A program made the position numbers and the translations under genes. Below the pieces are notes generated by a model. That model did no database searches. It was not told the DNA's origin and saw nothing but the letters and a program-made list of their open reading frames with translations. 64,000 bases of DNA from Candidatus Zixiibacteriota bacterium (GTDB lineage: Bacteria > Zixibacteria > MSB-5A5 > GN15 > FEB-12), in assembly GCA_024278935.1 (NCBI GenBank), contig JAJRSF010000064.1:1-64000 (forward strand), given 5' to 3'. Positions 1-64,000 of this stretch are shown piece by piece (positions within the stretch are counted from its first letter, which is position 1; each line of letters opens with the position of its first letter).

Positions 1-1
1 C

Positions 2-601
2 TATGATTTCATTCGGATTGTCGATAACCAAATTGGTATTGCTATTGGTGATGTCTCCGGTAAAGGTATCCCGGCGTCGCTTCTGATGGCATCGTTTCGA
101 GCATCGATGATTGCTGAAATTCGCAATAATGATTCTATTCGAAGTATTTGTCAAAAAGTAAATCAGCTTCTTTATGAATCAATGAAACCGGGCAATTTTG
201 TTACCGCTGTCTATGGTGTCATGGATGTGAAAAATCATATCTTCACTTTTTCAAACTGCGGGCATGATTTTCCCCTCATACTTCGTGCCGACGGAACTGT
301 AGAACAACTTCGTGAGGGCGGTCCTGTTCTTGGAGTGGTACCGGATGCTATTTATGAAGAACGCCCAGTGTATATTAACAAAGATGATATTGTTATCCTC
401 TTCACCGATGGCGTTGTTGAAGTTTTTAACGACGACGATGAACAGTATGGCGAGGAACGACTCATTAAGTTAATTCAAAAAAACAGAAATAAAACAACAA
501 CTGAAATCAGAAATGCTATTTACAAAGCAGTCAATAAATTTGCTTCGAAAAAACATATTTTCGATGATTTCACAATGATAGTTTTAAAACGTACCGACTA
601 A
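2..601 (+). CDS. SpoIIE/RsbU-type PP2C serine phosphatase, C-terminal part
   Basis: Only the C-terminal part is visible; the frame is already open at base 2, so the start lies left of the window. The catalytic core of a SpoIIE-type PP2C phosphatase is present: the metal-binding stretch GDVSGKGIPASLLM near the edge, ILFTDGVVEVF in the middle and the closing DDFTMIVLK. By family, these enzymes dephosphorylate STAS-domain anti-anti-sigma factors in partner-switching signalling in the cytoplasm. The sensor part (GAF, PAS, HAMP or receiver) cannot be seen, so the input signal is unknown. The next gene starts about 100 bases on with its own Shine-Dalgarno, so no operon partner is visible. Confidence 0.9.
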   Translation, partial: YDFIRIVDNQIGIAIGDVSGKGIPASLLMASFRASMIAEIRNNDSIRSICQKVNQLLYESMKPGNFVTAVYGVMDVKNHIFTFSNCGHDFPLILRADGTVEQLREGGPVLGVVPDAIYEERPVYINKDDIVILFTDGVVEVFNDDDEQYGEERLIKLIQKNRNKTTTEIRNAIYKAVNKFASKKHIFDDFTMIVLKRTD

Positions 602-702
602 CCTCCCAATTCCTTTTTTTTCGATTCTGCTTGTTATTTAATTCACACGACGTATATTACAACAAGACACAAAGAGCCTTATTACTACTTTAGGAGAAAT
701 CG

Positions 703-2160
703 ATGCCACTCAAAACTTATGTTGAATATCTACATTCATTACAATCTATGCGTCCGAATATGTACAAGTTTGACAAATTGATTGAAGATGTCACCACCAA
801 CCCTGCCACAAGACGAACTGTTGAAGGTCATGGTTGGACATTTAAAGCTGCGTTTGATAATGAGCATAAAGATTTATTAACAACAAAATCACACATCAAC
901 GGCAAAACTATCAGCCGTTATCTCTCAATTATCCAATCAGCCGAAGATATGTACGCCAACTCAGCAATGAAACGTTTAATGTTTCATCTGACCGGTACTT
1001 GCACCGGCGGGCGATGTGCAGGATGGACTGCACTCAACGCAATGTTTGTGACAACTTTTGAAATGGATAGAGATTTAAAAACTGATTATCATCCTCGATT
1101 TTTAAAATGGCTCGAAGATGCTCAGGATCGTGATATTACAATTTCTGGTGCTTTAACCGATGCCAAAGGTGACCGCACAAAAACACCATCGCAGCAAGAT
1201 GATGAAGATTTCTTTTTGCATGTTATTGAAAAACGTGACGACGGCATAGTTGTTCGTGGGGCAAAAGTTATGATCTGTGGTGTTGCCGCAGCAAACGAAA
1301 TATTTATTCTCCCGGGTTCAGGCTACAAAGAAGAAGATTCCAAGTATGCTATTTCATTTGTAATTCCAAAAGATATCGAAGGCTTAACCATCGTTGAAAC
1401 AAGACATCCATCCGACCGTCGTGATGAAGAAGAAGGTTTTGACAATCCTGTTACCGAAGGTGGAATTACCCAGGCATATCTGTTTTTTGAAGATGTTTTT
1501 ATTCCGAACGAACGAGTCTTCATGTGTGGCGAAACAAAATATACAGGTTCAACAGTCGGCTATTTTGTCATGCCTTACCGTGCATCAATCGGTGGTTGTG
1601 TCGCAGGACAAGGTGATATAAAAATTGGTTCGGCAATCTTAACAGCACGTACAAATGGGCTGTCATCAAAAATTTTCAAAGATAAATTGGTACAGATGAA
1701 TATCAATAACGAAACAACCTACGCCGTTGGAATCGCTTCTGCTGCCAAAGGGAAAAAACATGAATGCGGTGCTTGGCTTTGTGACCCATTGCTCTCCAAT
1801 GTCAATAAAGTGCATGTTGCCACTCTTCCATATGAGACTTCAGTTATCGCACAAGATATTGCCGGTGGAATTGCTGAGACAGGATGTATGCCATCGTATC
1901 AGGATTTCCATTCTAAAAAATACGGACATCTTATCCAAAAATATATGCGGGCAAAACATTCCGCCGAATCTCGTGCCAGAGCAGCTCGACTGGTCGAGTG
2001 GGTAACTATTGGTGGTGGTGTTCCCGGCTGTATGCATGGTGGTGGTTCACCGGATGGTGCCAAGCTGTTTATTCGGGGATTTTCTGAACTTGAGAAAAAA
2101 GTTACAATAGCAAAAAACCTTGCAGGTATCACAGAAGATATTCCTGAACCAAAAAAATAG
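703..2160 (+). CDS. abfD: 4-hydroxybutyryl-CoA dehydratase / vinylacetyl-CoA isomerase-like flavoprotein
   Basis: A 485-residue member of the HpaB/AbfD flavoprotein family, close to the usual AbfD length. In the characterised Clostridium aminobutyricum enzyme, FAD and a [4Fe-4S] cluster held by C99, C103, H292 and C299 convert 4-hydroxybutyryl-CoA to crotonyl-CoA in GABA/succinate fermentation. Here the cysteines fall at C100 and C105 (CTGGRC) and C299 (SIGGC). Residue 292 is Tyr in an ungapped count, so the His ligand looks absent or shifted. The start is supported by AGGAGA a few bases upstream, and a strong terminator follows the stop. No CoA-transferase or hydroxybutyrate dehydrogenase lies next to it. 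The family is secure; the exact substrate is inferred. Confidence 0.8.
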   Translation: MPLKTYVEYLHSLQSMRPNMYKFDKLIEDVTTNPATRRTVEGHGWTFKAAFDNEHKDLLTTKSHINGKTISRYLSIIQSAEDMYANSAMKRLMFHLTGTCTGGRCAGWTALNAMFVTTFEMDRDLKTDYHPRFLKWLEDAQDRDITISGALTDAKGDRTKTPSQQDDEDFFLHVIEKRDDGIVVRGAKVMICGVAAANEIFILPGSGYKEEDSKYAISFVIPKDIEGLTIVETRHPSDRRDEEEGFDNPVTEGGITQAYLFFEDVFIPNERVFMCGETKYTGSTVGYFVMPYRASIGGCVAGQGDIKIGSAILTARTNGLSSKIFKDKLVQMNINNETTYAVGIASAAKGKKHECGAWLCDPLLSNVNKVHVATLPYETSVIAQDIAGGIAETGCMPSYQDFHSKKYGHLIQKYMRAKHSAESRARAARLVEWVTIGGGVPGCMHGGGSPDGAKLFIRGFSELEKKVTIAKNLAGITEDIPEPKK

Positions 2161-2182
2161 ACAAGAAGCGACAAATAGTTTC

Positions 2183-2220
2183 AAACCGATACGGACGAGG
2201 AAAGCCGTATCGGTTTTTTT
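2183..2220 (+). terminator. Rho-independent terminator after the AbfD-like gene
   Basis: A 12-bp perfect stem (AAACCGATACGG with CCGTATCGGTTT) and a short loop run straight into a T tract. It begins about 23 bases after the TAG stop. Confidence 0.9.
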
Positions 2221-2311
2221 ATGAAAAATAAGACTTTACAGAGTAGAATCTTCTTACGTAATTATAAATATAACGAAACAGATATAACTCTTAAGAGTAA
2301 GGTGGAATATC

Positions 2312-2950
2312 ATGTCATGGATGAAAAATTATCTTTTTCTGATTTTAATCCTCATTCCAGTTTTGGTAAGCGGACAAACTTTAGGTGAGATCGAAGAAAC
2401 AGATTATGACAATGCAGTAGCAGCACATTTTAATCAGGATATTGCTACTATTAACAAATTTATTAAAAATGGAATCGCACCTGAAGCGGTTCCGGTATTA
2501 CTTTTTATTTCAGAAAAAATATCAGTACCGTATGATAAGATTATTGCTTTGTATAAAGGCGGGCAATCATGGCAAAACATTGTGAAAAACAATAATGCCA
2601 GTAATGATATTTTTTACTTTTCAATGATTTCAGGATTTAAAAGTGAAACTTTCCTTCCGATTTTTGAAAAGTTTAAAGCATTCAATGCAAAAGCTATCGA
2701 ACCTGTGATGCTTGACAATGTTGAAATCATAAATATTGTTAACTTACAATTCTTGATGAAGTTTTATGACTTTAACGTTTGTGAACTTATTGCTATGCGT
2801 GACTATGGGAAAAGTTTTATCCGTATTAACGCTGATGTAAAATTGTTAAAAGATAATTTGAACAAAGCAGAACTGGCAAAAGAAAGAGAAGAAGCAAAAC
2901 TTGCAAAAGAGAGAGAAGTAGTCAAGCAGGAAGAGTCCACCGACGAATAA
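2312..2950 (+). CDS. Secreted hypothetical protein with charged C-terminal tail
   Basis: I do not recognise this 212-residue protein. An N-terminal signal peptide is clear: a charged start, the hydrophobic stretch LFLILILIPVLVSG and a likely cleavage just after it. The middle is mixed helix and strand with no catalytic motif. The last 35 residues are a highly charged helix with a repeated KERE unit, likely a coiled coil. The start follows AAGGTGGA at good spacing, and a 12-bp perfect palindrome (ACTCTTAAGAGT, 2287-2298) sits just before that ribosome site and could be an operator. A terminator hairpin follows, so the gene is monocistronic. Confidence 0.7.
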   Translation: MSWMKNYLFLILILIPVLVSGQTLGEIEETDYDNAVAAHFNQDIATINKFIKNGIAPEAVPVLLFISEKISVPYDKIIALYKGGQSWQNIVKNNNASNDIFYFSMISGFKSETFLPIFEKFKAFNAKAIEPVMLDNVEIINIVNLQFLMKFYDFNVCELIAMRDYGKSFIRINADVKLLKDNLNKAELAKEREEAKLAKEREVVKQEESTDE

Positions 2951-2979
2951 TAGATATTTTTTAATATAGAAACTTGAAG

Positions 2980-3006
2980 CAGGTAGTCGTTTGGCTACCT
3001 GTTTTT
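2980..3006 (+). terminator. Rho-independent terminator
   Basis: CAGGTAG and CTACCTG form a 7-bp stem around an 8-base loop, followed by a T run, about 30 bases after the stop at 2950. Confidence 0.85.
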
Positions 3007-3079
3007 ATATTATAGAGAGTTATTTGATAATGATCTTCTTGAAGATATTAAAGTTTCAATAACCTACGTAGCCTTTTAA

Positions 3080-3757
3080 CTATGGACAATCGGCAGGTTG
3101 GACGGTTCCGTCGTTGGTAAATATAAAGTTTATGATAAACACTAAATCAGAAATATCAACATCACCGATACCATCTAGATTAGCTTCATCCATACATACA
3201 GGCGTCGGACCATCTGTGAATATAAAATCAACTATATAAATCAAATCAGAAATATCTGTTGCGTCTTGGGGGTCATTATTGGCATTACCACGAATACCAA
3301 GGCAACAGTTTGTGACAACAACTATCGGTTCTGCGATTCCAAAAAAGGTATTCGCTTCTTCACCAAAAAATGTAATCGAAGAATTATCTGAGTTTGGTGT
3401 ATAAAATTTCAATTGTATTGACTGACCAAAATCGCCTAAGAGAAAAGTAGTAGATAACTGGTTCGGATAAATCAGACCATCAAATACTTCAACCTCAATA
3501 GCAGACACCGAAGTACCATCGATAATAGTTTCAACAAGCAAAACTGAATCATCAGAATTGGCAGTAAGATGAAAATTAAGAACATCTTGCAATAGATGGT
3601 TCTCAATAGTCACCGTAACTGTATCAGCGTTTGAAATAGCTGAAACTACAACCTGGGTTGTGCTTGGGTACAAGTCGATTTGAAAATCAGATGCAAAAGA
3701 GACCTGATAGACAAAACTATAAAACGCTATTAATATGAGTCCAATTTTTATTTTCAT
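3080..3757 (-). CDS. Secreted protein with C-terminal dockerin-like EF-hand repeats
   Basis: 225 residues with a signal peptide (IGLILIAFYSFVYQVSFAS), a beta-rich middle of about 120 residues resembling cohesin-type or surface beta-sandwich domains, and a C-terminal dockerin pair. The repeats are visible as DATDISDLIYIVDFIF and GDVDISDLVFIINFIF, each led by an EF-hand-like Ca-binding loop (NANNDPQDATD and NLDGIGDVD). By family, type I dockerins bind cohesins or act as Ca-stabilised modules; their proliferation outside cellulosomes is typical of Zixibacteria-like genomes. The cognate partner is not in the window. It lies downstream of the isocitrate dehydrogenase gene on the same strand, with a hairpin between. 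Confidence 0.8.
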   Translation of the reverse strand: MKIKIGLILIAFYSFVYQVSFASDFQIDLYPSTTQVVVSAISNADTVTVTIENHLLQDVLNFHLTANSDDSVLLVETIIDGTSVSAIEVEVFDGLIYPNQLSTTFLLGDFGQSIQLKFYTPNSDNSSITFFGEEANTFFGIAEPIVVVTNCCLGIRGNANNDPQDATDISDLIYIVDFIFTDGPTPVCMDEANLDGIGDVDISDLVFIINFIFTNDGTVQPADCP

Positions 3758-3773
3758 TTATTTCTTTTGTTTT

Positions 3774-3799
3774 CCGAACAGAGTATTAACTCTGTTCGG
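3774..3799. other. Perfect 11-bp hairpin between two minus-strand genes
   Basis: CCGAACAGAGT pairs with ACTCTGTTCGG around a 4-base loop. It lies between the stop of the isocitrate dehydrogenase gene and the start of the dockerin gene. In the direction of those genes it is followed by A-rich sequence, not a T run, so it is not a classical terminator for them. It could act as an mRNA-end stabiliser or a leader structure. Confidence 0.6.
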
Positions 3800-3816
3800 A
3801 TTGGTAAGTAATTTTT

Positions 3817-4827
3817 TTAAGAACGGCTTGAAATTTCTTTTACAAGTTCATCTGTGTATTCTGAAGTAGAAAGATTTCCACCTAAATCTTTTGTTAAGTG
3901 ATGTCCCATAGCGAGAGTTACAACAATTGATTTCCAAATTTTAGTCGCTGCGGCATCTTCTTTTAAATGTCGTAACATCATCAGAGCAGAGAATATAAGT
4001 GCTGTCGGATTGGCAAGGTTCTTCCCGGCAATATCAGGAGCGGAACCATGTACCGCTTCAAAGACTGCATATTCTTTACCAAGATTGGCACCCGGTACAA
4101 CACCAAGCCCACCAACTAAACCGGCAGCAAGGTCTGAGACAATATCACCAAACATATTACCTAAAAGCAGCATGTCAAACTGGGTTGGGTCTAAAACTAA
4201 ATTCATGCAGAGTGCATCGACAATTTTATCTTCAGCTTTGATTTCAGGATACTCTTCAGAAATTTCTTCAAATGAACGCAGGAATAAGCCATCGGAAATT
4301 TTCATAATATTTGCTTTATGCACAAGCGTAATTTTTTTCCGTCCGTTTGCTTTGGCATACTCAAAAGCAAAACGAGCAATATTGTCTGACGCTTCTTTGG
4401 TCACAACTTTAATAGCCTGTGTGACTCCCGGTGAAATTATATTTTCAATACCGGAATACAAATCTGCAGTGTTTTCTCTGACAATCACCAAATCAACTTT
4501 GTCAAACCGACTCGGTACCCCGCCGATAGTTTTTACCGGACGAAGATTAGCATACAAATCAAGTTTTCTACGCAGGGTAACATTTGCCGAACGGAAACCT
4601 TTGCCAACCAAAGTTGTCAATGGTCCTTTGAGGGCTACTTTATTTTCTTTAATTGAATCTAAACATTGGTCAGGTACAGAAATACCAAATTCTTCAACTG
4701 CGGGAATCCCGGCAAGCTGGCGATCCCACTCAATTTCTACACCGGCAGCTTCAATAACACGGACTACTGATTCTGTAATTTCAGGTCCGATACCATCGCC
4801 GGGTATGAGGGTTACTTTATGTGCCAT
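3817..4827 (-). CDS. icd: NAD-type isocitrate/isopropylmalate-family dehydrogenase, probably isocitrate dehydrogenase
   Basis: 336 residues, the length of short NAD-dependent beta-decarboxylating dehydrogenases. It opens with the family start LIPGDGIGPEI. The substrate loop FRSANVTLRRKLDLYANLRP has the Ser used by isocitrate dehydrogenases to bind the substrate gamma-carboxylate. VRENTADLYSG, KANIMKISDGLF and MFGDIVSDLAAGL supply the usual Tyr, Lys and Asp residues, and FEAVHGSAPDIAGK is the nucleotide-binding loop. It would oxidatively decarboxylate isocitrate to 2-oxoglutarate in the cytosol. A homoisocitrate or isopropylmalate role is less likely because no leucine or lysine genes are near. 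A long open frame on the opposite strand is only its shadow. Confidence 0.85.
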   Translation of the reverse strand: MAHKVTLIPGDGIGPEITESVVRVIEAAGVEIEWDRQLAGIPAVEEFGISVPDQCLDSIKENKVALKGPLTTLVGKGFRSANVTLRRKLDLYANLRPVKTIGGVPSRFDKVDLVIVRENTADLYSGIENIISPGVTQAIKVVTKEASDNIARFAFEYAKANGRKKITLVHKANIMKISDGLFLRSFEEISEEYPEIKAEDKIVDALCMNLVLDPTQFDMLLLGNMFGDIVSDLAAGLVGGLGVVPGANLGKEYAVFEAVHGSAPDIAGKNLANPTALIFSALMMLRHLKEDAAATKIWKSIVVTLAMGHHLTKDLGGNLSTSEYTDELVKEISSRS

Positions 4828-4959
4828 ATTTTATCCTTAATAAATCAGTATTATATCATTGGGGCGAAAGTATACCTATAATGCCGATTTTTGTCAATAC
4901 CAATAACTCGGTCAATTTTTCGGTTGCCTATTTCCGTGAAAGACTATATTTTAGCAACT

Positions 4960-6012
4960 ATGGAAGATAAACGGAAAGAAACCGAAATCAAATTAACTGC
5001 CGAAGTAAGCTGCGCCGGTTGAGCTTCTAAATTACCGCCAAAGTTTTTGGCTGAAGCCCTCAAAGACCTGCCCCAGTCTAACCACCCAAATTTATTGGTT
5101 GGGTTTAACAAAGCTGACGATGCAGGAGTATATAAAGTTTCTGAAACTATGGCACTTGTGCAGACGCTTGACTTTTTCCCGCCGATTGTTGATGACCCAT
5201 ACAATTTTGGTCGGATTGCTGCTGCCAATGCCCTTTCAGATGTATACGCCATGGGTGGTACTCCGGTTACGGCGATGTCTATTGTCGCGTTTCCACCAAA
5301 TCTTCCGGCATCTATTCTTGCTGATATATTACGTGGCGGAACTGAAAAAATTGAAGAAGCCGGAGCAGTTGTTGTTGGCGGTCATTCTATCAAAGATAAA
5401 GAACTCAAATACGGTCTTTCGGTCACAGGACTGATTGATCCTGCTAAAGTACTTTCTAATTCAAACGCACAAGTTGGCGACAAAATTTATCTGACTAAAA
5501 ACCTTGGTACCGGGCTTATCACTACTGCTATCAAAAGAAATGCTGCTTCAAAAGAACTTATCGATTTAGTCACCGACCAAATGGTTGAGCTAAACAAAAC
5601 TGTTGCCGAAGTTATGGTCAAGCATAACCCTTCCTCGGTTACTGATATCACCGGCTATGGACTGATGGGTCACGCTTATGAAATGGCAGTTGGTTCCGAT
5701 GTTACGATTAAAATTAATGCCGACAATCTTCCGTTACTACCAAACGTCATGGAATATGCTGAAGCTATGATGGTGCCGGGTGGAACTTTTGCCAATAAAG
5801 AATTTATCGAAGGTAAGTATTCTATCGCCGAACATATTGACCCGAATTTTGAGCATCTTTTGTTTGACCCGCAAACATCGGGTGGTCTGCTGATTTCTAT
5901 CCCGCAATCAAATTGTGAAGCGTTTGAAAAAGAGCTAAAAGAGAAAAACTTACTTGTCGCTTGTATTGGCTCTGTTGAAACCAAATCAGAACTTGCTCTT
6001 ATAATATCCTAA
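4960..6012 (+). CDS. selD: Selenophosphate synthetase, itself a selenoprotein (Sec at codon 21, TGA)
   Basis: SelD makes selenophosphate from selenide and ATP, the Se donor for Sec-tRNA and selenouridine. The recognisable body (HPNLLVGFNKADDAGVY, ANALSDVYAMGGTPVTA, VVGGHSIKD, SVTDITGYGLMGHA, FDPQTSGGLLISI) runs from about 5070. Upstream the same frame is open except for a TGA at 5020-5022 in the context SCAG-TGA-ASKLPP, exactly where SelD proteins have their redox Cys or Sec. Read as Sec, the protein is 350 residues, the normal length. I chose ATG 4960 because it gives the typical short lead (IKLTAEVSCAG); no strong Shine-Dalgarno is visible, and GTG 4936 is an alternative. A SECIS-like hairpin follows the TGA. 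A start at the later TTG 5047 would delete the active site. Confidence 0.93.
5023..5057 (+). promoter_or_regulatory. Bacterial SECIS element for the SelD Sec codon
   Basis: Directly after the TGA, GCTTC (5023-5027) pairs with GAAGC (5053-5057). Inside, GCCAAA (5037-5042) pairs with TTTGGC (5046-5051), leaving a GTT apical loop 20 bases from the TGA. A small apical loop that begins with G, about 16-37 bases after the UGA, is what bacterial SECIS elements have for SelB binding. Seen by eye; no folding energy was computed. Confidence 0.8.
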
Positions 6013-6132
6013 ATAATCGCCATAATTTTCGTATAAATTTTATCTTGATTTAAGTCATTTTTCTTACCTGATTATTGATTACTATACTCTACGTTTAATA
6101 CGATAACGACATGCGATTAGAGGATATTGACA

Positions 6133-6543
6133 ATGATTTCAAAAACTGGTATTCAGGCAACGCTGGCACTTGCATATTTGGCTAAAATTGACAAAAATGC
6201 ATACGCAGGAGCCTCACAAATTGCTGAAAAGATTAATGCCCCGAAAAACTACCTCGGGAAATTACTCAATCGGTTAGCCTCAGAAGGGCTTTTAGTCTCT
6301 GTAAAAGGGTATAATGGCGGTTTTCGGCTTGCCAAAGCGGCATCGAAAATTTCTATTTATGATACTGTTGAGCCGATTGACTCTATCAGTAAATTATATG
6401 GCTGTTTTTTAGGGCAAGCATCATGTTCATGCGATACATCTTGTGCCGTGCACAAAAAATGGGATAAAATCCGAAACGATTATCTCAAATTTCTCAAAAC
6501 AACAACAATCAAAGATATAGCTGAAAAAAATATTTCGATATGA
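6133..6543 (+). CDS. Rrf2-family transcription regulator with a cysteine cluster, probable NO or redox sensor
   Basis: Rrf2 proteins carry an N-terminal winged helix (here GIQATLALAYLAKI through NYLGKLLNRLASEGLLVSVKGYNGGFRLAK) and often an Fe-S cluster near residues 90-110. The cluster region here reads YGCFLGQASCSCDTSC: four Cys with spacing 6-1-3, which differs from the spacing in NsrR or IscR, so the cluster type is uncertain. I start at ATG 6133 behind GAGGA rather than at TTG 6127. The gene sits 50 bases upstream of the nitric oxide reductase gene on the same strand, so a role in sensing NO and controlling norB is the natural inference. Confidence 0.85.
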   Translation: MISKTGIQATLALAYLAKIDKNAYAGASQIAEKINAPKNYLGKLLNRLASEGLLVSVKGYNGGFRLAKAASKISIYDTVEPIDSISKLYGCFLGQASCSCDTSCAVHKKWDKIRNDYLKFLKTTTIKDIAEKNISI

Positions 6544-6592
6544 TACATAGAACTCACAATTATAATAATCTTTTAAGAAAGGATTTAAAAGT

Positions 6593-8830
6593 ATGAATAA
6601 ACTATGGGTTGGGTTTATAGCCGTAGTTGTAATATCGTTTACTATTCTCGGTTGGTCAGGTTTTAAGATTTATACAGAAAAACCTCCAATCCCGGATATA
6701 GTAGTTACCACTAATGGTGACATTATTATCCCATCGGGTGGTATCACTGCAGGTCAGAATGTTTGGCAGGCAATGGGTGGAATGGAAGTCGGCTCACTTT
6801 GGGGACATGGTTCGTATGTTGCTCCCGATTGGACAGCCGAATGGTTGCATCGTGAATGTATCTTCATTTTAAATGAATACGCACGAGTTGATTTTGATCT
6901 TTCCTATGATGATTTAAATGAGGAACAACAAGCTGCTCTCCGACAGCGGTTGAAATCTCTTTTAAATAGTAACACTTATAATGCTTCTACAGACAAATGG
7001 GTCTTAGACCCTGTCAGATTTTTGGCATTCAAATCAAACGTTGCTTATTACATTGATATTTTTAAAAACGGCAATGAACAGTTTGCAATTCCTGCAGGAG
7101 CAATTGAAGACCCTGCAAAGATTGAACAGATGGCTGCATTTTTCTTCTGGTCAGCATGGGCAGCATCGGCACATCGTGTTGATGATAATATTTCATACAC
7201 AAATAACTGGCCCCATGAACCTTTGATAGACAACAAGCCAACATCGGACTCTATCATCTGGACAGGCTTTTCAATCCTTACTCTTCTTTTGGGTATTTCT
7301 TTATTAGTATTTTATTATGTCAAAAATAAAGATAATGAGTCTATCGTTGACAATCTTCCAAAAGAAGATCCGCTCCTTGGTTTTACGCCAACACCATCTC
7401 AGAAAGCATCGGTACTTTATTTCTGGGTAGCGGCTGCACTCTTTTTAATCCAGATGACCTTAGGAGTTATCATCGCTCACTATGGTGTTGAAGGTCACGC
7501 ATTCTACGGAATTCCTATCGCTGAATTTTTACCATATTCGGTTGCTCGTACATGGCATACGCAACTTGGTATTTTCTGGATAGCAACATCATGGCTTGCT
7601 GCCGGTCTCTTTATAGCTCCGATTATCTCTGGCTATGAACCTAAGTTCCAACGACTCGGTGTTAATGTTTTGCTTGGCGCCTTAGTTGTAGTTGTACTTG
7701 GTTCGATGACCGGTGAATGGTTATCTGTCATGGGATACTTTGATACTGCCGGTGATATGTGGTTTTACTTCGGACATCAAGGTTACGAATATGTAGACCT
7801 CGGTCGTATCTGGCAAATCGCACTTTTAACAGGACTGATAATTTGGGTCTTCCTTACCGGAAGATGTATCATGGTTGCCATCCGCAAAAATGGTCCAGAC
7901 AAATCTCTCCTGACAATGTTCTTGATCTCTATCGTTGCTATCGGTGGCTTTTATGGTGCCGGTCTTATGTGGGGAAAAACAACTCATATCTCTATTGTTG
8001 AATACTGGCGATGGTGGGTCATTCATCTTTGGGTGGAAGGCTTCTTTGAAGTGTTCGCTACTGCCGTTATCGCATTACTCTTTACAAAGTTATCATTGCT
8101 TCGTATCAAGAGTGCAACCAACGCAGTTCTATTTTCAACGACTATCTTCTTAACAGGTGGTATTGTCGGAACTTTACATCATCTTTATTTCTCCGGCACT
8201 CCAACAGCTATCATGGCACTTGGTTCAGTTTTCTCAGCACTTGAAGTTGCACCGCTTACAATTATCGGTTTTGAAGTATGGGAAAATATCAAACTGTCAA
8301 AAGCAACAGCATGGGTTGAAAAATATAAATGGCCAATTTATTTCTTTGTCGCAGTTGCATTTTGGAACTTGATCGGAGCCGGACTGTTCGGATTTATGAT
8401 CAATCCGCCAATCGCACTTTACTACATGCAGGGACTTAACACTACTGCCGTTCATGCCCACACTGCACTCTTTGGTGTCTATGGAATGCTTGGACTTGGC
8501 TTGATGTTGTTCTGTCTGCGTGTTCTTTATGTCAGACAAGTTTGGAATCAGAAAGTTATTAAGTTCGGTTTCTGGGCTATCAATGTTGGCTTGAGTTTGA
8601 TGGTGCTTCTCAGTCTGCTTCCTATCGGATTTATGCAAACCTACGCATCGGTTGACAAAGGTTACTGGTATGCTCGGTCAGCTGAGTTCTTATACTCGGA
8701 CTTAATTACGACGCTTAAATGGATGCGTGCCCCTGGCGATACTATCTTTGCTATTGGTATTTTGGTGATAGTTCTCTTTATCTTTGGACTTTCAACAGGA
8801 CATTCTTTAGAGGATAAAAACAAAAAATAA
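6593..8830 (+). CDS. norB: Quinol-dependent nitric oxide reductase (qNOR), single subunit
   Basis: 745 residues: an N-terminal soluble cytochrome-c-like extension anchored by one helix, then the heme-copper-oxidase core of about a dozen membrane helices. It reduces NO to N2O with electrons from quinol. Visible ligands include the His of RTWHTQLGIFW, the His and Glu of WWVIHLWVEGFFEVFA (FeB site), the tandem His of GTLHHLYFSGTP and the paired His of VHAHTALFGVYG. The long N-terminal domain without a CxxCH heme c motif is the mark of qNOR as opposed to the two-subunit cNOR. The start follows AAAGGA. Together with the Rrf2 regulator just upstream, this looks like an NO-detoxification unit. Confidence 0.93.
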   Translation: MNKLWVGFIAVVVISFTILGWSGFKIYTEKPPIPDIVVTTNGDIIIPSGGITAGQNVWQAMGGMEVGSLWGHGSYVAPDWTAEWLHRECIFILNEYARVDFDLSYDDLNEEQQAALRQRLKSLLNSNTYNASTDKWVLDPVRFLAFKSNVAYYIDIFKNGNEQFAIPAGAIEDPAKIEQMAAFFFWSAWAASAHRVDDNISYTNNWPHEPLIDNKPTSDSIIWTGFSILTLLLGISLLVFYYVKNKDNESIVDNLPKEDPLLGFTPTPSQKASVLYFWVAAALFLIQMTLGVIIAHYGVEGHAFYGIPIAEFLPYSVARTWHTQLGIFWIATSWLAAGLFIAPIISGYEPKFQRLGVNVLLGALVVVVLGSMTGEWLSVMGYFDTAGDMWFYFGHQGYEYVDLGRIWQIALLTGLIIWVFLTGRCIMVAIRKNGPDKSLLTMFLISIVAIGGFYGAGLMWGKTTHISIVEYWRWWVIHLWVEGFFEVFATAVIALLFTKLSLLRIKSATNAVLFSTTIFLTGGIVGTLHHLYFSGTPTAIMALGSVFSALEVAPLTIIGFEVWENIKLSKATAWVEKYKWPIYFFVAVAFWNLIGAGLFGFMINPPIALYYMQGLNTTAVHAHTALFGVYGMLGLGLMLFCLRVLYVRQVWNQKVIKFGFWAINVGLSLMVLLSLLPIGFMQTYASVDKGYWYARSAEFLYSDLITTLKWMRAPGDTIFAIGILVIVLFIFGLSTGHSLEDKNKK

Positions 8831-8841
8831 TATTTTTATGT

Positions 8842-8886
8842 TCTGTTAGTTCCTGATTCACGGAACGTGAATTGTGAACTAACAGA
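8842..8886. repeat. Nested inverted repeat downstream of norB
   Basis: An 11-bp outer stem (TCTGTTAGTTC with GAACTAACAGA) encloses an inner 6-bp stem (ATTCAC with GTGAAT). No T run follows, so it is not a simple terminator. Confidence 0.75.
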
Positions 8887-8893
8887 TATTCTA

Positions 8894-8935
8894 GTGTAAG
8901 GTGTCATCACGCTAAAGCGTGATAGCACCTTACAC
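8894..8935. repeat. Second long hairpin downstream of norB
   Basis: GTGTAAGGTG pairs with CACCTTACAC and, after a two-base mismatch, ATCACGC pairs with GCGTGAT around a TAAA loop. It stands 8 bases from the previous hairpin, giving a tandem of elaborate palindromes like a REP/BIME unit. No protein-coding frame lies in 8831-9153. Confidence 0.75.
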
Positions 8936-8985
8936 AACAGAAAATATTGTTTTAGTTTCAGATTATTATGTTGTTATTTTTACAG

Positions 8986-9026
8986 AAGCAGTAGTGCGAG
9001 AAATCGTTCTACTGCTTTTTTTATTT
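8986..9026 (+). terminator. Rho-independent terminator downstream of norB
   Basis: A 9-bp stem (AAGCAGTAG with CTACTGCTT) with a 14-base loop is followed by a long T tract. It lies 155 bases after norB, beyond the two palindromes. Confidence 0.85.
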
Positions 9027-9050
9027 TGAAAGTATCTTTTGTAGGTCAGT

Positions 9051-9080
9051 TAAAAAAGTCAGGTCTCGGAAAAACCTGAC
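9051..9080 (-). terminator. Rho-independent terminator of the superoxide dismutase gene
   Basis: Read on the minus strand, GTCAGGT pairs with ACCTGAC and runs into TTTTTT, about 75 bases after the sodB stop. Outer arms (GTAGGTCAG and CTGACCTAC) offer a competing, longer pairing. Confidence 0.8.
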
Positions 9081-9153
9081 CTACGAAACTTTATCATAAT
9101 GGCAGAACCGCTAAAGGGTTCTTCCCTACAATTACTATCTCAACAAGTAATCC

Positions 9154-9732
9154 TTACCCTGCGAAATTCTTAGAAGCAAACTCCCAATTAACAAGCGACC
9201 AAAAATGATTCAGATAATCAGGGCGTGCATTTCGGTAATCAATATAATAAGCATGCTCCCAAACATCGGCAGTCAATATTGGCGTACATCCATAAGTAAG
9301 TGGACATCCGGCATTTGAAGTCTGCATAATATCCAAACTGCCATCCTCTTTTTTGACAAGCCAACACCACCCCGCACCAAACAATGTCGCCGCAGCTTGA
9401 GTGAATTTTTCTTTAAACTTTTCAAGTGCTCCAAACTGGGCAATTAGTGCTTCGGCGAGCAGACCCGATGCATCCCCTCCGCCTTTTGGCGACAAACAGT
9501 TCCAATAGAAAGTATGATTGAACACTTGGGCTGCGTTGTTAAATATACCGCCATCGGATGACTTGATAATTTCTTCAAGCGACTTACCAGCAAACTCACT
9601 GTCTTCAATAAGCTTGTTCAAATTTGTCACGTAGGCATTGTGATGTTTACCGTAATGATAATTGATTGTCTCTTCTGAAATATGAGGTTGCAAAGCATCT
9701 TTTGGATATGGAAGATCAGGTAATGTATGCAT
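9154..9732 (-). CDS. sodB: Iron superoxide dismutase
   Basis: 192 residues, the standard Fe/Mn SOD length. Metal ligands are seen in YHYGKHHNAYVTNL (first His), VFNHTFYWNCLSP (second His) and DVWEHAYYIDY (Asp and third His). FNNAAQVFNHTFYW and the Gly-rich GGGDASG loop match Fe-type rather than Mn-type enzymes. It disproportionates superoxide to O2 and H2O2 in the cytoplasm; no signal peptide is present. It stands alone on the minus strand, convergent with norB, with its own terminator. With norB it gives this stretch an oxidative and nitrosative stress flavour. Confidence 0.95.
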   Translation of the reverse strand: MHTLPDLPYPKDALQPHISEETINYHYGKHHNAYVTNLNKLIEDSEFAGKSLEEIIKSSDGGIFNNAAQVFNHTFYWNCLSPKGGGDASGLLAEALIAQFGALEKFKEKFTQAAATLFGAGWCWLVKKEDGSLDIMQTSNAGCPLTYGCTPILTADVWEHAYYIDYRNARPDYLNHFWSLVNWEFASKNFAG

Positions 9733-9834
9733 GATAAATCCCTTTATGATTAAATTATTATAGATTCATTGCTATACATTAAAAGAGAATCAATAGATTG
9801 TCAAGAATTTATCACACATCAGAAATTGAACAAA

Positions 9835-10179
9835 TTATTTGAGTTTACCTGCCAACTCTTTCCACAACTCTTGGTCATAGCCAACAATCGCCCCAAAGTC
9901 GGAACGTAAAACTGGCGTAACAAACAAAAGCGGGTACTCAAGCAACATTTCTTCGATATCATGCTGTTTATATTCTAGTTGTAAATTTTCGTATGTCTTT
10001 GAATAGGTGTCGATAATATCTTCAAGATAATAATTTTTCTTAATCGAATTTAACTCGCCTTGGCTAATTGCTTTTTCCTTAAGGTCAATAAACTGAAAGG
10101 CAATCCGCCGCTCTTTAAAAAATCGAACCGCTTTTTGACTATCTTTACATTTTTTCGTACCGAATATCTGGAGTATCAT
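9835..10179 (-). CDS. ArsC/Spx-family thioredoxin-fold protein
   Basis: 114 residues of the ArsC/Spx/YffB superfamily. The N-terminus ILQIFGTKKCKDSQKAVRFF places a single redox Cys at residue 11 in a CxxS setting. LELYK-type helices and VTPVLRSDFGAIVGY, at the position of the family cis-Pro loop, follow. The characteristic arsenate-reductase Arg triad is not obvious, so arsenate reduction is not claimed; Spx-like regulation or a glutaredoxin-like role is as likely. The gene lies about 100 bases beyond the start of sodB on the same strand, but transcription would run from this gene towards sodB. Confidence 0.75.
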   Translation of the reverse strand: MILQIFGTKKCKDSQKAVRFFKERRIAFQFIDLKEKAISQGELNSIKKNYYLEDIIDTYSKTYENLQLEYKQHDIEEMLLEYPLLFVTPVLRSDFGAIVGYDQELWKELAGKLK

Positions 10180-10304
10180 AACTAACTTTCTATTTTAAAA
10201 AATCTTCTATCCTAAAAAAGTCTGTTTTGCTCAAAAAGTCAAGCAAGAGAATATGACTATCTTATCATGGACAAATTATAAAACTTGACAAATCCACTCT
10301 TATT

Positions 10305-11873
10305 ATGAATTTTTATAATAGAGTCATTTCTACAAATAAAATTAACTTGAGAATAATAATGCCAGAACAGTCACACGATAAAGTTTATATCAATAGTGGT
10401 CTTAGATGTAAGGACTTGCCAACAACACCGCTTAAAAATGCAGGCAAAATTCTCATAACCGGAGCATCGGGTTATATAGGCGGTCGGTTAATACCTGAAT
10501 TAATCGCACGAGGCTACCAAATCAGAATCATGGTACGTGGTGATTCTGAAAATTATAAAAACGACTGGCCCGATATAGAAATTGTAGAAGCTGATGCACT
10601 CAATATCGATGAGTTATCATCCGCACTCGACGGTATCGATACCGCCTATTATCTCATTCATTCTATGCAGCTTGGGATAAAACAATTTGAAGATGCTGAT
10701 ATTTTAGCAGCCAAAAATTTTAGTAAAGTTGCCGAGGGAAAAAAACTAAAACGTATAATCTACCTAGGTGGTCTTGGTGATAAACGAAGCGACCTTTCAT
10801 CTCATCTCAAAAACCGTATCGAGGTCTCCGAAGAACTTACCAAAGGAAATGTCGCCGTTACAATTTTGAACGCTGCTATCATCATCGGTTCTGGGAGTGC
10901 ATCGTATGAAATTGTTTACAACCTTGTCAAACGTCTTCCTTTTATTATCATCCCCCATTGGGCAAACAACAAATGCCAGCCGATTTCGGTTCGCGATGTT
11001 ATCAAATACCTTGTTGGCGTTTTGGAAGTTCCCGAAACCGCAGGTAAACAATTTGATATTGGCGGTAAAGATATTCTCACCTATCACAAGATGCTTGAAA
11101 CTCTGGCAAAGATTCTCAACAAGAAAATAACTTTTATCTCGGCATCGTTTGATACTCTTTCGCTCTACGCCTATGGAGTCAGCATGGTAACGCCGGTTCC
11201 ATTTCCGATTACCCAATGTTTGATACAAGGTTTAAAAAACGAAGTTGTGTGTCAAAATAATTCGATACAAAAATATGTCCCCTTTGAAACACTCACTTTT
11301 AAAGAATCCACATTGCGGGCTATGACTCGGGAAGAACAAGATCAGGTATACACTCGTTGGTCCGATGCCTATCCCCCCGCACATGAACTTGCTCTCAAGT
11401 TGAAAGAGATAAATTACGAAACAAAATACAGAACCAGCTATTCTATTAATAGTGATAAAATAATGAAATCGTTATTCTATTCAATTTGCGAAATCGGTGG
11501 AAAAGAAGGTTGGTTTGAATCTAGCTGGATGTGGCGACTGCGTGGAAAAATCGACCGAACCCTCACTGGCGTTGGTACTCAACGTGGTCGGAAAAGCTCG
11601 TTACCTCTTAGAGCAAACGACGTTATAGATTTTTGGAGAGTCGAATCAATCGAACAAAATAAACTGCTACTTCTGCGTGCCGAAATGTTTCTCCCCGGCA
11701 AAGCATGGCTGGAATTCAGACTTGCCGCACTAAGCGAAAATCAGGAATTGACTGTCACCGCCTACTACGACACGCATACCGTTTGGGGTCGAGCCTACTG
11801 GTATCTCTTTTTACCATTTCATTATTTTATTTTCAAAAACCTTATCAAGGGTATCGAAAAAAGAAGTTCCTAA
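10305..11873 (+). CDS. NAD(P)-binding SDR-type protein with C-terminal DUF2867
   Basis: 522 residues. The first 300 are an atypical short-chain dehydrogenase fold: ILITGASGYIGGRLIPEL is the Rossmann glycine motif, and AYYLIHSMQ and RIIYLGGLG are typical of the NmrA/complex-I-type family. The last 170 residues are DUF2867 (WMWRLRGKIDRTL, PGKAWLEFRL, YWYLFLPFHYFIFKNLI). Such fusions are common in bacteria and uncharacterised, with roles in quinone or envelope chemistry suggested. Met19 (10359) is an alternative start that would trim a poorly conserved lead. No operon partner is visible; the next gene starts about 120 bases downstream. Confidence 0.85.
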   Translation: MNFYNRVISTNKINLRIIMPEQSHDKVYINSGLRCKDLPTTPLKNAGKILITGASGYIGGRLIPELIARGYQIRIMVRGDSENYKNDWPDIEIVEADALNIDELSSALDGIDTAYYLIHSMQLGIKQFEDADILAAKNFSKVAEGKKLKRIIYLGGLGDKRSDLSSHLKNRIEVSEELTKGNVAVTILNAAIIIGSGSASYEIVYNLVKRLPFIIIPHWANNKCQPISVRDVIKYLVGVLEVPETAGKQFDIGGKDILTYHKMLETLAKILNKKITFISASFDTLSLYAYGVSMVTPVPFPITQCLIQGLKNEVVCQNNSIQKYVPFETLTFKESTLRAMTREEQDQVYTRWSDAYPPAHELALKLKEINYETKYRTSYSINSDKIMKSLFYSICEIGGKEGWFESSWMWRLRGKIDRTLTGVGTQRGRKSSLPLRANDVIDFWRVESIEQNKLLLLRAEMFLPGKAWLEFRLAALSENQELTVTAYYDTHTVWGRAYWYLFLPFHYFIFKNLIKGIEKRSS

Positions 11874-11996
11874 CCTCTCCAATCAACATTTTTCATAATT
11901 CCATAATAGACTTTTAACTATTTGTTGTTTTTGGTTTTATATTGTATAATAAAGGTCTAATATTAACAGTTAACAGAATAAGTAGAGAATTAAAAA

Positions 11997-12878
11997 ATGA
12001 TAGTTTTAGGATTTTATAAATACGCAGAGATTAAAGACCCGCAACAATTACTACTTGATCTCAAAGAGTTTTGCAATCATGAACATTTTCGTGGAACGAT
12101 TTTGATTAGCCAAGAAGGTATCAATGGCTCAGTTTCAGCAAGCAGAGAAAACACAGATAGGTTACGCAATGTACTTACCGATATTCGAAATTTTTCTGAT
12201 CTCTTTTTTAAAGAAGAGAATACATACGGCGAACATCCCTTTAACAAAATGAAAATCAGAGTTAAAAAAGAAATAGTTCGTTTTGATTTTGATGTTGATT
12301 TAAAAAACACCGGAAAACATCTTTCTACTGAAGAATTTCTAGAACTATACGATGACAATGGAAACTTAAAAGAAAATGTTATCTTGCTCGATACCCGTAA
12401 CGATTATGAATTTGAAGTCGGCAGGTTCAAAGGTGCCACTCATGTAAACTTACAAACTTTTCGTGAGTTTACCGACAAGGTTGACCTTGATGATTTGAAA
12501 AATAAAAAAGTTGTCATGTACTGCACCGGCGGAGTCCGCTGTGAAAAAGCAACCGCCTTTGTAAAAGAACAAGGGATCGAAGATGTGTCCCAACTCAACC
12601 AAGGAATTATTCAGTTTGGTATTGAGCATCAGCAGTCTGTATGGGAAGGAAAATGTTTTGTCTTTGACGAACGAATGGTCTCGCCTATGAACAGCGAGGG
12701 AGAAGCGGTCTCAAATTGTTTTATCTGCGACACATCATCTGATTTTTTACGCAACTGTCGCAATGTCGATTGTAATCGCTTTTATGTCTCGTGTGCATCA
12801 TGTGAAGAAAAACTAAACAAATGCTGTTCATCAGAATGCCAAAAAATTGTCGACAAACCCAAAGTCAAAGTAGCTTAA
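11997..12878 (+). CDS. trhO: tRNA uridine-34 hydroxylase TrhO (rhodanese domain, UPF0176)
   Basis: 293 residues. TrhO uses O2 to hydroxylate U34 of certain tRNAs, the first step of (m)cmo5U formation. The N-terminal acylphosphatase-like domain (FRGTILISQEGINGSVS) precedes a rhodanese domain with LLDTRNDYEFEVGRFKGA and the active loop MYCTGGVRCEKA containing the catalytic Cys. The C-terminus is Cys-rich (CFICD, CASCEEKLNKCCSSEC), as in many family members, probably a zinc site. It ends 4 bases inside the convergent VOC gene. A housekeeping RNA-modification gene with nothing odd. Confidence 0.93.
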   Translation: MIVLGFYKYAEIKDPQQLLLDLKEFCNHEHFRGTILISQEGINGSVSASRENTDRLRNVLTDIRNFSDLFFKEENTYGEHPFNKMKIRVKKEIVRFDFDVDLKNTGKHLSTEEFLELYDDNGNLKENVILLDTRNDYEFEVGRFKGATHVNLQTFREFTDKVDLDDLKNKKVVMYCTGGVRCEKATAFVKEQGIEDVSQLNQGIIQFGIEHQQSVWEGKCFVFDERMVSPMNSEGEAVSNCFICDTSSDFLRNCRNVDCNRFYVSCASCEEKLNKCCSSECQKIVDKPKVKVA

Positions 12879-13270
12879 GCAGTTTTTTTCTCTTCCTGAT
12901 ACAAAGCCGAGACTGCACCGGCAGGGTCTTTGATAACGCAATAAGAACCTTGCCCCGGTATTGTCTTTACTTCAGTCAAGAGTTCTCCGCCGAGTGATTT
13001 TACATCTGCGAGTGCACTCTCTAAGTTCTCAACGACAATATAAATTATCCACTGCGGAGGTAAATTTTTGTTTGCCCCACGTGCATAACAAATGCCGGAG
13101 ACCGGGCTTTCAGATGAATGCGGTATCATACAAAAATCATCATACGCCCCCATCGAAACAGACGAGTGTTTCCATCCAACAACTTTTGTATAAAAATCGC
13201 GCATCTCGGTTGCATCAGGAACAGTAAGATCAATCCATCCGATAGTGCCTATATTATTTTTTTCAGCCAT
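12875..13270 (-). CDS. VOC superfamily (glyoxalase/bleomycin-resistance fold) protein
   Basis: 131 residues of the vicinal-oxygen-chelate fold, with two beta-alpha-beta-beta-beta modules (IGWIDLTVPDATEMRDFYTK and PPQWIIYIVVENLESALAD). DPAGAVSALYQEE near the end is characteristic of the PhnB/CFP32-like subgroup. Metal-ligand residues of true glyoxalase I are not evident, so the substrate is unknown. It is convergent with trhO and overlaps it by 4 bases. Confidence 0.85.
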   Translation of the reverse strand: MAEKNNIGTIGWIDLTVPDATEMRDFYTKVVGWKHSSVSMGAYDDFCMIPHSSESPVSGICYARGANKNLPPQWIIYIVVENLESALADVKSLGGELLTEVKTIPGQGSYCVIKDPAGAVSALYQEEKKTA

Positions 13271-13288
13271 ACAAATCCTTTCAAAAAC

Positions 13289-14470
13289 CTATTTCAATAA
13301 TAACATTTTCTTTGAACTCGTAAAATTATCAGTCGTAATTCGATACAAATAAATCCCGCTACTTACTTTTTGATAAGAAGCATCTTTGCCATCCCATACA
13401 ATTTGATAAGACCCTGATGTCTGTTCTTTATTTATCAATGTCAAAACAGATTGTCCGAGTAGATTAAATATTTCGATACGCACATTTGTTCGCATCGCCA
13501 AGGTGTACGATATAGTTGTCGATGGATTAAATGGGTTGGGATAATTTTGCGAAACTGTATAACCTGACGGCAAATTATTTTCAGGTTCTTCAACGGAAAC
13601 AGCAACCGAATCAAAAGCGAACAAAGTAATCTCGTCAATACGTACATTCCCCTCGTAGTCATCGGTGTGAGGTTCGCCGAGATACAAATACTCAGTCGGG
13701 TTATCCATCGCGTTCACAAGTGACAGACTCACCGGCGTAGTCTCTTCGATAATAATTTTATTTTCATCGTACAACCGAAGCGTAAGCAGCCCGTTCTGTT
13801 TTTCTAACTCGGCGTAATACCACTGAGTAGAATCATATGTCGCTGCGACATTCCAATTCCATGGTGATGTATCCCAAGCAGAACCGTTCCATGTTCGAAG
13901 TAAGTTCCCCCCCGAATTTGTATCGGGCGACATGTAAACCATATATATAGGATGAATTGTTTCCCCACCACCAGAGTTAAGATGATTGTCAATGTCGATT
14001 ACCATCTTGCGATGATAGTGCCACCATAGTTCCGCACACTCGTTTCCCGAACAGGTGTCATCGGTAACGGTCAGAAAATACATTCCATTTTCATAGAAAC
14101 CACCATGACTGTTAAATTGGGGGTCGTCAAAATCGGCTTGTTCGTAATTTGTTAAATCGTAATTGATGTAGCCAATTTTTGTTCGCAATTTATATTCTGC
14201 CGGAAGAATATTTGCACTTCGTATAAGAGCCGCCATCTGAAAATCATTAGCGTTCAGTTGTGCATAACCATTTTCAATCGTAATAGCTCCACCGTTGATA
14301 AGCTGAAAGATGAGCCAATCATCCGTTCCAAAATTCTGCCCATCGACAGCAATAAAGTTAGAATCAAAACTTTCATGATAGACTGTGTCCCATAGGGCAT
14401 CATCAAACTGCGCAGAACTATTTGAATAGGCAAGCACGAGAAGAGTTATAATTATAAGATAATTTTTCAT
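13289..14470 (-). CDS. Secreted protein with type IX secretion (Por) C-terminal sorting domain
   Basis: About 393 residues from ATG 14470, which follows GGTGG; an upstream ATG at 14500 would add ten residues ahead of the signal peptide (YLIIITLLVLAYSNSSAQ). The body of about 280 residues is beta-rich with lectin or glycan-hydrolase-like features (FDSNFIAVDGQNFGTDDW, ECAELWWHYHRK) but no catalytic pattern I can name. The C-terminal 85 residues are a textbook FlgD-like/T9SS type A domain: NYPNPFNPSTTISYTL, then IFNLLGQ, then SSGIYLYRI and a basic end. By family this tail directs export across the outer membrane. It is the last clearly chromosomal gene before the repeats. Confidence 0.85.
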   Translation of the reverse strand: MKNYLIIITLLVLAYSNSSAQFDDALWDTVYHESFDSNFIAVDGQNFGTDDWLIFQLINGGAITIENGYAQLNANDFQMAALIRSANILPAEYKLRTKIGYINYDLTNYEQADFDDPQFNSHGGFYENGMYFLTVTDDTCSGNECAELWWHYHRKMVIDIDNHLNSGGGETIHPIYMVYMSPDTNSGGNLLRTWNGSAWDTSPWNWNVAATYDSTQWYYAELEKQNGLLTLRLYDENKIIIEETTPVSLSLVNAMDNPTEYLYLGEPHTDDYEGNVRIDEITLFAFDSVAVSVEEPENNLPSGYTVSQNYPNPFNPSTTISYTLAMRTNVRIEIFNLLGQSVLTLINKEQTSGSYQIVWDGKDASYQKVSSGIYLYRITTDNFTSSKKMLLLK

Positions 14471-14590
14471 CTGACCACCATCGATTCGATTTTTTTTCAT
14501 TTATATTATACGGACTTTACATAAATTTAATTAAATAAAATAAATTTCAAATTTAATAATTTGTAATTTCAAACGGAAAATATTCTCTTC

Positions 14591-14646
14591 TACGCGAAGC
14601 GGTAAAACATACGAAGTATGAAGGGGACTTTGGACAGATATCGAAC
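14591..14646. repeat. Hairpin repeat, copy 1 (with both mini-hairpins)
   Basis: First of a family of repeats containing CGCGAAGCG, then AAAACATACGAAGTATG, and ending in AGATATCGAAC. Two GAA-triloop hairpins are visible (CGC-GAA-GCG and CATAC-GAA-GTATG). It starts one base past the stop of the minus-strand DUF2200 pseudogene. Read in that direction, the second hairpin is followed by TTTT. Confidence 0.85.
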
Positions 14647-14647
14647 T

Positions 14648-15012
14648 CTAATCAGTTCGTAACATCTTCTCCATCTTGCGTCCTTTCGCCAACTCATCAA
14701 CTAGCTTGTCCAAGTATCTTACTTGTTGTGTTAACGGATTATCGATTTCCTCCACCCGATAACCGCAGATCACTCCTGTTATAAGGTGAGCATTCGGGTT
14801 TAGCTTAGCTTTTTGAAAGAACAATTCAAAAGTAACTTCATCTTCAATGAGTTTCTCTAATTTTTTTCACTAAAACCGGTTAACCACTTAATAACCTGAT
14901 GCAATTCATTTTTCGTTCTATCTTTTTTTTCAATTTTTGTGACATAATGCGGATATACTGAAGAGAATTTCATTTTAGAAATTCGTTCATCTTGTTTTGT
15001 ATTGTTTTTCAT
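14648..15012 (-). pseudogene. DUF2200 family protein, frameshifted
   Basis: The N-terminal part ([20 protein letters not shown], then [10 protein letters not shown]) is unmistakable DUF2200. After SEK the frame runs into a stop, but the next frame continues with [37 protein letters not shown] and [20 protein letters not shown], the rest of the family. The break lies in a run of seven T at 14861-14867 (seven A on the coding strand), where eight would restore the frame. It is either a real one-base deletion or a homopolymer sequencing error. Function of the family is unknown. The hairpin repeat copy 1 follows its stop almost directly. Confidence 0.85.
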
Positions 15013-15230
15013 ACTTTGTAGTATAAGGTTAAATCTGAATAATTCCACCTTTCTAACTACTCCTTTCTCAAATTATGATAGATTACTATAATATATAATA
15101 CGTTAACAGAAGATGTCTTTGTTTGTCATATGATACATTGGTCCATCTTATAAGCGAAGAGGCAACGGTTTGAACCGTCTTTGACGGCTTTATTTGAACT
15201 ATAGAATATATCAATAATTGAATTCTTTTA

Positions 15231-15460
15231 AAACATACAAAGTATGCAGGGGACTTGGGATACAAATCGAACAATTATTATTATTTGATAAGTTTTGATT
15301 GGATATGAAAATTTAGTGCTAATAAAACATACGAAGTATGCGTGGGACTTGGGATACAAATCGAACAATTATTATTATTTGATAAGTTTTGATTGGATAT
15401 GAAAATTTAGTGCTAATAAAACATACGAAGTATGCGTGGGACTTGAAACAGATATCGAAC
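15231..15460. repeat. 94-bp tandem duplication carrying hairpin-repeat copies 2-4
   Basis: Copies of the hairpin repeat at 15231-15272, 15324-15366 and 15418-15460 are spaced 94 bp apart. The 50 bp between them (an AT-rich spacer with TTATTATTATTTGATAAG) are also identical, so this is a true tandem duplication. Copy 2 has CATACAAAGTATG, copies 3 and 4 CATACGAAGTATG. No gene lies in 15013-15593. Confidence 0.9.
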
Positions 15461-15510
15461 CGTTCTTTAAAAAAGAAGTAGTCAGGAATTATTTATAAAA
15501 AAGCTTCAAT

Positions 15511-15569
15511 AATACGCGAAGCGGTAAAACATACTTAAGTATGCGGAGAACCTGGGACAGATATCGAAC
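15511..15569. repeat. Hairpin repeat, copy 5 (with both mini-hairpins)
   Basis: Same layout as copy 1: CGCGAAGCG, then AAAACATACTTAAGTATG, then GCGGAGAACCTGGGACAG and ATATCGAAC. It lies 24 bases past the stop of the minus-strand membrane-protein gene, again directly behind a gene in that gene's direction. Confidence 0.85.
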
Positions 15570-15593
15570 TTTCCTTATTGACCGATAAGTGTA

Positions 15594-16181
15594 TTAATTT
15601 CTTTGGGTGTTTTTAAAGTACTTTATGGTAACTATCGATAATGCATAAAGAAGTAGTAACCAAAATGCTGTAGTGAACAAAGATTTTCCAATTGAAAAAA
15701 TTGAAGTTGTTAAACTCACTCCGTTTGATATATCCGGGTAAGACTTTAGCATTATTATGATTCCAATATTTTCAAAGTAGTCAAACATTCCAGCTATAAC
15801 AGGTATCAGGCTAAAAACAAAAATTAGTTTTTCAGATGATTTGATTTTATTAAATAGATATACAATTAATATTGAATAACAAAGTGCAAAAAGAATAGGG
15901 TATATCATATCAATTGGAATCTGGTAGGTTAAGTATAAATGCCTGCCTTCACTTCCCAAGTTTTCAAACAATACTTGAACATAGTTATGGGAATACCCAA
16001 GCGGTTTCATGTCGAGTAATTCCATCCCATCAGCATATTCCATTACCTGGGGGATCGAAAAAGCAATCATATATCCAAAAACTATCCAAGTAATAATCAA
16101 TAGACTGATAAGGATCCTGCCTGTCGAATACTTAGTTATATACTTTTTATAAAATTGGAAGATGCTCATACTTTGTTCCAT
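15594..16181 (-). CDS. Small polytopic membrane protein, unknown
   Basis: About 195 residues from the ATG at 16181 (a longer frame begins at 16229). Four hydrophobic segments are visible: ILISLLIITWIVFGYMIAF, MIYPILFALCYSILIVYLF, LIFVFSLIPVIAGMFDYF and SLFTTAFWLLLLYALSIVTI. No catalytic motif is recognised. The gene lies between hairpin-repeat copies 5 and 6, as if it were a cassette in an array. Function unknown. Confidence 0.65.
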   Translation of the reverse strand: MEQSMSIFQFYKKYITKYSTGRILISLLIITWIVFGYMIAFSIPQVMEYADGMELLDMKPLGYSHNYVQVLFENLGSEGRHLYLTYQIPIDMIYPILFALCYSILIVYLFNKIKSSEKLIFVFSLIPVIAGMFDYFENIGIIIMLKSYPDISNGVSLTTSIFSIGKSLFTTAFWLLLLYALSIVTIKYFKNTQRN

Positions 16182-16240
16182 AATTTTAGAATATAATAAT
16201 ATGTTACTGTATCTTTGATTTATAAACAAGTAAAATTAAA

Positions 16241-16268
16241 AGCGGAGAACTTGGTATACATATCGAAC
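16241..16268. repeat. Hairpin repeat, degenerate copy 6
   Basis: Keeps only the end of the unit (GCGGAGAACTTGG, then CATATCGAAC) and lacks the CATAC hairpin. It lies directly upstream of the membrane-protein gene. Confidence 0.65.
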
Positions 16269-16332
16269 TTACATATACAACAAATCAATATAATTAAGAG
16301 AATTCAGATAATTATAAAGCCATTATTTAATG

Positions 16333-16414
16333 GCGGAGAGGCAGGGATTCGAAGTAGCATATTTTTGTAACTTTTTGAATACCATTGAATTACGCGTAAG
16401 CCGTTGAATTCCAT
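16333..16414. repeat. Att-like repeat A, tRNA 3'-end-like
   Basis: About 82 bp that match 32544-32626 at roughly three quarters of positions by eye. On the minus strand it contains TTCGAATCCCTGCCTCTCCG followed by CCA, the look of a tRNA T-arm and 3' end, but no complete tRNA is present. A palindrome GCCATTATTTAATGGC (16319-16334) abuts it. It is probably a remnant attachment site or scar of an integrating element. Confidence 0.6.
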
Positions 16415-16419
16415 ACATT

Positions 16420-16479
16420 AAGTTGCATCAAGTAGAGTCAAGTTGCATCAAGTTGAGTTAAGTAGAACGAAGTAGATTG
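16420..16479. repeat. Six tandem 10-bp repeats beside att-like repeat A
   Basis: Six consecutive decamers, all starting AAGT and followed by TG or AG: AAGTTGCATC, AAGTAGAGTC, AAGTTGCATC, AAGTTGAGTT, AAGTAGAACG, AAGTAGATTG. The spacing equals one DNA helical turn, so a protein could bind them all on one face, like iterons or integrase arm sites. Confidence 0.8.
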
Positions 16480-16951
16480 TTAGAAAATCGTTAGAAAAAG
16501 CGTATGTCAAGGTTCTTCAGAAGTACTAGTTTTAGAATTTATCTTTTTAATCCCATTTATTTAGAATATAATTGAAAATTCAATCGTATTTTGGAGAGTT
16601 TTTTAAATATATGTAAATTTTGTTTACTCATCGTTGATTCTATAAATTGATTGTAGTTAGTGCAAATCAAAAAAAAGGTGTGTAAAATGTAGTTGCCAAT
16701 CTGCATTCATTTTTTTATAATTAATATAATATTTTAATATATTCATGAATTGAGGAATATTTGAAAATTACACAATCAAAATTATCAAAGATAAATAGTA
16801 GCCATATTTCTTATATTACAAAACATAAATTACCAAAAGTCAATAAATAGCCTTGTTAACAAACATTATAGGAGGAATACCTCAGTAATTAGGATCAATT
16901 TATAGGAAAATTAGAAAAAATTATTGAGAATTTCTGGGATTATTATTTGAT
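16480..16951. other. AT-rich intergenic stretch without a recognisable gene
   Basis: About 470 bases of strongly AT-rich sequence. I see no supported frame, no tRNA, and only a small hairpin (GAGGAATACCTC) near 16872. Confidence 0.6.
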
Positions 16952-18097
16952 ATGAACAACAATATTTGGAATATAAGTGAATCAGCAACATTATTAGCAG
17001 AGTGTTATCATAAATTAAGTAGTCTAAAGAATTCAGATGATTCTTATGGTGAGACAGACAATCTTGATCATAAATTTATTTTGACTGTAAATGTTGCTCA
17101 ATCTTTTATGTATTTAGGGTTTCCGTTAGATAATCCTAGGTTAGCAAATTGTCTAGGTTGGATTAATAGAAACGGAAGGCAAGTTGAAAACACTCATGTT
17201 GGAAGAATGTTTAGATTGTTGATTCATAAGCACTTTCCAACTGTCAATTTTGATTTAAATGGAGATAGGGATTATTTATCCTCACTAATAGAGGAAAAAA
17301 AATTTACAACAGATATTATTGAAAATCAATCAATATTTCCATTAATGGCTTTGGATATCTTGACAAAAAGAGACCAAGAAAATAAGAATTTATGGATTAT
17401 TTTATATCAATTTATAAATGAAAATATAAATGATTATATTGCTGAACCTAAAATTGCATCGTATTTAGCATATACTTGTAATCAACATAAAAAATACTTG
17501 GAAAAAGGTGAACAATTAGAATTAGTTTGTAACCTAGAAGAAAAAGCTTTACAAACCCTTTCAGATATGTTCAATAATAATCTATGGGGCAGTTCATATC
17601 TTCAAAGTAGTTATTGCTTACTAAATCTTAGTAGAATTTCAGAGAATTTATTACAAAAATATGATTTAAATGCGAAGTCGATTCTTTGTAATAATTATAT
17701 GTTTGATTTTGTAAAAGGAATGAATTTTAGCAATATACCAAATAATGATATTCCTAAAGAGTTGGTTTATATCTCTGATGTTAAAGAAATTTATAGTCTA
17801 TCAATTCTAATTATGGGACTATCTCATTCAAATTTTGATAGAAATCTTTTTCAAAGAGATTTTGCACATGCTTATATTAAGTTAATTTACGATAAACTAT
17901 ATGACCCTATAGCCAAAGAAAATATTTCATTAAACAGAATAATAAAATATTTATATCCTGCCTTATTTTTCTTAGCATTAATATCATTTATAATAATATT
18001 AAATTTCCCAACCATATACAGTACATTGTCGATTATTGGAGCCTTCGCTTCAATATTAGGATTTGTACTATCAATAAAAAATAAAATTTCAAAATAG
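16952..18097 (+). CDS. Helical-repeat protein with two C-terminal membrane helices, unknown
   Basis: 381 residues. Roughly 310 soluble residues look like an all-helical repeat fold, with segments (GRMFRLLIHKHFP, LWGSSYLQSSYCLLNLSR) reminiscent of the alpha/alpha toroid of terpene cyclases and prenyltransferases, though no catalytic Asp-rich motif is present. The C-terminus has two membrane helices, YLYPALFFLALISFIIIL and IIGAFASILGFVLSI. A soluble sensor joined to a C-terminal TM pair is the layout of many phage-defence effectors, but that is only an analogy. No partner gene is adjacent. Codon use is very AT-rich compared with the chromosome. Confidence 0.65.
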   Translation: MNNNIWNISESATLLAECYHKLSSLKNSDDSYGETDNLDHKFILTVNVAQSFMYLGFPLDNPRLANCLGWINRNGRQVENTHVGRMFRLLIHKHFPTVNFDLNGDRDYLSSLIEEKKFTTDIIENQSIFPLMALDILTKRDQENKNLWIILYQFINENINDYIAEPKIASYLAYTCNQHKKYLEKGEQLELVCNLEEKALQTLSDMFNNNLWGSSYLQSSYCLLNLSRISENLLQKYDLNAKSILCNNYMFDFVKGMNFSNIPNNDIPKELVYISDVKEIYSLSILIMGLSHSNFDRNLFQRDFAHAYIKLIYDKLYDPIAKENISLNRIIKYLYPALFFLALISFIIILNFPTIYSTLSIIGAFASILGFVLSIKNKISK

Positions 18098-18175
18098 TAT
18101 TTAATTTTATTATATTTTTTCTACTAAAGGATTTATGAGGAACTATTCGGAAAACCATAAAATAAGCTCACGCAA

Positions 18176-18253
18176 GTAGACGACTTTTGTAACTGGTTAG
18201 AAGATGAAAAGCTTGAATATCTGTGTGCTAACCTCGATGAAGTGAGTAAATAA
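18176..18253 (+). pseudogene. Short degraded coding remnant
   Basis: The frame ending at 18253 reads NWLEDEKLEYLCANLDEVSK before a TAA and looks like the tail of a lost protein. Nothing upstream extends it. The rest of 18098-18493 holds no gene. Confidence 0.3.
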
Positions 18254-18282
18254 CAAAATAATTTATCTTTTGAAATTGCCTA

Positions 18283-18326
18283 CCTCGAGTAATTCTAACA
18301 GATGCTCGAAGTACTTCGACTCGAGG
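18283..18326. repeat. Inverted repeat around a perfect 14-bp palindrome
   Basis: CCTCGAGT (18283-18290) pairs with ACTCGAGG (18319-18326), and between them TCGAAGTACTTCGA (18306-18319) is a perfect palindrome. Related ACTCGA/TCGAGT hairpins occur at 23047-23061. Confidence 0.7.
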
Positions 18327-18493
18327 TCATATAACCGAATTTACTCGAATCGAGCAAACTTGCCAGATAATCATAAATTTAAAGATATTTGATATTAGAG
18401 TTATAAATTAGTAAGTTAAATTTGATAGAAACTTATAAATACTCTATAGGGAGAGAAAAAATGAACAAGTTGATTACTGATTTTAGTATGTAG

Positions 18494-19939
18494 CTAAAAT
18501 GTGTTCGCAATATTTTTATAAATTAAAACAGTACCATATTCATATACTACAATAACTTCTTTATTGCCATCAGCATCTACATCAGAAAGGCAAATTGAAG
18601 GTACATTCCCATATATTGTATTAGTAGCGGAGAAATATCCTGCCTCATTAAATCCCACTCCTTTTGAATTCAAAAGGACCCCTATCCTATTTGGATTACT
18701 ACTAGCATAAATAATATCGGTATATCCATCACCATTCAAATCCATTGTTTCCATGTATTTGAATAATCCCTTTGCTTCAAATGAATCTTGCTGAGAGAAC
18801 ACAGCATTTCCAGGGTTTTTATAAACAAAAAGACTACCAGCTGGAGTTCCTCCTGAACCATGACCAACAACCAAATCGGTAGTACCATTTAAATCAAAAT
18901 CTCCTGTACATAAAGCAGAAGAATACGCACCACTTTTCAATAGTGTCATTGGATAGAAGGTTCCATCTCCTTTTCCTCTAAGAATAGTTACATCGTTTGA
19001 AGAGTGATTTGCAACAGCAATATCTAAAATATTATTATTGTTGAAATCATGTAAGACTATAGTAATAGGATGGTCTCCTAGAGTATATACATACTCCGGC
19101 ATATAAAAAAATGTGCCATCACCTCTACCCATATGTATTATCAAAAAATCAGAGCGACCACTCAATGAAATAATATCAACATTACCATCGTTATTTAAAT
19201 CACCAGTAACTACATAACTAGTATATGTACCTCCTCCAAAATCGCTAGTTGAATCAAACGCACCTGCTCCATTATTAAATCCTATAGTAACTTTACCATG
19301 AATATCAGAATGGTTTTTAATAATATCTATATCATTATCTCCATCACAATCAGCTAAAGCAATTACTCCAAACTCCCAATTGTCATATTTTGTAAATGAC
19401 TCAAATTTACCATGACCATTATTTAAGCCAACAAGAGTACCCTTATTCATCGATATAACTAAATCATTATACGAGTCACCATTCAAATCTGCCGATTTGA
19501 CATTCCATAATCTAAAGTCAGTTCCTAAATCATACCTTTCTGAAATTTGTAGAATAGGTTGAGTTTCTGTTGCAATAATATTTGATATTGGAGACAACTC
19601 ATTATTATTAGTTTTAAATCTAATACCGATATAGTAAGTTCTATTTGAACCTAAATTTGATAAAGTCACATGAAATATACTATCACTTGATGTGGGTCTA
19701 AGTTCGCTCTGCCAGATTCGAGCCATATCCCAGTTACTTTCACTAATCAAGGTGTCACTATAACGAACTTCATAAGAAACTGGTTTCATTGTTTCGTCGA
19801 TACTATCAGGTACTACCCAATTTACTGAAATTGTTGATATTGTAGACGATGTAATAGACAGATTATTTAGTTCATAGGGAATTGGAATGTGTACAATCTC
19901 TATCTCAGTTGGTTTTTCTGAACATCCCCAAAAAGTCAA
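18494..19939 (-). CDS. FG-GAP/VCBS-repeat lipoprotein with fibronectin-type domain, start region damaged
   Basis: Residues 20-125 form a fibronectin type III-like domain; the rest are FG-GAP/VCBS blades seen as ADLNGDSYNDLVISMN, GDLNNDGNVDIISL, HDFNNNNILDIAVANH, GDFDLNGTTDLVVGHG and MDLNGDGYTDIIYAS, a Ca-stabilised beta-propeller. The frame continues upstream of the TTG at 19939 with a complete lipoprotein signal (SALIFIFCLVAS, then the lipobox LTFWGC) but meets a stop at 19994-19996 without any usual start codon. An ATG at 20005-20007 sits in another frame, so a one-base indel near 19990 has probably cut the start. The intact protein would be an outer-surface lipoprotein. Confidence 0.75.
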   Translation of the reverse strand: MTFWGCSEKPTEIEIVHIPIPYELNNLSITSSTISTISVNWVVPDSIDETMKPVSYEVRYSDTLISESNWDMARIWQSELRPTSSDSIFHVTLSNLGSNRTYYIGIRFKTNNNELSPISNIIATETQPILQISERYDLGTDFRLWNVKSADLNGDSYNDLVISMNKGTLVGLNNGHGKFESFTKYDNWEFGVIALADCDGDNDIDIIKNHSDIHGKVTIGFNNGAGAFDSTSDFGGGTYTSYVVTGDLNNDGNVDIISLSGRSDFLIIHMGRGDGTFFYMPEYVYTLGDHPITIVLHDFNNNNILDIAVANHSSNDVTILRGKGDGTFYPMTLLKSGAYSSALCTGDFDLNGTTDLVVGHGSGGTPAGSLFVYKNPGNAVFSQQDSFEAKGLFKYMETMDLNGDGYTDIIYASSNPNRIGVLLNSKGVGFNEAGYFSATNTIYGNVPSICLSDVDADGNKEVIVVYEYGTVLIYKNIANTF

Positions 19940-20127
19940 ACTAGCAACTAAACAAAAAATAAAGATTAACGCTGAGTAATAATATAAGTTATTCTAAGAT
20001 TTATCATATATTTTAATATAACATTCGATTTTTGTAATGCAAAGAATAAGATTATTTCTTTGGATAAGCTATTATATGTAGATTACATACTAATACCACT
20101 AAACTTACAGGATAGATAAATTATAAA

Positions 20128-20439
20128 ATGATAACAACTTTTAGATTTGGTAACAAAGAAACCAAAAAAGTATGGTGTACCGTTACATATGACGATAAGA
20201 CCCAAAAAATAACTGTACATAGTTCTGACAAAAAACTTATAGAAGTCGTTACAAAAGTATACACTACTGAAAGAGAATTTTTTATTCCTACAAAAAGTAA
20301 AAATTATGCTCTTGATTCAGGATATTACATAACAGCCAAAGGTACAGATGAACTATTTTATATGGAATGTGCTTCTTGTACCATGCGATATAACAATTTA
20401 GATAGATTGTCATATTTCGGTGTAACAGTGGATAATTAG
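20128..20439 (+). CDS. Small hypothetical protein
   Basis: 103 residues, predicted soluble, beta-rich (FRFGNKETKKVWCTVTYDD), with three Cys (WCTV and ECASC) but no known motif. Divergent from the lipoprotein gene. No Shine-Dalgarno is evident, so the start is uncertain. I do not recognise it. Confidence 0.45.
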   Translation: MITTFRFGNKETKKVWCTVTYDDKTQKITVHSSDKKLIEVVTKVYTTEREFFIPTKSKNYALDSGYYITAKGTDELFYMECASCTMRYNNLDRLSYFGVTVDN

Positions 20440-20608
20440 TATTTAGTAACAAATTCAGGAAAAAGCTAAGTTACGAAGAAATATGATGAATAAAATAAGA
20501 TAACTATTCAGAAAACTTATAATCTTCGTATAGAGGCGGGTTATTTTTCGGTTGAGATGATTAAATAATATAAAACTAATTAGTGATTATTATAAACAAA
20601 TGATATTA

Positions 20609-21169
20609 TCAAAGTTTAGCAACTGCTGATTTAAAGCCCATACAATTGATTTTGAAATTGAATGTATCACTATAATCTCCATCAGCTTTCAAATAAATTG
20701 ACAATGTTTTATTATTTTTGAGTAATTTTATAAATTCATCTATACCCCCACGAATTATAGCAAACTCCCCAAATATCTCTGCTGCTTCAAAAGTATATAC
20801 TTTTTTGTTGTCGGTCTTTGCTTCGAGTGTATAATAAACTCCCTCGTTGCTCTGAACCCGATTCCGTAAAAGCCTAAAGAAAATAAACTGAACTGACAAT
20901 TTGCCTGTTTTATCGGAGACATACACTGATGTCTTAGCGTATAAATTTGGTTCTCTTAATTTTGAGACAGAGTATATACCATCAGAACTATGTTGTCTGA
21001 TATACTTCTCACTTGTTGGTTCATCAAAGTTATCCATAAAATAAGCAACTTCCCATGTATATGAAGTATCTGAGGTATCTGAGTCAACTTTTAAAACTGT
21101 ATCATTCCAAGAATTACAAACCCAACCAAACAATAGAAAGCCGACAATTACAAATAATAATTTTTTCAT
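20609..21169 (-). CDS. Secreted hypothetical protein, third gene of an operon
   Basis: About 186 residues from ATG 21169, which follows GGGGTAG; the longer frame to 21202 adds only a charged lead. A signal peptide (KKLLFVIVGFLLFGWVCNSW) is followed by a WEVAYFMDNFDEPTSEKYI region and alternating strands ending FNFKINCMGF. This resembles generic VasI-like secreted proteins, a weak similarity. It lies about 45 bases after the preceding minus-strand gene, in an operon of three exported proteins under one operator-controlled promoter. Function unknown. Confidence 0.65.
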   Translation of the reverse strand: MKKLLFVIVGFLLFGWVCNSWNDTVLKVDSDTSDTSYTWEVAYFMDNFDEPTSEKYIRQHSSDGIYSVSKLREPNLYAKTSVYVSDKTGKLSVQFIFFRLLRNRVQSNEGVYYTLEAKTDNKKVYTFEAAEIFGEFAIIRGGIDEFIKLLKNNKTLSIYLKADGDYSDTFNFKINCMGFKSAVAKL

Positions 21170-21214
21170 ACTACCCCATCTTCTAACTTTATGCATAAGC
21201 AATACAATATAAAT

Positions 21215-21634
21215 CTAAAATTCAAACTCTATACCTACATCAAATTCAAAAACATTGAACTTTTTATGAAATGTGTTCATCGTATTATCTATAATCATGC
21301 TATCTAAAAGTTGTTCATGTGTTCCGAAAGGAATAAGCACATCAAGTTTGAAATTACCAATATTTATTGGTGTTGTTAAATTGAGGTGTAATCGAGTCAA
21401 TCCTTCATTCAAAGGAGTAGATAAGTCCTCAAAGCTTGTCTGTTTCGTTTTAGAAAAAAATGACGTTCGATAATTTTCGTAATTAAATCCCACAAATAAC
21501 TTCGTTTTTTGTTTAATTCTTGGTGCTTTCCTTTTTGGCTCTTTGTATGTAATATCTTGTGCAGTGACAAATGCAGTACAAAGAAATACAAATAATAGTA
21601 ACATAGCTGTAAATCTTTTGAGTTGAATTTTCAT
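21215..21634 (-). CDS. Secreted hypothetical protein, second gene of an operon
   Basis: 139 residues with a signal peptide (MLLLFVFLCTAFVTAQ). The rest has alternating polar and hydrophobic residues ending FEFDVGIEFEF, as in a small outer-membrane beta-strand protein. It starts 10 bases after the stop of the upstream gene, so the two are cotranscribed. I do not recognise the family. Confidence 0.65.
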   Translation of the reverse strand: MKIQLKRFTAMLLLFVFLCTAFVTAQDITYKEPKRKAPRIKQKTKLFVGFNYENYRTSFFSKTKQTSFEDLSTPLNEGLTRLHLNLTTPINIGNFKLDVLIPFGTHEQLLDSMIIDNTMNTFHKKFNVFEFDVGIEFEF

Positions 21635-21644
21635 TTAATTTTCC

Positions 21645-22262
21645 TTATTCCATTTTCATAACCTCTTTATGTTTAAACTTTCTTTCAAATTTGCCTTCAT
21701 TATAAAATATGATAAATTTAATATCAGAGTATCCATCAAAATAGTTTAAAGGGAAATAGCATGTAGCATCTATGTTTTTGTAGCCTGCTCCATAGCTGTT
21801 TTGTAAATCTGCTTTGTCAAACTTTATACTATCCGGTTCAATAACTTCATCATCACCAAATAGTATTATAACTCTTTCAATTGATGTTAAATCACCTCTT
21901 TCAGCCATACCCAATTCAACTCTCTCGTTGAATACTCTAACTTTTATTTGGTTAAAGAGTTTAGGGTAAAATGTTGAAGAATCCAATTTGATATAGTTTT
22001 CTTTTGCTGTCTGAGCGTATAAAGCCGCTTGACCTTTTGGACTATACACAGCCACACTTATACGTGACTTAAGTGAAGTATCAAACATCCCACCATCGAG
22101 TGATTTCTTAGATTTCTTTGGAACTTTAACTTTTTTTGAATTTTTGATTTCTTTCAAATCATCCCATGTAACTCGTTGAGGTTGTGAAAAACTCTGTGAT
22201 GCCATTAGTAATAATCCGATAAAAATTACTAAGATACAAATTTTGTTGATTGTTTTTGCCAT
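21645..22262 (-). CDS. Secreted hypothetical protein, first gene of an operon
   Basis: About 205 residues. ATG 22262 is the start because AAGGAGAG lies 8 bases upstream; the frame to 22322 would cross the palindromic operator. Signal peptide ICILVIFIGLLLMASQSFSQ, then a Lys-rich stretch (KNSKKVKVPKKSKKS) and a beta-rich domain. Function unknown. The promoter upstream contains a palindrome between -35 and -10, and the divergent neighbour is an XRE regulator, so repression by that regulator is likely. Confidence 0.7.
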   Translation of the reverse strand: MAKTINKICILVIFIGLLLMASQSFSQPQRVTWDDLKEIKNSKKVKVPKKSKKSLDGGMFDTSLKSRISVAVYSPKGQAALYAQTAKENYIKLDSSTFYPKLFNQIKVRVFNERVELGMAERGDLTSIERVIILFGDDEVIEPDSIKFDKADLQNSYGAGYKNIDATCYFPLNYFDGYSDIKFIIFYNEGKFERKFKHKEVMKME

Positions 22263-22291
22263 CTGAATTCTCTCCTTTTCATTTTTTAGAA

Positions 22292-22305
22292 TAACGAATT
22301 CGTTA
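22292..22305. promoter_or_regulatory. Operator palindrome O2 (TAACGAATTCGTTA)
   Basis: A perfect 14-bp palindrome in the leader of the secreted-protein operon, between promoter and ribosome site. Probably bound by the divergent XRE regulator, perhaps with looping to O1. Confidence 0.75.
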
Positions 22306-22350
22306 CAGCCTAAAATCTTCACCTTTGATTACTGGCTACAACCTACCGTA

Positions 22351-22378
22351 AGTATAACGAACTCGTTAAAATTGTCAA
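22351..22378 (-). promoter_or_regulatory. Sigma-70-type promoter with an embedded operator, driving the secreted-protein operon
   Basis: On the minus strand TTGACA (22378-22373) and TATACT (22356-22351) are separated by 16 bases. The spacer is almost entirely the palindrome TAACGAGTTCGTTA, the ideal place for a repressor. Confidence 0.8.
22355..22368. promoter_or_regulatory. Operator palindrome O1 (TAACGAACTCGTTA)
   Basis: A 14-bp palindrome with one central mismatch, between the -35 and -10 of the secreted-protein operon. It is a near-copy of O2, 63 bp away centre to centre (six helical turns). Confidence 0.75.
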
Positions 22379-22432
22379 GTGGCTACCGATTTCTTATTGC
22401 GATATAGTCACATGTAAATTGATATTATACTT

Positions 22433-22783
22433 ATGGTTAAAATTAAATTTTCTAAAATACTTTCAGAATTGATGGCTAAACAGAATTTGACTGTAAGTGA
22501 ACTGTCAAAAAAATCTGGAATTCATTATGTTATGATAAACAGGTATCTCAAAAGTGACCGAAAAGGGAAGTTACCGTCTGTTGAAACTATTTTATCTTTA
22601 GCAAAGGCTCTTGAATGCTCGCTCGATGAATTGTTAGGATTTAAAATTTCAAATGATAATATAAAAGAGAGTCCAATACTTAGTAGCACAGCAAGAACTA
22701 TTGGTATTTTTATTGATGATTTGGATGCTAAAGATAATTTAAAAAAACTCCTCTTGCTTGCTATCAAAAAAGATAAAGAATAA
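22433..22783 (+). CDS. XRE-family HTH regulator
   Basis: 116 residues. Residues 4-70 form a Cro/C1-type helix-turn-helix (LTVSELSKKSGIHYVMINRY, then LSLAKALECSLDELLGF). The remaining 45 residues are a short helical tail with no peptidase or ligand domain. It is divergent from the secreted-protein operon, whose promoter holds two matching palindromes, so autorepression and control of that operon are the natural inference. A TATTAT lies only about 5 bases before the ATG, so the mRNA may be almost leaderless. Confidence 0.85.
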   Translation: MVKIKFSKILSELMAKQNLTVSELSKKSGIHYVMINRYLKSDRKGKLPSVETILSLAKALECSLDELLGFKISNDNIKESPILSSTARTIGIFIDDLDAKDNLKKLLLLAIKKDKE

Positions 22784-23141
22784 ATAAGATTCTTAAATCG
22801 GAAACTTATTGGTATTACTTAAAGATGCTTTATAAATACTAACAGATAAATTTAATTTTCCTCGAAGTGCCTCGATTAAATTCCGATTTTAACTAATCAT
22901 CACATTCTACATTACAATTCTGGTTCTAAATTCAATGATAACCTGTTTATTCTAATCACTGCGGACTTTTATTTTCTTCTGAGTCTATTTTAACAGGCTA
23001 TAGCCTAAAAAGGTTGTAGCGGTCAAGCATTTGAGTTTTGAAAAAGACTCGAGGTTCGAGTGATATTTTTATTTTTTATGATTCAAGAAAATTGTTACCT
23101 TATAACTATATTAAAAAGCAATTTCGATAAGGTTCAATAAG
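22784..23141. other. Intergenic stretch with palindromes, no gene
   Basis: Contains the perfect palindrome AGGCTATAGCCT (22995-23006) and the hairpin ACTCGA-GGT-TCGAGT (23047-23061) followed by T-rich sequence, possibly a terminator. No supported coding frame. Confidence 0.6.
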
Positions 23142-24641
23142 ATGAAAACCAAGAAAACTAAAAAACAACCTCATAATCCGAATCAAGACCTAACTAAGTT
23201 ATTACTTACTAATGGTAAGAATATGATGAGTAATGTCATAAAACGTATTGAGAAGTTAAAGCAAAAACAAATCACTCCAATCTTAATAGTAGGTGAATCA
23301 GGTAGTGGAAAAGAGTTTGTAGCAAAATCATTTGTTCAAGGTGAATTATCTTTATTCCATAAAAAAATAAAATCTATAAACTGTGCCGCTTATTCAAAAG
23401 GACATATTCAAACGATGTTATTTGGATATGAAAAAGGAGCTTTCACTGGGGCTATAAAGTCAAAGAAAGGACTTTTGGAAAGTGATTTTCCTGTAATTTT
23501 TTTGGATGAAATAGATAAAGCGGATATTGAAATTCAATTAGCCTTATTGAGGTATTTAAGAACTGGTGAAATTGAAAAACTTGGAGAAGAAATAAATATT
23601 GCTAACGCACAAAAGAAAGAAAATTTAAAGAAAAAAGAGACTAAGAAGAAAGTAATAATCTTTGGCACTTCCGCAAATTTCTTAAATCTCTTTAGGTCAT
23701 ATCAAACAAAATCATACCAAATAACCTTAGATGAGCTTAGTTCTCATAAAGAGAATGATGAATATAAAAATGAACTTATAAAAATGATTGAAGATAATAA
23801 AATATTATTATCAGAAAAAAATGACATAATAAATGAAAATACAAGATTTGTAGATGATTTTTTAAATAGAATAGCTCCATTTACAATTTTGTTCCCACCA
23901 ATAAGACATAGAAAAGAAGATTTAAGTCTTCTCGTTCCTCACTTTATTAAAAAAGCAATTGAAGATTGCAAAACTAAGATTAAAAACATTTCTCCTGAAG
24001 TTTTACATTTTATGATAATGTATAATTGGCAAGGAAACATCGCTGAACTTGAGAATTTTATTAAATCTGGAGTTGTTTTTAGCAAAAATGGTACAATTCT
24101 TTTAAGTGGATGTTTAGAACTATATGCAGGCTCTTTTGGGATAGATGATTTTCTTAAATTAAATAATTCACTTAATAATAATCCATTTCCTAATTCAAGT
24201 AATTCAATTCCTGAATTTAGCCTCAACTATCTTGAAATTCCAAGAAGTAGTAATTACGTTTTACATTTTTTTCCTAACAAAGCGAAGTCTTTGCTTTCAC
24301 ACCCTCTTCCAACAAAAAAAGAAATGGAAAGGAACGTAAGAGAAGAAAAAAAACATTATATTCCGTTTGATGAAATCGAAATAGTATTACAAAATCTATA
24401 TGTGATGGCGTTACTTGACAAATATAATGACATAGACATACTTCTTCATCATGGCATACCAAAAAAGTTAGAAAGAAAGAAAATAGAAAAATACTTTCAG
24501 CTAAAAAAAGAATTCAAACACAAAAAAGATATATACACTCGATTCGGTTTTAACTCAATAAGACCTTTCAATAAATGGTTAAAAGATAATTATCTACACA
24601 ACAGAGCATCTTTACCAAAATCAAAAGACGATATTATATAA
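23142..24641 (+). CDS. Sigma-54-dependent AAA+ activator (enhancer-binding protein)
   Basis: 499 residues. The AAA+ core has Walker A (VGESGSGKE), the sigma-54 contact loop (YEKGAFTGAIKSKKG) and Walker B (VIFLDEIDKADIEIQL). GAFTGA is diagnostic for remodelling of sigma-54 polymerase. PPIRHRKEDLSLLVPHFI and MIMYNWQGNIAELENFI are the usual sensor-region motifs. There is no N-terminal receiver or GAF domain. A charged insert of some 80 residues sits between Walker B and the sensor, and the C-terminal 150 residues lack an obvious Fis-type HTH. A near-consensus sigma-54 promoter stands 166 bases downstream, before the recombinase operon, so this is probably the element's own switch. Confidence 0.85.
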   Translation: MKTKKTKKQPHNPNQDLTKLLLTNGKNMMSNVIKRIEKLKQKQITPILIVGESGSGKEFVAKSFVQGELSLFHKKIKSINCAAYSKGHIQTMLFGYEKGAFTGAIKSKKGLLESDFPVIFLDEIDKADIEIQLALLRYLRTGEIEKLGEEINIANAQKKENLKKKETKKKVIIFGTSANFLNLFRSYQTKSYQITLDELSSHKENDEYKNELIKMIEDNKILLSEKNDIINENTRFVDDFLNRIAPFTILFPPIRHRKEDLSLLVPHFIKKAIEDCKTKIKNISPEVLHFMIMYNWQGNIAELENFIKSGVVFSKNGTILLSGCLELYAGSFGIDDFLKLNNSLNNNPFPNSSNSIPEFSLNYLEIPRSSNYVLHFFPNKAKSLLSHPLPTKKEMERNVREEKKHYIPFDEIEIVLQNLYVMALLDKYNDIDILLHHGIPKKLERKKIEKYFQLKKEFKHKKDIYTRFGFNSIRPFNKWLKDNYLHNRASLPKSKDDII

Positions 24642-24806
24642 TATTTAAGATTAGCCGTCATTTTTTTCCATAACCATACTCCATATTCACTATATATTCA
24701 TAAAAAGAGTCATTTTCTTGCTATCCTAAGAATTAAATTCAAAATTTATCAAATCACAATTGTTTTTACATTCGTAGGTCTATATGGATTATAGGCTTAT
24801 GATATT

Positions 24807-24822
24807 TGGCACGCCTCATGCA
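24807..24822 (+). promoter_or_regulatory. Sigma-54 (-24/-12) promoter of the serine-recombinase operon
   Basis: TGGCACG, four bases, then ATGCA matches the sigma-54 consensus TGGCACG-N4-TTGCA at all but one fixed position, with correct GG-to-GC spacing. Predicted transcription start is about 24833, only a few bases before the ATG at 24836, so the first gene would be almost leaderless. Confidence 0.8.
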
Positions 24823-24835
24823 ATAGTACAATGGC

Positions 24836-25072
24836 ATGAGACACAAACGATTACAAACTCCAGAATTTGATAATATAAAAGACAGCGAACATGTCGCCCT
24901 TTTGAAATCAACGAAGAAGACATTTTCAAAAATTTCTGGAGAATGCGTTTCGGACGATGAAGCTATTGAAATAACTAATCAGTTTCAATCTCTATTACAA
25001 CTTTTAGATAAATGGGAAAATGAAGGAGCTATCAATCTCGACAGCCTATTAGGCTCGAATGAAGATAGCTGA
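24836..25072 (+). CDS. Small helical protein, first gene of the recombinase operon
   Basis: 78 residues. The C-terminal half (SDDEAIEITNQFQSLLQLLD, then KWENEG) closely resembles the small protein at 32819-33022 (SEEDAREIVVNLSGFFDVLI, then KWDRED), which lies beside a different recombinase. It is predicted helical and acidic. It starts just after a sigma-54 promoter and precedes the replication-like gene. A recombination accessory or directionality role is possible but unproven. Confidence 0.6.
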   Translation: MRHKRLQTPEFDNIKDSEHVALLKSTKKTFSKISGECVSDDEAIEITNQFQSLLQLLDKWENEGAINLDSLLGSNEDS

Positions 25073-25121
25073 CCTTTATTACTATACTCAAAATAAACTT
25101 TAAAAATAAGAGAAAAGAACC

Positions 25122-26261
25122 ATGAAAAGAATCAAATTAAAAAATGAAGATGCAATGCTCGATAGAATTGGGCTTACTATTTATGACTTTGGATATTTCA
25201 CTTTAAATAAATCAGAATATATTTCATTAAGAGAAATTATTGGAGAAAAACTGTTTCGTACATCAAAACACTTTCCGAAGAACTCAAAATATAGTTCTAT
25301 TTTACAGAAAGATATTGAAGGAACTGGATACTTAAAATACTTTCCAAACAAACAAAGATGCACCTTGAGTATAAAACTCTTTATAAACCCAACAAGACTT
25401 CTCAATCATGAATTACTAAGTAAAAACCAAACAAAAACAAAGAGGTCACTTGATGGTAAGGATAATTTTATTCCATACAATACTCAATTGACTTATAGTC
25501 AAAAGACACTCAAATATCGTTCTATAGAGCTGTTGGTTGAAAAGATTCAATCAATAATCGAAGAATTTACAAATTGTTTTGAAGCTAATATTATAAGTTA
25601 TAGTAACTCTTTTTTCCCTAAAGTGTCATTTTCTGTTATTGAGATATACTGGGACAAGTATTGTCAAACACCATTTCCTTATTTGGAATCTGTTACACAA
25701 AGTTGGATGAAATATTTTAAAGAAACAAAGTCCCCTCAAATAACAGACCCTTCTTTATCAGAAGGACTTGAGAAAAGTGCGAAGTATCTTATTGGTATAA
25801 ACAGAACTAATGAACGATTCAAATTATATACTAAAACACCAAAGCTTATACGACATGAAGCTGAATTTAGAAAAGGACGGATTTACTCTATTCGCAAAAC
25901 AACAGTGTTAGAGATGCTATCAATTGAATCAATAATTAAATTTATAGAACCTTTAGTTTCACATGCTTTAACTGTATTCAATAAAGTTAAGCCAGATGCA
26001 TCTTCTATTCATGAAGAACCAACAACATTTCGACCGATTTATAATATCGCAAGGGTTTGTGGTATGGATGCTGAGTTGTTTGATTTAATTCTGAGTGAGG
26101 TTCGATACAACAGACGACTGGTTTCACGTCCTATTTACTACCCAAGAACTCGTAAACTCTTAAACACAGGTGAATGGAAGAGCCCATCTCGTGGAATCTA
26201 TATTCCAAACTCTAAAGTTTTATCACTAATTGACCGTTTATATCGACTACTAAAAAATTGA
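25122..26261 (+). CDS. Possible replication-initiation protein of a mobile element
   Basis: 379 residues, no firm family. The order of features (MLDRIGLTIYDFG near the start, FSVIEIYWDKY in the middle, ERFKLYTKTPKLIRHEAEFR later) recalls phage and plasmid replication proteins that carry a charged YxK..xRxE element, such as filamentous-phage gpII-like proteins, but the HUH motif is not evident. The Shine-Dalgarno is weak (AGAGAAAAGAACC). It lies between the sigma-54-controlled small protein and the serine recombinase on the same strand. Any replication role is inference. Confidence 0.4.
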   Translation: MKRIKLKNEDAMLDRIGLTIYDFGYFTLNKSEYISLREIIGEKLFRTSKHFPKNSKYSSILQKDIEGTGYLKYFPNKQRCTLSIKLFINPTRLLNHELLSKNQTKTKRSLDGKDNFIPYNTQLTYSQKTLKYRSIELLVEKIQSIIEEFTNCFEANIISYSNSFFPKVSFSVIEIYWDKYCQTPFPYLESVTQSWMKYFKETKSPQITDPSLSEGLEKSAKYLIGINRTNERFKLYTKTPKLIRHEAEFRKGRIYSIRKTTVLEMLSIESIIKFIEPLVSHALTVFNKVKPDASSIHEEPTTFRPIYNIARVCGMDAELFDLILSEVRYNRRLVSRPIYYPRTRKLLNTGEWKSPSRGIYIPNSKVLSLIDRLYRLLKN

Positions 26262-26333
26262 CCGTTGACTTAACCTATAATAATCTACAATCTTTCATTA
26301 TATAAAATAGTGAAAAAAAGAAAGGCATTACAA

Positions 26334-27854
26334 ATGACACAAAAAAGTTTTAACTCAAAAAACAGCAAAGCTCTATTATACGTTCGGGTATCAAGTGAAG
26401 AACAAGAAAAAGATGGATTCTCACTCGATGCTCAAGAAAAACTTGGTAGAGAATATGCAAAGAAACACAATCTCACAATTGTCAAGTTTTGGAAAGTTTC
26501 TGAATCCGCATGGCGAAATAATAGAAAACAATTTCAAAACATGATAGACTATGCCCAAAGACATACAGATGTTGAACATATTATATTTGATGTACTTGAC
26601 CGAATGACTCGTAATGATTTTGATAAAATGAGAATTACAAACTTAATTAAAAATCATAGTAAAATTATTCATTTCTCAAGAACAAATAAAATATTGGACA
26701 AAGATAGTGACTCATCTGATGTCTTCATGTTTGATATAGAAGTTGCTGTTGCTAAGAAGATGTCAGAAGATATTTCTCGCAAAGCTTCTATGGGAATGCA
26801 GGAAAAAGCAAGTCAAGGTTTCTTCTCTGGAACAGCTCCAATAGGTTATTTGAACAATACTACCACAAAGCTAATAGTCATTGATACAGAAAGGGCTCCA
26901 TTCATAAAAAGAGCGTTTGAACTGAAAGCATCAGGAAACTATTCTAACCAAAGCCTTGTAGATTTGCTTTATCGAGAAGGGTTAAGAACAAGAAGAGGAA
27001 ATCCTGTTAAGAAGTCTTCAATATCTCGCCTGCTAAACAATCATATTTATTATGGTTCTTTTCATTGGAAAGGACAGTTGCTCGAGGGTAAACACGAGCC
27101 AATAATCTCAAAGCAGTTATTCGATAGTGTACAAAAGATACTGTCGAGTAAAGGAAATAGACCCATGAAAACAAAACATAACTTCCCTTTTCAAGGAGTG
27201 GCAAGATGTGGAGAATGTGGTTGTACAATTCTTGGAGAATTCAGAAAAGGAAAATACACTTATTATCACTGTGGATTTTCAAAAGGGAGACACGAATCTA
27301 ATAAATATATTACATCAAAAAAAATGCCATTACTTTTTGAAGATATAGTAGCTAAAGTTGCTATTTCTGATGAACTATCAAGTTGGGTCATTGATTCAAT
27401 TGCTTACCATCAAACAGGTGAACAAAATTACAGAAAGGAGCGTAATGCAAGTCTTAATAAAGAACAGGGCAAACTTCAAAAACGACGGAGTAATTTGTAT
27501 GACAAATTACTTGATAACGACATTGATAATGACATGTTTAAAGATAAGGAACAAGAAATTAAAGAGAGATTAGCAACTATCAATTATGAACTTGAACAGA
27601 TAAATACTTCAGGTAACAATGCGATTCGTCACGCTAAGAAATTACTCGAACTTTGTAAAGGATTGTACGATGTATATTTGAGTGTAGATGATAAGAAGAA
27701 AGCACAACTACTAAGGATAATAGGCTCGAACTATTCATTAGTAGGTACAACTGTAAGTGTCACATACAATAAACCCTTTAATTTTCTTGTGAATTTACCT
27801 GATAGTATTATTAAGCTCCGGTGGCAGGACTTGAACCTGCGACAGGCTGATTAA
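26334..27854 (+). CDS. Large serine recombinase (resolvase/integrase family)
   Basis: 506 residues from ATG 26334, preceded by AAAGG at good spacing (an in-frame GTG 24 bases earlier is weaker). The N-terminal resolvase domain begins ALLYVRVSSEEQ, with the nucleophile Ser in RVSS, and continues FDVLDRMTRNDFDKM. A recombinase domain (GTAPIGYLNN, KSSISRLLNNHIYYGSFHWK) and a zinc ribbon (ARCGECGCTI, then YYHC) follow, then a coiled coil. Such enzymes insert and excise elements. The last ten codons overlap the 3' end of tRNA-Asn on the other strand, so the enzyme's gene abuts its likely attachment site. Confidence 0.92.
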   Translation: MTQKSFNSKNSKALLYVRVSSEEQEKDGFSLDAQEKLGREYAKKHNLTIVKFWKVSESAWRNNRKQFQNMIDYAQRHTDVEHIIFDVLDRMTRNDFDKMRITNLIKNHSKIIHFSRTNKILDKDSDSSDVFMFDIEVAVAKKMSEDISRKASMGMQEKASQGFFSGTAPIGYLNNTTTKLIVIDTERAPFIKRAFELKASGNYSNQSLVDLLYREGLRTRRGNPVKKSSISRLLNNHIYYGSFHWKGQLLEGKHEPIISKQLFDSVQKILSSKGNRPMKTKHNFPFQGVARCGECGCTILGEFRKGKYTYYHCGFSKGRHESNKYITSKKMPLLFEDIVAKVAISDELSSWVIDSIAYHQTGEQNYRKERNASLNKEQGKLQKRRSNLYDKLLDNDIDNDMFKDKEQEIKERLATINYELEQINTSGNNAIRHAKKLLELCKGLYDVYLSVDDKKKAQLLRIIGSNYSLVGTTVSVTYNKPFNFLVNLPDSIIKLRWQDLNLRQAD

Positions 27855-27888
27855 CAGTCAGCTGCTCTACCAACTGAGCTACACCGGA
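27816..27888 (-). tRNA. tRNA-Asn (anticodon GTT)
   Basis: 73 bases on the minus strand fold as a complete cloverleaf: acceptor TCCGGTG with CACCGGA, D-arm GCTC/GAGC, anticodon stem GCTGA/TCAGC with loop CTGTTAA (anticodon GTT), T-arm GCAGG/CCTGC around TTCAAGT, and discriminator G. CCA is not encoded. It overlaps the end of the serine recombinase frame and lies 230 bases from an asparaginyl-tRNA synthetase gene. Confidence 0.96.
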
Positions 27889-28118
27889 ATATCATATTTT
27901 GTTAAGAATTGAAGTCTAATATAGAGTAACTTAATTGTCAATAGAATTAAGTCATTCTTCTTTTTAATTTTTTGTTAAAATAACCGCTATCATTTACCTG
28001 AAAAAAAGATATGCCTTGTGAGTTTCTCTTAACGACTTTAAAAAATGACTAAATAAGAGATTGACATTTTAATAGAAATCCTTAGTTTGATATTCTGAAA
28101 GAGTGAAAAGGAGATTTT

Positions 28119-29504
28119 ATGATTAATGCAAATAGAACAAGAGTAAAAGACTTATTAACAACACATACTTTAGATCAAATTGTGGAAATTTGGGGCTGGG
28201 TAAAGACTGGTAGAGTTGGCAAAAATGTAGCATTTATACAACTATCGGATGGTTCATGTTTTAATACTATTCAACTTGTAATAGACAATACTGTCAATGA
28301 TGTGGATGTTAAACAAGCCGTTTTAACAGGGACTTGTATTCAAGTTTCAGGAAAATTAATTGAATCACAAGGTAAAGGTCAGTCTCGGTAAGTCATTGTT
28401 TCCTCAATCAAAATTGTTGGTTCTAGTGATGAAAAATTTCCTCTGCAGAAGAAAAAACACTCCTTTGAGTTTCTGAGATCAATTCCACATTTGAGGGGTA
28501 AAACTAATACATTTTATGCGATATTTTCAATTAGAAATAAACTTTCTTTTATAGTTCATAAGTATTTTCAATCTAGAAACTTTGTATATATTCATTCGCC
28601 AATAATAACAGCAAGTGATTGTGAAGGAGCTGGAAATATGCTCCAAGTAACTAATTTTGATCTTGAAAAAATTATAAAAGATAAGGGTTTTAACTACAAA
28701 GATGATTTCTTTGCACAACAAGCATTTCTCAGTGTAAGCGGTCAACTTGAAGGTGAAGCATATGCTCAATCACATGGAGAAATATATACATTTGCTCCAA
28801 CATTTAGAGCGGATCCATCTGACACACCAAGACATTTATCAGAATTTTGGATGATAGAACCAGAAATGGCGTTTTATGACTTTGAAGACTTGAAAATTCT
28901 AATTGAAGATTTCATAAAACACTTAATAAGTGAAACTCTTATTCAATGTAAAGATGAGTTGAAATTTTTGGATGAATTTGTTACACCAAATCTTTTAGCA
29001 AAACTTAATGACACTATTAATGGTGATTTCGAAGAAATGACATTTGAAAAAGCAGTATCTATAATAAATAATTCTAAGAAAAAATTTGAAAATAGAGCAA
29101 CGATGGACACTGATCTATTTCTTGAACATGAGAGATATTTAGTAGATGAAGTCTTTAAGAAACCGATATTCATAACTAATTATCCAAAATCATTTAAATC
29201 ATTTTATATGAAAGCAAATGATGATGATAAAACTGTTCGTTGTTTAGATTTGCTCGTACCTGGAATAGGTGAAATTATTACAGGGAGCCAGAGAGAAGAT
29301 AATTATAATTCTTTACTTCAACGAATTAGTGATAAAAACATGGATGTGAGTGCTTACGAATGGTATCTTGATACAAGAAAGTGGGGAACATGTCCACATT
29401 CAGGATTTGGTTTAGGATTTGAAAGAATGATATTATATCTAACAGGAATGAAGAATATAAAGGATGTTATTCCTTTTCCACGAGCAATGAACAGTGTTTA
29501 TTAA
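28119..29504 (+). pseudogene. asnS: Asparaginyl-tRNA synthetase interrupted by an in-frame TAA
   Basis: The full frame is about 461 codons, normal AsnRS length. The N-terminal OB-fold (EIWGWVKTGRVGKNVAFIQL) ends in GQSR, then TAA at 28389-28391; family members have a Glu here. The same frame continues VIVSSIKIVG, LRSIPHLRGKTNTFYA and the class II core: motif 2 FRADPSDTPRHLSEFWM, motif 3 GFGLGFERMILYL. No good start codon lies soon after the TAA (the first is a TTG at 28491 inside the catalytic domain). AAGGAG precedes ATG 28119 well. The enzyme would charge tRNA with Asn; the tRNA-Asn gene is next door. It may be dead, read through or mis-sequenced. Confidence 0.88.
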
Positions 29505-29611
29505 GGATTGTTCTTTCTTTAGTTTTTCATGGTATGTAAACTTAATATGTTTGTACGCTAAATGCTTAGATGGCAAATTTTCATTTAAATTCTTAAATGA
29601 AAGGAAATAAA

Positions 29612-30748
29612 ATGTTGGGTCCATATGAAGCAAATAAAGACAAAGGCATAAGATATGTTGGGAATAATGTATTTTCTGAAATAGCGGATATAACTAAAAT
29701 AGAATTTTCTGATAAAGAATTTCGAAACAGAGTAGAAATGTTTTCAAAAGATAAATTTTGGAAACATTCAGTATTAATTCAAAATTCAATAATTCAAACT
29801 ACAAATCAATTCTTTAATAATCTTGGTGCGATTTATATTAATCTACCTCTTACAACAAAAATGATATCATCTCCAGGTGCTGTTTATGGTAAAGAGGCAA
29901 TTAACTATACAACTGATACTAACCCAATTAAGTTAAAATGGTTTGATTTGGAAGGTGACATATTTCTAGCCGAATCATCACAAATTTATCTTGAATTATC
30001 ATTGTTGGTTAATGATATTACTCAGGTTTATTCAATATATAATTCTTTTAGAAAAGAAAATGCTGACGCAACTCACTTGTCAGAGTTTCATCATATAGAA
30101 TATGAAGGAAGAATTAGTCAAGAAGCAAATAAGGTAATTATTACAAATTTAATAAATAAGTATTGCTCAGATCTTTTAGAAAATAATGAAGAGAATTTAA
30201 GATATTTTCTTGATAATGAGGATTTAATTGAACTTGATAAATTAAGTAAATTAAAAACAATTAATACAATAACTTATAAAGAAGCATTGGAAGCTTTATA
30301 CTTAGATACCAAAGATGATAATTATAAAAAATTTACAATGGCAAATTGTTTTGGCTCTTGGGAAGAAATAAGATTAACACAGATTTTTGATTCAATGTTA
30401 TATATTTCAGAATTTCCATTACTAGAGGTACCTTTCTATCATGCTCAAATTGATAATAAAGAACCAGCTGTTGCAAATAATGCTGATATTATATGGCCTG
30501 GTTATAGAGAAACAATAGGGTGTGGACACAGAGTAAGATCTGTCCAAGAGTTGAAAGAAAAATCAAGAATATTTTGTTTGCCAGAAGAAGATTATGCTCC
30601 TTATATGCAATCAAGGGAGAACAATTCATATAAACCAACTTCAGGGTTTGGATTAGGGTTTGAACGTCTCATGCAAGGTATGTTAAAACTACCATTTATT
30701 TGGAATGCAGTATTGTTTCCGAGAGTACATACAAGCCTTTATCCATAA
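29612..30748 (+). CDS. Class II aminoacyl-tRNA-synthetase-like protein (AsnRS/AspRS paralogue without anticodon domain)
   Basis: 378 residues from ATG 29612, preceded by AAAGGA. It has the class II catalytic core only: motif 2 reads SFRKENADATHLSEFHHIEY and motif 3 GFGLGFERLMQGML, both in the AsnRS/AspRS style, but no N-terminal OB-fold for the tRNA anticodon. Known proteins of this build include archaeal AsnRS-related asparagine synthetase and EpmA-like paralogues that aminoacylate proteins or small molecules. It probably adenylates Asp, Asn or a relative and passes it to something other than a whole tRNA. It follows asnS by about 110 bases and precedes a kinase by six. Confidence 0.8.
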   Translation: MLGPYEANKDKGIRYVGNNVFSEIADITKIEFSDKEFRNRVEMFSKDKFWKHSVLIQNSIIQTTNQFFNNLGAIYINLPLTTKMISSPGAVYGKEAINYTTDTNPIKLKWFDLEGDIFLAESSQIYLELSLLVNDITQVYSIYNSFRKENADATHLSEFHHIEYEGRISQEANKVIITNLINKYCSDLLENNEENLRYFLDNEDLIELDKLSKLKTINTITYKEALEALYLDTKDDNYKKFTMANCFGSWEEIRLTQIFDSMLYISEFPLLEVPFYHAQIDNKEPAVANNADIIWPGYRETIGCGHRVRSVQELKEKSRIFCLPEEDYAPYMQSRENNSYKPTSGFGLGFERLMQGMLKLPFIWNAVLFPRVHTSLYP

Positions 30749-30754
30749 AAAAAT

Positions 30755-31657
30755 ATGTCATTTATAAATGTAATAAAAAGAATTTTTGAACAAAATATTA
30801 GGACTCTAACTTCACAAATACAATTAAGTGACAATAATAACCTTGTTTATTTAGCTACCTCAAATGATACTAAATATATTATCAAAGTATATCAAAACAA
30901 AGGAATGTACTCAGACAAAGAAGCTTATCTTTTAAATAAAATTTCAAATAAAAATCTTCGTAAGATGTATTATTATGAAGAAAAACCTGCAGGAATAGAT
31001 TATCCTATATCTATTTTAGAGTATATTGAAGGAGAGACTTTACTGGATCATGTTAAAAATGATCTCTCTTTAGAAAATGCTGAAAAATATACAACCCAAA
31101 TTTTCAATTTTTTACAAGATTGTTTTGAACATGCAGAAGATGGCTTTGGTTGTATTGTTAATGACCAAGAATATTCTCATGAATCATGGCAAAGTTATTT
31201 ATTTGATGCTCTTACTAATCCAATGAAAGATTTATTACAATATAATATCTCTGATTTATTGGAAGAATCTTTCGCAATTTATTTTAACTGCCAGCAACAG
31301 ATTTCTTGTGAGAATCCAGTTATCGTACCTATTGATTTAAACTTATCAAATTTTATAATATCAAAAGATAATGAAGTAAAGGTAATAGATCCTGGTGCTA
31401 TTATTGCTGGAGATTCCCATAATGCGTATGGCGAATTTGCTGCACATACTTATAAGACCTTATTATGGGATTGTTTCGCAAAAAATCTTTCAAATGATTC
31501 TCTTAAACGTGTACATATATATGCTTTATTTGATGATCTCAATATTCTCTCCTTTATTGCAAGGCATGGTGGAGATGTTTATAAAGCATGCCCTTGGGGT
31601 AACCCTCATACTTTTATTGAATTAATAAAACTTCATATAAAAGAAATTACTAAATGA
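30755..31657 (+). CDS. Aminoglycoside-phosphotransferase-fold kinase
   Basis: 300 residues with the APH/choline-kinase layout: an N-lobe with a Lys-bearing strand (KYIIKVYQNKG) and a Glu helix, the hinge PISILEYIEGETL, a catalytic loop VPIDLNLSNFII with Asp and Asn, and metal loop VIDPGAII. The usual His before the catalytic Asp (HGD) is Pro-Ile here, which is unusual. The substrate is unknown and could be a small molecule or an amino-acid derivative. It begins six bases after the AsnRS-like gene and overlaps the formyltransferase start by four bases (ATGA), so the three genes are translationally linked. Confidence 0.75.
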   Translation: MSFINVIKRIFEQNIRTLTSQIQLSDNNNLVYLATSNDTKYIIKVYQNKGMYSDKEAYLLNKISNKNLRKMYYYEEKPAGIDYPISILEYIEGETLLDHVKNDLSLENAEKYTTQIFNFLQDCFEHAEDGFGCIVNDQEYSHESWQSYLFDALTNPMKDLLQYNISDLLEESFAIYFNCQQQISCENPVIVPIDLNLSNFIISKDNEVKVIDPGAIIAGDSHNAYGEFAAHTYKTLLWDCFAKNLSNDSLKRVHIYALFDDLNILSFIARHGGDVYKACPWGNPHTFIELIKLHIKEITK

Positions 31658-32523
31658 ATGTAATATTTATAGGTAGTTATTATCAAGGTGTTTTAGGTTT
31701 AAAGAAGCTTCTCTCAAAAGATTTCAATGAAATTTTTCATCTACAAGGTATTATTACATCATATAGCAAAAGAAAATTAAAGAATGAACAGCCTGTCATA
31801 AAAATAGCTGAAAAATTTAATATTCCTGTTTTTGATCAAAATATAAATAGTTCTGAATTTAAGAATTGGTATAAATATTTTTCTCCCGATATTATTATTA
31901 TGAGTCAATATAATCAAATCATTTCTCCTGAGATTTTAAAATTATTTCCAAATTATACATTTAATATTCATCCATCAGACCTCCCTCACAATATTGGAGG
32001 TGCTCCTTATCATTATGCGATGCTCAGAGGAGAAGACTTAGTAATTACAGTTCATAAAGTATCTAACAAAATTGATAGAGGTGATTGGATTTATAAATCC
32101 TCACCCATAGATATTACCAATACAAAGATTGAAACTTTAGTGAATAATATTGGTCCAGAACAATGTGCTAAAGCAATGGAAAAAGTGTTGCACATGATTA
32201 AAGATAATTTGATAGTATTTCATAAAATTGAAGGAAATCCTACATTTGCTTGGGGTAACAAATTAAAAAAAGATTTAAAGATTGATTGGAAAGAGTCTGT
32301 TGCTTCAATAGCTAGGAAAATTAATGTTTGTGGTGCAGAAGGAGTTGATGTTCGACTTAATGATAGTAAATATACCAAATTAAAACTTTTTAATGCAGAG
32401 ACAAGAAGTGAATCAAATGCAAAAGAATACTGGGGAAAACCTATTATATTTAAAAAAAACTATGTTCTAATAGGGTGTAATGGTGGAATAATTAGTTGCC
32501 ATGATTTTATCAAAAATTGTTGA
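31654..32523 (+). CDS. Formyltransferase-family protein (Fmt/ArnA-like)
   Basis: 289 residues. The N-terminal folate-dependent formyltransferase domain shows NIHPSDLPHNIGGAPYHYAM and KIDRGDWIYKSSPIDI, supplying the Asn, His and Asp catalytic triad (Asn and His in NIHPS, Asp in IDRGDW). The C-terminal part (WGNKLKKDLKIDW, then GVDVRL) resembles the Fmt C-terminal OB domain. It would move a formyl group from 10-formyl-THF to an amine. True Met-tRNA formyltransferase is an essential housekeeping enzyme rarely found in such a setting, so the substrate here is probably the product of this cluster. It overlaps the kinase gene by four bases and ends 21 bases before att-like repeat B. Confidence 0.8.
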   Translation: MNVIFIGSYYQGVLGLKKLLSKDFNEIFHLQGIITSYSKRKLKNEQPVIKIAEKFNIPVFDQNINSSEFKNWYKYFSPDIIIMSQYNQIISPEILKLFPNYTFNIHPSDLPHNIGGAPYHYAMLRGEDLVITVHKVSNKIDRGDWIYKSSPIDITNTKIETLVNNIGPEQCAKAMEKVLHMIKDNLIVFHKIEGNPTFAWGNKLKKDLKIDWKESVASIARKINVCGAEGVDVRLNDSKYTKLKLFNAETRSESNAKEYWGKPIIFKKNYVLIGCNGGIISCHDFIKNC

Positions 32524-32543
32524 ATATTCCAATTTAGTTTAAA

Positions 32544-32626
32544 GCGGTGAGGCAGGAATTCTAAGTGGCGTTTTTTTGTAAGTATTCTGAATACTATAAG
32601 ATTACACGTAAATCTTTTAAACCCAT
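32544..32626. repeat. Att-like repeat B
   Basis: A diverged partner of repeat A (16333-16414) in the same orientation, sharing GGCAGG, AATTACxCGTAA-like and CCATTA blocks at about three quarters of positions by eye. It separates the formyltransferase cluster from the genes linked to the tyrosine recombinase, so it is a good candidate for the left end of that element. Confidence 0.6.
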
Positions 32627-32643
32627 TAAAAGGAATTTGATAA

Positions 32644-32817
32644 ATGAGACAGGAAAGAAGCAAAGGGCAAACAAGTGACCGTAAAAAGAAAAAAGAAATT
32701 ACATTTACTATTAAATATGTAGACCCTCCACCTGATTATGACTTTGACCTTGCAGAGTGGTTAGCAGAGATGCTCATAGATAACTACTTAAAAAACAATA
32801 AGGAAAAAGAGGAATAA
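32644..32817 (+). CDS. 57-residue hypothetical protein at the element boundary
   Basis: Read by eye: starts MRQERSKGQTSDRKKKKEIT, then a strand (FTIKYVDPPPDYDFDL), then an amphipathic helix (AEWLAEMLIDNYLK) and an acidic end. The sequence is well-behaved, with a basic head and a helical tail. It lies directly after att-like repeat B and ends one base before the convergent gene. A DNA-binding accessory role is possible. Its start is supported by AAAAGGAATTTGATA upstream. Confidence 0.55.
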   Translation: MRQERSKGQTSDRKKKKEITFTIKYVDPPPDYDFDLAEWLAEMLIDNYLKNNKEKEE

Positions 32818-32818
32818 C

Positions 32819-33022
32819 CTATTTCTTTTTTTCTTGAGCTTTCTTTTCTTTATCTTCTCTATCCCATTTAATTAAGACATCAAAGAAGCCACTTAAGTTA
32901 ACTACAATTTCTCTTGCATCTTCCTCAGAAAGAGTATAGCCATAACGAGGACTCCAAAACTCAATTGTTTTTTGGATGGTTTCTTTGCTTATGTGGTCTG
33001 AGAATGTCATATTAAACCTCAT
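32819..33022 (-). CDS. Small helical protein beside the tyrosine recombinase
   Basis: 67 residues. The core SEEDAREIVVNLSGFFDVLI followed by KWDRED matches the small protein at 24836-25072. Its start overlaps the end of the nuclease pseudogene (an internal ATG at 33010 is an alternative start). The Lys-rich tail suggests nucleic-acid or protein contacts. Function unknown. Its repeated presence beside two different recombinase types is notable. Confidence 0.65.
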   Translation of the reverse strand: MRFNMTFSDHISKETIQKTIEFWSPRYGYTLSEEDAREIVVNLSGFFDVLIKWDREDKEKKAQEKKK

Positions 33023-33824
33023 CAGGTTTTACTTGAGTTATATTTATTTTTTTGTTCTTTTTAAGAATATAGTTTATAGTATTTGGAGTAACATGTTTAA
33101 CTATATATTTAATATCAGATGGATCAGTTATAACATCCGCAGCTTCAGTAACAATGTGTATTACAGAAATTCCTCTATTTAAGCATTCAGCGTTAAGATA
33201 TTCATCTCGTTCAAGTTGTTTCTTGAATAATCCCGCAGTTTTATGAAAATGTATTACATGATGAAAGTGCTGTCTTCCATCTACTTAAATGACTACATTT
33301 ATTTCCTGAATATATATGTCAGGTTTGGCATTGATACCTGATAGAGATTGTTTATTGCAGATAACGGAATAATCAGGAAATGCTTGCTTTGTTAATGAAA
33401 TAATTTTTTGCTCTCTTTTCCAGATCGCACCTAATTCACCTTTAGCAACCTTATTTAAACCACGAAGCCAATATTCAATTATGAATTGTTTCTGCTCATA
33501 TTCGTTAACATCAGAATTGTTTGACAAACTAAATCCTGTCCATCCTGTATGTTGCTGAATTGACATTTGAAACTGTTCAATATCTTTTCTTGATAATAGT
33601 TCATTTTGCCAAAAAATAACTCCAACCCCCCCACCAATCCTGAGATCAAACGTAATCAATCTTATATTATTAAAACTCAAGAAGACACTTGGAGTAGATT
33701 CTTCTCTTCTTATATTAATATCTTCAAATTCTGATTTTATAAGTTGGGATTTAAAAGAGTGTACAAAATCCAATGCATCTTTATATTTTTTATCTATTCT
33801 TTGTAGAATTTGGTTGTAATTCAT
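33012..33824 (-). pseudogene. Vsr/DUF559-like endonuclease interrupted by an in-frame TAA
   Basis: The first part (179 codons) ends NAKPDIYIQEINVVI, then TAA at 33285-33287. The same frame continues VDGRQHFHHVIHFHK, LERDEYLNAECLNRGISVIH to a stop at 33012. Across the stop, PDIYIxxINVVI-x-VDGRQHF is the conserved strand of Vsr/DUF559-type nucleases, where x is normally Glu, so a GAA-to-TAA change fits exactly. The fold is a PD-(D/E)xK-like single-subunit nuclease seen in mismatch repair and on mobile elements. It lies between the tyrosine recombinase and the small helical protein on the minus strand. Probably inactive unless read through. Confidence 0.75.
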
Positions 33825-34006
33825 GATATGTAAATATAGGTGAGTTTCTGTATTAAATCAATATATCGTTTAATATTGTCTACTAATCAACTCCAATTAC
33901 CTATAATGTTATTAGCTATCTTGGTAATAAGCCACTTAGCATAGAAACCGTTAATGCCCTAAGAGTTCGTATTTTTCACAACCCCCTATCAAGTATTGGT
34001 TTTATT

Positions 34007-35176
34007 TTATAAGACAATGTCAAACCTTTGGGATGATAACTTCTCCAACACAAGAGACATTTGGTTTTGTTTTTCGATTAACATTTTTATAATATTCGGA
34101 GATGTATTGCTTGTATCTTTTAAGATACTTAATTCTTCTTTTAGCTTCATGTTTTCATTTTTGAATGAATCTATTTCATCCTGTTTAACAACTTCAGAAA
34201 GACCTTCCTCAAATAAACCTTCTCTGTCAAGATACCTATCCACTTCTTTACTCGACATTGCCCAACCATAACGATAGCAGAGCTTGAATCTATTTGTAAT
34301 TTTATTAGCATAAAATGTAACTGAACTATGTCTCAACAAATGTGGATTTACTATTTTACACAACGCCTTTTTCCCAATTCGATGTAACTGAACTCTTAAA
34401 TTATCATAAGAAATTGGAAATAATTGTGCCATTGGATCATCCTTATTGGGATGTTCTTGTAACCATTTTCTTAAATATGCAGTCGACAAAGGAACTGAAA
34501 TTGTTCTTGGTTTTGTTTTACTATGCTCTATTCTAATAACGTAACTTCCAATTTTCTCTTTAAAGTGAATATGCTCCTTTTTGAGTCTCACATTTAATAA
34601 TTCTTCAATTCTTGCTCCTGAATCAAAAAGTACCATAATAATAGCTTTTAACTTAACACTATAAGCTGTTTCTATGAGTTTCTCGATATCTTCTCTTAAC
34701 AAGGCAGGAATCTCCTTAACTGTAACATAAGTATCAATCCATTCAACTAACTCTGGATAATGTCTATTGTTACCATCTTTCCATTTCCAAAATTTTCTAA
34801 TAGTTTTTTTAATATCTGCCTTAGTTTCAGAACTATATGGCTTGTTCTTAATTGATAGATATGAATCGTTTTCGAGTGCTTGTATAAATTGTTCCATGTC
34901 TTCTTGTGATATGATATTAAATGATTTCTGGAATTTATTTGAGAGACGTTTAAGAATACTTATATATTTGAGACACCGACCGTATCCTATCTTCTTCTTT
35001 GATTTACCTACAACAGTTTTTCCAATAAGACAATCATTTATGAAAGAGATAAGAATTTTTTTGTTATCCTTAATCATACTTTTGTCACTTTGTAATTTAG
35101 TAAATGCTGTAAGAAATGATTTCTTTCTGTTATGTATATCAATTTTACCTTCTGGATGTACTGTTTGAACTGTCAT
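34007..35176 (-). CDS. Tyrosine recombinase / phage-type integrase
   Basis: 389 residues. The N-terminal SAM-like core-binding domain leads into a catalytic domain with the first Arg in DSGARIEELLNVRL, a Lys-bearing beta hairpin (EHSKTKPRTISVPLS), the His-x-x-Arg box NPHLLRHSSVTFYA and the likely nucleophile Tyr in EVDRYLDREG. The family cuts and joins DNA at att sites. A C-terminal coiled coil (SFKNENMKLKEELSILK) is an addition seen in archaeal-type and element-borne integrases. It points towards att-like repeat B, 1.4 kb away, as integrases usually do. Confidence 0.9.
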   Translation of the reverse strand: MTVQTVHPEGKIDIHNRKKSFLTAFTKLQSDKSMIKDNKKILISFINDCLIGKTVVGKSKKKIGYGRCLKYISILKRLSNKFQKSFNIISQEDMEQFIQALENDSYLSIKNKPYSSETKADIKKTIRKFWKWKDGNNRHYPELVEWIDTYVTVKEIPALLREDIEKLIETAYSVKLKAIIMVLFDSGARIEELLNVRLKKEHIHFKEKIGSYVIRIEHSKTKPRTISVPLSTAYLRKWLQEHPNKDDPMAQLFPISYDNLRVQLHRIGKKALCKIVNPHLLRHSSVTFYANKITNRFKLCYRYGWAMSSKEVDRYLDREGLFEEGLSEVVKQDEIDSFKNENMKLKEELSILKDTSNTSPNIIKMLIEKQNQMSLVLEKLSSQRFDIVL

Positions 35177-35231
35177 ATTAGTTTGAGGTAGAAGTTATAC
35201 TTATTCTTTGCCCCACTTTTGTAACAGAAAT

Positions 35232-35258
35232 GTTCTACGCCCCGACCGGGTGTAGAAC
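35232..35258. repeat. GC-rich hairpin between the integrase and the DUF2779 gene
   Basis: GTTCTAC pairs with GTAGAAC, with an inner CCC/GGG pair, in otherwise AT-rich DNA. Imperfect outer arms (CACTTTTGT and ACAAAAGTG) flank it. The remaining 35177-35448 has no gene. It could be an operator, a terminator remnant or a recombination site. Confidence 0.6.
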
Positions 35259-35448
35259 AAAAGTGTTCGAAGTAAGGGCTAAAATGTATCAACTTCTTTA
35301 TTTATGCTACTCAAACGTGTGATGATTATATATATTTTGCGGTAAAAAAAGAGTAATGTTATTTATCTTTCAATCTATAGAAGAATTATTTACTTTAATG
35401 TTGGTTAAAAGTCATAACAATTAAATAGAAGAAGGTTTTTTTCCTATA

Positions 35449-36930
35449 ATGGCTCTACTTACAAAATCAAAATACTTAATTGGGTTGAAATGTCCAAAAC
35501 TGCTTTGGATCACAATGAATGCGAAAGAACAATTACCTCAGATTGACCAAGCAACCGAATATAAATTCAAAGTAGGTACACTGATTGGTGAATTAGCAAC
35601 AGAGTGGTTTGCTGATGGCGTAAATGTTCCTACAAACGATTTTATCGGAAATTTAGATATTACTCAAGAACTTCTAATAAAGAGAAAAATACTTTTCGAA
35701 GCAGGATTTAAAAGTAAGCTTCAAAAAGGAGATGTTTATTCAAGAGTAGATATTCTCGTTCCTGTAGAAAACAATATGTGGGATATAGTCGAAGTAAAAT
35801 CAGGTACGAGTGTAAAGGATGAGAATATTGATGATGTGAGTTTTCAAAGATTCTGTTTGGAGGAATCAGGCTTAAAAATTAGAAATTGCTTCCTCATGCA
35901 TATAAACAACCAATATGTTAAAGACGGTAAAAATGATGTAAAAGAATTATTTGTGTTGAGCGATATTACAGAACACGTAAGTGAGAGAATTGTTGGCATA
36001 GAAGATACGGTTGATGCTATGTTTGATAAGATCAACGCACAAGAAGAAATTCAACAAAAAATTGGTGTCTTCTGTAACAAACCTTATGACTGTCAACTCA
36101 AAAATAAGTGTTGGAATTTCCTACCAACTGAAAATGTATTTGATTTGTATCGAGGTGGGAAAAAATCATTTGAATTATTTGATAACGAGATATTAAAGAT
36201 TTCAGATATACCAACAGATACAAAACTAACAGCGATACAGAAGATTCAAAAAGATTGTTCTCTAAATGAGAATATTCATATTAACGAAGAGAAGATAAAT
36301 AAATTTCTTGATGAGTTAAACTATCCTTTGTATTTCCTTGACTTCGAGACAATAAATCCTGCTATACCGAAATTTGACGGAATGAAACCATATCAAAGAA
36401 TTCCATTTCAATTTTCTCTTCACATACAAGAAGATAAAGATTCTGAACCTAAACATATTCCTTATTTAGCTGATAATACAGATGATCCACGTCCGACTTT
36501 TATGAAATTACTTAAGGAGTCTTTGGGAGAGCAAGGCGACATAATTGTTTACAACGCATCTTGTGAAAAAGGAGTATTCAAAGAATGTTGTGAAGTCCTT
36601 CCAGAATATAAAGAATGGTATGAAGAAAATATAATTCCAAGAGTCAAAGACTTGTTAGAACCGTTCAGGAAATTTGATTACTATAATCCTAATCAGAATG
36701 GTTCAGCTTCTATAAAAGCAGTATTGCCAGCATTAAGTGATTTAAGTTATGACAATATGGCTATTAGTGATGGTATGGGGGCAAGCAATGAGTTTGAACG
36801 TGTTACATATGACCCAAATGTGAGCAAAGATGAAAATGCAGAAGTTCGTCTCGCTCTTGAAGAATATTGTAAGCAAGATACGTATGCAGAAATTGTTATA
36901 ATAGAGAAGTTAAGAGAAATAATAAAATAA
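35449..36930 (+). CDS. DUF2779 protein: Cas4/RecB-like nuclease fused to a DnaQ-like exonuclease
   Basis: 493 residues. The N-terminal half is PD-(D/E)xK: SRVDILVPVENNMWDIVEVK supplies Asp and the ExK pair, and four Cys (CPKLLW; CNKPYDCQLKNKC) would form a Cas4-like Fe-S site. The C-terminal half is a DEDD exonuclease: YFLDFETINPAIP, then VYNASCEKGVF and LEEYCKQDTYAEI give the Asp and Glu residues. DUF2779 proteins are widespread on phages, plasmids and defence islands and are thought to process DNA ends. It is divergent from the tyrosine recombinase and precedes a small zinc-binding protein on the same strand. Confidence 0.85.
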   Translation: MALLTKSKYLIGLKCPKLLWITMNAKEQLPQIDQATEYKFKVGTLIGELATEWFADGVNVPTNDFIGNLDITQELLIKRKILFEAGFKSKLQKGDVYSRVDILVPVENNMWDIVEVKSGTSVKDENIDDVSFQRFCLEESGLKIRNCFLMHINNQYVKDGKNDVKELFVLSDITEHVSERIVGIEDTVDAMFDKINAQEEIQQKIGVFCNKPYDCQLKNKCWNFLPTENVFDLYRGGKKSFELFDNEILKISDIPTDTKLTAIQKIQKDCSLNENIHINEEKINKFLDELNYPLYFLDFETINPAIPKFDGMKPYQRIPFQFSLHIQEDKDSEPKHIPYLADNTDDPRPTFMKLLKESLGEQGDIIVYNASCEKGVFKECCEVLPEYKEWYEENIIPRVKDLLEPFRKFDYYNPNQNGSASIKAVLPALSDLSYDNMAISDGMGASNEFERVTYDPNVSKDENAEVRLALEEYCKQDTYAEIVIIEKLREIIK

Positions 36931-36953
36931 ATCTATAAGAAAAGAGATGTGGC

Positions 36954-37142
36954 ATGACTGGTGAAATGTTTAATGAAGGAAGTTGTTGGATATGTCGACG
37001 ATTAAAAGACGAATTAGATAAACTCGGTGTTAATTTGATTAAAGAAAAAGTAGGATATGAAATTGGCAAAGATAGGGTATCACCAATATGTGTAATTGAG
37101 GTATGTGTAGTTTGTAATAATCTAATTAGAGAAAGTAGCTAA
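36954..37142 (+). CDS. Small CxxC zinc-binding protein
   Basis: 62 residues with two knuckles, CWICRR near residue 10 and CVVCNN near residue 55, consistent with one zinc site bridging the ends. An HNH-like Cys pair is possible but no catalytic His is present. It starts 23 bases after the DUF2779 gene and is probably cotranscribed. Function unknown. Confidence 0.55.
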   Translation: MTGEMFNEGSCWICRRLKDELDKLGVNLIKEKVGYEIGKDRVSPICVIEVCVVCNNLIRESS

Positions 37143-37200
37143 CTAAAAAGAATATCTAATTTTAAACAAACATTTAACATCACATGTAAAAAATAATATT

Positions 37201-38028
37201 TTATGCAGCTTCAATATATCGATTACAATAATAACAATTCTCATTATTAGAAGTTTGAGAATTAGAAATTGTCCAACAACCAAAGTTCTCACGACGTTGA
37301 AATATAATAGAAGGGATTGGTTTTGACATTTGAGTTAACAACAACATAATTTCAAAACATCCTATTGATGCCATAATACCATTCAATGAAACGACAGAAG
37401 GTCCACTATCTTTAAGGAGTTTAGAATTTACACCATAAACAAGTTTATCAAATTCTAATTCGGACTCGGAAGCATTATATCTACGAACCTCATCTTGATC
37501 AATTTGACCAGAGCAAAGTAAACAGCCAGTACCATAAGAAAGATAAGTATGACCACCCACAATGCCTTCTGAAGGATGAATTTCTGAGGCAATATCCATA
37601 TATGGTATATGTTTTCTTGAAGCATAATCAGTTAATAATAATCTAGCTGCATCATTATTAACAGAACCAATAATTACATTAGGGACTGTATCTTTTGCAT
37701 ATTGATCAAGTAGTTCAATTTTATCTTTGATACAAATAACATTCGCAGTTGGATTAATATTCTTAATCATTTGTTCAGCTACTTCAACTTTGGGTAACCC
37801 GATATGTTTTTTAGTACTTCCAATTAATCTATTAAGATTTGAAAATTCTACATGATCTGAATCTATTAAAGAAAAATTTTCGATACCCAAATAAACAAGT
37901 TGTTGACTAACATGAGATCCAATACCTCCTAAGCCACAAATTAAAGCGTGAGTGTTTTTTATTATTTTTTGTCCGTCTTCACCGAACATTCTTTCTTGAC
38001 GGTCAAATTGGCTATTTGAACTTTTCAT
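37201..38028 (-). CDS. ThiF/E1-like activating enzyme of a ubiquitin-like operon
   Basis: 275 residues. Adenylation Rossmann motif CGLGGIGSHVSQQL, the Asp and Arg loop LIDSDHVEFSNLNRL, and GSVNNDAARL are typical of ThiF/UBA enzymes. CLLCSG and, near the end, CYYCNR would hold a zinc. By family it adenylates the C-terminus of a ubiquitin-like protein. It is the last gene of a four-gene operon (modifier, E2-like, JAMM, E1) and its start overlaps the JAMM gene end by 17 bases. Related operons act in anti-phage defence (Bil, Bub). Confidence 0.9.
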   Translation of the reverse strand: MKSSNSQFDRQERMFGEDGQKIIKNTHALICGLGGIGSHVSQQLVYLGIENFSLIDSDHVEFSNLNRLIGSTKKHIGLPKVEVAEQMIKNINPTANVICIKDKIELLDQYAKDTVPNVIIGSVNNDAARLLLTDYASRKHIPYMDIASEIHPSEGIVGGHTYLSYGTGCLLCSGQIDQDEVRRYNASESELEFDKLVYGVNSKLLKDSGPSVVSLNGIMASIGCFEIMLLLTQMSKPIPSIIFQRRENFGCWTISNSQTSNNENCYYCNRYIEAA

Positions 38029-38545
38029 TAAACTTACTTCCCTTCACTTGATCTATAGTGTGATTAGTTGGAAATATCCTTTCTTGATCGACTAAAAGAC
38101 AATCCAAACCGATGAAATTTTCATTTTTTTCATGCCACACTAGGGCATCAAAACTAATTTTATTAAAAACTAAGGCAATATATGGAAGATTATTTAGTCT
38201 CCACCTTATGTGAGGTACGAATTCATTAAATCCCTTCATATCAGAGTAAGAAAATTGGACTGGATCATTATTAATATGAGAGTGAGTTTCTATTAAACAA
38301 TATCCAGAATCCCAAGCACTCTTAATAATAGATTGGCGAGTTTCATCACTAAGTGAAATGTGATAATCTGACTGGAAGTCAAATCCAGAAGGAGGTATTT
38401 TTAACAAGTCGTTACATACAAATAGAATATTATTTTTATTCTTAGAATATGAAGCTTGCAAAAAAGCAACTTGTTCAACATCACTCTCTAATAGATGTGA
38501 CAGTAAATTATTATATTGAAGAGATGTCATTTGTAAATTTATCAT
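38012..38545 (-). CDS. JAB/JAMM isopeptidase of the ubiquitin-like operon
   Basis: 177 residues. The JAMM zinc motif is complete: ETHSHINNDPVQFSYSD gives H88, H90, S99 and D102, and Glu24 in DVEQVAFL is the likely activating Glu. By family it cleaves or trims ubiquitin-like proteins, here either maturing the modifier, which carries residues after a C-terminal Gly-type end, or removing it from targets. It lies between the E2-like and E1 genes with a 3-base gap and a 17-base overlap, so translation is coupled. Confidence 0.88.
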   Translation of the reverse strand: MINLQMTSLQYNNLLSHLLESDVEQVAFLQASYSKNKNNILFVCNDLLKIPPSGFDFQSDYHISLSDETRQSIIKSAWDSGYCLIETHSHINNDPVQFSYSDMKGFNEFVPHIRWRLNNLPYIALVFNKISFDALVWHEKNENFIGLDCLLVDQERIFPTNHTIDQVKGSKFNEKFK

Positions 38546-38548
38546 AAG

Positions 38549-38944
38549 CTATCTCCCCATCTTAAAGCGATAAATGAAACTATGAATGAAATTAAGTAAA
38601 TTACTACCTTCTCTATAATCAGAATGGGGATACCAATTTTCAGCCGCCCAAGAAAATTTGAGCCATTGATTACCATAAGGAGTATCCGATGCAATTTGAG
38701 CATTATCAGCACTTGAACCATCTCTCAATTTTATTGTGTAAGGAGACACATAAAACCCATAAGGTGATTGACCTGGATAATTTTCAGGTATTTGAAAACA
38801 AATTGTAACAGATTGTTCACTCCAAATATTTTCAGGTATAATCCAATTAGAAATAAAAACCCATTTCAATGTACCATGAATTGTAGCTTCAGGATACTGG
38901 CTTTTTATTACTTCAAATTCCTGTTTAATACGTTGCGAGTCCAT
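38549..38944 (-). CDS. E2-like protein (prokaryotic E2 family E type) without a catalytic Cys in the usual place
   Basis: 131 residues. The UBC-like signature is IPENIWSEQSVTICFQIPEN, then YPGQSPYGFYVSP and FSWAAENWYPHSDYREGSNL, the pattern of prokaryotic E2 family E proteins found with multiubiquitin. The only Cys (C49) lies in the second strand rather than after the YPGxxP motif, so a normal E2 thioester role is doubtful. It stands between the modifier and JAMM genes, with 3-base gaps on both sides. Confidence 0.8.
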   Translation of the reverse strand: MDSQRIKQEFEVIKSQYPEATIHGTLKWVFISNWIIPENIWSEQSVTICFQIPENYPGQSPYGFYVSPYTIKLRDGSSADNAQIASDTPYGNQWLKFSWAAENWYPHSDYREGSNLLNFIHSFIYRFKMGR

Positions 38945-38947
38945 TAC

Positions 38948-39220
38948 TTAACCCCTCTTAAAGCTGACTTTTTTAGAATATCCCATCCCCGGTTTAATTT
39001 GAATGATTTCATCTTCTTGAAGTTCCCTTTCCGTATTTGTCTTTAAATCAATTTCGATTACAGGGACATCAAAAGGTAATCCTCCAAGTTGTCTTAATTG
39101 AGACACACTAATAGATTCTTCTTCCCACTCATAAACTGTACCTTCAATATTGATATAATACTTAGGTCCTTGTTCGTTTGATTCATCTTTAGCAGATACA
39201 TTTTCGTCAATCCGTGACAT
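38948..39220 (-). CDS. Multiubiquitin-type ubiquitin-like modifier
   Basis: 90 residues from ATG 39220, which follows AAAGGAG (a frame to 39235 lacks a ribosome site). One beta-grasp unit of the multiubiquitin family is visible: KYYINIEGTVYEWEEESISV, then LRQLGGLPFDVPVIEID and IIQIKPGMGYSKKVSF. It ends KRG, so the free C-terminus could be activated as is. First gene of the operon, behind a promoter flanked by palindromes. Most family members carry tandem units; this one has only one. Confidence 0.8.
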   Translation of the reverse strand: MSRIDENVSAKDESNEQGPKYYINIEGTVYEWEEESISVSQLRQLGGLPFDVPVIEIDLKTNTERELQEDEIIQIKPGMGYSKKVSFKRG

Positions 39221-39285
39221 AATGGCTCCTTTCAAAGCATTCTTAAGTTGTCAGTGATGAGGTTTAAGAACCTCAAGTTGAAATC

Positions 39286-39314
39286 AAAATAAAAATAACC
39301 ACAACAATTGTCAA
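39286..39314 (-). promoter_or_regulatory. Promoter of the ubiquitin-like operon
   Basis: On the minus strand TTGACA (39314-39309) is 17 bases from TATTTT (39291-39286). The predicted leader contains a hairpin GAGGTT-TAAG-AACCTC (39259-39274). Two palindromes lie just upstream of the -35. Confidence 0.75.
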
Positions 39315-39319
39315 GTAAT

Positions 39320-39353
39320 ATTTACATTATAAATAAATGTTTATATTATAAAC
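39320..39353. promoter_or_regulatory. Paired operator palindromes between the ubiquitin-like operon and the XRE/ImmA genes
   Basis: GTTTATATTATAAAC (39339-39353) is a near-perfect palindrome and ATTTACATTATAAAT (39320-39334) is a variant copy. A third half-site AATTATAAAC abuts the XRE ATG at 39390-39399. They are likely XRE binding sites controlling both directions. Confidence 0.75.
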
Positions 39354-39364
39354 GTGTATAGTTC

Positions 39365-39393
39365 TTGACATTTAAATCAACAATTGATAAATT
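39365..39393 (+). promoter_or_regulatory. Promoter of the XRE/ImmA pair, apparently leaderless
   Basis: TTGACA (39365-39370), a 17-base spacer and TAAATT (39388-39393). The ATG at 39400 is about where transcription should begin, and no Shine-Dalgarno is present. Confidence 0.65.
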
Positions 39394-39399
39394 ATAAAC

Positions 39400-39729
39400 A
39401 TGGATGGTAAGACAAAGTTAAATCTCTATAAAGAGTTAGGTCGAATTATTCGATCTAAAAGAAAAAAGTTAAAGATAAAACAGGAAGATTTAGCTAACCA
39501 ACTAGGTTTATCACGAGCTTCAATTGTAAATATTGAGCAAGGAAGACATAAACCTCAAATACATGTTCTGTATGAGTTGTGTTCTATTTTTAGTTGTTCA
39601 CCTTCCGACATACTTCCAAATGAAAATGTCATGATTGAAACAATATCAAAAAAAATAAGTGCTGAACTTAATGAATCCGAAGAATATCTTGTAAAAAAAT
39701 TATTAGTGAACGCAACGAAAGGAGACTAA
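39400..39729 (+). CDS. XRE-family HTH regulator of the ubiquitin-like operon
   Basis: 109 residues. Residues 8-70 are a Cro/C1-type HTH (IKQEDLANQLGLSRASIVNI, then ELCSIFSCSPSDIL). A short helical tail follows. The gene overlaps no other, but is followed four bases on by ImmA, the standard XRE/ImmA pair in which the peptidase cleaves the repressor on a signal. Being divergent from the modifier operon with palindromes between them, it is the likely repressor of that operon. Confidence 0.88.
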   Translation: MDGKTKLNLYKELGRIIRSKRKKLKIKQEDLANQLGLSRASIVNIEQGRHKPQIHVLYELCSIFSCSPSDILPNENVMIETISKKISAELNESEEYLVKKLLVNATKGD

Positions 39730-39733
39730 TGAT

Positions 39734-40270
39734 ATGGCCTTAAATACAAAAGAGGTCAGGATTAAAGTATCAAAGATACTTTGTGAAACTAACATTGATA
39801 ACCCACCAGTACCAATTGAAACAATTGCAAAACAACTTGGTATTCAAGTACAATTCGAATTACTTCCCAATAAATTATCTGGGCTATTGTATAGAGAAGA
39901 TAAAAAAGTAAAACCAATAATAGGTGTTAATAGCCTTCATCCAGAAGTTAGACAAAGATTTACAATTGCACATGAAATAGGACACTTCATACTTCACAAT
40001 GAACCTGTTCATGTAGATAGAGAATATGATGTGAAATTCAGAGATCCAAATTCAAGTTTAGCTAATAATGATTCAGAAATAGAAGCAAATAAATTTGCAG
40101 CTGAAATCCTCATGCCAATAAATTTTCTTAAAAAGGATATTGATAATAGAGATATAAATATACCAGATGATGATTTCATAGAATTTCTTGCTCAAAGTTA
40201 CGAAGTCAGTATGCAAGCAATGATTTACAGATTACAGAATCTTGATTATATATCAAAAGTAGAAAAATAA
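39734..40270 (+). CDS. ImmA/IrrE-family metallopeptidase
   Basis: 178 residues. The zinc motif FTIAHEIGHFILH (HExxH) is followed by EIEANKFAAEILMP, which supplies the third ligand Glu. By analogy with ImmA, it would cleave the adjacent XRE repressor after DNA damage or phage signals and switch on the divergent operon. The gene begins four bases after the regulator and ends in a 9-bp microsatellite, then a terminator. Confidence 0.9.
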   Translation: MALNTKEVRIKVSKILCETNIDNPPVPIETIAKQLGIQVQFELLPNKLSGLLYREDKKVKPIIGVNSLHPEVRQRFTIAHEIGHFILHNEPVHVDREYDVKFRDPNSSLANNDSEIEANKFAAEILMPINFLKKDIDNRDINIPDDDFIEFLAQSYEVSMQAMIYRLQNLDYISKVEK

Positions 40271-40315
40271 TTAAAATAATTAAAATAATTAAAATAATTA
40301 AAATAATTAAAATAA
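40264..40315. repeat. 9-bp microsatellite (AATTAAAAT)n
   Basis: About five tandem copies of a 9-bp unit begin in the last codons of the ImmA gene and fill the space before the terminator. It could vary in length without changing the protein. Confidence 0.85.
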
Positions 40316-40321
40316 CCAATT

Positions 40322-40353
40322 AAGAGTTTGGATTTTATTCAAACTCTTTTTTA
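40322..40353 (+). terminator. Rho-independent terminator after ImmA
   Basis: AAGAGTTTG pairs with CAAACTCTT around a 9-base loop and is followed by T-rich sequence. The convergent toxin gene ends 11 bases beyond, so it may serve both strands. Confidence 0.85.
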
Positions 40354-40363
40354 TTATTTTCTT

Positions 40364-40678
40364 TTACCGCAAAAGCTGGATTTTCTGTTTCAACTTTTTA
40401 TAAATTTCTCTCTTCTTACTTCCTGTGATACTAAATAGCTTTTTCACAATGATGTCAGGTGAAATGGTAAACATATAATGAAGAAATATTTTACAATTTT
40501 TTATGGCTCCGTCTTTTGACGTTAAAGGAATGCCTTTAAGTTTTTTTGATCTACTTACACCGCAGGCGATCAGCGTATCATCATTCGCATAAATAACAAA
40601 TGCCGGTCTTTTACGAATCCCTTTATTCTTTGATCCTTCGGTAGCAATTAAAACAATGTCTCCTGGTTTATAATTCAT
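40364..40678 (-). CDS. PemK/MazF-like endoribonuclease toxin
   Basis: About 104 residues from the ATG at 40678 (a longer frame to 40690 adds four residues). YKPGDIVLIATEGSKNKG, KRPAFVIY and KIFLHYMFTISPDII follow the PemK/MazF SH3-like barrel order. MazF toxins cut mRNA at short sites. Its start lies inside the end of the antitoxin frame, so translation is coupled. The family is divergent here; the usual Arg and Ser/Thr active-site set is only partly evident. Confidence 0.75.
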   Translation of the reverse strand: MNYKPGDIVLIATEGSKNKGIRKRPAFVIYANDDTLIACGVSRSKKLKGIPLTSKDGAIKNCKIFLHYMFTISPDIIVKKLFSITGSKKREIYKKLKQKIQLLR

Positions 40679-40889
40679 CCCAAACCTCATCCTCTTTTGA
40701 GTCCCAAATTTCTGTCATCTTACTTTTTTGAAGAGTATGAATGTTAGCGGTATCAAATTGAACACCTTTGAAGAGTATATAGACATCTAACAATTTTCGA
40801 AGTATCTCATCATACGTTTGCCTTGAGTAATCCTTTACTTTTTTGATATCTTTAATAAGATTTTTTTCGATGAGTATTGTCGATTTCAT
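40668..40889 (-). CDS. Antitoxin partner of the PemK/MazF-like toxin
   Basis: 73 residues. A short ribbon-helix-helix-like head (STILIEKNLIKDIKKVKDYS) and an acidic, Trp-bearing tail (TEIWDSKEDEVWDEL) fit a type II antitoxin whose tail blocks the toxin. The toxin overlaps its end by 11 bases. CTATATA motifs repeat upstream (40890-40935) and may be its operator. Confidence 0.7.
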   Translation of the reverse strand: MKSTILIEKNLIKDIKKVKDYSRQTYDEILRKLLDVYILFKGVQFDTANIHTLQKSKMTEIWDSKEDEVWDEL

Positions 40890-41011
40890 TATATAAGCAC
40901 CTATACATCACTATATAGAACCCTATATAAATCTTTCCCTAATACTAACAGTAAAGTGTTATAACTCAAAAGTAACAATAAGTTTATATAGAATTATTTC
41001 CTCAATTCACC

Positions 41012-41200
41012 ATGACAAAAAAGAACCACTATAAACAACGAATATCTGAGATGGTTGTAAAAGAATCCATTTGGGAACTTCAGGACACCGTAAAAAAACT
41101 AAAAGACGTATTTGATGAAACATTTCAGGAGTGGCGTAAACTAATCAATAAATTTTCATTAAGGCTCATTAAACTGGAGAAGAAACAATATGGAAAATAA
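41012..41200 (+). CDS. Small coiled-coil protein, first gene of the methyltransferase/HerA operon
   Basis: 62 residues, almost entirely a heptad-like helix (IWELQDTVKKLKDVFDETF, then LRLIKLEKK). No family recognised. It overlaps the next gene by 11 bases, so it belongs to the eight-gene block to 45235. Confidence 0.55.
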   Translation: MTKKNHYKQRISEMVVKESIWELQDTVKKLKDVFDETFQEWRKLINKFSLRLIKLEKKQYGK

Positions 41201-41528
41201 AGAAAATACATTTAGAAATATTCATGCGGAAAAAATAGATATGTCAGAGTTTCAAACTAATTATCTGACTCTTCGCATTGGTGAGGAGATTCCTCGACTA
41301 ATGGTTAAAGAAATAAAAAAATTAACAAATCCAAACAGCCCAAATAATCTACCCGGAGTTGACTATAAATTCTTAATTGTGTCTGTAGATGATTGTGTGT
41401 TAACAGTCAACTCTTGGGTATTTTGGAATACTATTAAAAAAGTCATTCAAGAAAAAAAAGAAATACCTAAAGCACTCTGCCTAAAACACCCTGCTGAAAA
41501 AGTCTATGAAATTTCTGTCGTAGAATAA
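41190..41528 (+). CDS. Hypothetical protein of the methyltransferase/HerA operon
   Basis: 112 residues with a beta-alpha pattern (FLIVSVDDCVLTVNSWVFW, then KKEIPKALCLKH). No motif recognised. It overlaps the coiled-coil gene by 11 bases and precedes the DNA-methylase-like gene by 21. Confidence 0.5.
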   Translation: MENKENTFRNIHAEKIDMSEFQTNYLTLRIGEEIPRLMVKEIKKLTNPNSPNNLPGVDYKFLIVSVDDCVLTVNSWVFWNTIKKVIQEKKEIPKALCLKHPAEKVYEISVVE

Positions 41529-41549
41529 TTCTGCAAACTTTAAATAAAA

Positions 41550-42206
41550 ATGACCAATATAGTGAAAACCATGTTAAACTCATTGTATGATGCTTTTCAT
41601 GATAAGTATCCTGACAACATTAAAGCATGGGATAAATATCTTGAATTTATTGTAACTTACCATAGTCCTTATATTCTGATGCAACTAAACCATAAATTCG
41701 AGTGGCTCTTAGAAGATTCTGAACTTATAGATAAGATATTTGATATATATCAGCCTCAATTACTAAAGCAAGATAGGTATGATTATCTTGGAGAAATTTA
41801 CAAAGAAAAATGTGTGCCTGAGCAGTATAGAGATAAGTTTCTCATACCTTATGAAGTAGCACAAGCAGACTCGGTGATGACTGTCGGTAAAACTGATGAA
41901 GAAATAAATATACTTGAACCGATGGCACGTACAGGAAGGCGTATATTAAGCGGTTTTGAGCTTGCTACCAATGCGACATACTTCGGAGTAGAATCTGATT
42001 TAAGACTCGCCAGAATCGCTCTAACAAACATTTCGATACATAATATTAAAGGATACATTCTTAATGCAATTTACAATTTTCATGAAATTGATATTCATAA
42101 AAAAATGGGACTGCATAATTGGAAGCATTCTAATAAGTGGTACTCACAAACAGATAAATTAAAACCTAAACTGGTAGATATGCCTAAACAAAATAAATAC
42201 CCATGA
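41550..42206 (+). CDS. N6-adenine-methylase-like protein lacking the catalytic NPPY motif
   Basis: 218 residues. The body has the order of an N6 DNA methylase: a lead (KFLIPYEVAQADSVMTV) like the PxxVA start of such enzymes, then INILEPMARTGRRILSGFEL in place of the SAM-binding DPAxGxG loop, and YFGVESDLRLARIALTNISI, matching the Glu-Ile-Asp binding of SAM ribose. The NPPY catalytic motif is absent and the chain is short. It is likely a degenerate or accessory methylase fold. Its stop overlaps the next start by four bases. Confidence 0.6.
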   Translation: MTNIVKTMLNSLYDAFHDKYPDNIKAWDKYLEFIVTYHSPYILMQLNHKFEWLLEDSELIDKIFDIYQPQLLKQDRYDYLGEIYKEKCVPEQYRDKFLIPYEVAQADSVMTVGKTDEEINILEPMARTGRRILSGFELATNATYFGVESDLRLARIALTNISIHNIKGYILNAIYNFHEIDIHKKMGLHNWKHSNKWYSQTDKLKPKLVDMPKQNKYP

Positions 42207-42484
42207 CACTCAAAGAACCACTTTGGCAACAGTTACTCTTGCAGATTTATAAGCATAGCCCTAAACAGCGTTATATCTCAAGAGTTCACCGAAAAATTGG
42301 AGGTTCGCTGAACCATCTGCGTTTTATAACTCAAATGCTTCATGAAACAGGTCTTATTCAAATTACTCCTAAGAAGAAAAGAAAGTATCTTGTGATAACT
42401 CCTAAAGGGGAGCGTGTTGTTGTCGCACTAATGACACTCAAGAGTGAAATAAATACTGTTTTGTGTTCATATGAAAAAAGATGA
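42203..42484 (+). CDS. Small winged-helix protein
   Basis: 93 residues. YISRVHRKIGGSLNHLRFIT, then HETGLIQITPKKKRKYLVIT and PKGERVVVAL form a typical winged helix with a beta wing, as in MarR-like and phage DNA-binding proteins. Probably a regulator or a DNA-binding part of the operon. Overlaps both neighbours by a few bases. Confidence 0.65.
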   Translation: MTLKEPLWQQLLLQIYKHSPKQRYISRVHRKIGGSLNHLRFITQMLHETGLIQITPKKKRKYLVITPKGERVVVALMTLKSEINTVLCSYEKR

Positions 42485-42833
42485 TAAAGATAATTATTTT
42501 CTCCATAACCTCTTATCAATACCGAAAAAGAATTTAGAATCTAAACTTAAAGATTTAGCAGAACAGCAAAGTAGGAGACAACAACTCAGCGATGAAATAA
42601 TGTCAAATCTACTTACCCATAAACTAACTCTGAAGCATCTACATCACAGACTCCGTTATCAGCCTAATGATATTCTAAAACAAATTTCACAAACAGATAT
42701 GCAGATTCATAAAGAAACTGTTGCATGTTTTGAAGATATAGGGGAATTCAAAAGTAAGATAAATCTTCTTCAAGAAGAATTGGCACTTAGCTCAATTAAA
42801 TTCAAGCTTTTAGAAGATGAAAACTCAAACTGA
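42471..42833 (+). CDS. Coiled-coil protein of the methyltransferase/HerA operon
   Basis: 120 residues, highly charged and helical (LKDLAEQQSRRQQLSDEIM, then ALSSIKFKLLEDEN). No motif. Overlaps the wHTH gene by 14 bases and the methyltransferase by 17. Probably a structural partner. Confidence 0.55.
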   Translation: MKKDDKDNYFLHNLLSIPKKNLESKLKDLAEQQSRRQQLSDEIMSNLLTHKLTLKHLHHRLRYQPNDILKQISQTDMQIHKETVACFEDIGEFKSKINLLQEELALSSIKFKLLEDENSN

Positions 42834-43641
42834 TATAGTGTTGTATCATGGAAATTGTCTTGAATTTTTAAAGAAAATTCCTGAGAGTTCAGTTCGGTTG
42901 GTTATTACCTCACCACCTTATAATATCGGTCAAGAATATGAAGAAAAAATCTCACTTGAGGAATATTTATCATTTCAAGAAAAAGTAATCAAAGAGTGTG
43001 TACGGATTTTAAAGCCAACAGGTTCTATATGTTGGCAGGTTGGAAATTACAAAGAAAATAAAGAAAATATTCCTTTAGATATAATCCTCTATCCGATATT
43101 TAAAAAGTATAACCTGAAGCTTAGGAACCGCATTGTATGGCATTACAAAGCAGGTATGACCCATAAAAGACATTTTTCAAAACGATATGAGACAGTTTTG
43201 TGGTTTGTTAAATCTGATTCTTATCTGTTTAATCTAGATCCTGTACGAATACCAAGGATATATAAAGCTAAGAAAGATAAACCGGGTTCACCGCTTGGGA
43301 AAAACCCAGGCGATATTTGGCATATCCCAAGAGTTCATAACTTACATGTTGAGAAAACTCCACATCCCTGTCAGTATCCTGTCGGACTTATAGAAAGATT
43401 TATTCTCGCATTAACTAAGAAAGGTGATTTAGTTGTAGACCCTTTTTTAGGTTCAGGAACTACAGCAGTAACGGCACTTCTTCATAACAGAAGATGTATC
43501 GGAATAGATAAAGAATTGATCTACATAAAAACTGCCAATGAAAGAATATCTAAAGTTATCGACGGCTCATATAAATACATGTCATATCTCAATCCAAAAT
43601 TGTATCCAAATTCAAGACTAAAAGATGAATTACCTCGATGA
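42817..43641 (+). CDS. Site-specific DNA methyltransferase (N4-cytosine/N6-adenine, beta class)
   Basis: 274 residues. The catalytic motif IV is LVITSPPYNIGQEY, and motif I DLVVDPFLGSGTTAVTALLH comes near the end, the beta-class order. SPPY suggests N4-cytosine or, less often, N6-adenine methylation. A target recognition region of about 100 residues lies between. No restriction endonuclease follows; HerA-like and other genes do, so it may be a solitary methylase of the element or part of a HerA-based system. It overlaps both neighbours by 17 bases. Confidence 0.9.
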   Translation: MKTQTDIVLYHGNCLEFLKKIPESSVRLVITSPPYNIGQEYEEKISLEEYLSFQEKVIKECVRILKPTGSICWQVGNYKENKENIPLDIILYPIFKKYNLKLRNRIVWHYKAGMTHKRHFSKRYETVLWFVKSDSYLFNLDPVRIPRIYKAKKDKPGSPLGKNPGDIWHIPRVHNLHVEKTPHPCQYPVGLIERFILALTKKGDLVVDPFLGSGTTAVTALLHNRRCIGIDKELIYIKTANERISKVIDGSYKYMSYLNPKLYPNSRLKDELPR

Positions 43642-44959
43642 AGTCAGAGAACTTCTTCAAAAACTCGACCCAGTAATAAAAGACCAATCAAAAATACTTT
43701 GGTACTTACATTTGTTTGCCAAAGACAAAAAAGAGTTCTTTGACAACCGTAATATTTTAAGAATTTTAGCAGACTCTAAAGCCAAGATTGACCATACAGA
43801 CACAATAAGGCTTCCACCACCAAAAGATGCTAAAACTCTTACTGGTAGCTTTACTATTGGCAATGTGATATATCCTGATAGTGTGTATAGTTCTATTGGA
43901 CTCTACCAAACTGATTTTATTAAACATATTCTTATAACAGGAATTACAGGAGCAGGGAAAACTAATTTATCTTTTAACCTCTTAGAGCAGTTATCAAAAC
44001 AACAAATACCCTTTTTAGTGTTTGATTGGAAACAAAGTTATAGAAAATTAAAATCACTTCCTGAGTTTAAGAACCTTAAAGTAATTAGACTCGGAGAAGA
44101 AGATTCTGATTTTAAATTTAATCCTCTTGTGCCTCCAAACGGTGTACGCCCTAAGCACTGGTTGGCACTTATTACCGATGTGATAAAGCATGCCTTCTTT
44201 ATTGCTCATGGTGGAGAGTATTTTTTTCGTAAAGGGATTGATTCATTATACACAAGAAATAAAGTATATGAAGGAAGCGGAAACTATCCGACTTTTAAGA
44301 TGCTTGAAAAATTCTTACTCGGGCAATATACAAAAGGTCGTGAAATGCTTTGGATGAGTTCTGTAAAAAGAGTTCTATCTTCTCTTACGTTCACAGGACT
44401 CTTGGGTGAGCATCTAAACAGTTTTGAGCAAACAAATTTAGAAGAATTGTTTAGTGGGCAAGTCATAATTGAACTAGATAACTTGGCAACAATAGAGAAA
44501 ATATTCATTGTAGAATCTCTACTTCTTTGGATTTATCATTACCGAAAAAATATCGGCAAATCTGATAATCTTAATCAAGTAATATTTTTAGAAGAAGCTC
44601 ATCACACACTATCTGCAAAGAAAGAATATATGTCAGGTGAGGAGACTGTCATCGAAACTGTTATACGAATGATTCGTGAGTTTGGTGTTGGAATGGTGGC
44701 AATTGATCAGGAACCATCTAAACTATCAAACTCGATTCTTGCAAATACAAATACTAAAATCTGTTTTACTTTAGGTCATGGAAATGATATACAATCTATG
44801 TCTCAAGCAATGAATCTAACAAAAACAGAAACAGGATATATTGATAAACTTGGTGTCGGTGATGCTATTGTAAAAGTTAAAAGTAGATTTACACAACCTC
44901 TTCATGTTCATTTTCCACTCTACAAATTAAATTATAATCCTTCTGTAGGTATCCCTTAG
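43625..44959 (+). CDS. HerA/FtsK-like hexameric ATPase
   Basis: 444 residues. Walker A is ITGITGAGKTNLSF, Walker B NQVIFLEEAHHTL, and a HerA-type C-terminal region contains MVAIDQEPSKLSN and the sensor CFTLGHGNDIQ. Such ATPases pump DNA or form helicase-nuclease pairs in defence (for example Sir2-HerA) and conjugation. The nearest homologue in the window is the split HerA-like pair at 50740-52031, which shares the motif order. It starts within the methyltransferase gene and ends nine bases before the last small gene. Confidence 0.85.
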   Translation: MNYLDEVRELLQKLDPVIKDQSKILWYLHLFAKDKKEFFDNRNILRILADSKAKIDHTDTIRLPPPKDAKTLTGSFTIGNVIYPDSVYSSIGLYQTDFIKHILITGITGAGKTNLSFNLLEQLSKQQIPFLVFDWKQSYRKLKSLPEFKNLKVIRLGEEDSDFKFNPLVPPNGVRPKHWLALITDVIKHAFFIAHGGEYFFRKGIDSLYTRNKVYEGSGNYPTFKMLEKFLLGQYTKGREMLWMSSVKRVLSSLTFTGLLGEHLNSFEQTNLEELFSGQVIIELDNLATIEKIFIVESLLLWIYHYRKNIGKSDNLNQVIFLEEAHHTLSAKKEYMSGEETVIETVIRMIREFGVGMVAIDQEPSKLSNSILANTNTKICFTLGHGNDIQSMSQAMNLTKTETGYIDKLGVGDAIVKVKSRFTQPLHVHFPLYKLNYNPSVGIP

Positions 44960-44968
44960 GGTAAGAGA

Positions 44969-45235
44969 ATGCCATATATAGTAAAGAAGTTAATACCCGT
45001 CTATACAGAGAAAGATAACGTACCAAAAAGTTATAGAAATTTAAGAAAAGGTGTCTATGTCACAACTTTCAAATACATGTATCCGAATGTGAAAGACATT
45101 TTGATGAATGAATACGGATTAAAACCTGATGACAAAATTATAATATTTTTTATGAAAGAAGTATCACTTCCGCACTTCAATCGGTATCGGACGAAGTTTC
45201 GGAAGGTGTTTAGTGGGGTGGTAGAAAATATTTAA
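44969..45235 (+). CDS. Small basic protein, end of the methyltransferase/HerA operon
   Basis: 88 residues (IVKKLIPVYTEKDNVPKSYR, then KIIIFFMKEVSLPHFNRYRT). Basic, mixed helix and strand, no motif recognised. It starts nine bases after HerA and is followed by a 77-base gap. Confidence 0.5.
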   Translation: MPYIVKKLIPVYTEKDNVPKSYRNLRKGVYVTTFKYMYPNVKDILMNEYGLKPDDKIIIFFMKEVSLPHFNRYRTKFRKVFSGVVENI

Positions 45236-45312
45236 TACTTGACAAAACGACAAATCTATAGTTAAATCCAGTTTTACTCTAAATGAATTATAATATTTGA
45301 AAGAGGATTACT

Positions 45313-46008
45313 ATGAAGGAAATGAAAATTATTATTGAAAAACTATATGAATTAAAAAAAATAATAACAAAAATATCTGAAACAGAAGTAAATCAAAAAA
45401 CATTAATTGGAAATCTTAAACTAAAAGTGACAGCATTAAAGAATTATGTAAATAACGAAACCGTATCAAAATATTTAGAAGAAGTTTTAATAGAAATAAA
45501 CAAACACAATTTAGAATTTTACACTAACGATGAAGCTCAAGCAATCTTTCTCAACGAAGGCTCAGCTTTTATTACTTTTGAAATGGGAATAACAACTTGG
45601 TATTCATTAAAACGAAAAGAGATTATTGAATTCTATGAATTAATAAAACAACCTCTTATAAGCGACAGCAATTATATTAAATCACAATATCCAAAAAATA
45701 AAGAAGAATTTGTAAATGCAATTGAATTACAAGTCAGTGGATTCCTATGTAATTTAGAAAAAAGTCAAAATAAGTTACCACGAAAACAGAAGAAACAATT
45801 GAAAGAATCAACGTTGAGAAGAGCAGAATTAGGATTTTTTGGTGCGGGATTAGCCATCGGTAATGTTGTGATGGCATTGCCTTCAATAGGATTAGGTGCT
45901 CCAGTTGCAATTGCATCTATGTACTTCGGAACTAAATTACTTGGAGCAGCTGTGTTCAATGATTCAGAAATAATAAAAAAAATAAAATTACCAAAACTTA
46001 AAGACTAA
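45313..46008 (+). CDS. Hypothetical protein with a C-terminal Gly/Ala-rich membrane hairpin
   Basis: 231 residues. The N-terminal 170 residues are helical and charged, with no motif. FFGAGLAIGNVVMALPSIGL and GAPVAIASMYFGTKLLGAAV form a Gly-rich hydrophobic hairpin near the end, reminiscent of pore-forming or colicin-like hydrophobic hairpins. The rest of the sequence is not recognised. It ends four bases inside the convergent neighbour. An effector or toxin role is conceivable but unsupported. Confidence 0.5.
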   Translation: MKEMKIIIEKLYELKKIITKISETEVNQKTLIGNLKLKVTALKNYVNNETVSKYLEEVLIEINKHNLEFYTNDEAQAIFLNEGSAFITFEMGITTWYSLKRKEIIEFYELIKQPLISDSNYIKSQYPKNKEEFVNAIELQVSGFLCNLEKSQNKLPRKQKKQLKESTLRRAELGFFGAGLAIGNVVMALPSIGLGAPVAIASMYFGTKLLGAAVFNDSEIIKKIKLPKLKD

Positions 46009-46388
46009 TCTTCAATATTATATTTACTTAGTATTTCAATTCCCATAAAGGGTGTACTTTTTCCAAACAATGTTTTGGAAGTATTTATACCAACCATTTG
46101 AATTTTGTACTCTAACCGAGAGTCCATAAATTTTCCGTTAACATTATTATCTTCAATTCCAAAAGGTGAGATCGGGGATAAGAAGAGATTATTTCTATCC
46201 AATCCGAATATAGGAACAGTATATTCAGATGAAGTAACATATTTTCTATGAACATCATCAAAATCTTCCCTATCTAAGTGCCAAACATAACCCACATAGA
46301 AATTATTTTTACCTTCTAAATGAACCTTAACTAAATCACCCTCATTTAAATTTTCAAAGTATTTATCGATATCAATAAAACCGCTCAT
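46005..46388 (-). CDS. Hypothetical protein
   Basis: 127 residues, beta-rich (NLNEGDLVKVHLEGKNNFYV, then YTVPIFGLDRNNLFLSPISP). An SH3-like or Sm-like small barrel is possible. Convergent with the preceding gene, overlapping by four bases. No motif recognised. Confidence 0.5.
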   Translation of the reverse strand: MSGFIDIDKYFENLNEGDLVKVHLEGKNNFYVGYVWHLDREDFDDVHRKYVTSSEYTVPIFGLDRNNLFLSPISPFGIEDNNVNGKFMDSRLEYKIQMVGINTSKTLFGKSTPFMGIEILSKYNIED

Positions 46389-46454
46389 ATGTAAAAAAAA
46401 TAGTCAACTCTATTTATATTTAACTGTTTTTCATATCATTACACTTCCTGTGGA

Positions 46455-47261
46455 TTATTCTTTTAATTTTATTCCTTCAAGTATCTCACCGCTAGCTTTC
46501 CGAATCCTCTCAAACGATTCCAAAAGCGTTTCTTTATCTCCTTTGTACATCTGAATATAGTCGGCAAATGCTGAATTGGTATCAAGTCCTATCGAGTTAC
46601 ACACAACGAAAGCTACTGACTCGGCTTCCGTCTCTTTTTGCTTCTTGGATAATTTTTCTTTTGTCTTCTGATGAAGTAATTCATGAGCAAGTTCATGAAC
46701 ACGAACTGAAAAGTCTTCTGCTGGACTTAATCCTGATTTGATTGTAATTTTTCCACCTGTTGAACATCCATAAGAAGTTAAATTGTCAGAGTATTCAAGC
46801 TCAATTTTATTCTCAGAGATAAGCTGATTTAGTTTTTCGCTGTACACTGTCGGATTACCTTTGACTTTTGACATTTCAGGAAGTTCTTTTCCGTCTGTTT
46901 GAGATATATCAAAGACACTCACGACCCGAAAGCCAAAAATATCTTTATCTTCACTGACAGAATTGTCACCCTTTCTTACAAGCGGAGCGATGATTTTAAT
47001 TCCTTTTTCACCCTTGAGAACATGACGCTCCAGTTTTTTCCATGTGTGAAACCCTGCTATTCTTGTCGCAGTAGGAAATTGTCTGGCGATTAACATGATA
47101 TTTGTGAAGCTGTATGAGTGAAATGACCCCATTGTTTTGAAATACTGCGTTAGAGCTTCACTTTGACCATTTTCAATGGATTCAATAAGTTCACCTAATG
47201 CGTTATCAATCAACGTTTTTGCTTTGTTTTCTTTCAGTTTCATAAATTTCAACTTTCTCAT
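46455..47261 (-). CDS. ArdC-like antirestriction protein with zincin-like peptidase domain
   Basis: 268 residues. The N-terminal ssDNA-binding domain of the ArdC family is seen as SYSFTNIMLIARQFPTATRI, then GFHTWKKLERHVLKGEKGIK. The C-terminal zincin shows the HExxH motif in VRVHELAHELLHQ and the third ligand Glu in TEAESVAFVVCNSIG. ArdC proteins travel on plasmids and phages, bind ssDNA and protect incoming DNA from type I restriction. Its presence close to a type I locus fits a mobile element. A second ATG at 47243 is an alternative start. Confidence 0.85.
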   Translation of the reverse strand: MRKLKFMKLKENKAKTLIDNALGELIESIENGQSEALTQYFKTMGSFHSYSFTNIMLIARQFPTATRIAGFHTWKKLERHVLKGEKGIKIIAPLVRKGDNSVSEDKDIFGFRVVSVFDISQTDGKELPEMSKVKGNPTVYSEKLNQLISENKIELEYSDNLTSYGCSTGGKITIKSGLSPAEDFSVRVHELAHELLHQKTKEKLSKKQKETEAESVAFVVCNSIGLDTNSAFADYIQMYKGDKETLLESFERIRKASGEILEGIKLKE

Positions 47262-47417
47262 AAGGGTTTTTGTGTTCCTTCACCCGTGAATCAGGAATCA
47301 AAAATCCGTAGAGAAAGTTATTCTATGATGTGAAAACAAAGCGGGGGTTGATGAATGAGGTAAGAATGATTACATTGTAAATCAGAATAATTGAAAATAA
47401 GTGTATAGAGAATTAAT

Positions 47418-48530
47418 ATGACTAAAGATAAAGAATACGAGAACTCGGAGTTTTTTAACAAAGAGACAATTGATAAAGTCCTGTCAATTGTCAAAGAAGA
47501 ATTGCATCCTAGAGAATCTACTCGAATGGATTCGGTAATAGATACTGTACTTACTGAACATAATAATTTGTGCCAGTTACAAGGAATACCTGATTGGGAT
47601 GAAATTATAAGTATTGTAGAATCCACTAACGAACAAAAAGAATTACAAGATTTATCTATAAAATGTCTACTAGTGTCTAATCTCTTTGATCTAATTATAA
47701 TAGACCCTCAAATAGAGAAAATGAATTTTGCGGAAAATGGATTATTAAAATTTCTTCTTAATTTGAATGGTGAGAAACTGTTGGAGATAAGCAAAATGTT
47801 CTTCTCTGAAGTCAGAGAGTTTATTAGGAATCAGAATATCGAGAAAAGACCTAAAAATTTCTATCAAAAACTAGTTGAAGAAATGGGTGAAGATATACTC
47901 GTTGGACTTGGAATTGAAAAAGAAACTTTGCAGAAAGAACAATTTCAAAGTACTAATAATAATGAAGAAAAGATAATTTTTCATTATGATAAAGGGGGTG
48001 TTGTTAAGATTGGAGATATGGAAGAGATTAAACTTACAGAATACCCTTTCGTATGTTTCTTATTTCTTGCTGTAAAAAGAAAACTAGATGATAAAAATTA
48101 TTTTGTTGATAGAAAAAGAGAGTTTGAAGTAGATACTATTATTACATCGATTAAATTGAAATTAAAAGAAACTACTTTAGAGGATACAATAAAAGAATCA
48201 GGCAATCATGATTTCAAATTTTACTTTAATTACTGTCCTCAATTAATTTATGTTGATCAATCTATAAAAAAATTTAGATCATCTCATAGAAGAAAAATGA
48301 TAAAACTTTTAAACGAATTTGAAGATGTCAATGTCTCTACAGCCAATTATGCCAAACCTATCTTAGATAAAGTTGAAGAAGCATATTATTACGTAAAAAG
48401 AAGCGAAGATAAAGTTGATAAAATCATAAATATCCTTGGATGGAAACCAAGAAATGACCTGGAACTTAAGTCTTTAAAAGCAAAGTATAATAAGTTGCAT
48501 ATAATATTAAAAAAATATTTCGTAAATTAA
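47418..48530 (+). CDS. Hypothetical protein, helical, element-borne
   Basis: 370 residues, acidic and helical with no recognised domain. A Lys-rich C-terminal part (RSSHRRKMIKLLNEFEDVNV) could bind nucleic acid or protein. Overlaps the convergent neighbour by four bases. I can say only that it looks like a real, AT-rich gene with normal codon periodicity. Confidence 0.45.
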   Translation: MTKDKEYENSEFFNKETIDKVLSIVKEELHPRESTRMDSVIDTVLTEHNNLCQLQGIPDWDEIISIVESTNEQKELQDLSIKCLLVSNLFDLIIIDPQIEKMNFAENGLLKFLLNLNGEKLLEISKMFFSEVREFIRNQNIEKRPKNFYQKLVEEMGEDILVGLGIEKETLQKEQFQSTNNNEEKIIFHYDKGGVVKIGDMEEIKLTEYPFVCFLFLAVKRKLDDKNYFVDRKREFEVDTIITSIKLKLKETTLEDTIKESGNHDFKFYFNYCPQLIYVDQSIKKFRSSHRRKMIKLLNEFEDVNVSTANYAKPILDKVEEAYYYVKRSEDKVDKIINILGWKPRNDLELKSLKAKYNKLHIILKKYFVN

Positions 48531-49321
48531 AACCATAAATTTGAAATATCTCCATCTGCACGAAGATACTCTACTTCATCTAATGACTCATATATATTAT
48601 TTTTGTGAAAATCAACATCTCTTATTTCGGTTAATTCCTTAAAATAATTATCAAGAAATTTATCCTTCTCAGGTATCCAATTGTTTGTTCGGAGTAACAG
48701 AGCAATATCTCTATCTCTATCCAATGAATTATTCTTAAATGAAATTAATGGGTGAGGATTAAACGTAATTTTATTGTCAAAATTATATCCTAAATTTGAT
48801 GGAACAGTTTGATAGTAGGTTATGCCTAAATTGTGAAGTTCAGAAAAAGATTTTGCTGTAAGGTCTGCCAGAGTGTTGCGTAGTTTTGTTGGAGTATTTT
48901 TAGAAAGTGTTGAAAAATTAATTGTTGGTGTTAATTCATGAACGAGTATGTCTGATTGATCTCCGATTAGATACCCTGAAATATTTTCAAATTGGAAGTA
49001 TTTACAACTCTTACCAGAAGTCCGGGGTTGAATCATTTTCTCATATTCTGTCATTTGTTCCATCTCTGTTATGTCTCGTAATTGATAGAAATTATCATTG
49101 TGTTTATACTTGTGTGATATAGCTGAAAATGAATTCTCTTCACTAAACACACAGCTACGATCAGGTCCTTTTTTCAAAAAATCTGAATCTACTGATTTTG
49201 ATAAAGCTACTGCTTCAATCTTATTATAATCCCCTTCTATAAATTTTCCTTTTTCTAATTTTTTAATTTCATACCTATTGCCGAGGTCTCTGGCTAAATC
49301 ATCTAAGTATTTGTCTATCAT
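48527..49321 (-). CDS. Hypothetical protein, possibly kinase-like
   Basis: About 264 residues from ATG 49321 (the longer frame to 49705 crosses another gene and is Cys/Ser-rich noise). The core (KYFQFENISGYLIGDQSDIL, then ELHNLGITYYQTVPSNLGYN and FDNKITFNPHPLISFKNN) has a layout a little like an APH-type or lipopolysaccharide-kinase fold, but the catalytic loop is not clear. Divergent from the ubiquitin/HerA operon. Function unknown. Confidence 0.4.
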   Translation of the reverse strand: MIDKYLDDLARDLGNRYEIKKLEKGKFIEGDYNKIEAVALSKSVDSDFLKKGPDRSCVFSEENSFSAISHKYKHNDNFYQLRDITEMEQMTEYEKMIQPRTSGKSCKYFQFENISGYLIGDQSDILVHELTPTINFSTLSKNTPTKLRNTLADLTAKSFSELHNLGITYYQTVPSNLGYNFDNKITFNPHPLISFKNNSLDRDRDIALLLRTNNWIPEKDKFLDNYFKELTEIRDVDFHKNNIYESLDEVEYLRADGDISNLWF

Positions 49322-49457
49322 GTTGTTACTTAAAAATGACGAGTTTAAAAATGTTATGATTTTAATAACTTCAGTACTGAATTCAGCACTCGATATAACA
49401 CAACATTTCATCCTTATAATGAAGTAGCAAAAATCAAACTCTATGAGGATAAAAAAC

Positions 49458-49763
49458 ATGAATAATTTTGACAGATTACGATTACTCGGGCTTCTTCCGT
49501 TATCGGACAGCCCTGATGCATCTGACAGCACTACAAAAATAGTGTCGGACGATTCACCAAAACAATTACAACACATAATAACATGTGAAACTCCAAAAAT
49601 CAAGAAATTACTGATATCAAAAGGTAAACTGTTCACCAGACAAAAAGACAAAAATGCCCCGCTCGTCAGCAAACCAGAAGAACCTAAAGCATTTAATTGT
49701 CGCATTGGGCGACGTTACAAAGTAACCAACTTTATACACAACCATCATAAGGGAGATAAATAA
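49458..49763 (+). CDS. Small basic protein, first gene of the HerA/ubiquitin-like operon
   Basis: About 101 residues from ATG 49458, preceded by GAGGA. Low-complexity Ser/Asp head (LPLSDSPDASDSTTKIVSDD), then a Lys-rich tail (FTRQKDKNAPLVSKPEEP). No family recognised. It shares one base with the next start codon (TAATG), marking it as the first gene of a thirteen-gene block to 55676. Confidence 0.5.
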   Translation: MNNFDRLRLLGLLPLSDSPDASDSTTKIVSDDSPKQLQHIITCETPKIKKLLISKGKLFTRQKDKNAPLVSKPEEPKAFNCRIGRRYKVTNFIHNHHKGDK

Positions 49764-50209
49764 TGAAAAATAAACAACCCAAACAATTTATCCCGGTTTT
49801 ATTAAATCACAATCTCGAAATTATAATCCCAGAAAAAGATCAAGTCGGGAATAAAATCGATATCTCAGAAGTAAAAGACATCTTATCAAAATTTATCCAT
49901 ATCTGTTTTGATGGAGGACCATTTATTACAGGAGGGTCTTCGTTTTGGGGAAATGAACAAAACGAAACATTTGGAGAGGAATGTATAATTCTATCCGTCT
50001 CATTCAAAACTGATAAACTTATACACGTCATTCGCACAGTTCTGCTTCATTATTGCCTTTTAGCACATGAGCTCAATCAAGCAAGTATCGCAATCAAACT
50101 CGACGGACAAATGATAATCACTCCGTCAATAATTCAAGAAAGTATGGATGAAAATGGAAGAGTCCCACTTTACATCAATAACAATGAATCTCAGGAACAA
50201 TGCAAATGA
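49763..50209 (+). CDS. Hypothetical protein of the HerA/ubiquitin-like operon
   Basis: 148 residues with alternating strands (EKDQVGNKIDISEVKDILSK, then HICFDGGPFITGGSSFWG). One Gly-rich loop near residue 52 is striking. No motif recognised. Its TGA overlaps the next ATG. A modifier or adaptor role is possible from position only. Confidence 0.45.
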   Translation: MKNKQPKQFIPVLLNHNLEIIIPEKDQVGNKIDISEVKDILSKFIHICFDGGPFITGGSSFWGNEQNETFGEECIILSVSFKTDKLIHVIRTVLLHYCLLAHELNQASIAIKLDGQMIITPSIIQESMDENGRVPLYINNNESQEQCK

Positions 50210-50352
50210 AACGAACATACAATAACAATCGTAGTCATCGCTTTCAAGTTCAACTACCTGCATATCAAGCGATAGAAACTGTCCAAGTTATAGGTCTCCA
50301 ACAGCTTATCCATAGATACTGTAAACCTGTACTAGAAACCGTTAGAGGGTAA
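50206..50352 (+). CDS. 48-residue protein ending in Gly, short operon gene
   Basis: Read by eye: MKRTYNNNRSHRFQVQLPAY, then QAIETVQVIGLQQLIHRYC and a C-terminal VRG. ATG overlaps the preceding stop (ATGA), and the next gene starts five bases on. Too short for a full beta-grasp. A Gly-ended short peptide in a ubiquitin-like operon is of interest but function is unknown. Confidence 0.45.
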   Translation: MKRTYNNNRSHRFQVQLPAYQAIETVQVIGLQQLIHRYCKPVLETVRG

Positions 50353-50356
50353 AATT

Positions 50357-50743
50357 ATGTCAGACCGTCAGCGAATTAAAAGAACAGAAAAACATTTCAG
50401 AGGCAGAGAAGGTAACTATGTGTTCAGTGAAGAAGAACATTCAGCATTCTTAGAAGATGGTAACATTGTATCCCAAGAAAAATCTGAAAAACCATTAGCA
50501 CAAGGTATTGTGCCTCATGAAGAGACTGACATCCGTGGTCAATGTAAGAACTGTGATGCGTATTTAACAAAGGAAATGTATGACGAGTGTGGATTGTGTC
50601 AGCATGTAACTTGCCGTCCTTGTCTTGTCAGAAATAGCAACCTTTCGGTTTGTCCTGATTGCTCAGAGAAATTAGACAAACATCGTAAAAAACTGATGTT
50701 CAGAAAATTCTTCATTGACCCGTTTTTGGAGATATTAAAATGA
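50357..50743 (+). CDS. RING-like C4C4 zinc protein in a ubiquitin-like operon
   Basis: 128 residues with four CxxC pairs at C63/C66, C78/C81, C86/C89 and C99/C102: CKNC, CGLC, CRPC, CPDC. The spacings (11, 4 and 9 between pairs) match C4C4 RING domains such as CNOT4, which cross-brace two zincs and recruit E2. The order CQHVTCRPC then CPDC is also RING-like. Its presence in an operon with E2-like, JAMM and E1 genes makes an E3 role plausible; zinc ribbons or other treble-clef folds with tandem CxxC are the alternative. The stop overlaps the HerA gene by four bases. Confidence 0.6.
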   Translation: MSDRQRIKRTEKHFRGREGNYVFSEEEHSAFLEDGNIVSQEKSEKPLAQGIVPHEETDIRGQCKNCDAYLTKEMYDECGLCQHVTCRPCLVRNSNLSVCPDCSEKLDKHRKKLMFRKFFIDPFLEILK

Positions 50744-51132
50744 AGAATCATAATCATAAAAATATTGATATCAACGAACTTTGGTTTGAATGTGCTAAGC
50801 GAAGTATTCAGTATGAACCTTTGATCTTGACAGCATTAGAACAGCTGAGAATCAACAGATATGACCAACAATGTTTGAGTATAGTTTTAGAGCGGATTAA
50901 CAGCTTAGACCAACAGGAAGTCCTGCATCCTGAACCCTTCAGGAAAACCAATCCAACATATAATCTGTCAGGTAAAATCAGATTAGGACAGATAATGCAT
51001 TCAGGTAGAATTTGGAACATCAACTCATCTGTACTCTGTACTCATGTAATAGCGGTTGGAAGAACTGGTGGAGGTAAATCATCATATATAAAATTGATTA
51101 TAAAACAGTTGCTTGAGAGGAATGAACTATGA
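50740..51132 (+). CDS. HerA-like ATPase, N-terminal part (Walker A) of a split gene
   Basis: 130 residues. The Walker A motif VGRTGGGKSSYIKLII lies near the end, preceded by a beta-barrel-like HAS domain, as in HerA. It stops at TGA after LLERNEL, and the next gene starts in the same place (ATGA) with IIIFDRKQDF, which continues the protein exactly as the intact HerA at 43625 does. It is either a natural split with coupled translation or a one-base frameshift. Confidence 0.8.
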   Translation: MKNHNHKNIDINELWFECAKRSIQYEPLILTALEQLRINRYDQQCLSIVLERINSLDQQEVLHPEPFRKTNPTYNLSGKIRLGQIMHSGRIWNINSSVLCTHVIAVGRTGGGKSSYIKLIIKQLLERNEL

Positions 51133-52031
51133 TTATCATTTTTGACCGAAAACAGGATTTTTATGATATCGCAATGGATTATTCTCTACTCTATTTTTTT
51201 AAAGAGGACTTTCATGACAATTGGTGTCAACCACCAAGCGGTGTTGAAGCAACACTATGGTACAATATATTATCTGAAATTTTGGTATCACTTTTTGAAC
51301 TACGAATTGGTGCTCAGGGTCTTTTAATTGAGATATTAACTTCGCATAAACAACCAAACCTCTATAGTGTAGTAGACTCTTTACAACAATATGAAAAGTC
51401 TGCTCATAAAGATACGGCATTGCGATTAAAGTACAGGCTTGAGTGGCTTCTGACAGTTTTAGGTAGTACAGCAGCTTCAAAACATACTCCTGATTGGAAT
51501 AAGTTAACCAACTCAGGATTTGCTCTAAACATTTCAGGATTATCATCATCAGTTCAAGCTCTTTGTATTACGATTTACTTTGCGAAACTATTGCTATACA
51601 GGATTTGTAACAACCTCAGAACAGATAAACTTGAAACTCTCTTTGTCTTGGATGAAGCTTCTGTCATTTTCCCTAAATCTGCGACTAAAAAAACATCCTT
51701 ACTTTTAGACTACTTCCAACAGGCTCGTGCTTTTGGTATCGGAGTAATCTTTGCCTCACAATCGATGAATTTGGCACCTGAAATCTACGCTAACACCAGT
51801 ATCAAAATTTGTATTGGTGGTTTTGGTCATGGATCAGATTACTCAGAATTTGCATCAGCAGTAGGACTATCAAAAGAACAATCCAACTATATGAGAAGAT
51901 TGCAAAATGCGGGTTCAGCTGTTATCAAAGATATCCGGTATCCTCATCCGTTCACCGTGCAAATAGATAAACCAGTAGAGATAAAGAATATATCAATTGA
52001 GGATGTCAGGAAACTTTCTAAACAATCATAA
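51129..52031 (+). CDS. HerA-like ATPase, C-terminal part (Walker B) of a split gene
   Basis: 300 residues starting MIIIFDRKQDFYDIAM. Walker B is LFVLDEASVIFP, and FGIGVIFASQSMNLAPEI and ICIGGFGHGSDYSEFA follow, as in the intact HerA. Together with the 130-residue part it makes one ATPase of about 430 residues. Its TAA at 52029-52031 is followed in frame by a nuclease-like region that lacks its own start codon with a ribosome site, so the gene may once have been fused to it. Confidence 0.8.
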   Translation: MIIIFDRKQDFYDIAMDYSLLYFFKEDFHDNWCQPPSGVEATLWYNILSEILVSLFELRIGAQGLLIEILTSHKQPNLYSVVDSLQQYEKSAHKDTALRLKYRLEWLLTVLGSTAASKHTPDWNKLTNSGFALNISGLSSSVQALCITIYFAKLLLYRICNNLRTDKLETLFVLDEASVIFPKSATKKTSLLLDYFQQARAFGIGVIFASQSMNLAPEIYANTSIKICIGGFGHGSDYSEFASAVGLSKEQSNYMRRLQNAGSAVIKDIRYPHPFTVQIDKPVEIKNISIEDVRKLSKQS

Positions 52032-52037
52032 CAATTA

Positions 52038-52733
52038 TTGTATGGTAGTATTAATGAAACAGAACCTGAAGAGACAAAAACTGATCTAAAAGAGTCTCCG
52101 CCTAATGTGAAAATGAATAAACGACTTGAGAATGCTTGTAAACTCATTAGAGCACAGATACATCACAAGCATCCGTTTCTGTTCCGTCAGGAGTCATCTC
52201 AACTGGCTTCTATAAAGGGTGGAGCAACACTTACTCAAGCTGAATCAGAAGCTGTGAAACAAGGTATCATCAAAAAGCATTCACTCTCAAAAGCGAAAAC
52301 AGATATTGGTTTATGGGAAATCACTGAAATAGGATATCAACTATTAAATGAAACGCCTAAACATTGGAAATCAAAAGGGGGCTATCTGCACAAGTTCTGT
52401 GCATATCGCATAGCTGAAAATTTTGAAGATTTAGGCTATAAAGCTTCTATTGAATATCAACATAGCAATGGTAAGCTGATAGATATCTGTCTAAAAAAAG
52501 AAAATGAAATAATCTTTGTTGAAATCTGTGCCTCTTATCCCCTTGAAAAAGAACTGGTCAATCTCAAGAAAAATTTAGATGGAACAAACCAACCAGATAA
52601 ACTGATTTTTTCTGTCACAAAGCGAAAGATGAAAAAAGAACTTGAAGAGCTTATCGCTTCAGTAGGTCAGCTTCCATGTCAAGTTGAAGTTGTACTTGCG
52701 GGTAACCTTACAAAAATGAAAGAAATAATATGA
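52038..52733 (+). CDS. PD-(D/E)xK nuclease-like protein, in frame after HerA
   Basis: 231 codons, in the same frame as the HerA part and separated only by TAA and two codons. The first usable start is TTG 52038 or ATG 52113, neither with a ribosome site. The C-terminal part has an N-terminal wHTH-like stretch, then GKLIDICLKKENEIIFVEIC, a strand pair of PD-(D/E)xK type with Asp and the ExC-like position (Lys to Cys). A HerA-nuclease fusion with DNA-cutting C-terminus would fit such systems. It overlaps the membrane protein start by four bases. Confidence 0.5.
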   Translation: MYGSINETEPEETKTDLKESPPNVKMNKRLENACKLIRAQIHHKHPFLFRQESSQLASIKGGATLTQAESEAVKQGIIKKHSLSKAKTDIGLWEITEIGYQLLNETPKHWKSKGGYLHKFCAYRIAENFEDLGYKASIEYQHSNGKLIDICLKKENEIIFVEICASYPLEKELVNLKKNLDGTNQPDKLIFSVTKRKMKKELEELIASVGQLPCQVEVVLAGNLTKMKEII

Positions 52734-53200
52734 CCAAAATAATGAAAATAATAGTCCTCTTCTTAGGCTGTCGTCTGCTTTGGATATGGGTAGATCAATG
52801 CGGTGCGGAAATAGGCATGGGTGAATCATTACCTTTTTGTCTTGAATGTACAGGTTTTGTTTCACTGTTAAGATTGGCTGTTCTTGGTGGAACAATTCAT
52901 TCCATATATAAAACTCTTCAAAGACAACCTGATGTTACAGACCTAATTGAAAGAGAGATTCCTCAAGCACAAACTGTCCGTATTCATTGGGATCGCATCT
53001 TTTTACTTTTGGCAATTCTTTTATATCCAATCTGGGTTTACTGGGTTGACATAAATATAACAATCCCAGGACCAAATGAAACTTTCATTTTGAAGGGGGC
53101 TTGTAAGTATGCTCGGTTTAAAGGAACACTACTATGGATTATAGAAATGCTCTTTATAAGCATGAGCTTTAAACTATTACACAATAACTCTAACCGTTAG
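52730..53200 (+). CDS. Membrane protein of the HerA/ubiquitin-like operon
   Basis: 156 residues with four hydrophobic segments (MKIIVLFLGCRLLWIWV, FVSLLRLAVLGGTIHSIY, IFLLLAILLYPIWVYWVDI and LWIIEMLFISMSFKLL). The ATG overlaps the preceding TGA, so it is cotranslated. No motif recognised; it may anchor the system at the membrane. Confidence 0.6.
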   Translation: MTKIMKIIVLFLGCRLLWIWVDQCGAEIGMGESLPFCLECTGFVSLLRLAVLGGTIHSIYKTLQRQPDVTDLIEREIPQAQTVRIHWDRIFLLLAILLYPIWVYWVDINITIPGPNETFILKGACKYARFKGTLLWIIEMLFISMSFKLLHNNSNR

Positions 53201-53209
53201 GAAACGATT

Positions 53210-53389
53210 ATGGGAATATTTGATTTTTTCATTAAGAAACCAGTCACAGTTTATGACGCTGAAGTCGTCGAAAAGCAACAACCATTAAAATTTGATAATG
53301 ATGAATTATCAGAAGTGATGGAAATCAACCCGAATAAGCAATTATCGGAATACAAAGACCTTCCTCAGGTCATATTCGGAAATGGATAA
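53210..53389 (+). CDS. 59-residue protein ending in Gly-Asn-Gly, operon gene
   Basis: Read by eye, starting GIFDFFIKKPVTVYDAEVV and ending LPQVIFGNG. ATG 53210 follows a TTAGGAAACGATT ribosome site. It ends in Gly and lies just before the E2-like, JAMM and E1 genes, so it could be a candidate modifier. At 59 residues it is short for beta-grasp, and I see no clear ubiquitin fold. A hairpin (53400-53427) follows. Confidence 0.5.
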   Translation: MGIFDFFIKKPVTVYDAEVVEKQQPLKFDNDELSEVMEINPNKQLSEYKDLPQVIFGNG

Positions 53390-53399
53390 AACAAAAACC

Positions 53400-53427
53400 G
53401 ACAGTGGTGGTTTATTCTGCCACTGTC
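53400..53427 (+). promoter_or_regulatory. Hairpin between the small gene and the E2-like gene
   Basis: GACAGTGG pairs with CCACTGTC around a 12-base loop. It is followed by AAGGAGA, the ribosome site of the E2-like gene, not by a T run. It may set the ratio of the small protein to the E2-like protein by stabilising or processing the mRNA. Confidence 0.6.
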
Positions 53428-53445
53428 GCCTATAAGGAGATACAA

Positions 53446-53892
53446 ATGTCACAAAAATTACATAATTGGCAATATTGGGTAATACAAAATGTTTTCCTTT
53501 TAACCAAAAGGTTTGGAAAGCAGAATGTTATTTTTAATCAAAATAACTGGCAGTCTATATTTATTAGACGGTTTGAATTACCTGTAAGTTGGAGTCAGAA
53601 ATATACATCTCTTTTGATTCTACTTCCTAAATCAGCACAAATTCTGTATAGCCCACCTGATAGATTCTATATCGAGAAGAAATTGACAGCTAAAAACGGT
53701 AAATTTCCGACACATTATTTTCAAGAAAAAGGGTTTAATGATTTATCTAAACACAACTTGGCTCGGTTTTCATTTCATGTTAATAATGGGTGGAATCCAA
53801 ATATAAATTCAATCAAAGGCACAAATCTGCTACACGTCTTAGACGGATTACATAAAGGTATGCACAGAGCTGCTCAGGAGGTACTCAAATGA
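53446..53892 (+). CDS. E2-like protein (prokaryotic E2 family E type), no Cys
   Basis: 148 residues from ATG 53446, preceded by AAGGAGA (the frame to 53404 runs into the hairpin). The UBC-like core is RRFELPVSWSQKYTSLLILL, then LYSPPDRFYIEKKL and ARFSFHVNNGWNPNI, the family E pattern. There is no Cys anywhere in the protein, so a thioester E2 is excluded. The next gene, a JAMM protease, starts four bases before its stop. It probably binds the modifier or an acceptor rather than carrying it. Confidence 0.75.
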   Translation: MSQKLHNWQYWVIQNVFLLTKRFGKQNVIFNQNNWQSIFIRRFELPVSWSQKYTSLLILLPKSAQILYSPPDRFYIEKKLTAKNGKFPTHYFQEKGFNDLSKHNLARFSFHVNNGWNPNINSIKGTNLLHVLDGLHKGMHRAAQEVLK

Positions 53893-54365
53893 AGAATCAA
53901 ATAATTTTTAAACAACAGGATTGGGATGTTCTGAAAAAATCGTTATATGAAACACGAGAGCTTGAATCAGCCTTGTATGGTTTTTACAAAGAATCAACAA
54001 CTGATTCATCACATAAGATACTTGTGAATGATATTCTTATACCAACCAGATCTGATTATCACAAGAGAGAACGTTCTTACGTGGCATTCAAATCAGACTT
54101 TACTATTCAAGCATTAAAGTATTGTATGGACAACAATTGTCATCTACTTGATATACATACTCATCCCTGGTCAAGTGATGTCAATTTTAGCTCAATTGAT
54201 GACAACGAGGCAAAACGTACAAAGATTCCATATTTAAAACAGTACGTAAAAAATGTTAAAATCTCATTTATCGTTTTGGGTAAAAACTCACAGATAGCAA
54301 AAGCAAGAATGTGGGCAACGAAGTCAGACAAATTACAATCAATTCATAAAATAGTTATTGTATAG
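53889..54365 (+). CDS. JAB/JAMM isopeptidase of the second ubiquitin-like system
   Basis: 158 residues. The motif DIHTHPWSSDVNFSSIDD provides H90, H92, S101 and D104, and Glu24 or Glu26 in RELESALYGF is the likely catalytic Glu. It is the second JAMM protease in the window, not a close copy of the one at 38012. It overlaps the E2-like gene by four bases and precedes the E1 by nine. Confidence 0.88.
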   Translation: MKNQIIFKQQDWDVLKKSLYETRELESALYGFYKESTTDSSHKILVNDILIPTRSDYHKRERSYVAFKSDFTIQALKYCMDNNCHLLDIHTHPWSSDVNFSSIDDNEAKRTKIPYLKQYVKNVKISFIVLGKNSQIAKARMWATKSDKLQSIHKIVIV

Positions 54366-54374
54366 GAGAAAATC

Positions 54375-55442
54375 ATGCAAATAATTCAATGTGAAAAACC
54401 AATCAAAAATAATAACCAAGATGAAGTATGTGACCGTCATATCAGGTTATTTGGAGAATCTTTACAGAGTAACTTATCAACGATGACAATCGGTATTGTT
54501 GGTGCCGGAGGTTTGGGGGCTATCCTTATTGAACAAATCATGCGTTTGTATCCGCATAAGATAATCATTATCGACAAAGACTATGTAGAAATGTCAAATT
54601 TAAACAGATTGACCAACGCAACTTTAAGCGATGCTCACAATCACACACCAAAAGTAGAAGTTGCAAAACAAGCAGTTCTTTCAAACAACCCAAATCAAAC
54701 GATTGCGGTTATCAATGGAGATTTTTTAGAAGAAGAAAATCAAGCAATATTTAAAGAATGTGATATCATCTTCGGAGCATCTGATTCAATTGCTGTAAGA
54801 TATGCCATTAATCAGTTGGTGGTAGCTCATGGAATTGTTTATATCGACTGTGGTACCGGAGGAATTTTGGAAAACAATCGTCTGAAACATGTTGGCGGTC
54901 AGATCACACTTATAAACCCTTGTCAGAACTTCTGTCTTTACTGTTCAAACTTATTCAATAAGCAAGATGCGATGAGTGAATTAGTAGATGAAGATGAGTA
55001 CAATAGATTAGATAATCAGGGATATATGAAGGGAGCTGATATAATTGCTCCTCAAGTGTATGCACTTAATATGTTGATTGCTTCAACCGCTGTTTGGCTT
55101 TTTATGCGGATAGTCTCAGGAGAGGAGATGGATTTTCATGGCATTGCTATAGACGCAAAAACATTTTCTATGTACTACTGGAAAGACAAGGATCATAATA
55201 ATTCGGATTGTCCTATTTGTGGTGAGAGTGGAACCACTATGATGGGCGATGAAGCAGAATTGTTGTGTAAGAATAAGTGCGGGACAGATTCAATTCCTGA
55301 ACCACTCGAGAAATCAAATATGGTTATAAATAGTTTGGATAAAATAGAATCAAATGAATGTATTGAAACTAATTCACATTGTCCGAAAATTATATTGGGT
55401 GATGATAATAATTTTCTTTTATATAGAATATTTAACTTTTAG
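54375..55442 (+). CDS. ThiF/E1-like enzyme of the second ubiquitin-like system
   Basis: 355 residues. Nucleotide loop GIVGAGGLGAILIEQIM, the Asp and Arg region IIIIDKDYVEMSNLNRL, and FGASDSIAVRYAINQLVV are typical. NFCLYCSNLF and DCPICGESG supply zinc Cys. It carries an 80-residue C-terminal extension of low complexity. The enzyme would adenylate a modifier whose gene is not obvious in the operon. AGGAGA precedes the ATG. Confidence 0.9.
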   Translation: MQIIQCEKPIKNNNQDEVCDRHIRLFGESLQSNLSTMTIGIVGAGGLGAILIEQIMRLYPHKIIIIDKDYVEMSNLNRLTNATLSDAHNHTPKVEVAKQAVLSNNPNQTIAVINGDFLEEENQAIFKECDIIFGASDSIAVRYAINQLVVAHGIVYIDCGTGGILENNRLKHVGGQITLINPCQNFCLYCSNLFNKQDAMSELVDEDEYNRLDNQGYMKGADIIAPQVYALNMLIASTAVWLFMRIVSGEEMDFHGIAIDAKTFSMYYWKDKDHNNSDCPICGESGTTMMGDEAELLCKNKCGTDSIPEPLEKSNMVINSLDKIESNECIETNSHCPKIILGDDNNFLLYRIFNF

Positions 55443-55451
55443 AAAAAAATT

Positions 55452-55676
55452 ATGAAATCAAACTCAGAACAGCTCTGGACAATTGAGGATGTTTCTCAAT
55501 ACCTCCAAGTAAAATCAAGTGTGGTGAAGTATTGGATATACAATGACACAATACCGTATATTAAGCTTGGTAAATATGTCCGATTTGAGCGTTCTGAAGT
55601 TATAATATGGGTGAGAGAAAACAAAAAGCAGAATAATATGTTGAGTCGGGAAGACTTGAAACGAATAGGGCTGTGA
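55452..55676 (+). CDS. Excisionase/MerR-like HTH_17 protein
   Basis: 74 residues. EQLWTIEDVSQYLQVKSSVV, then KLGKYVRFERSEVIIWV is the HTH_17 pattern of excisionase-like DNA-binding proteins, which guide integrases or regulate small operons. Last gene of the operon, nine bases after E1. Confidence 0.85.
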   Translation: MKSNSEQLWTIEDVSQYLQVKSSVVKYWIYNDTIPYIKLGKYVRFERSEVIIWVRENKKQNNMLSREDLKRIGL

Positions 55677-55691
55677 AGACAGAAGATTACA

Positions 55692-56102
55692 TTATTTGGA
55701 AGTCCTATCATAATTTTTAAATTCAACAGAATCTTTTGCTACAAGACCGTCATCGGTGCCTATGACTACATTTACTGACCACAATTCATTTCCACTTGCA
55801 TCAGTAATAGTTACTGCTTGTATATATAGAAGGTCTTCAGATAAAAATTGTCTTAGCCCTTCTTCGCTTAGTAATTCTTTAAGCATAACATCAGTAAAAT
55901 CTTCAATACCTTTAGACGAAAAGAAAAATGTAACCATTGTAACTTGAAATTGAGCCCAACACTCGGCATGATAAGGTCTGCCATCAGTCAATAGCCCTTC
56001 ACCCCAACCAAGATCTATTGCATCATTTTCATCATTTTTAACAAAGTTCTGAGTTTGATTAGACCTATCAGGTTTAGGATACATTTTATTTTCTTCGTTC
56101 AT
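55692..56102 (-). CDS. Hypothetical protein next to the GmrSD gene
   Basis: 136 residues, acidic, no signal peptide. A helical stretch (VMLKELLSEEGLRQFLSEDL) and a beta part (YIQAVTITDASGNELWSVNV) end in an Asp/Gly-rich tail. It starts six bases after the end of the GmrSD-like gene on the same strand, so it is likely cotranscribed and might be an accessory of the restriction gene. No family recognised. Confidence 0.5.
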   Translation of the reverse strand: MNEENKMYPKPDRSNQTQNFVKNDENDAIDLGWGEGLLTDGRPYHAECWAQFQVTMVTFFFSSKGIEDFTDVMLKELLSEEGLRQFLSEDLLYIQAVTITDASGNELWSVNVVIGTDDGLVAKDSVEFKNYDRTSK

Positions 56103-56108
56103 AGAAAA

Positions 56109-58187
56109 TCAATCTTCTGCGATATGATCAAATGCTTGTTTGACTAAGGTCATAACATAATCTAATTCCTCGAATGTAGAGAAACTTACATCAACATCAC
56201 CGTTACCCCACCTACCCAATCCGCTTATGTCACGACAAATATTTTTTGGGTCTTTAATATCTTCAATTTTTAAATTCAAAACAATGAGTAGTTTACTTTT
56301 ATAACCAATCACATCAGAAAAATTCGTATTTGATTTATAAGCGATATAGATTTTTTTGATTTCTTCTTTAACTTCTGAATCAATATTAAGAATTCTTTTT
56401 CTTAACTCATCGAATAACGGTCTCATCGGCTCACCATCTTTGAGGAACTGATGATCAGAAAGGGTATAGGTATGATTGGGGGTGGGAATAGTTTCAACTT
56501 TATATTTTTCTAATACTGTTTGATCTAAATCAGGAGATTTCCAAACTGAAGTAGCAAGGATTGAAATTTCATTTGCTCTTTTAACAATTTCATCTTCATT
56601 CCAATGTTCAAGTTTAGCAAGTGAGTTATTGAGTCTAATCGGGCTATCAGAAAATCCACCAGTCATATTTCTTTTCTCTAGAAAAAGTTTATCACTTAAC
56701 TCAGAATTATATCCGGTTAATGTAAGATTACCTATTGTATGTAAATATTTTTCTTGTATTTCTTGCCAATTTTCACCTAACTCTTGTTGCCAACCTACTG
56801 AAAGATTTTCATTTTGAGGTAAAATATGTTCAATCGTATAGGAATCAACATTTACAAATTCTTTTCTATTATGATTTTCGAGTTTTTTGAGTAAATAATT
56901 TCTTGTACGAATGTGATAAACATCTTTAATAATTAATTGTTCCTTAAACTCATTATCACGTGGGAATCTACGATACGAATCTTTTAATAGAAGTGCCGCT
57001 TTAAAACTTTCAAAGTATGAATCAATCCTAATTTCTTTATACAAAGTTGAGAATGTTTTATTGAGTGAGTTTGTAGGTATTCCGCAAATTGCACGTCTAA
57101 AAACATAACTTTCAATATATTTAAGAATTTGAGCAAATTCATCTTTGCTAATTATTTCTTGTTGATAATCATCGTATGCTTGTAGAATAAAGGGATAAGA
57201 AACATCAACTTTCAATGAATTAATGTCTGACAATATATTTTTTAAATCAGCATCTTGTTCTTTCTCTAAAGCAATATTGACAAAATATTTTGAATATTTA
57301 TATATTTCAGAAACCAGTTCTCTCATACTAGTAAATTTATGAGCATAGAGTTTAAACGCTGAATAAACATCGTTAATGTTTGGGATTTTACCTGTTTTAA
57401 TAGTAAGATAATCTCTCATAAATCGATCAAAAAGTGAAGAGTATTCTGCATGTCCGAAATTTTTCTCCATTGGAAACCAAAAATCAGTATATAATGATTC
57501 TTGTTCACTATTTTCAAGTCCCATTAGAATATAATTTCTTATAAGATCAGCTTATGTTAATTCAAGTCCTGTTGAATTTAAACTTTCAAATATAAGTTGT
57601 AGATTATCTCTTTCCTTATCAAGTGCTACATCAATAAGCATCAGTTTAGCAATGCCTAAATACACTTCCTCAATTTCATTTTTAGCTATTTCATCTAAGA
57701 AATATTTATAGTTATTTTTTATTCTTTGAGCATCATCATCAAGGATTTCTTTTTGATCAATTACTTTATATAATGTTTCTTTATCACTTTTAGTTAAGAC
57801 TAACTTATGACGTAAATCATCGTCCTCTTTATCATTAACTAAATAATAACTACGAAGTTTATCAGGCTTGATTTCACCAACATAACCATTGCTTTCAATA
57901 ATTTCACACAGTGCTGTTAGGAGTAATGTGACAGTTGTTAAACGTTGTTGCCCATCAATGACTAATAACTTAGGGACAGAAGCTATTTGATAAATATCTT
58001 TGGATATATATACAATAGAACCAATAAAATGTCCTGAAATGGATTCGTTTTTTCCTGCTTTAATAATATCTTTGAAAAGTTCTTTACATTCTTGAATAGT
58101 CCAACTGTAAGTTCTCTGATAAATAGGTATAATAAATTGTTTTGGTTCTCTAATGAATTTTAATAAATTTGTTTCTTTTGCTATCAT
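56109..58187 (-). pseudogene. GmrSD-type (DUF262/DUF1524) restriction protein interrupted by an in-frame TAA
   Basis: Two frames in one phase: 57552-58187 is the DUF262 half (QFIIPIYQRTYSW, LLVIDGQQRLTTVTLL, ending NSTGLELT), and 56109-57524 the rest (LYTDFWFPME, HNH part TIEHILPQNENLSVGW, then YLHTIGNLTLTGYNSEL), with a C-terminal DUF5655-like region. The two are joined by TAA at 57552-57554, where families have Gln (ELTQADLIRN is the usual wording), and the codons after it continue ADLIRNYIL without a break. GmrSD is a type IV enzyme that cuts glucosylated or otherwise modified phage DNA. As written, the gene yields only the DUF262 domain. Confidence 0.85.
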
Positions 58188-58260
58188 GTTTTAGTTCCCC
58201 GTAAAATTTAGATACTCATATAAATATAATTAAATTACTATTTATAAATATATTATTCAA

Positions 58261-61200
58261 CTATGATGACCATTCATTGGCAAATAATTCTGCTTGTTTA
58301 AGAATATTCTCGGTTGCTAATAATTGCAAATCTGGTGGATAACCATATTTTCGTAATGTTCTCTTGATTATTATTCGAAGTTTTGCCTGAACAGTTTCTT
58401 TGATTGTCCAGTCAATTGATGTGTTGGCTCGCACTCTCTCAACTAATATTCTCGCAAGCTCGACTAGAGTATCATCACCAAGAACTTCTTTTGCACTATT
58501 ATTATTCGCCAAAGCATCATAGAATGCGATTTCATCCTCAGATAAATTTAGCTCATGACCACGTTCATCTTCAGACTTAATGTGTTTTGCTAATTCAATC
58601 AATTCCTCTAATACCTGAACAGCAGATAAAAGGTTGTTTTGATATTTCTTTATTGATTTTGCTAAAAGTTCTGACAGCTTTATACCCTGAATTAGATTTT
58701 TTGATAATCTTATTTTGATTTCATCAGACAAAATTTTCTTAAGTAATTCAAAAGCTAAATTCTTTCGTTTCATCCCTTTAATTTCAGCTAGGAATTCATC
58801 AGATAATATAGAAATGTCAGGTTTTTTGATACCTGCCGCATCAAAAATATCAATTACTCCTTCTGATACTACTGCTTTATCAACAATTTGTCGTATCGCA
58901 GTTTCTATTTCTTCATCAGACTTCCCGCCATCAGTTGGAGTAAACTTCGTAAGACGAGCTTTAATTGTTTGAAAGAATCCAACATCATCCTTAATTTCCA
59001 TAGCCTCTTTATTGGGAACCGACAAGGCAAAGGCTTTTGAAAGTAGCATGACCTGTTTTACAAATCTGTTCTTCCCATCATCCAAACTAAGAATATGTTC
59101 CTGAGCTTCTAAAATAATTGTCATTTTGTCTTTAGTACTAGCAGAGGAATATCGCTTGAAGTTAAAATTATTAAACATTTGAACAACAATTTCATATTTC
59201 TCAATCATTACGGCGATAGCCTCACTGATATCAAGAGTTGGCTCACCTTTCCCACCACTTTCAGTATAGATGGCTATTGCTTTCTTTAGTTCTGAGCCAA
59301 TTCCAGTATAGTCAACAATAAGCCCACCCGGTTTATCTTTGAATACTCTGTTAACTCTTGCGATAGCCTGCATGAGATTATGTCCTCGCATCGGTTTATC
59401 AATATACATAGTGTGAAGACAGGGAGCATCAAAACCTGTAAGCCACATATCTCTAACAATTACAAACTTCAATTTGTCATTAGGGTCTTTGAATCGTTCA
59501 CCAATATTTTTTCTATCCTGCTTTGTGGTATTATGTTTTTGCCAACTTTGTGGGTCACTAGAACTTGAAGTCATTATTACTTTGATCTCACCTTTTTTCT
59601 TATCATCATCATGCCAATTAGGACGTAATGCGATAATCTCTTCATATAATTCAACAGCTATACGACGACTCATAGCAACAATCATTGCTTTACCGTCAAA
59701 CACTTCTTGTCGCTTTTCAAAATGATCAATAATGTCTTTAGCTACTGACTTAAGCCTATCCCGATGTCCAATTATTGCTTCAAGTTGAGTCCACTTGGCT
59801 TTTGCTTTTTCTTTCGCTGTAGATTCTTCACCTTCGGTAATAGCCTCAACTTCGGCATCAAGTTTATCTTTATCTTCCTGCTTTAGATGAACTTTAGCTA
59901 AGCGAGATTCATAGTAAATTCGAACCGTTGCCCCATCTTTAACTGCTTGAGAAATATCATAAATATCAATTTCGTTACCAAAAACCGCTCGTGTTGACCT
60001 GTCTTCTTTTTCGATAGGCGTTCCAGTAAACCCGATAAAGGTTGCTTTTGGAAGTGCATCACGTAAATATTTAGCAAAGCCATAACTGGTATAAGCTTCA
60101 CCATTGCGCACAACCGTCTTAGCACCAAATCCATACTGAGTACGATGAGCTTCATCTGCTATTACAATAATATTTTTTCTCTCAGATAATAAATCACAAA
60201 CTTCTCCACGTTCTTCAGGTGAGAATTTCTGAATAGTTGTAAATACTATACCTCCACCTGCTACTTTGAGAAGCTTCTTTAGATGTTCTCTATTTTCTGC
60301 CTGAACTGGTTCTTGTCTTAATAATTGTTTTGAGCCTGCAAACGTATCAAAAAGTTGCTCATCAAGATCATTTCTGTCAGTTACAACTACAATCGTTGGA
60401 TTATCAAGTTCTAGTACTGCTTGACCTGAGAAGAAAACCATAGATAAAGATTTCCCGCTACCTTGAGTATGCCAGACAACACCACCTTTTCTATTTCCTT
60501 TATCACTTGAAGCTTGCTTGGTGGATTCAACTGCCTTCTTCACAGCATAGTATTGATGATACGCCGCTATCTTCTTGGCAGTTTCAATTGTTGTAAATTC
60601 AGTCTTTGTATCTTCTTTTTTGGTTTTCTCAAAACAGTAAATTGTTTTATTAAATCAAGAAGTACATCCGGTCTTAACATACCTTGAATAACCGTCTGCA
60701 TCTGTGGAATTGTAACTTTATCTTCTTTAGCACCATCTCTCGTTTTCCAAACCATGAAACGAGTCCAACCTGCAGTCAGTGATCCGACTTTAGCATCAAG
60801 TCCATCAGATGCTAACAAGATTCCATTATAGTAGAAAAGATTTGTTATAGCGTTCTTATAATTCTGAAGCTGAGTATACGCTTTCTTTACTGTTGCGTTT
60901 TCATCAGTAGGATTTTTTAGTTCAATTACAACAAGTGGAAGTCCATTAACAAATAGTACTAGATCAGGACGTTTATTCGTGCTGTTTTGGATAACCGTAA
61001 ATTGATTACATACAACCAAATCATTTTCAGTAGGTTCCTTGAAATCAATCAACCAAACTTTATCTCCTTTAATGCCGTCATCACCCATGTATTCTACATC
61101 GATTCCATCAGTCAACATTCTATGGAATGCTTCATTGTTTTCCACAAGATTTTGACTTGGAAGATTTGAAACTTCTCGTAAGGCTTGTTCTTTTGCTTCT

Positions 61201-61394
61201 TCAGGAATGGAAGGATTGAGTGTATCAATGGCAGATTTCAAACGATCTTTTAAGAGAACATTGGATAAGTCTCCTCGTTCAATCTCCCATTCTTCGGGAG
61301 TAAGATAGATATATCCTTGCTCCTCAAGTAACTCAATAGCTACTTGTTCTACTTCATCTTCTGTTATTTTATTTTTTGTCATATTATAACTCAA
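58261..61394 (-). pseudogene. hsdR: Type I restriction endonuclease subunit R, frameshifted
   Basis: The first 275 codons (60567-61394) contain the PD-(D/E)xK nuclease (RPDLVLFVNGLPLVVIELK), and 58261-60543 the translocase: Walker [19 protein letters not shown]-type [32 protein letters not shown] and the motif VI arginines ([11 protein letters not shown]). The reading frame slips between them: TVLRKPKKK in frame one should read [10 protein letters not shown] in the next, which one extra A in the run at 60631-60634 would restore. A deletion in a homopolymer, or a sequencing error, has split the gene. It ends an operon with hsdS and a Thoeris pair. Confidence 0.9.
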
Positions 61395-62287
61395 TTATCT
61401 AGTGATACGACTGATGATTCTTCAATTGCATTTCCCTCGTCCTTAATAGAAAATACAACCTTACGATAGTGTTTACAATTAAACTTTAAATATTCATCCA
61501 TTTCATCAAGATCAATATTACCCTTCTTAATGTCTGCAGGAAGGATACTAATTATCAATTTATCACAGATATTCAATCTCTTGGAAGCTTCAATGTAGCT
61601 GTGAATTATCTCTTTCACTATGGTGGATCTGCTTAGATTTGGAATACGACCGTGATTTGTTCCAATGAGAGGAATGGTAACGGCAACATCACGACCTGAC
61701 TCTAAAGCTATAAACTCCCATAATTTTGATAGACTAAGCAAAACATCATCAATCGTGGATTCAACTCTATTATTTTCTTTCTTTATAGAACTAGCAAGTA
61801 AATAAAATTTCTTATTATTTTGTTCTACTTCAATTGTTGTTCCGATATCATGGATAGTTGTACAGTCTATTTTGTTACTTATGTCGTTATCTAAATGAGC
61901 TTCTTTGTTTGAGTAGTATTTCGAAATAAGCTTACTGAGCAAACTGCTTGCTTTCATTACATTCCCACCCATACAAACATCAAAACTGTTATTAACAGGT
62001 ATAACAAGGGAACCATCATTATCAAAAGCATCCCCGACTTTCACTTCTATAATATTATCCATGTTTCTAAGTTGATAGTTAAATTTGTTAGTAGGTCTAT
62101 TCTTAATTATAGATATTAAAATGATCAAGAAAAATACTAACGAGAAAAATAAAACACTCTTGGCAAATGAATCAGTTTTACCATTAGTTGAATAACTGGC
62201 TATTTCAACAAATAACCAGAATAAACCAACACCTGTTATAATGTCACTTAATATCGATTTAGTTTTATGTAACCATCTCATCATCAT
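61391..62287 (-). CDS. thsA: ThsA of type II Thoeris: two TM helices plus macro domain
   Basis: 298 residues. Two N-terminal helices (SDIITGVGLFWLFVEIAS, then VLFFSLVFFLIILISII) are followed by a macro domain from about residue 75 (IIEVKVGDAFDNDGSLVIPV, then NSFDVCMGGNVMKASSLL, and VAVTIPLIGTNHGRIPNLSR). This TM-TM-macro layout is the effector of type II Thoeris, which senses a His-ADPR-type signal made by the TIR partner and disrupts the membrane. The partner TIR gene overlaps its start by four bases, and hsdR overlaps its end by four bases. Confidence 0.88.
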   Translation of the reverse strand: MMMRWLHKTKSILSDIITGVGLFWLFVEIASYSTNGKTDSFAKSVLFFSLVFFLIILISIIKNRPTNKFNYQLRNMDNIIEVKVGDAFDNDGSLVIPVNNSFDVCMGGNVMKASSLLSKLISKYYSNKEAHLDNDISNKIDCTTIHDIGTTIEVEQNNKKFYLLASSIKKENNRVESTIDDVLLSLSKLWEFIALESGRDVAVTIPLIGTNHGRIPNLSRSTIVKEIIHSYIEASKRLNICDKLIISILPADIKKGNIDLDEMDEYLKFNCKHYRKVVFSIKDEGNAIEESSVVSLDN

Positions 62288-62787
62288 AATCCTAACTCTT
62301 GATAAATAGTTTCTTTATAATAAAATGGTCCAGATTTATTGTTTTGCCTGTAATTTATATCAGAAGAAGCCCAATTATTTAATGCATTTTCTACGATTTT
62401 TTGATTAAAACTTACATGCACTGCTAGCTCATCTTTTACAATCGGTGGGCATAAGTTTGAATCCATACTTCTTTTACCATTTAGGTTCACAACAATAATT
62501 GGCTTTTGCTTTTTTATTGCTTGTTCTATTTCCCAACGGACAAATTTATAGAGAAATTTTGTATTACTTCCAACAAGAAGTACAAATACTTTTATGTTAT
62601 TTAGTCTGTCAGATAATTTTGCTTTAATTGTCTCTTCTGAAGACCACGACATTAAATTGTTCAGATCATGTGCGTCGAAAAAGTTGAATGACGTATTATC
62701 GTTTTTTTTCCATGCTTGCATAAGTCGATAATAATGAATATCATTGTCAGCATCAAACGCCACGTAGGTTTTATTAATATATGTCAT
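62284..62787 (-). CDS. thsB: ThsB of type II Thoeris: TIR-like (DUF1863) domain protein
   Basis: 167 residues. KTYVAFDADNDIHYYRLMQA, then VFVLLVGSNTKFLYKF and VRWEIEQAIKKQKPIIVVNL are the MTH538/DUF1863-type TIR pattern; Glu86 in RWE is the likely catalytic Glu. ThsB proteins detect phage and make a nucleotide signal from NAD. It precedes thsA with a four-base overlap and lies 11 bases after hsdS. The pair sits inside the type I locus. Confidence 0.88.
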   Translation of the reverse strand: MTYINKTYVAFDADNDIHYYRLMQAWKKNDNTSFNFFDAHDLNNLMSWSSEETIKAKLSDRLNNIKVFVLLVGSNTKFLYKFVRWEIEQAIKKQKPIIVVNLNGKRSMDSNLCPPIVKDELAVHVSFNQKIVENALNNWASSDINYRQNNKSGPFYYKETIYQELGL

Positions 62788-62798
62788 AATATCCTCAC

Positions 62799-64000
62799 TT
62801 AAGATTTCCCGATTTTCACCCTCACCTGTCCATTCATCAGCTTAGGGAGTAGTGTGTCACGCAAGTTTATGAGAGTTTGGATTTGTTTATTATTATTATT
62901 TATTTTTAATAAAGAAGATCCAAATACATTTGAAACTATTTTCAATGTTTTTTTATCAGGGATTATTATTTCAACTTCTCTCAATTCTGATTGTCTAATA
63001 CCTTCCACCGTAGAACCTGTAGCTCGTCTTCTTAATAAGAACTGACCTTGAAAGGATTTAAGCCAATAATATAGATAAGAAGAGTTAATCTTATTATTAG
63101 ATCTCAATGCAAATAATCTTTGCGATAAAACATATTTATCATCATTTGCAAGATAGAATAATTCTCCAAGTGGAGCCTCAGAGGTCAATAAAACATCTCC
63201 ATGCTGTAGCTCGTCTTTCATCCATAATTTATATAATTCTAAATCAACAAACTTAATAGCATCTTCTCGGACAATTCGACCGTCTTTTATATTATTAGCT
63301 GAAAGAGCAGGAATACCTCTGTAGCTCCAATTCTTTCCAAGTTTTTTAGGCGTTTTACCCCTATAATCAATTATGTCTGAAAGACACTCATTTAAATTCT
63401 CAACCCTCCAGCCTTCTGGTATCTCACTTAGCTCGGAGTCGATCATTTTGCCACCATTGTCTTTGTACGGCTTGCCTTCTTTGTCGGGGAAGTTGAAGTT
63501 CACAAACCACTCCTTGAAGATGGCATGCGCTATCGCTTCAAGGGTTTTGTTCTGCTTTCTTAACAACTCAATCTTAGAATCTAGAGAAGATAATACATCG
63601 GCGATAGACCTCTGTTCCGTCAGAGAAGGCATTGGTAGAATAGAATTTTCAATTATATCTGGGTTAAATGAGGGATAGGCAGTTGTATGTCCATCAGCTA
63701 TTTTTGAGAGAAAATCAGTATATGTATCTGTTGTAAGTAAATAGTACAAGAAGTTGGGATCTGCATTAGTAGCAGTAATAACTGCAAACCCAGTTGAAGC
63801 AACAGAATTGTGATTAGACTTTGTTATTTTGCAATAATGTTTAAGATTAGGTCTTACAGTTGATATTAAGATATCGTTTTCGCAAACAATTCTTTTAGCT
63901 CTACTAGGTGCTTTTGACAAGGAAAGAAATTGGATTTGTTTTATTTCTCTATTCTCTACAGAAGCAATATCAATATATTCAATTTTAGTGGATTTGTAGT
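62799..64000 (-). CDS. hsdS: Type I restriction specificity subunit S, 5' end beyond the window
   Basis: The frame is open to the window edge (about 400 codons visible), so the start lies to the right. Two target-recognition regions are each followed by a conserved helix: SLTEQRSIADVLSSLDSKIE, then LLRKQNKTLEAIAHAIFKEW, and near the end NLRDTLLPKLMNGQVRV. Each TRD reads half of a bipartite site, and the helices dock HsdM. The first TRD is incomplete here. hsdM presumably lies beyond the right edge, followed in order by hsdS, thsB, thsA and hsdR. Confidence 0.9.
   Translation of the reverse strand, partial: YKSTKIEYIDIASVENREIKQIQFLSLSKAPSRAKRIVCENDILISTVRPNLKHYCKITKSNHNSVASTGFAVITATNADPNFLYYLLTTDTYTDFLSKIADGHTTAYPSFNPDIIENSILPMPSLTEQRSIADVLSSLDSKIELLRKQNKTLEAIAHAIFKEWFVNFNFPDKEGKPYKDNGGKMIDSELSEIPEGWRVENLNECLSDIIDYRGKTPKKLGKNWSYRGIPALSANNIKDGRIVREDAIKFVDLELYKLWMKDELQHGDVLLTSEAPLGELFYLANDDKYVLSQRLFALRSNNKINSSYLYYWLKSFQGQFLLRRRATGSTVEGIRQSELREVEIIIPDKKTLKIVSNVFGSSLLKINNNNKQIQTLINLRDTLLPKLMNGQVRVKIGKS

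Follow-up and report, generated by a model that had tools for sequence, protein, structure and literature searches.

A candidate asparagine-type cassette for an aminoacyl-nucleotide inhibitor, centred on a truncated AsnRS-like enzyme in a bacterial genomic island

A compact cassette in a 64,000-nucleotide stretch of a Candidatus Zixiibacteriota contig (the window, meaning the whole of the DNA analysed) is probably an asparagine-type member of a dispersed set of clusters for the synthesis of aminoacyl-nucleotide compounds (N-acyl phosphoramidates) that block aminoacyl-tRNA synthetases (aaRSs), a reading to which we give a probability of about 0.6. By analogy, such clusters appear akin to those of agrocin 84 and microcin C, with synthetase-like enzymes replacing the ribosomal peptide and MccB. 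The cassette comprises these features, given by position in the window:

27815-27888, minus strand: extra tRNA-Asn(GUU), divergent from asnS2 and 230 bases from it
28119-29504, plus strand: asnS2, a second AsnRS of the full-length type (562 bits), with one TAA
28389-28391, plus strand: the in-frame TAA of asnS2, where the housekeeping AsnRS has Glu
29609-30748, plus strand: CORE, a class IIb AsnRS-like catalytic core of 379 aa with no anticodon domain, in the AgnA superfamily
30755-31657, plus strand: KIN, a small-molecule kinase of the APH/protein-kinase fold, with weak Pkinase/APH Pfam matches
31654-32523, plus strand: FMT, a folate-type, Fmt-like formyltransferase, below the Fmt cut-off

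The reading frames of the four genes beside the tRNA-Asn are as the original prediction described them, and the TAA is indeed the sole lesion in asnS2. CORE, KIN and FMT are all intact, point in the same direction and nearly overlap, with six bases, an operon-like spacing, between CORE and KIN and a four-base overlap between KIN and FMT. The predicted core-only AsnRS paralogue is likewise present, although it is 379 rather than 378 residues long; its relatives start at the same MLGPY. The four-gene observation is not a chance one, because 23 relatives of CORE, almost all of full length, occur in genomes that are only distantly related.

CORE matches the Pfam family tRNA-synt_2 (3e-35) and falls below every curated family cut-off that was tried: 143 bits against 414 for AsnRS, at best 101.5 against 389 for asparagine synthetase A (PRK06462), and 24.6 against 286.9 for EpmA. 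Its closest characterised relative is AgnA (29% identity, 4e-21), the truncated AsnRS of the agrocin 84 cluster, which also encodes the resistant LeuRS AgnB2 (PMC4392301, PMC5059758). The earlier statement that no described system has such a gene set was thus too strong, AgnA having been described (PMC4392301). CORE and AgnA group together at an SH-aLRT of 99, with CORE as a separate clade; trees in which either clade joined AsnRS on its own were not rejected by an AU test (p 0.15 for CORE and 0.12 for AgnA). The link is supported independently, since MccD-type and MccF-type neighbours are common to both.

A structure prediction, proposed at the outset as a check on the amino-acid pocket, gave CORE an AsnRS-type fold (pLDDT 80, weak at 81-122; TM 0.72 to Thermus AsnRS). 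The Arg and Gln that correspond to the amino-acid-binding residues of AsnRS are retained in every CORE relative aligned, as are the motif-2 Arg, the motif-3 Arg and the putative metal-site glutamates, and these conserved catalytic positions are constant whatever aaRS is linked. We take the roles of these residues to be those of other class IIb enzymes. Because they are kept in all aligned relatives, it is plausible that CORE binds ATP and activates an acid. At the flipping loop, where the alignment is uncertain, the Glu-Gly of AsnRS is Ser-Pro in CORE (S88-P89) and nearly always so in AgnA-like proteins.

CORE relatives share 39-61% identity with it in the best segment, and their hosts are DPANN archaea, haloarchaea (Natrinema gari, N. 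altunense and Halomicroarcula, including cultured Natrinema), one Patescibacteria bin, one cyanobacterial bin (Microcoleus) and one unclassified bacterium. Counting the genomes that seeded the search, CORE occurs in 1 of 132 genomes of the window's phylum (the window genome only), in 11 of 371 genomes of one DPANN phylum, and in 1/380, 2/295 and 1/194 genomes of three further phyla. This sporadic spread is the pattern of a gene that is putatively accessory and horizontally moving. No relatives were found in viral contigs, and the matches in phage records look like host AsnRS in unannotated records. Contamination of the bin is possible for some short archaeal, Microcoleus and Patescibacteria contigs. 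For the window it was ruled out, as the contig is at least 64 kb long and carries bacterial genes and a bacterial-type AsnRS.

This distribution also bears on the idea that CORE is a housekeeping-type asparagine synthetase, of the asparagine synthetase A/archaeal AsnRS-related kind, with incidental neighbours. The fold class is the same, and NCBI names related plasmid proteins 'asparagine synthetase A', yet CORE scores well below every asparagine synthetase cut-off, is sporadic in all five phyla sampled and is linked in a conserved manner to MccD/MccF-type genes and aaRSs, all of which makes the idea very improbable. The archaeal proteins (PDB 3p8t, 1nnh) resemble CORE in being class IIb enzymes without an anticodon-binding domain; they differ in genomic setting, and CORE is less similar to them than to true AsnRS.

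For the neighbourhoods of CORE in other genomes, counts refer to 23 dereplicated loci, the window excluded, and to genes within 6 kb of CORE; several of the missing partners coincide with contig ends. A SAM-dependent transferase, of the MccD type or related to it, lies near CORE in 18/23 loci; an S66 (MccF-like), HIT or S51 hydrolase in 19 of the 23; and another aaRS or truncated aaRS-like protein in 18. The original prediction hung on some conserved neighbourhood in other genomes, and for CORE and the aaRS the linkage is kept in many of them.

The main group of transferases (14 loci) belongs to the family of the agrocin 84 protein adjacent to agnA (3e-32 to 1e-77). A phmmer search with the MccD of E. 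coli ATCC 25922 (mcc operon) matches this group at 2e-13 to 2e-27; in the other direction, a profile built from the cluster transferases matches MccD at 1e-49. The enzymes in L003, L005, L008 and L069 are a divergent relative (30-40 bits). Phosphate methylation had been considered as the role of the SAM enzyme and was dropped for an MccD-like role after the comparison with the mcc operon. In the aminopropylation of the microcin C phosphate, the 3-amino-3-carboxypropyl group of SAM is reportedly transferred by MccD (PMC10491745). Resistance to microcin C has been reported for hydrolases of the HIT (MccH) and S51 (MccG) kinds as well (PMC7157772, PMC9239234). The S66 proteins of CORE loci match MccF (to 2e-57), and an MccB homologue was found in none of these loci.

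Several loci have features of their own. In L014 (6309-9119), tRNA-Lys, LysRS and CORE lie in tandem, matching the tRNA-Asn, AsnRS and CORE of the window. A LysRS-like protein adjoins a radical SAM enzyme in L001 (1276-4230) and L070 (924-2989), possibly pointing to a modified lysine. A PLP decarboxylase directly follows CORE in L016 (6664-9657) and L010 (1986-3081); with the MccD-type enzyme it could be a counterpart of the MccE decarboxylase, and a search for a sequence match between it and MccE found none.

The aaRS genes themselves show a further regularity. Among CORE/AgnA-type loci, some have a full aaRS, some an aaRS-like protein that is truncated or divergent, and some both; where both are present they are of the same type of amino acid in seven of nine loci: Lys in L014 and L070, Asp in L008, Pro in L003 and L069, and Ala in L035 (Peribacillus) and L074 (Exiguobacterium). 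The two mismatches, L021 and the Xenorhabdus locus L033, combine a Leu-type enzyme with a ProRS-like protein of one subgroup. A permutation test gave p values of 0.0003 and, when each type was entered only once, 0.008; these are indicative only, the set having been chosen after looking. In the three archaeal loci compared (L003, L008 and L070) the paired proteins are only 27-31% identical and so are not recent duplicates. Some small archaeal genomes yielded no further copy besides the full aaRS linked to the cluster, which there is not necessarily an 'extra' one.

A similar division of labour is known for ascamycin, where AcmF, which is AlaRS-like and truncated, transfers Ala from Ala-tRNA to a nucleoside sulfamate, and AcmD is the resistant AlaRS that makes the Ala-tRNA used by AcmF (PMC12945691). 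Ascamycin resembles L008, L014, L070, L003, L069, L035 and L074 in joining a truncated aaRS-like protein with a full aaRS for the same amino acid. It differs from the CORE clusters in its sulfamate chemistry and its AlaRS, and an AgnA-like enzyme is not mentioned for it.

These comparisons suggest a route for the cassette in the window. CORE would bind ATP and an Asn- or Asp-like acid, make the adenylate and then a nucleotide phosphoramidate, the step that MccB performs in microcin C. Its fold and intact ATP-site residues are observed; MccB-like chemistry is what we infer from them. Elsewhere, a truncated X-RS-like enzyme would attach amino acid X. The window has no such enzyme, so the Asx product of CORE would itself be the warhead. 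The economical reading is that the Asx-nucleotide serves as warhead in Asn-type clusters and that others swap it for X or add X. Such a warhead would mimic asparaginyl-adenylate, with AsnRS2, possibly together with the extra tRNA-Asn, as the resistant copy. This role of AsnRS2 as an immunity protein is suggested by the matched aaRS pairs of other loci and by the precedents of AgnB2 and AcmD.

Counted in favour of this asparagine-type inhibitor cassette is a locus in a Micrarchaeota genome (L009), the nearest analogue of the window, which has CORE, a HIT hydrolase, an AsnRS and an amidohydrolase and thus repeats the pairing of CORE with AsnRS. It also counts in favour that the island holds asnS2 and the tRNA-Asn as additional copies. 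An intact asnS lies elsewhere in the same genome, at C19, and the window asnS2 is therefore an extra copy; it scores 562 bits against an asnS cut-off of 342.6, though its frame is broken by one TAA. The second tRNA-Asn of the genome, at C52, is syntenic with same-genus genomes, whereas the window copy has the tRNA itself but not its flanks in common with them, and is therefore the extra one. The two differ by a compensatory base pair in the T stem and have no flanking sequence in common. AsnRS2 is at most 51% identical to 30 AsnRSs of its phylum; 123 of the 160 positions invariant among these are kept and 37 are changed, including positions in an active-site loop and motif 2. Such divergence might fit a resistant copy, and equally any diverged or decaying one. 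A G-to-T change common to AsnRS2 and the L009 AsnRS was considered as convergent resistance at the loop and then discounted as a weak argument, since S/T can occur at that position in AspRS-type enzymes of archaea.

Other features of the window count against the proposal. Most CORE relatives have MccD-type and hydrolase genes close by and the window has neither, no exporter gene adjoins the cassette, KIN and FMT accompany CORE in no other locus, and asnS2 contains its TAA. The AU result for CORE and AgnA, and the small archaeal genomes with a single copy of the linked aaRS, are further points against it. The same absences and the same stop speak for a decayed remnant, that is, an acquired cluster that has lost its SAM enzyme and hydrolase, with asnS2 as a pseudogene and KIN and FMT as unrelated neighbours. 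We consider this unlikely, as the frames of CORE, KIN and FMT are unbroken, run in one direction and almost overlap, CORE retains the catalytic residues of its family, and the TAA is a lone substitution, of a kind that misassembly of a metagenome bin can produce.

KIN gives weak matches to Pkinase (2e-4) and APH (0.008); it has PIDLNLSN as its catalytic loop and, after this, IDPG where the metal site is expected, so that the replacement of HGD by PID reported from the sequence is borne out. A single-sequence structure prediction for KIN was uninformative (pLDDT 31), and comparison showed no relation to the phosphotransferases of L074 and L016. FMT matches Formyl_trans_N (3e-17), scores 104.4 bits against a cut-off of 201.5 for methionyl-tRNA formyltransferase, and has N-I-H and a later Asp. 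The co-conservation of kinase and formyltransferase with CORE did not survive the neighbourhood search that had been suggested for it: neither had a relative in the CORE or AgnA-like loci, and no co-occurrence with CORE was found outside the window. In plasmids, phages and viral contigs KIN had no relatives, and in plasmids and phages FMT had only distant Fmt-like matches, with no common neighbourhood. Phosphorylation of a nucleoside or of the product by KIN, and formylation of the alpha-amino group by FMT as activation or mask, are reasonable though hypothetical roles, and only weakly suggested; the latter may be compared with the acetylation of processed microcin C by MccE2 (PMC9239234). Of the original interpretation, the aaRS-derived CORE, the inhibitor-like clusters and the aaRS as probable immunity stand, while the co-conservation of KIN and FMT does not.

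With about 30% GC, the cassette region is poorer in GC than the first 14 kb of the window (about 39%), and it lies on an island that also has a tyrosine recombinase and many defence-type genes, read by eye. Within 26310-27888, a large serine recombinase overlaps the 3′ end of the tRNA-Asn by 40 bases at its own 3′ end, and the extra tRNA-Asn may be part of an attachment site or move along with the element. A search of 15-64 kb for direct repeats of the tRNA, as att sites would leave, found none, and promoter and terminator scans were no better than shuffles. Downstream, at 33285-63920, defence-type content is dense by eye: a TM0106-type nuclease, HerA-type ATPases, a DUF262/DUF1524-like pair, TIR-like and macro-like proteins, ThiF/JAB-type groups at 37201-38944 and 53889-55442, and type I restriction genes with HsdR in two ORFs (58261-60543, 60567-61394). 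The ThiF proteins of the window (37201, 54375) lie away from the cassette, in JAB/E2-type contexts as judged by eye.

Such surroundings, together with the extra tRNA-Asn and AsnRS, invite the reading that the cassette acts in abortive infection: on infection, CORE and its partners would make an AsnRS-blocking nucleotide and translation would stop, with AsnRS2 and the tRNA-Asn restoring it. PADLOC, however, gave no match for AsnRS, CORE or FMT and only partial kinase matches for KIN, the relatives in DPANN archaea, in Natrinema and on plasmids are accompanied by genes of the MccF/MccD type, as is typical of antibiotic clusters, and no relatives were found in viral contigs. We regard a defence role as improbable.

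By homology of CORE and its neighbours, agrocin 84 and microcin C, the precedents originally named, are the closest known systems to the inhibitor cassette that we favour. The agrocin 84 cluster (AgnA, AgnB2, Arad_15003, AgnC5; pAgK84) resembles the window in a core-only AsnRS-derived enzyme, of which CORE forms a separate clade, beside an extra aaRS, which in the window contains a TAA; its SAM enzyme belongs to the family seen with CORE relatives, and like them it has an S66 protein related to MccF. The window differs in having an AsnRS rather than a LeuRS, in lacking the SAM enzyme and the S66 protein, and in the addition of KIN and FMT. Microcin C (MccB, MccD, MccE, MccF; MccH, MccG) shares MccD- and MccF-type proteins and HIT/S51 hydrolases with CORE relatives; unlike microcin C, CORE loci were not found to contain MccB/ThiF or a precursor peptide, and the window itself has none of the microcin C genes.

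A broader proposal, which we advance tentatively, is that a non-ribosomal branch of the microcin C/agrocin type may span DPANN archaea, haloarchaea and scattered bacteria. In this branch CORE/AgnA would be the MccB counterpart that makes the nucleotide phosphoramidate from asparagine, swappable truncated aaRS-like enzymes would load the amino acid, and the paired aaRS would predict the target; the window would be an asparagine-type version, tailored by phosphate and formyl groups in a way that would have no precedent. If this holds, haloarchaea in culture and archaea with very small genomes possess antibiotic-type clusters directed against tRNA-charging enzymes, which to our knowledge are known from few bacterial cases, and the target of each unknown compound could be predicted from the aaRS genes paired with it. 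The reaction of AgnA becomes testable through its numerous homologues. The proposal also implies an enzymatic route to nitrogen-phosphorus bonds in addition to that of MccB. No description of CORE-linked archaeal clusters was found in the open-licence PMC literature; an earlier report elsewhere is possible.

Related plasmid loci may be of interest in their own right. On a Xenorhabdus bovienii megaplasmid, L033 (8872-18930) is an uncharacterised agrocin-like cluster with an AgnA-like protein, an MccD-type enzyme, an LD-carboxypeptidase, a nucleoside phosphorylase, LeuRS, a ProRS-like protein and an MFS transporter. Several plasmids of Pantoea agglomerans carry a fusion of a GNAT acetyltransferase to an AgnA-like core beside an MFS transporter (L036, 7344-8939), which recalls the immunity GNAT of MccE. 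Phosmidosine combines Pro, a phosphoramidate and 8-oxoadenosine. L073 (8992-17134), on a plasmid of Streptomyces sp. NBC_01707, encodes AgnA-like, MccD-type, ProRS-like and S66 proteins, a P450 and a molybdenum hydroxylase; this content would fit a candidate phosmidosine cluster, in which the molybdenum hydroxylase perhaps serves to make 8-oxoadenine.
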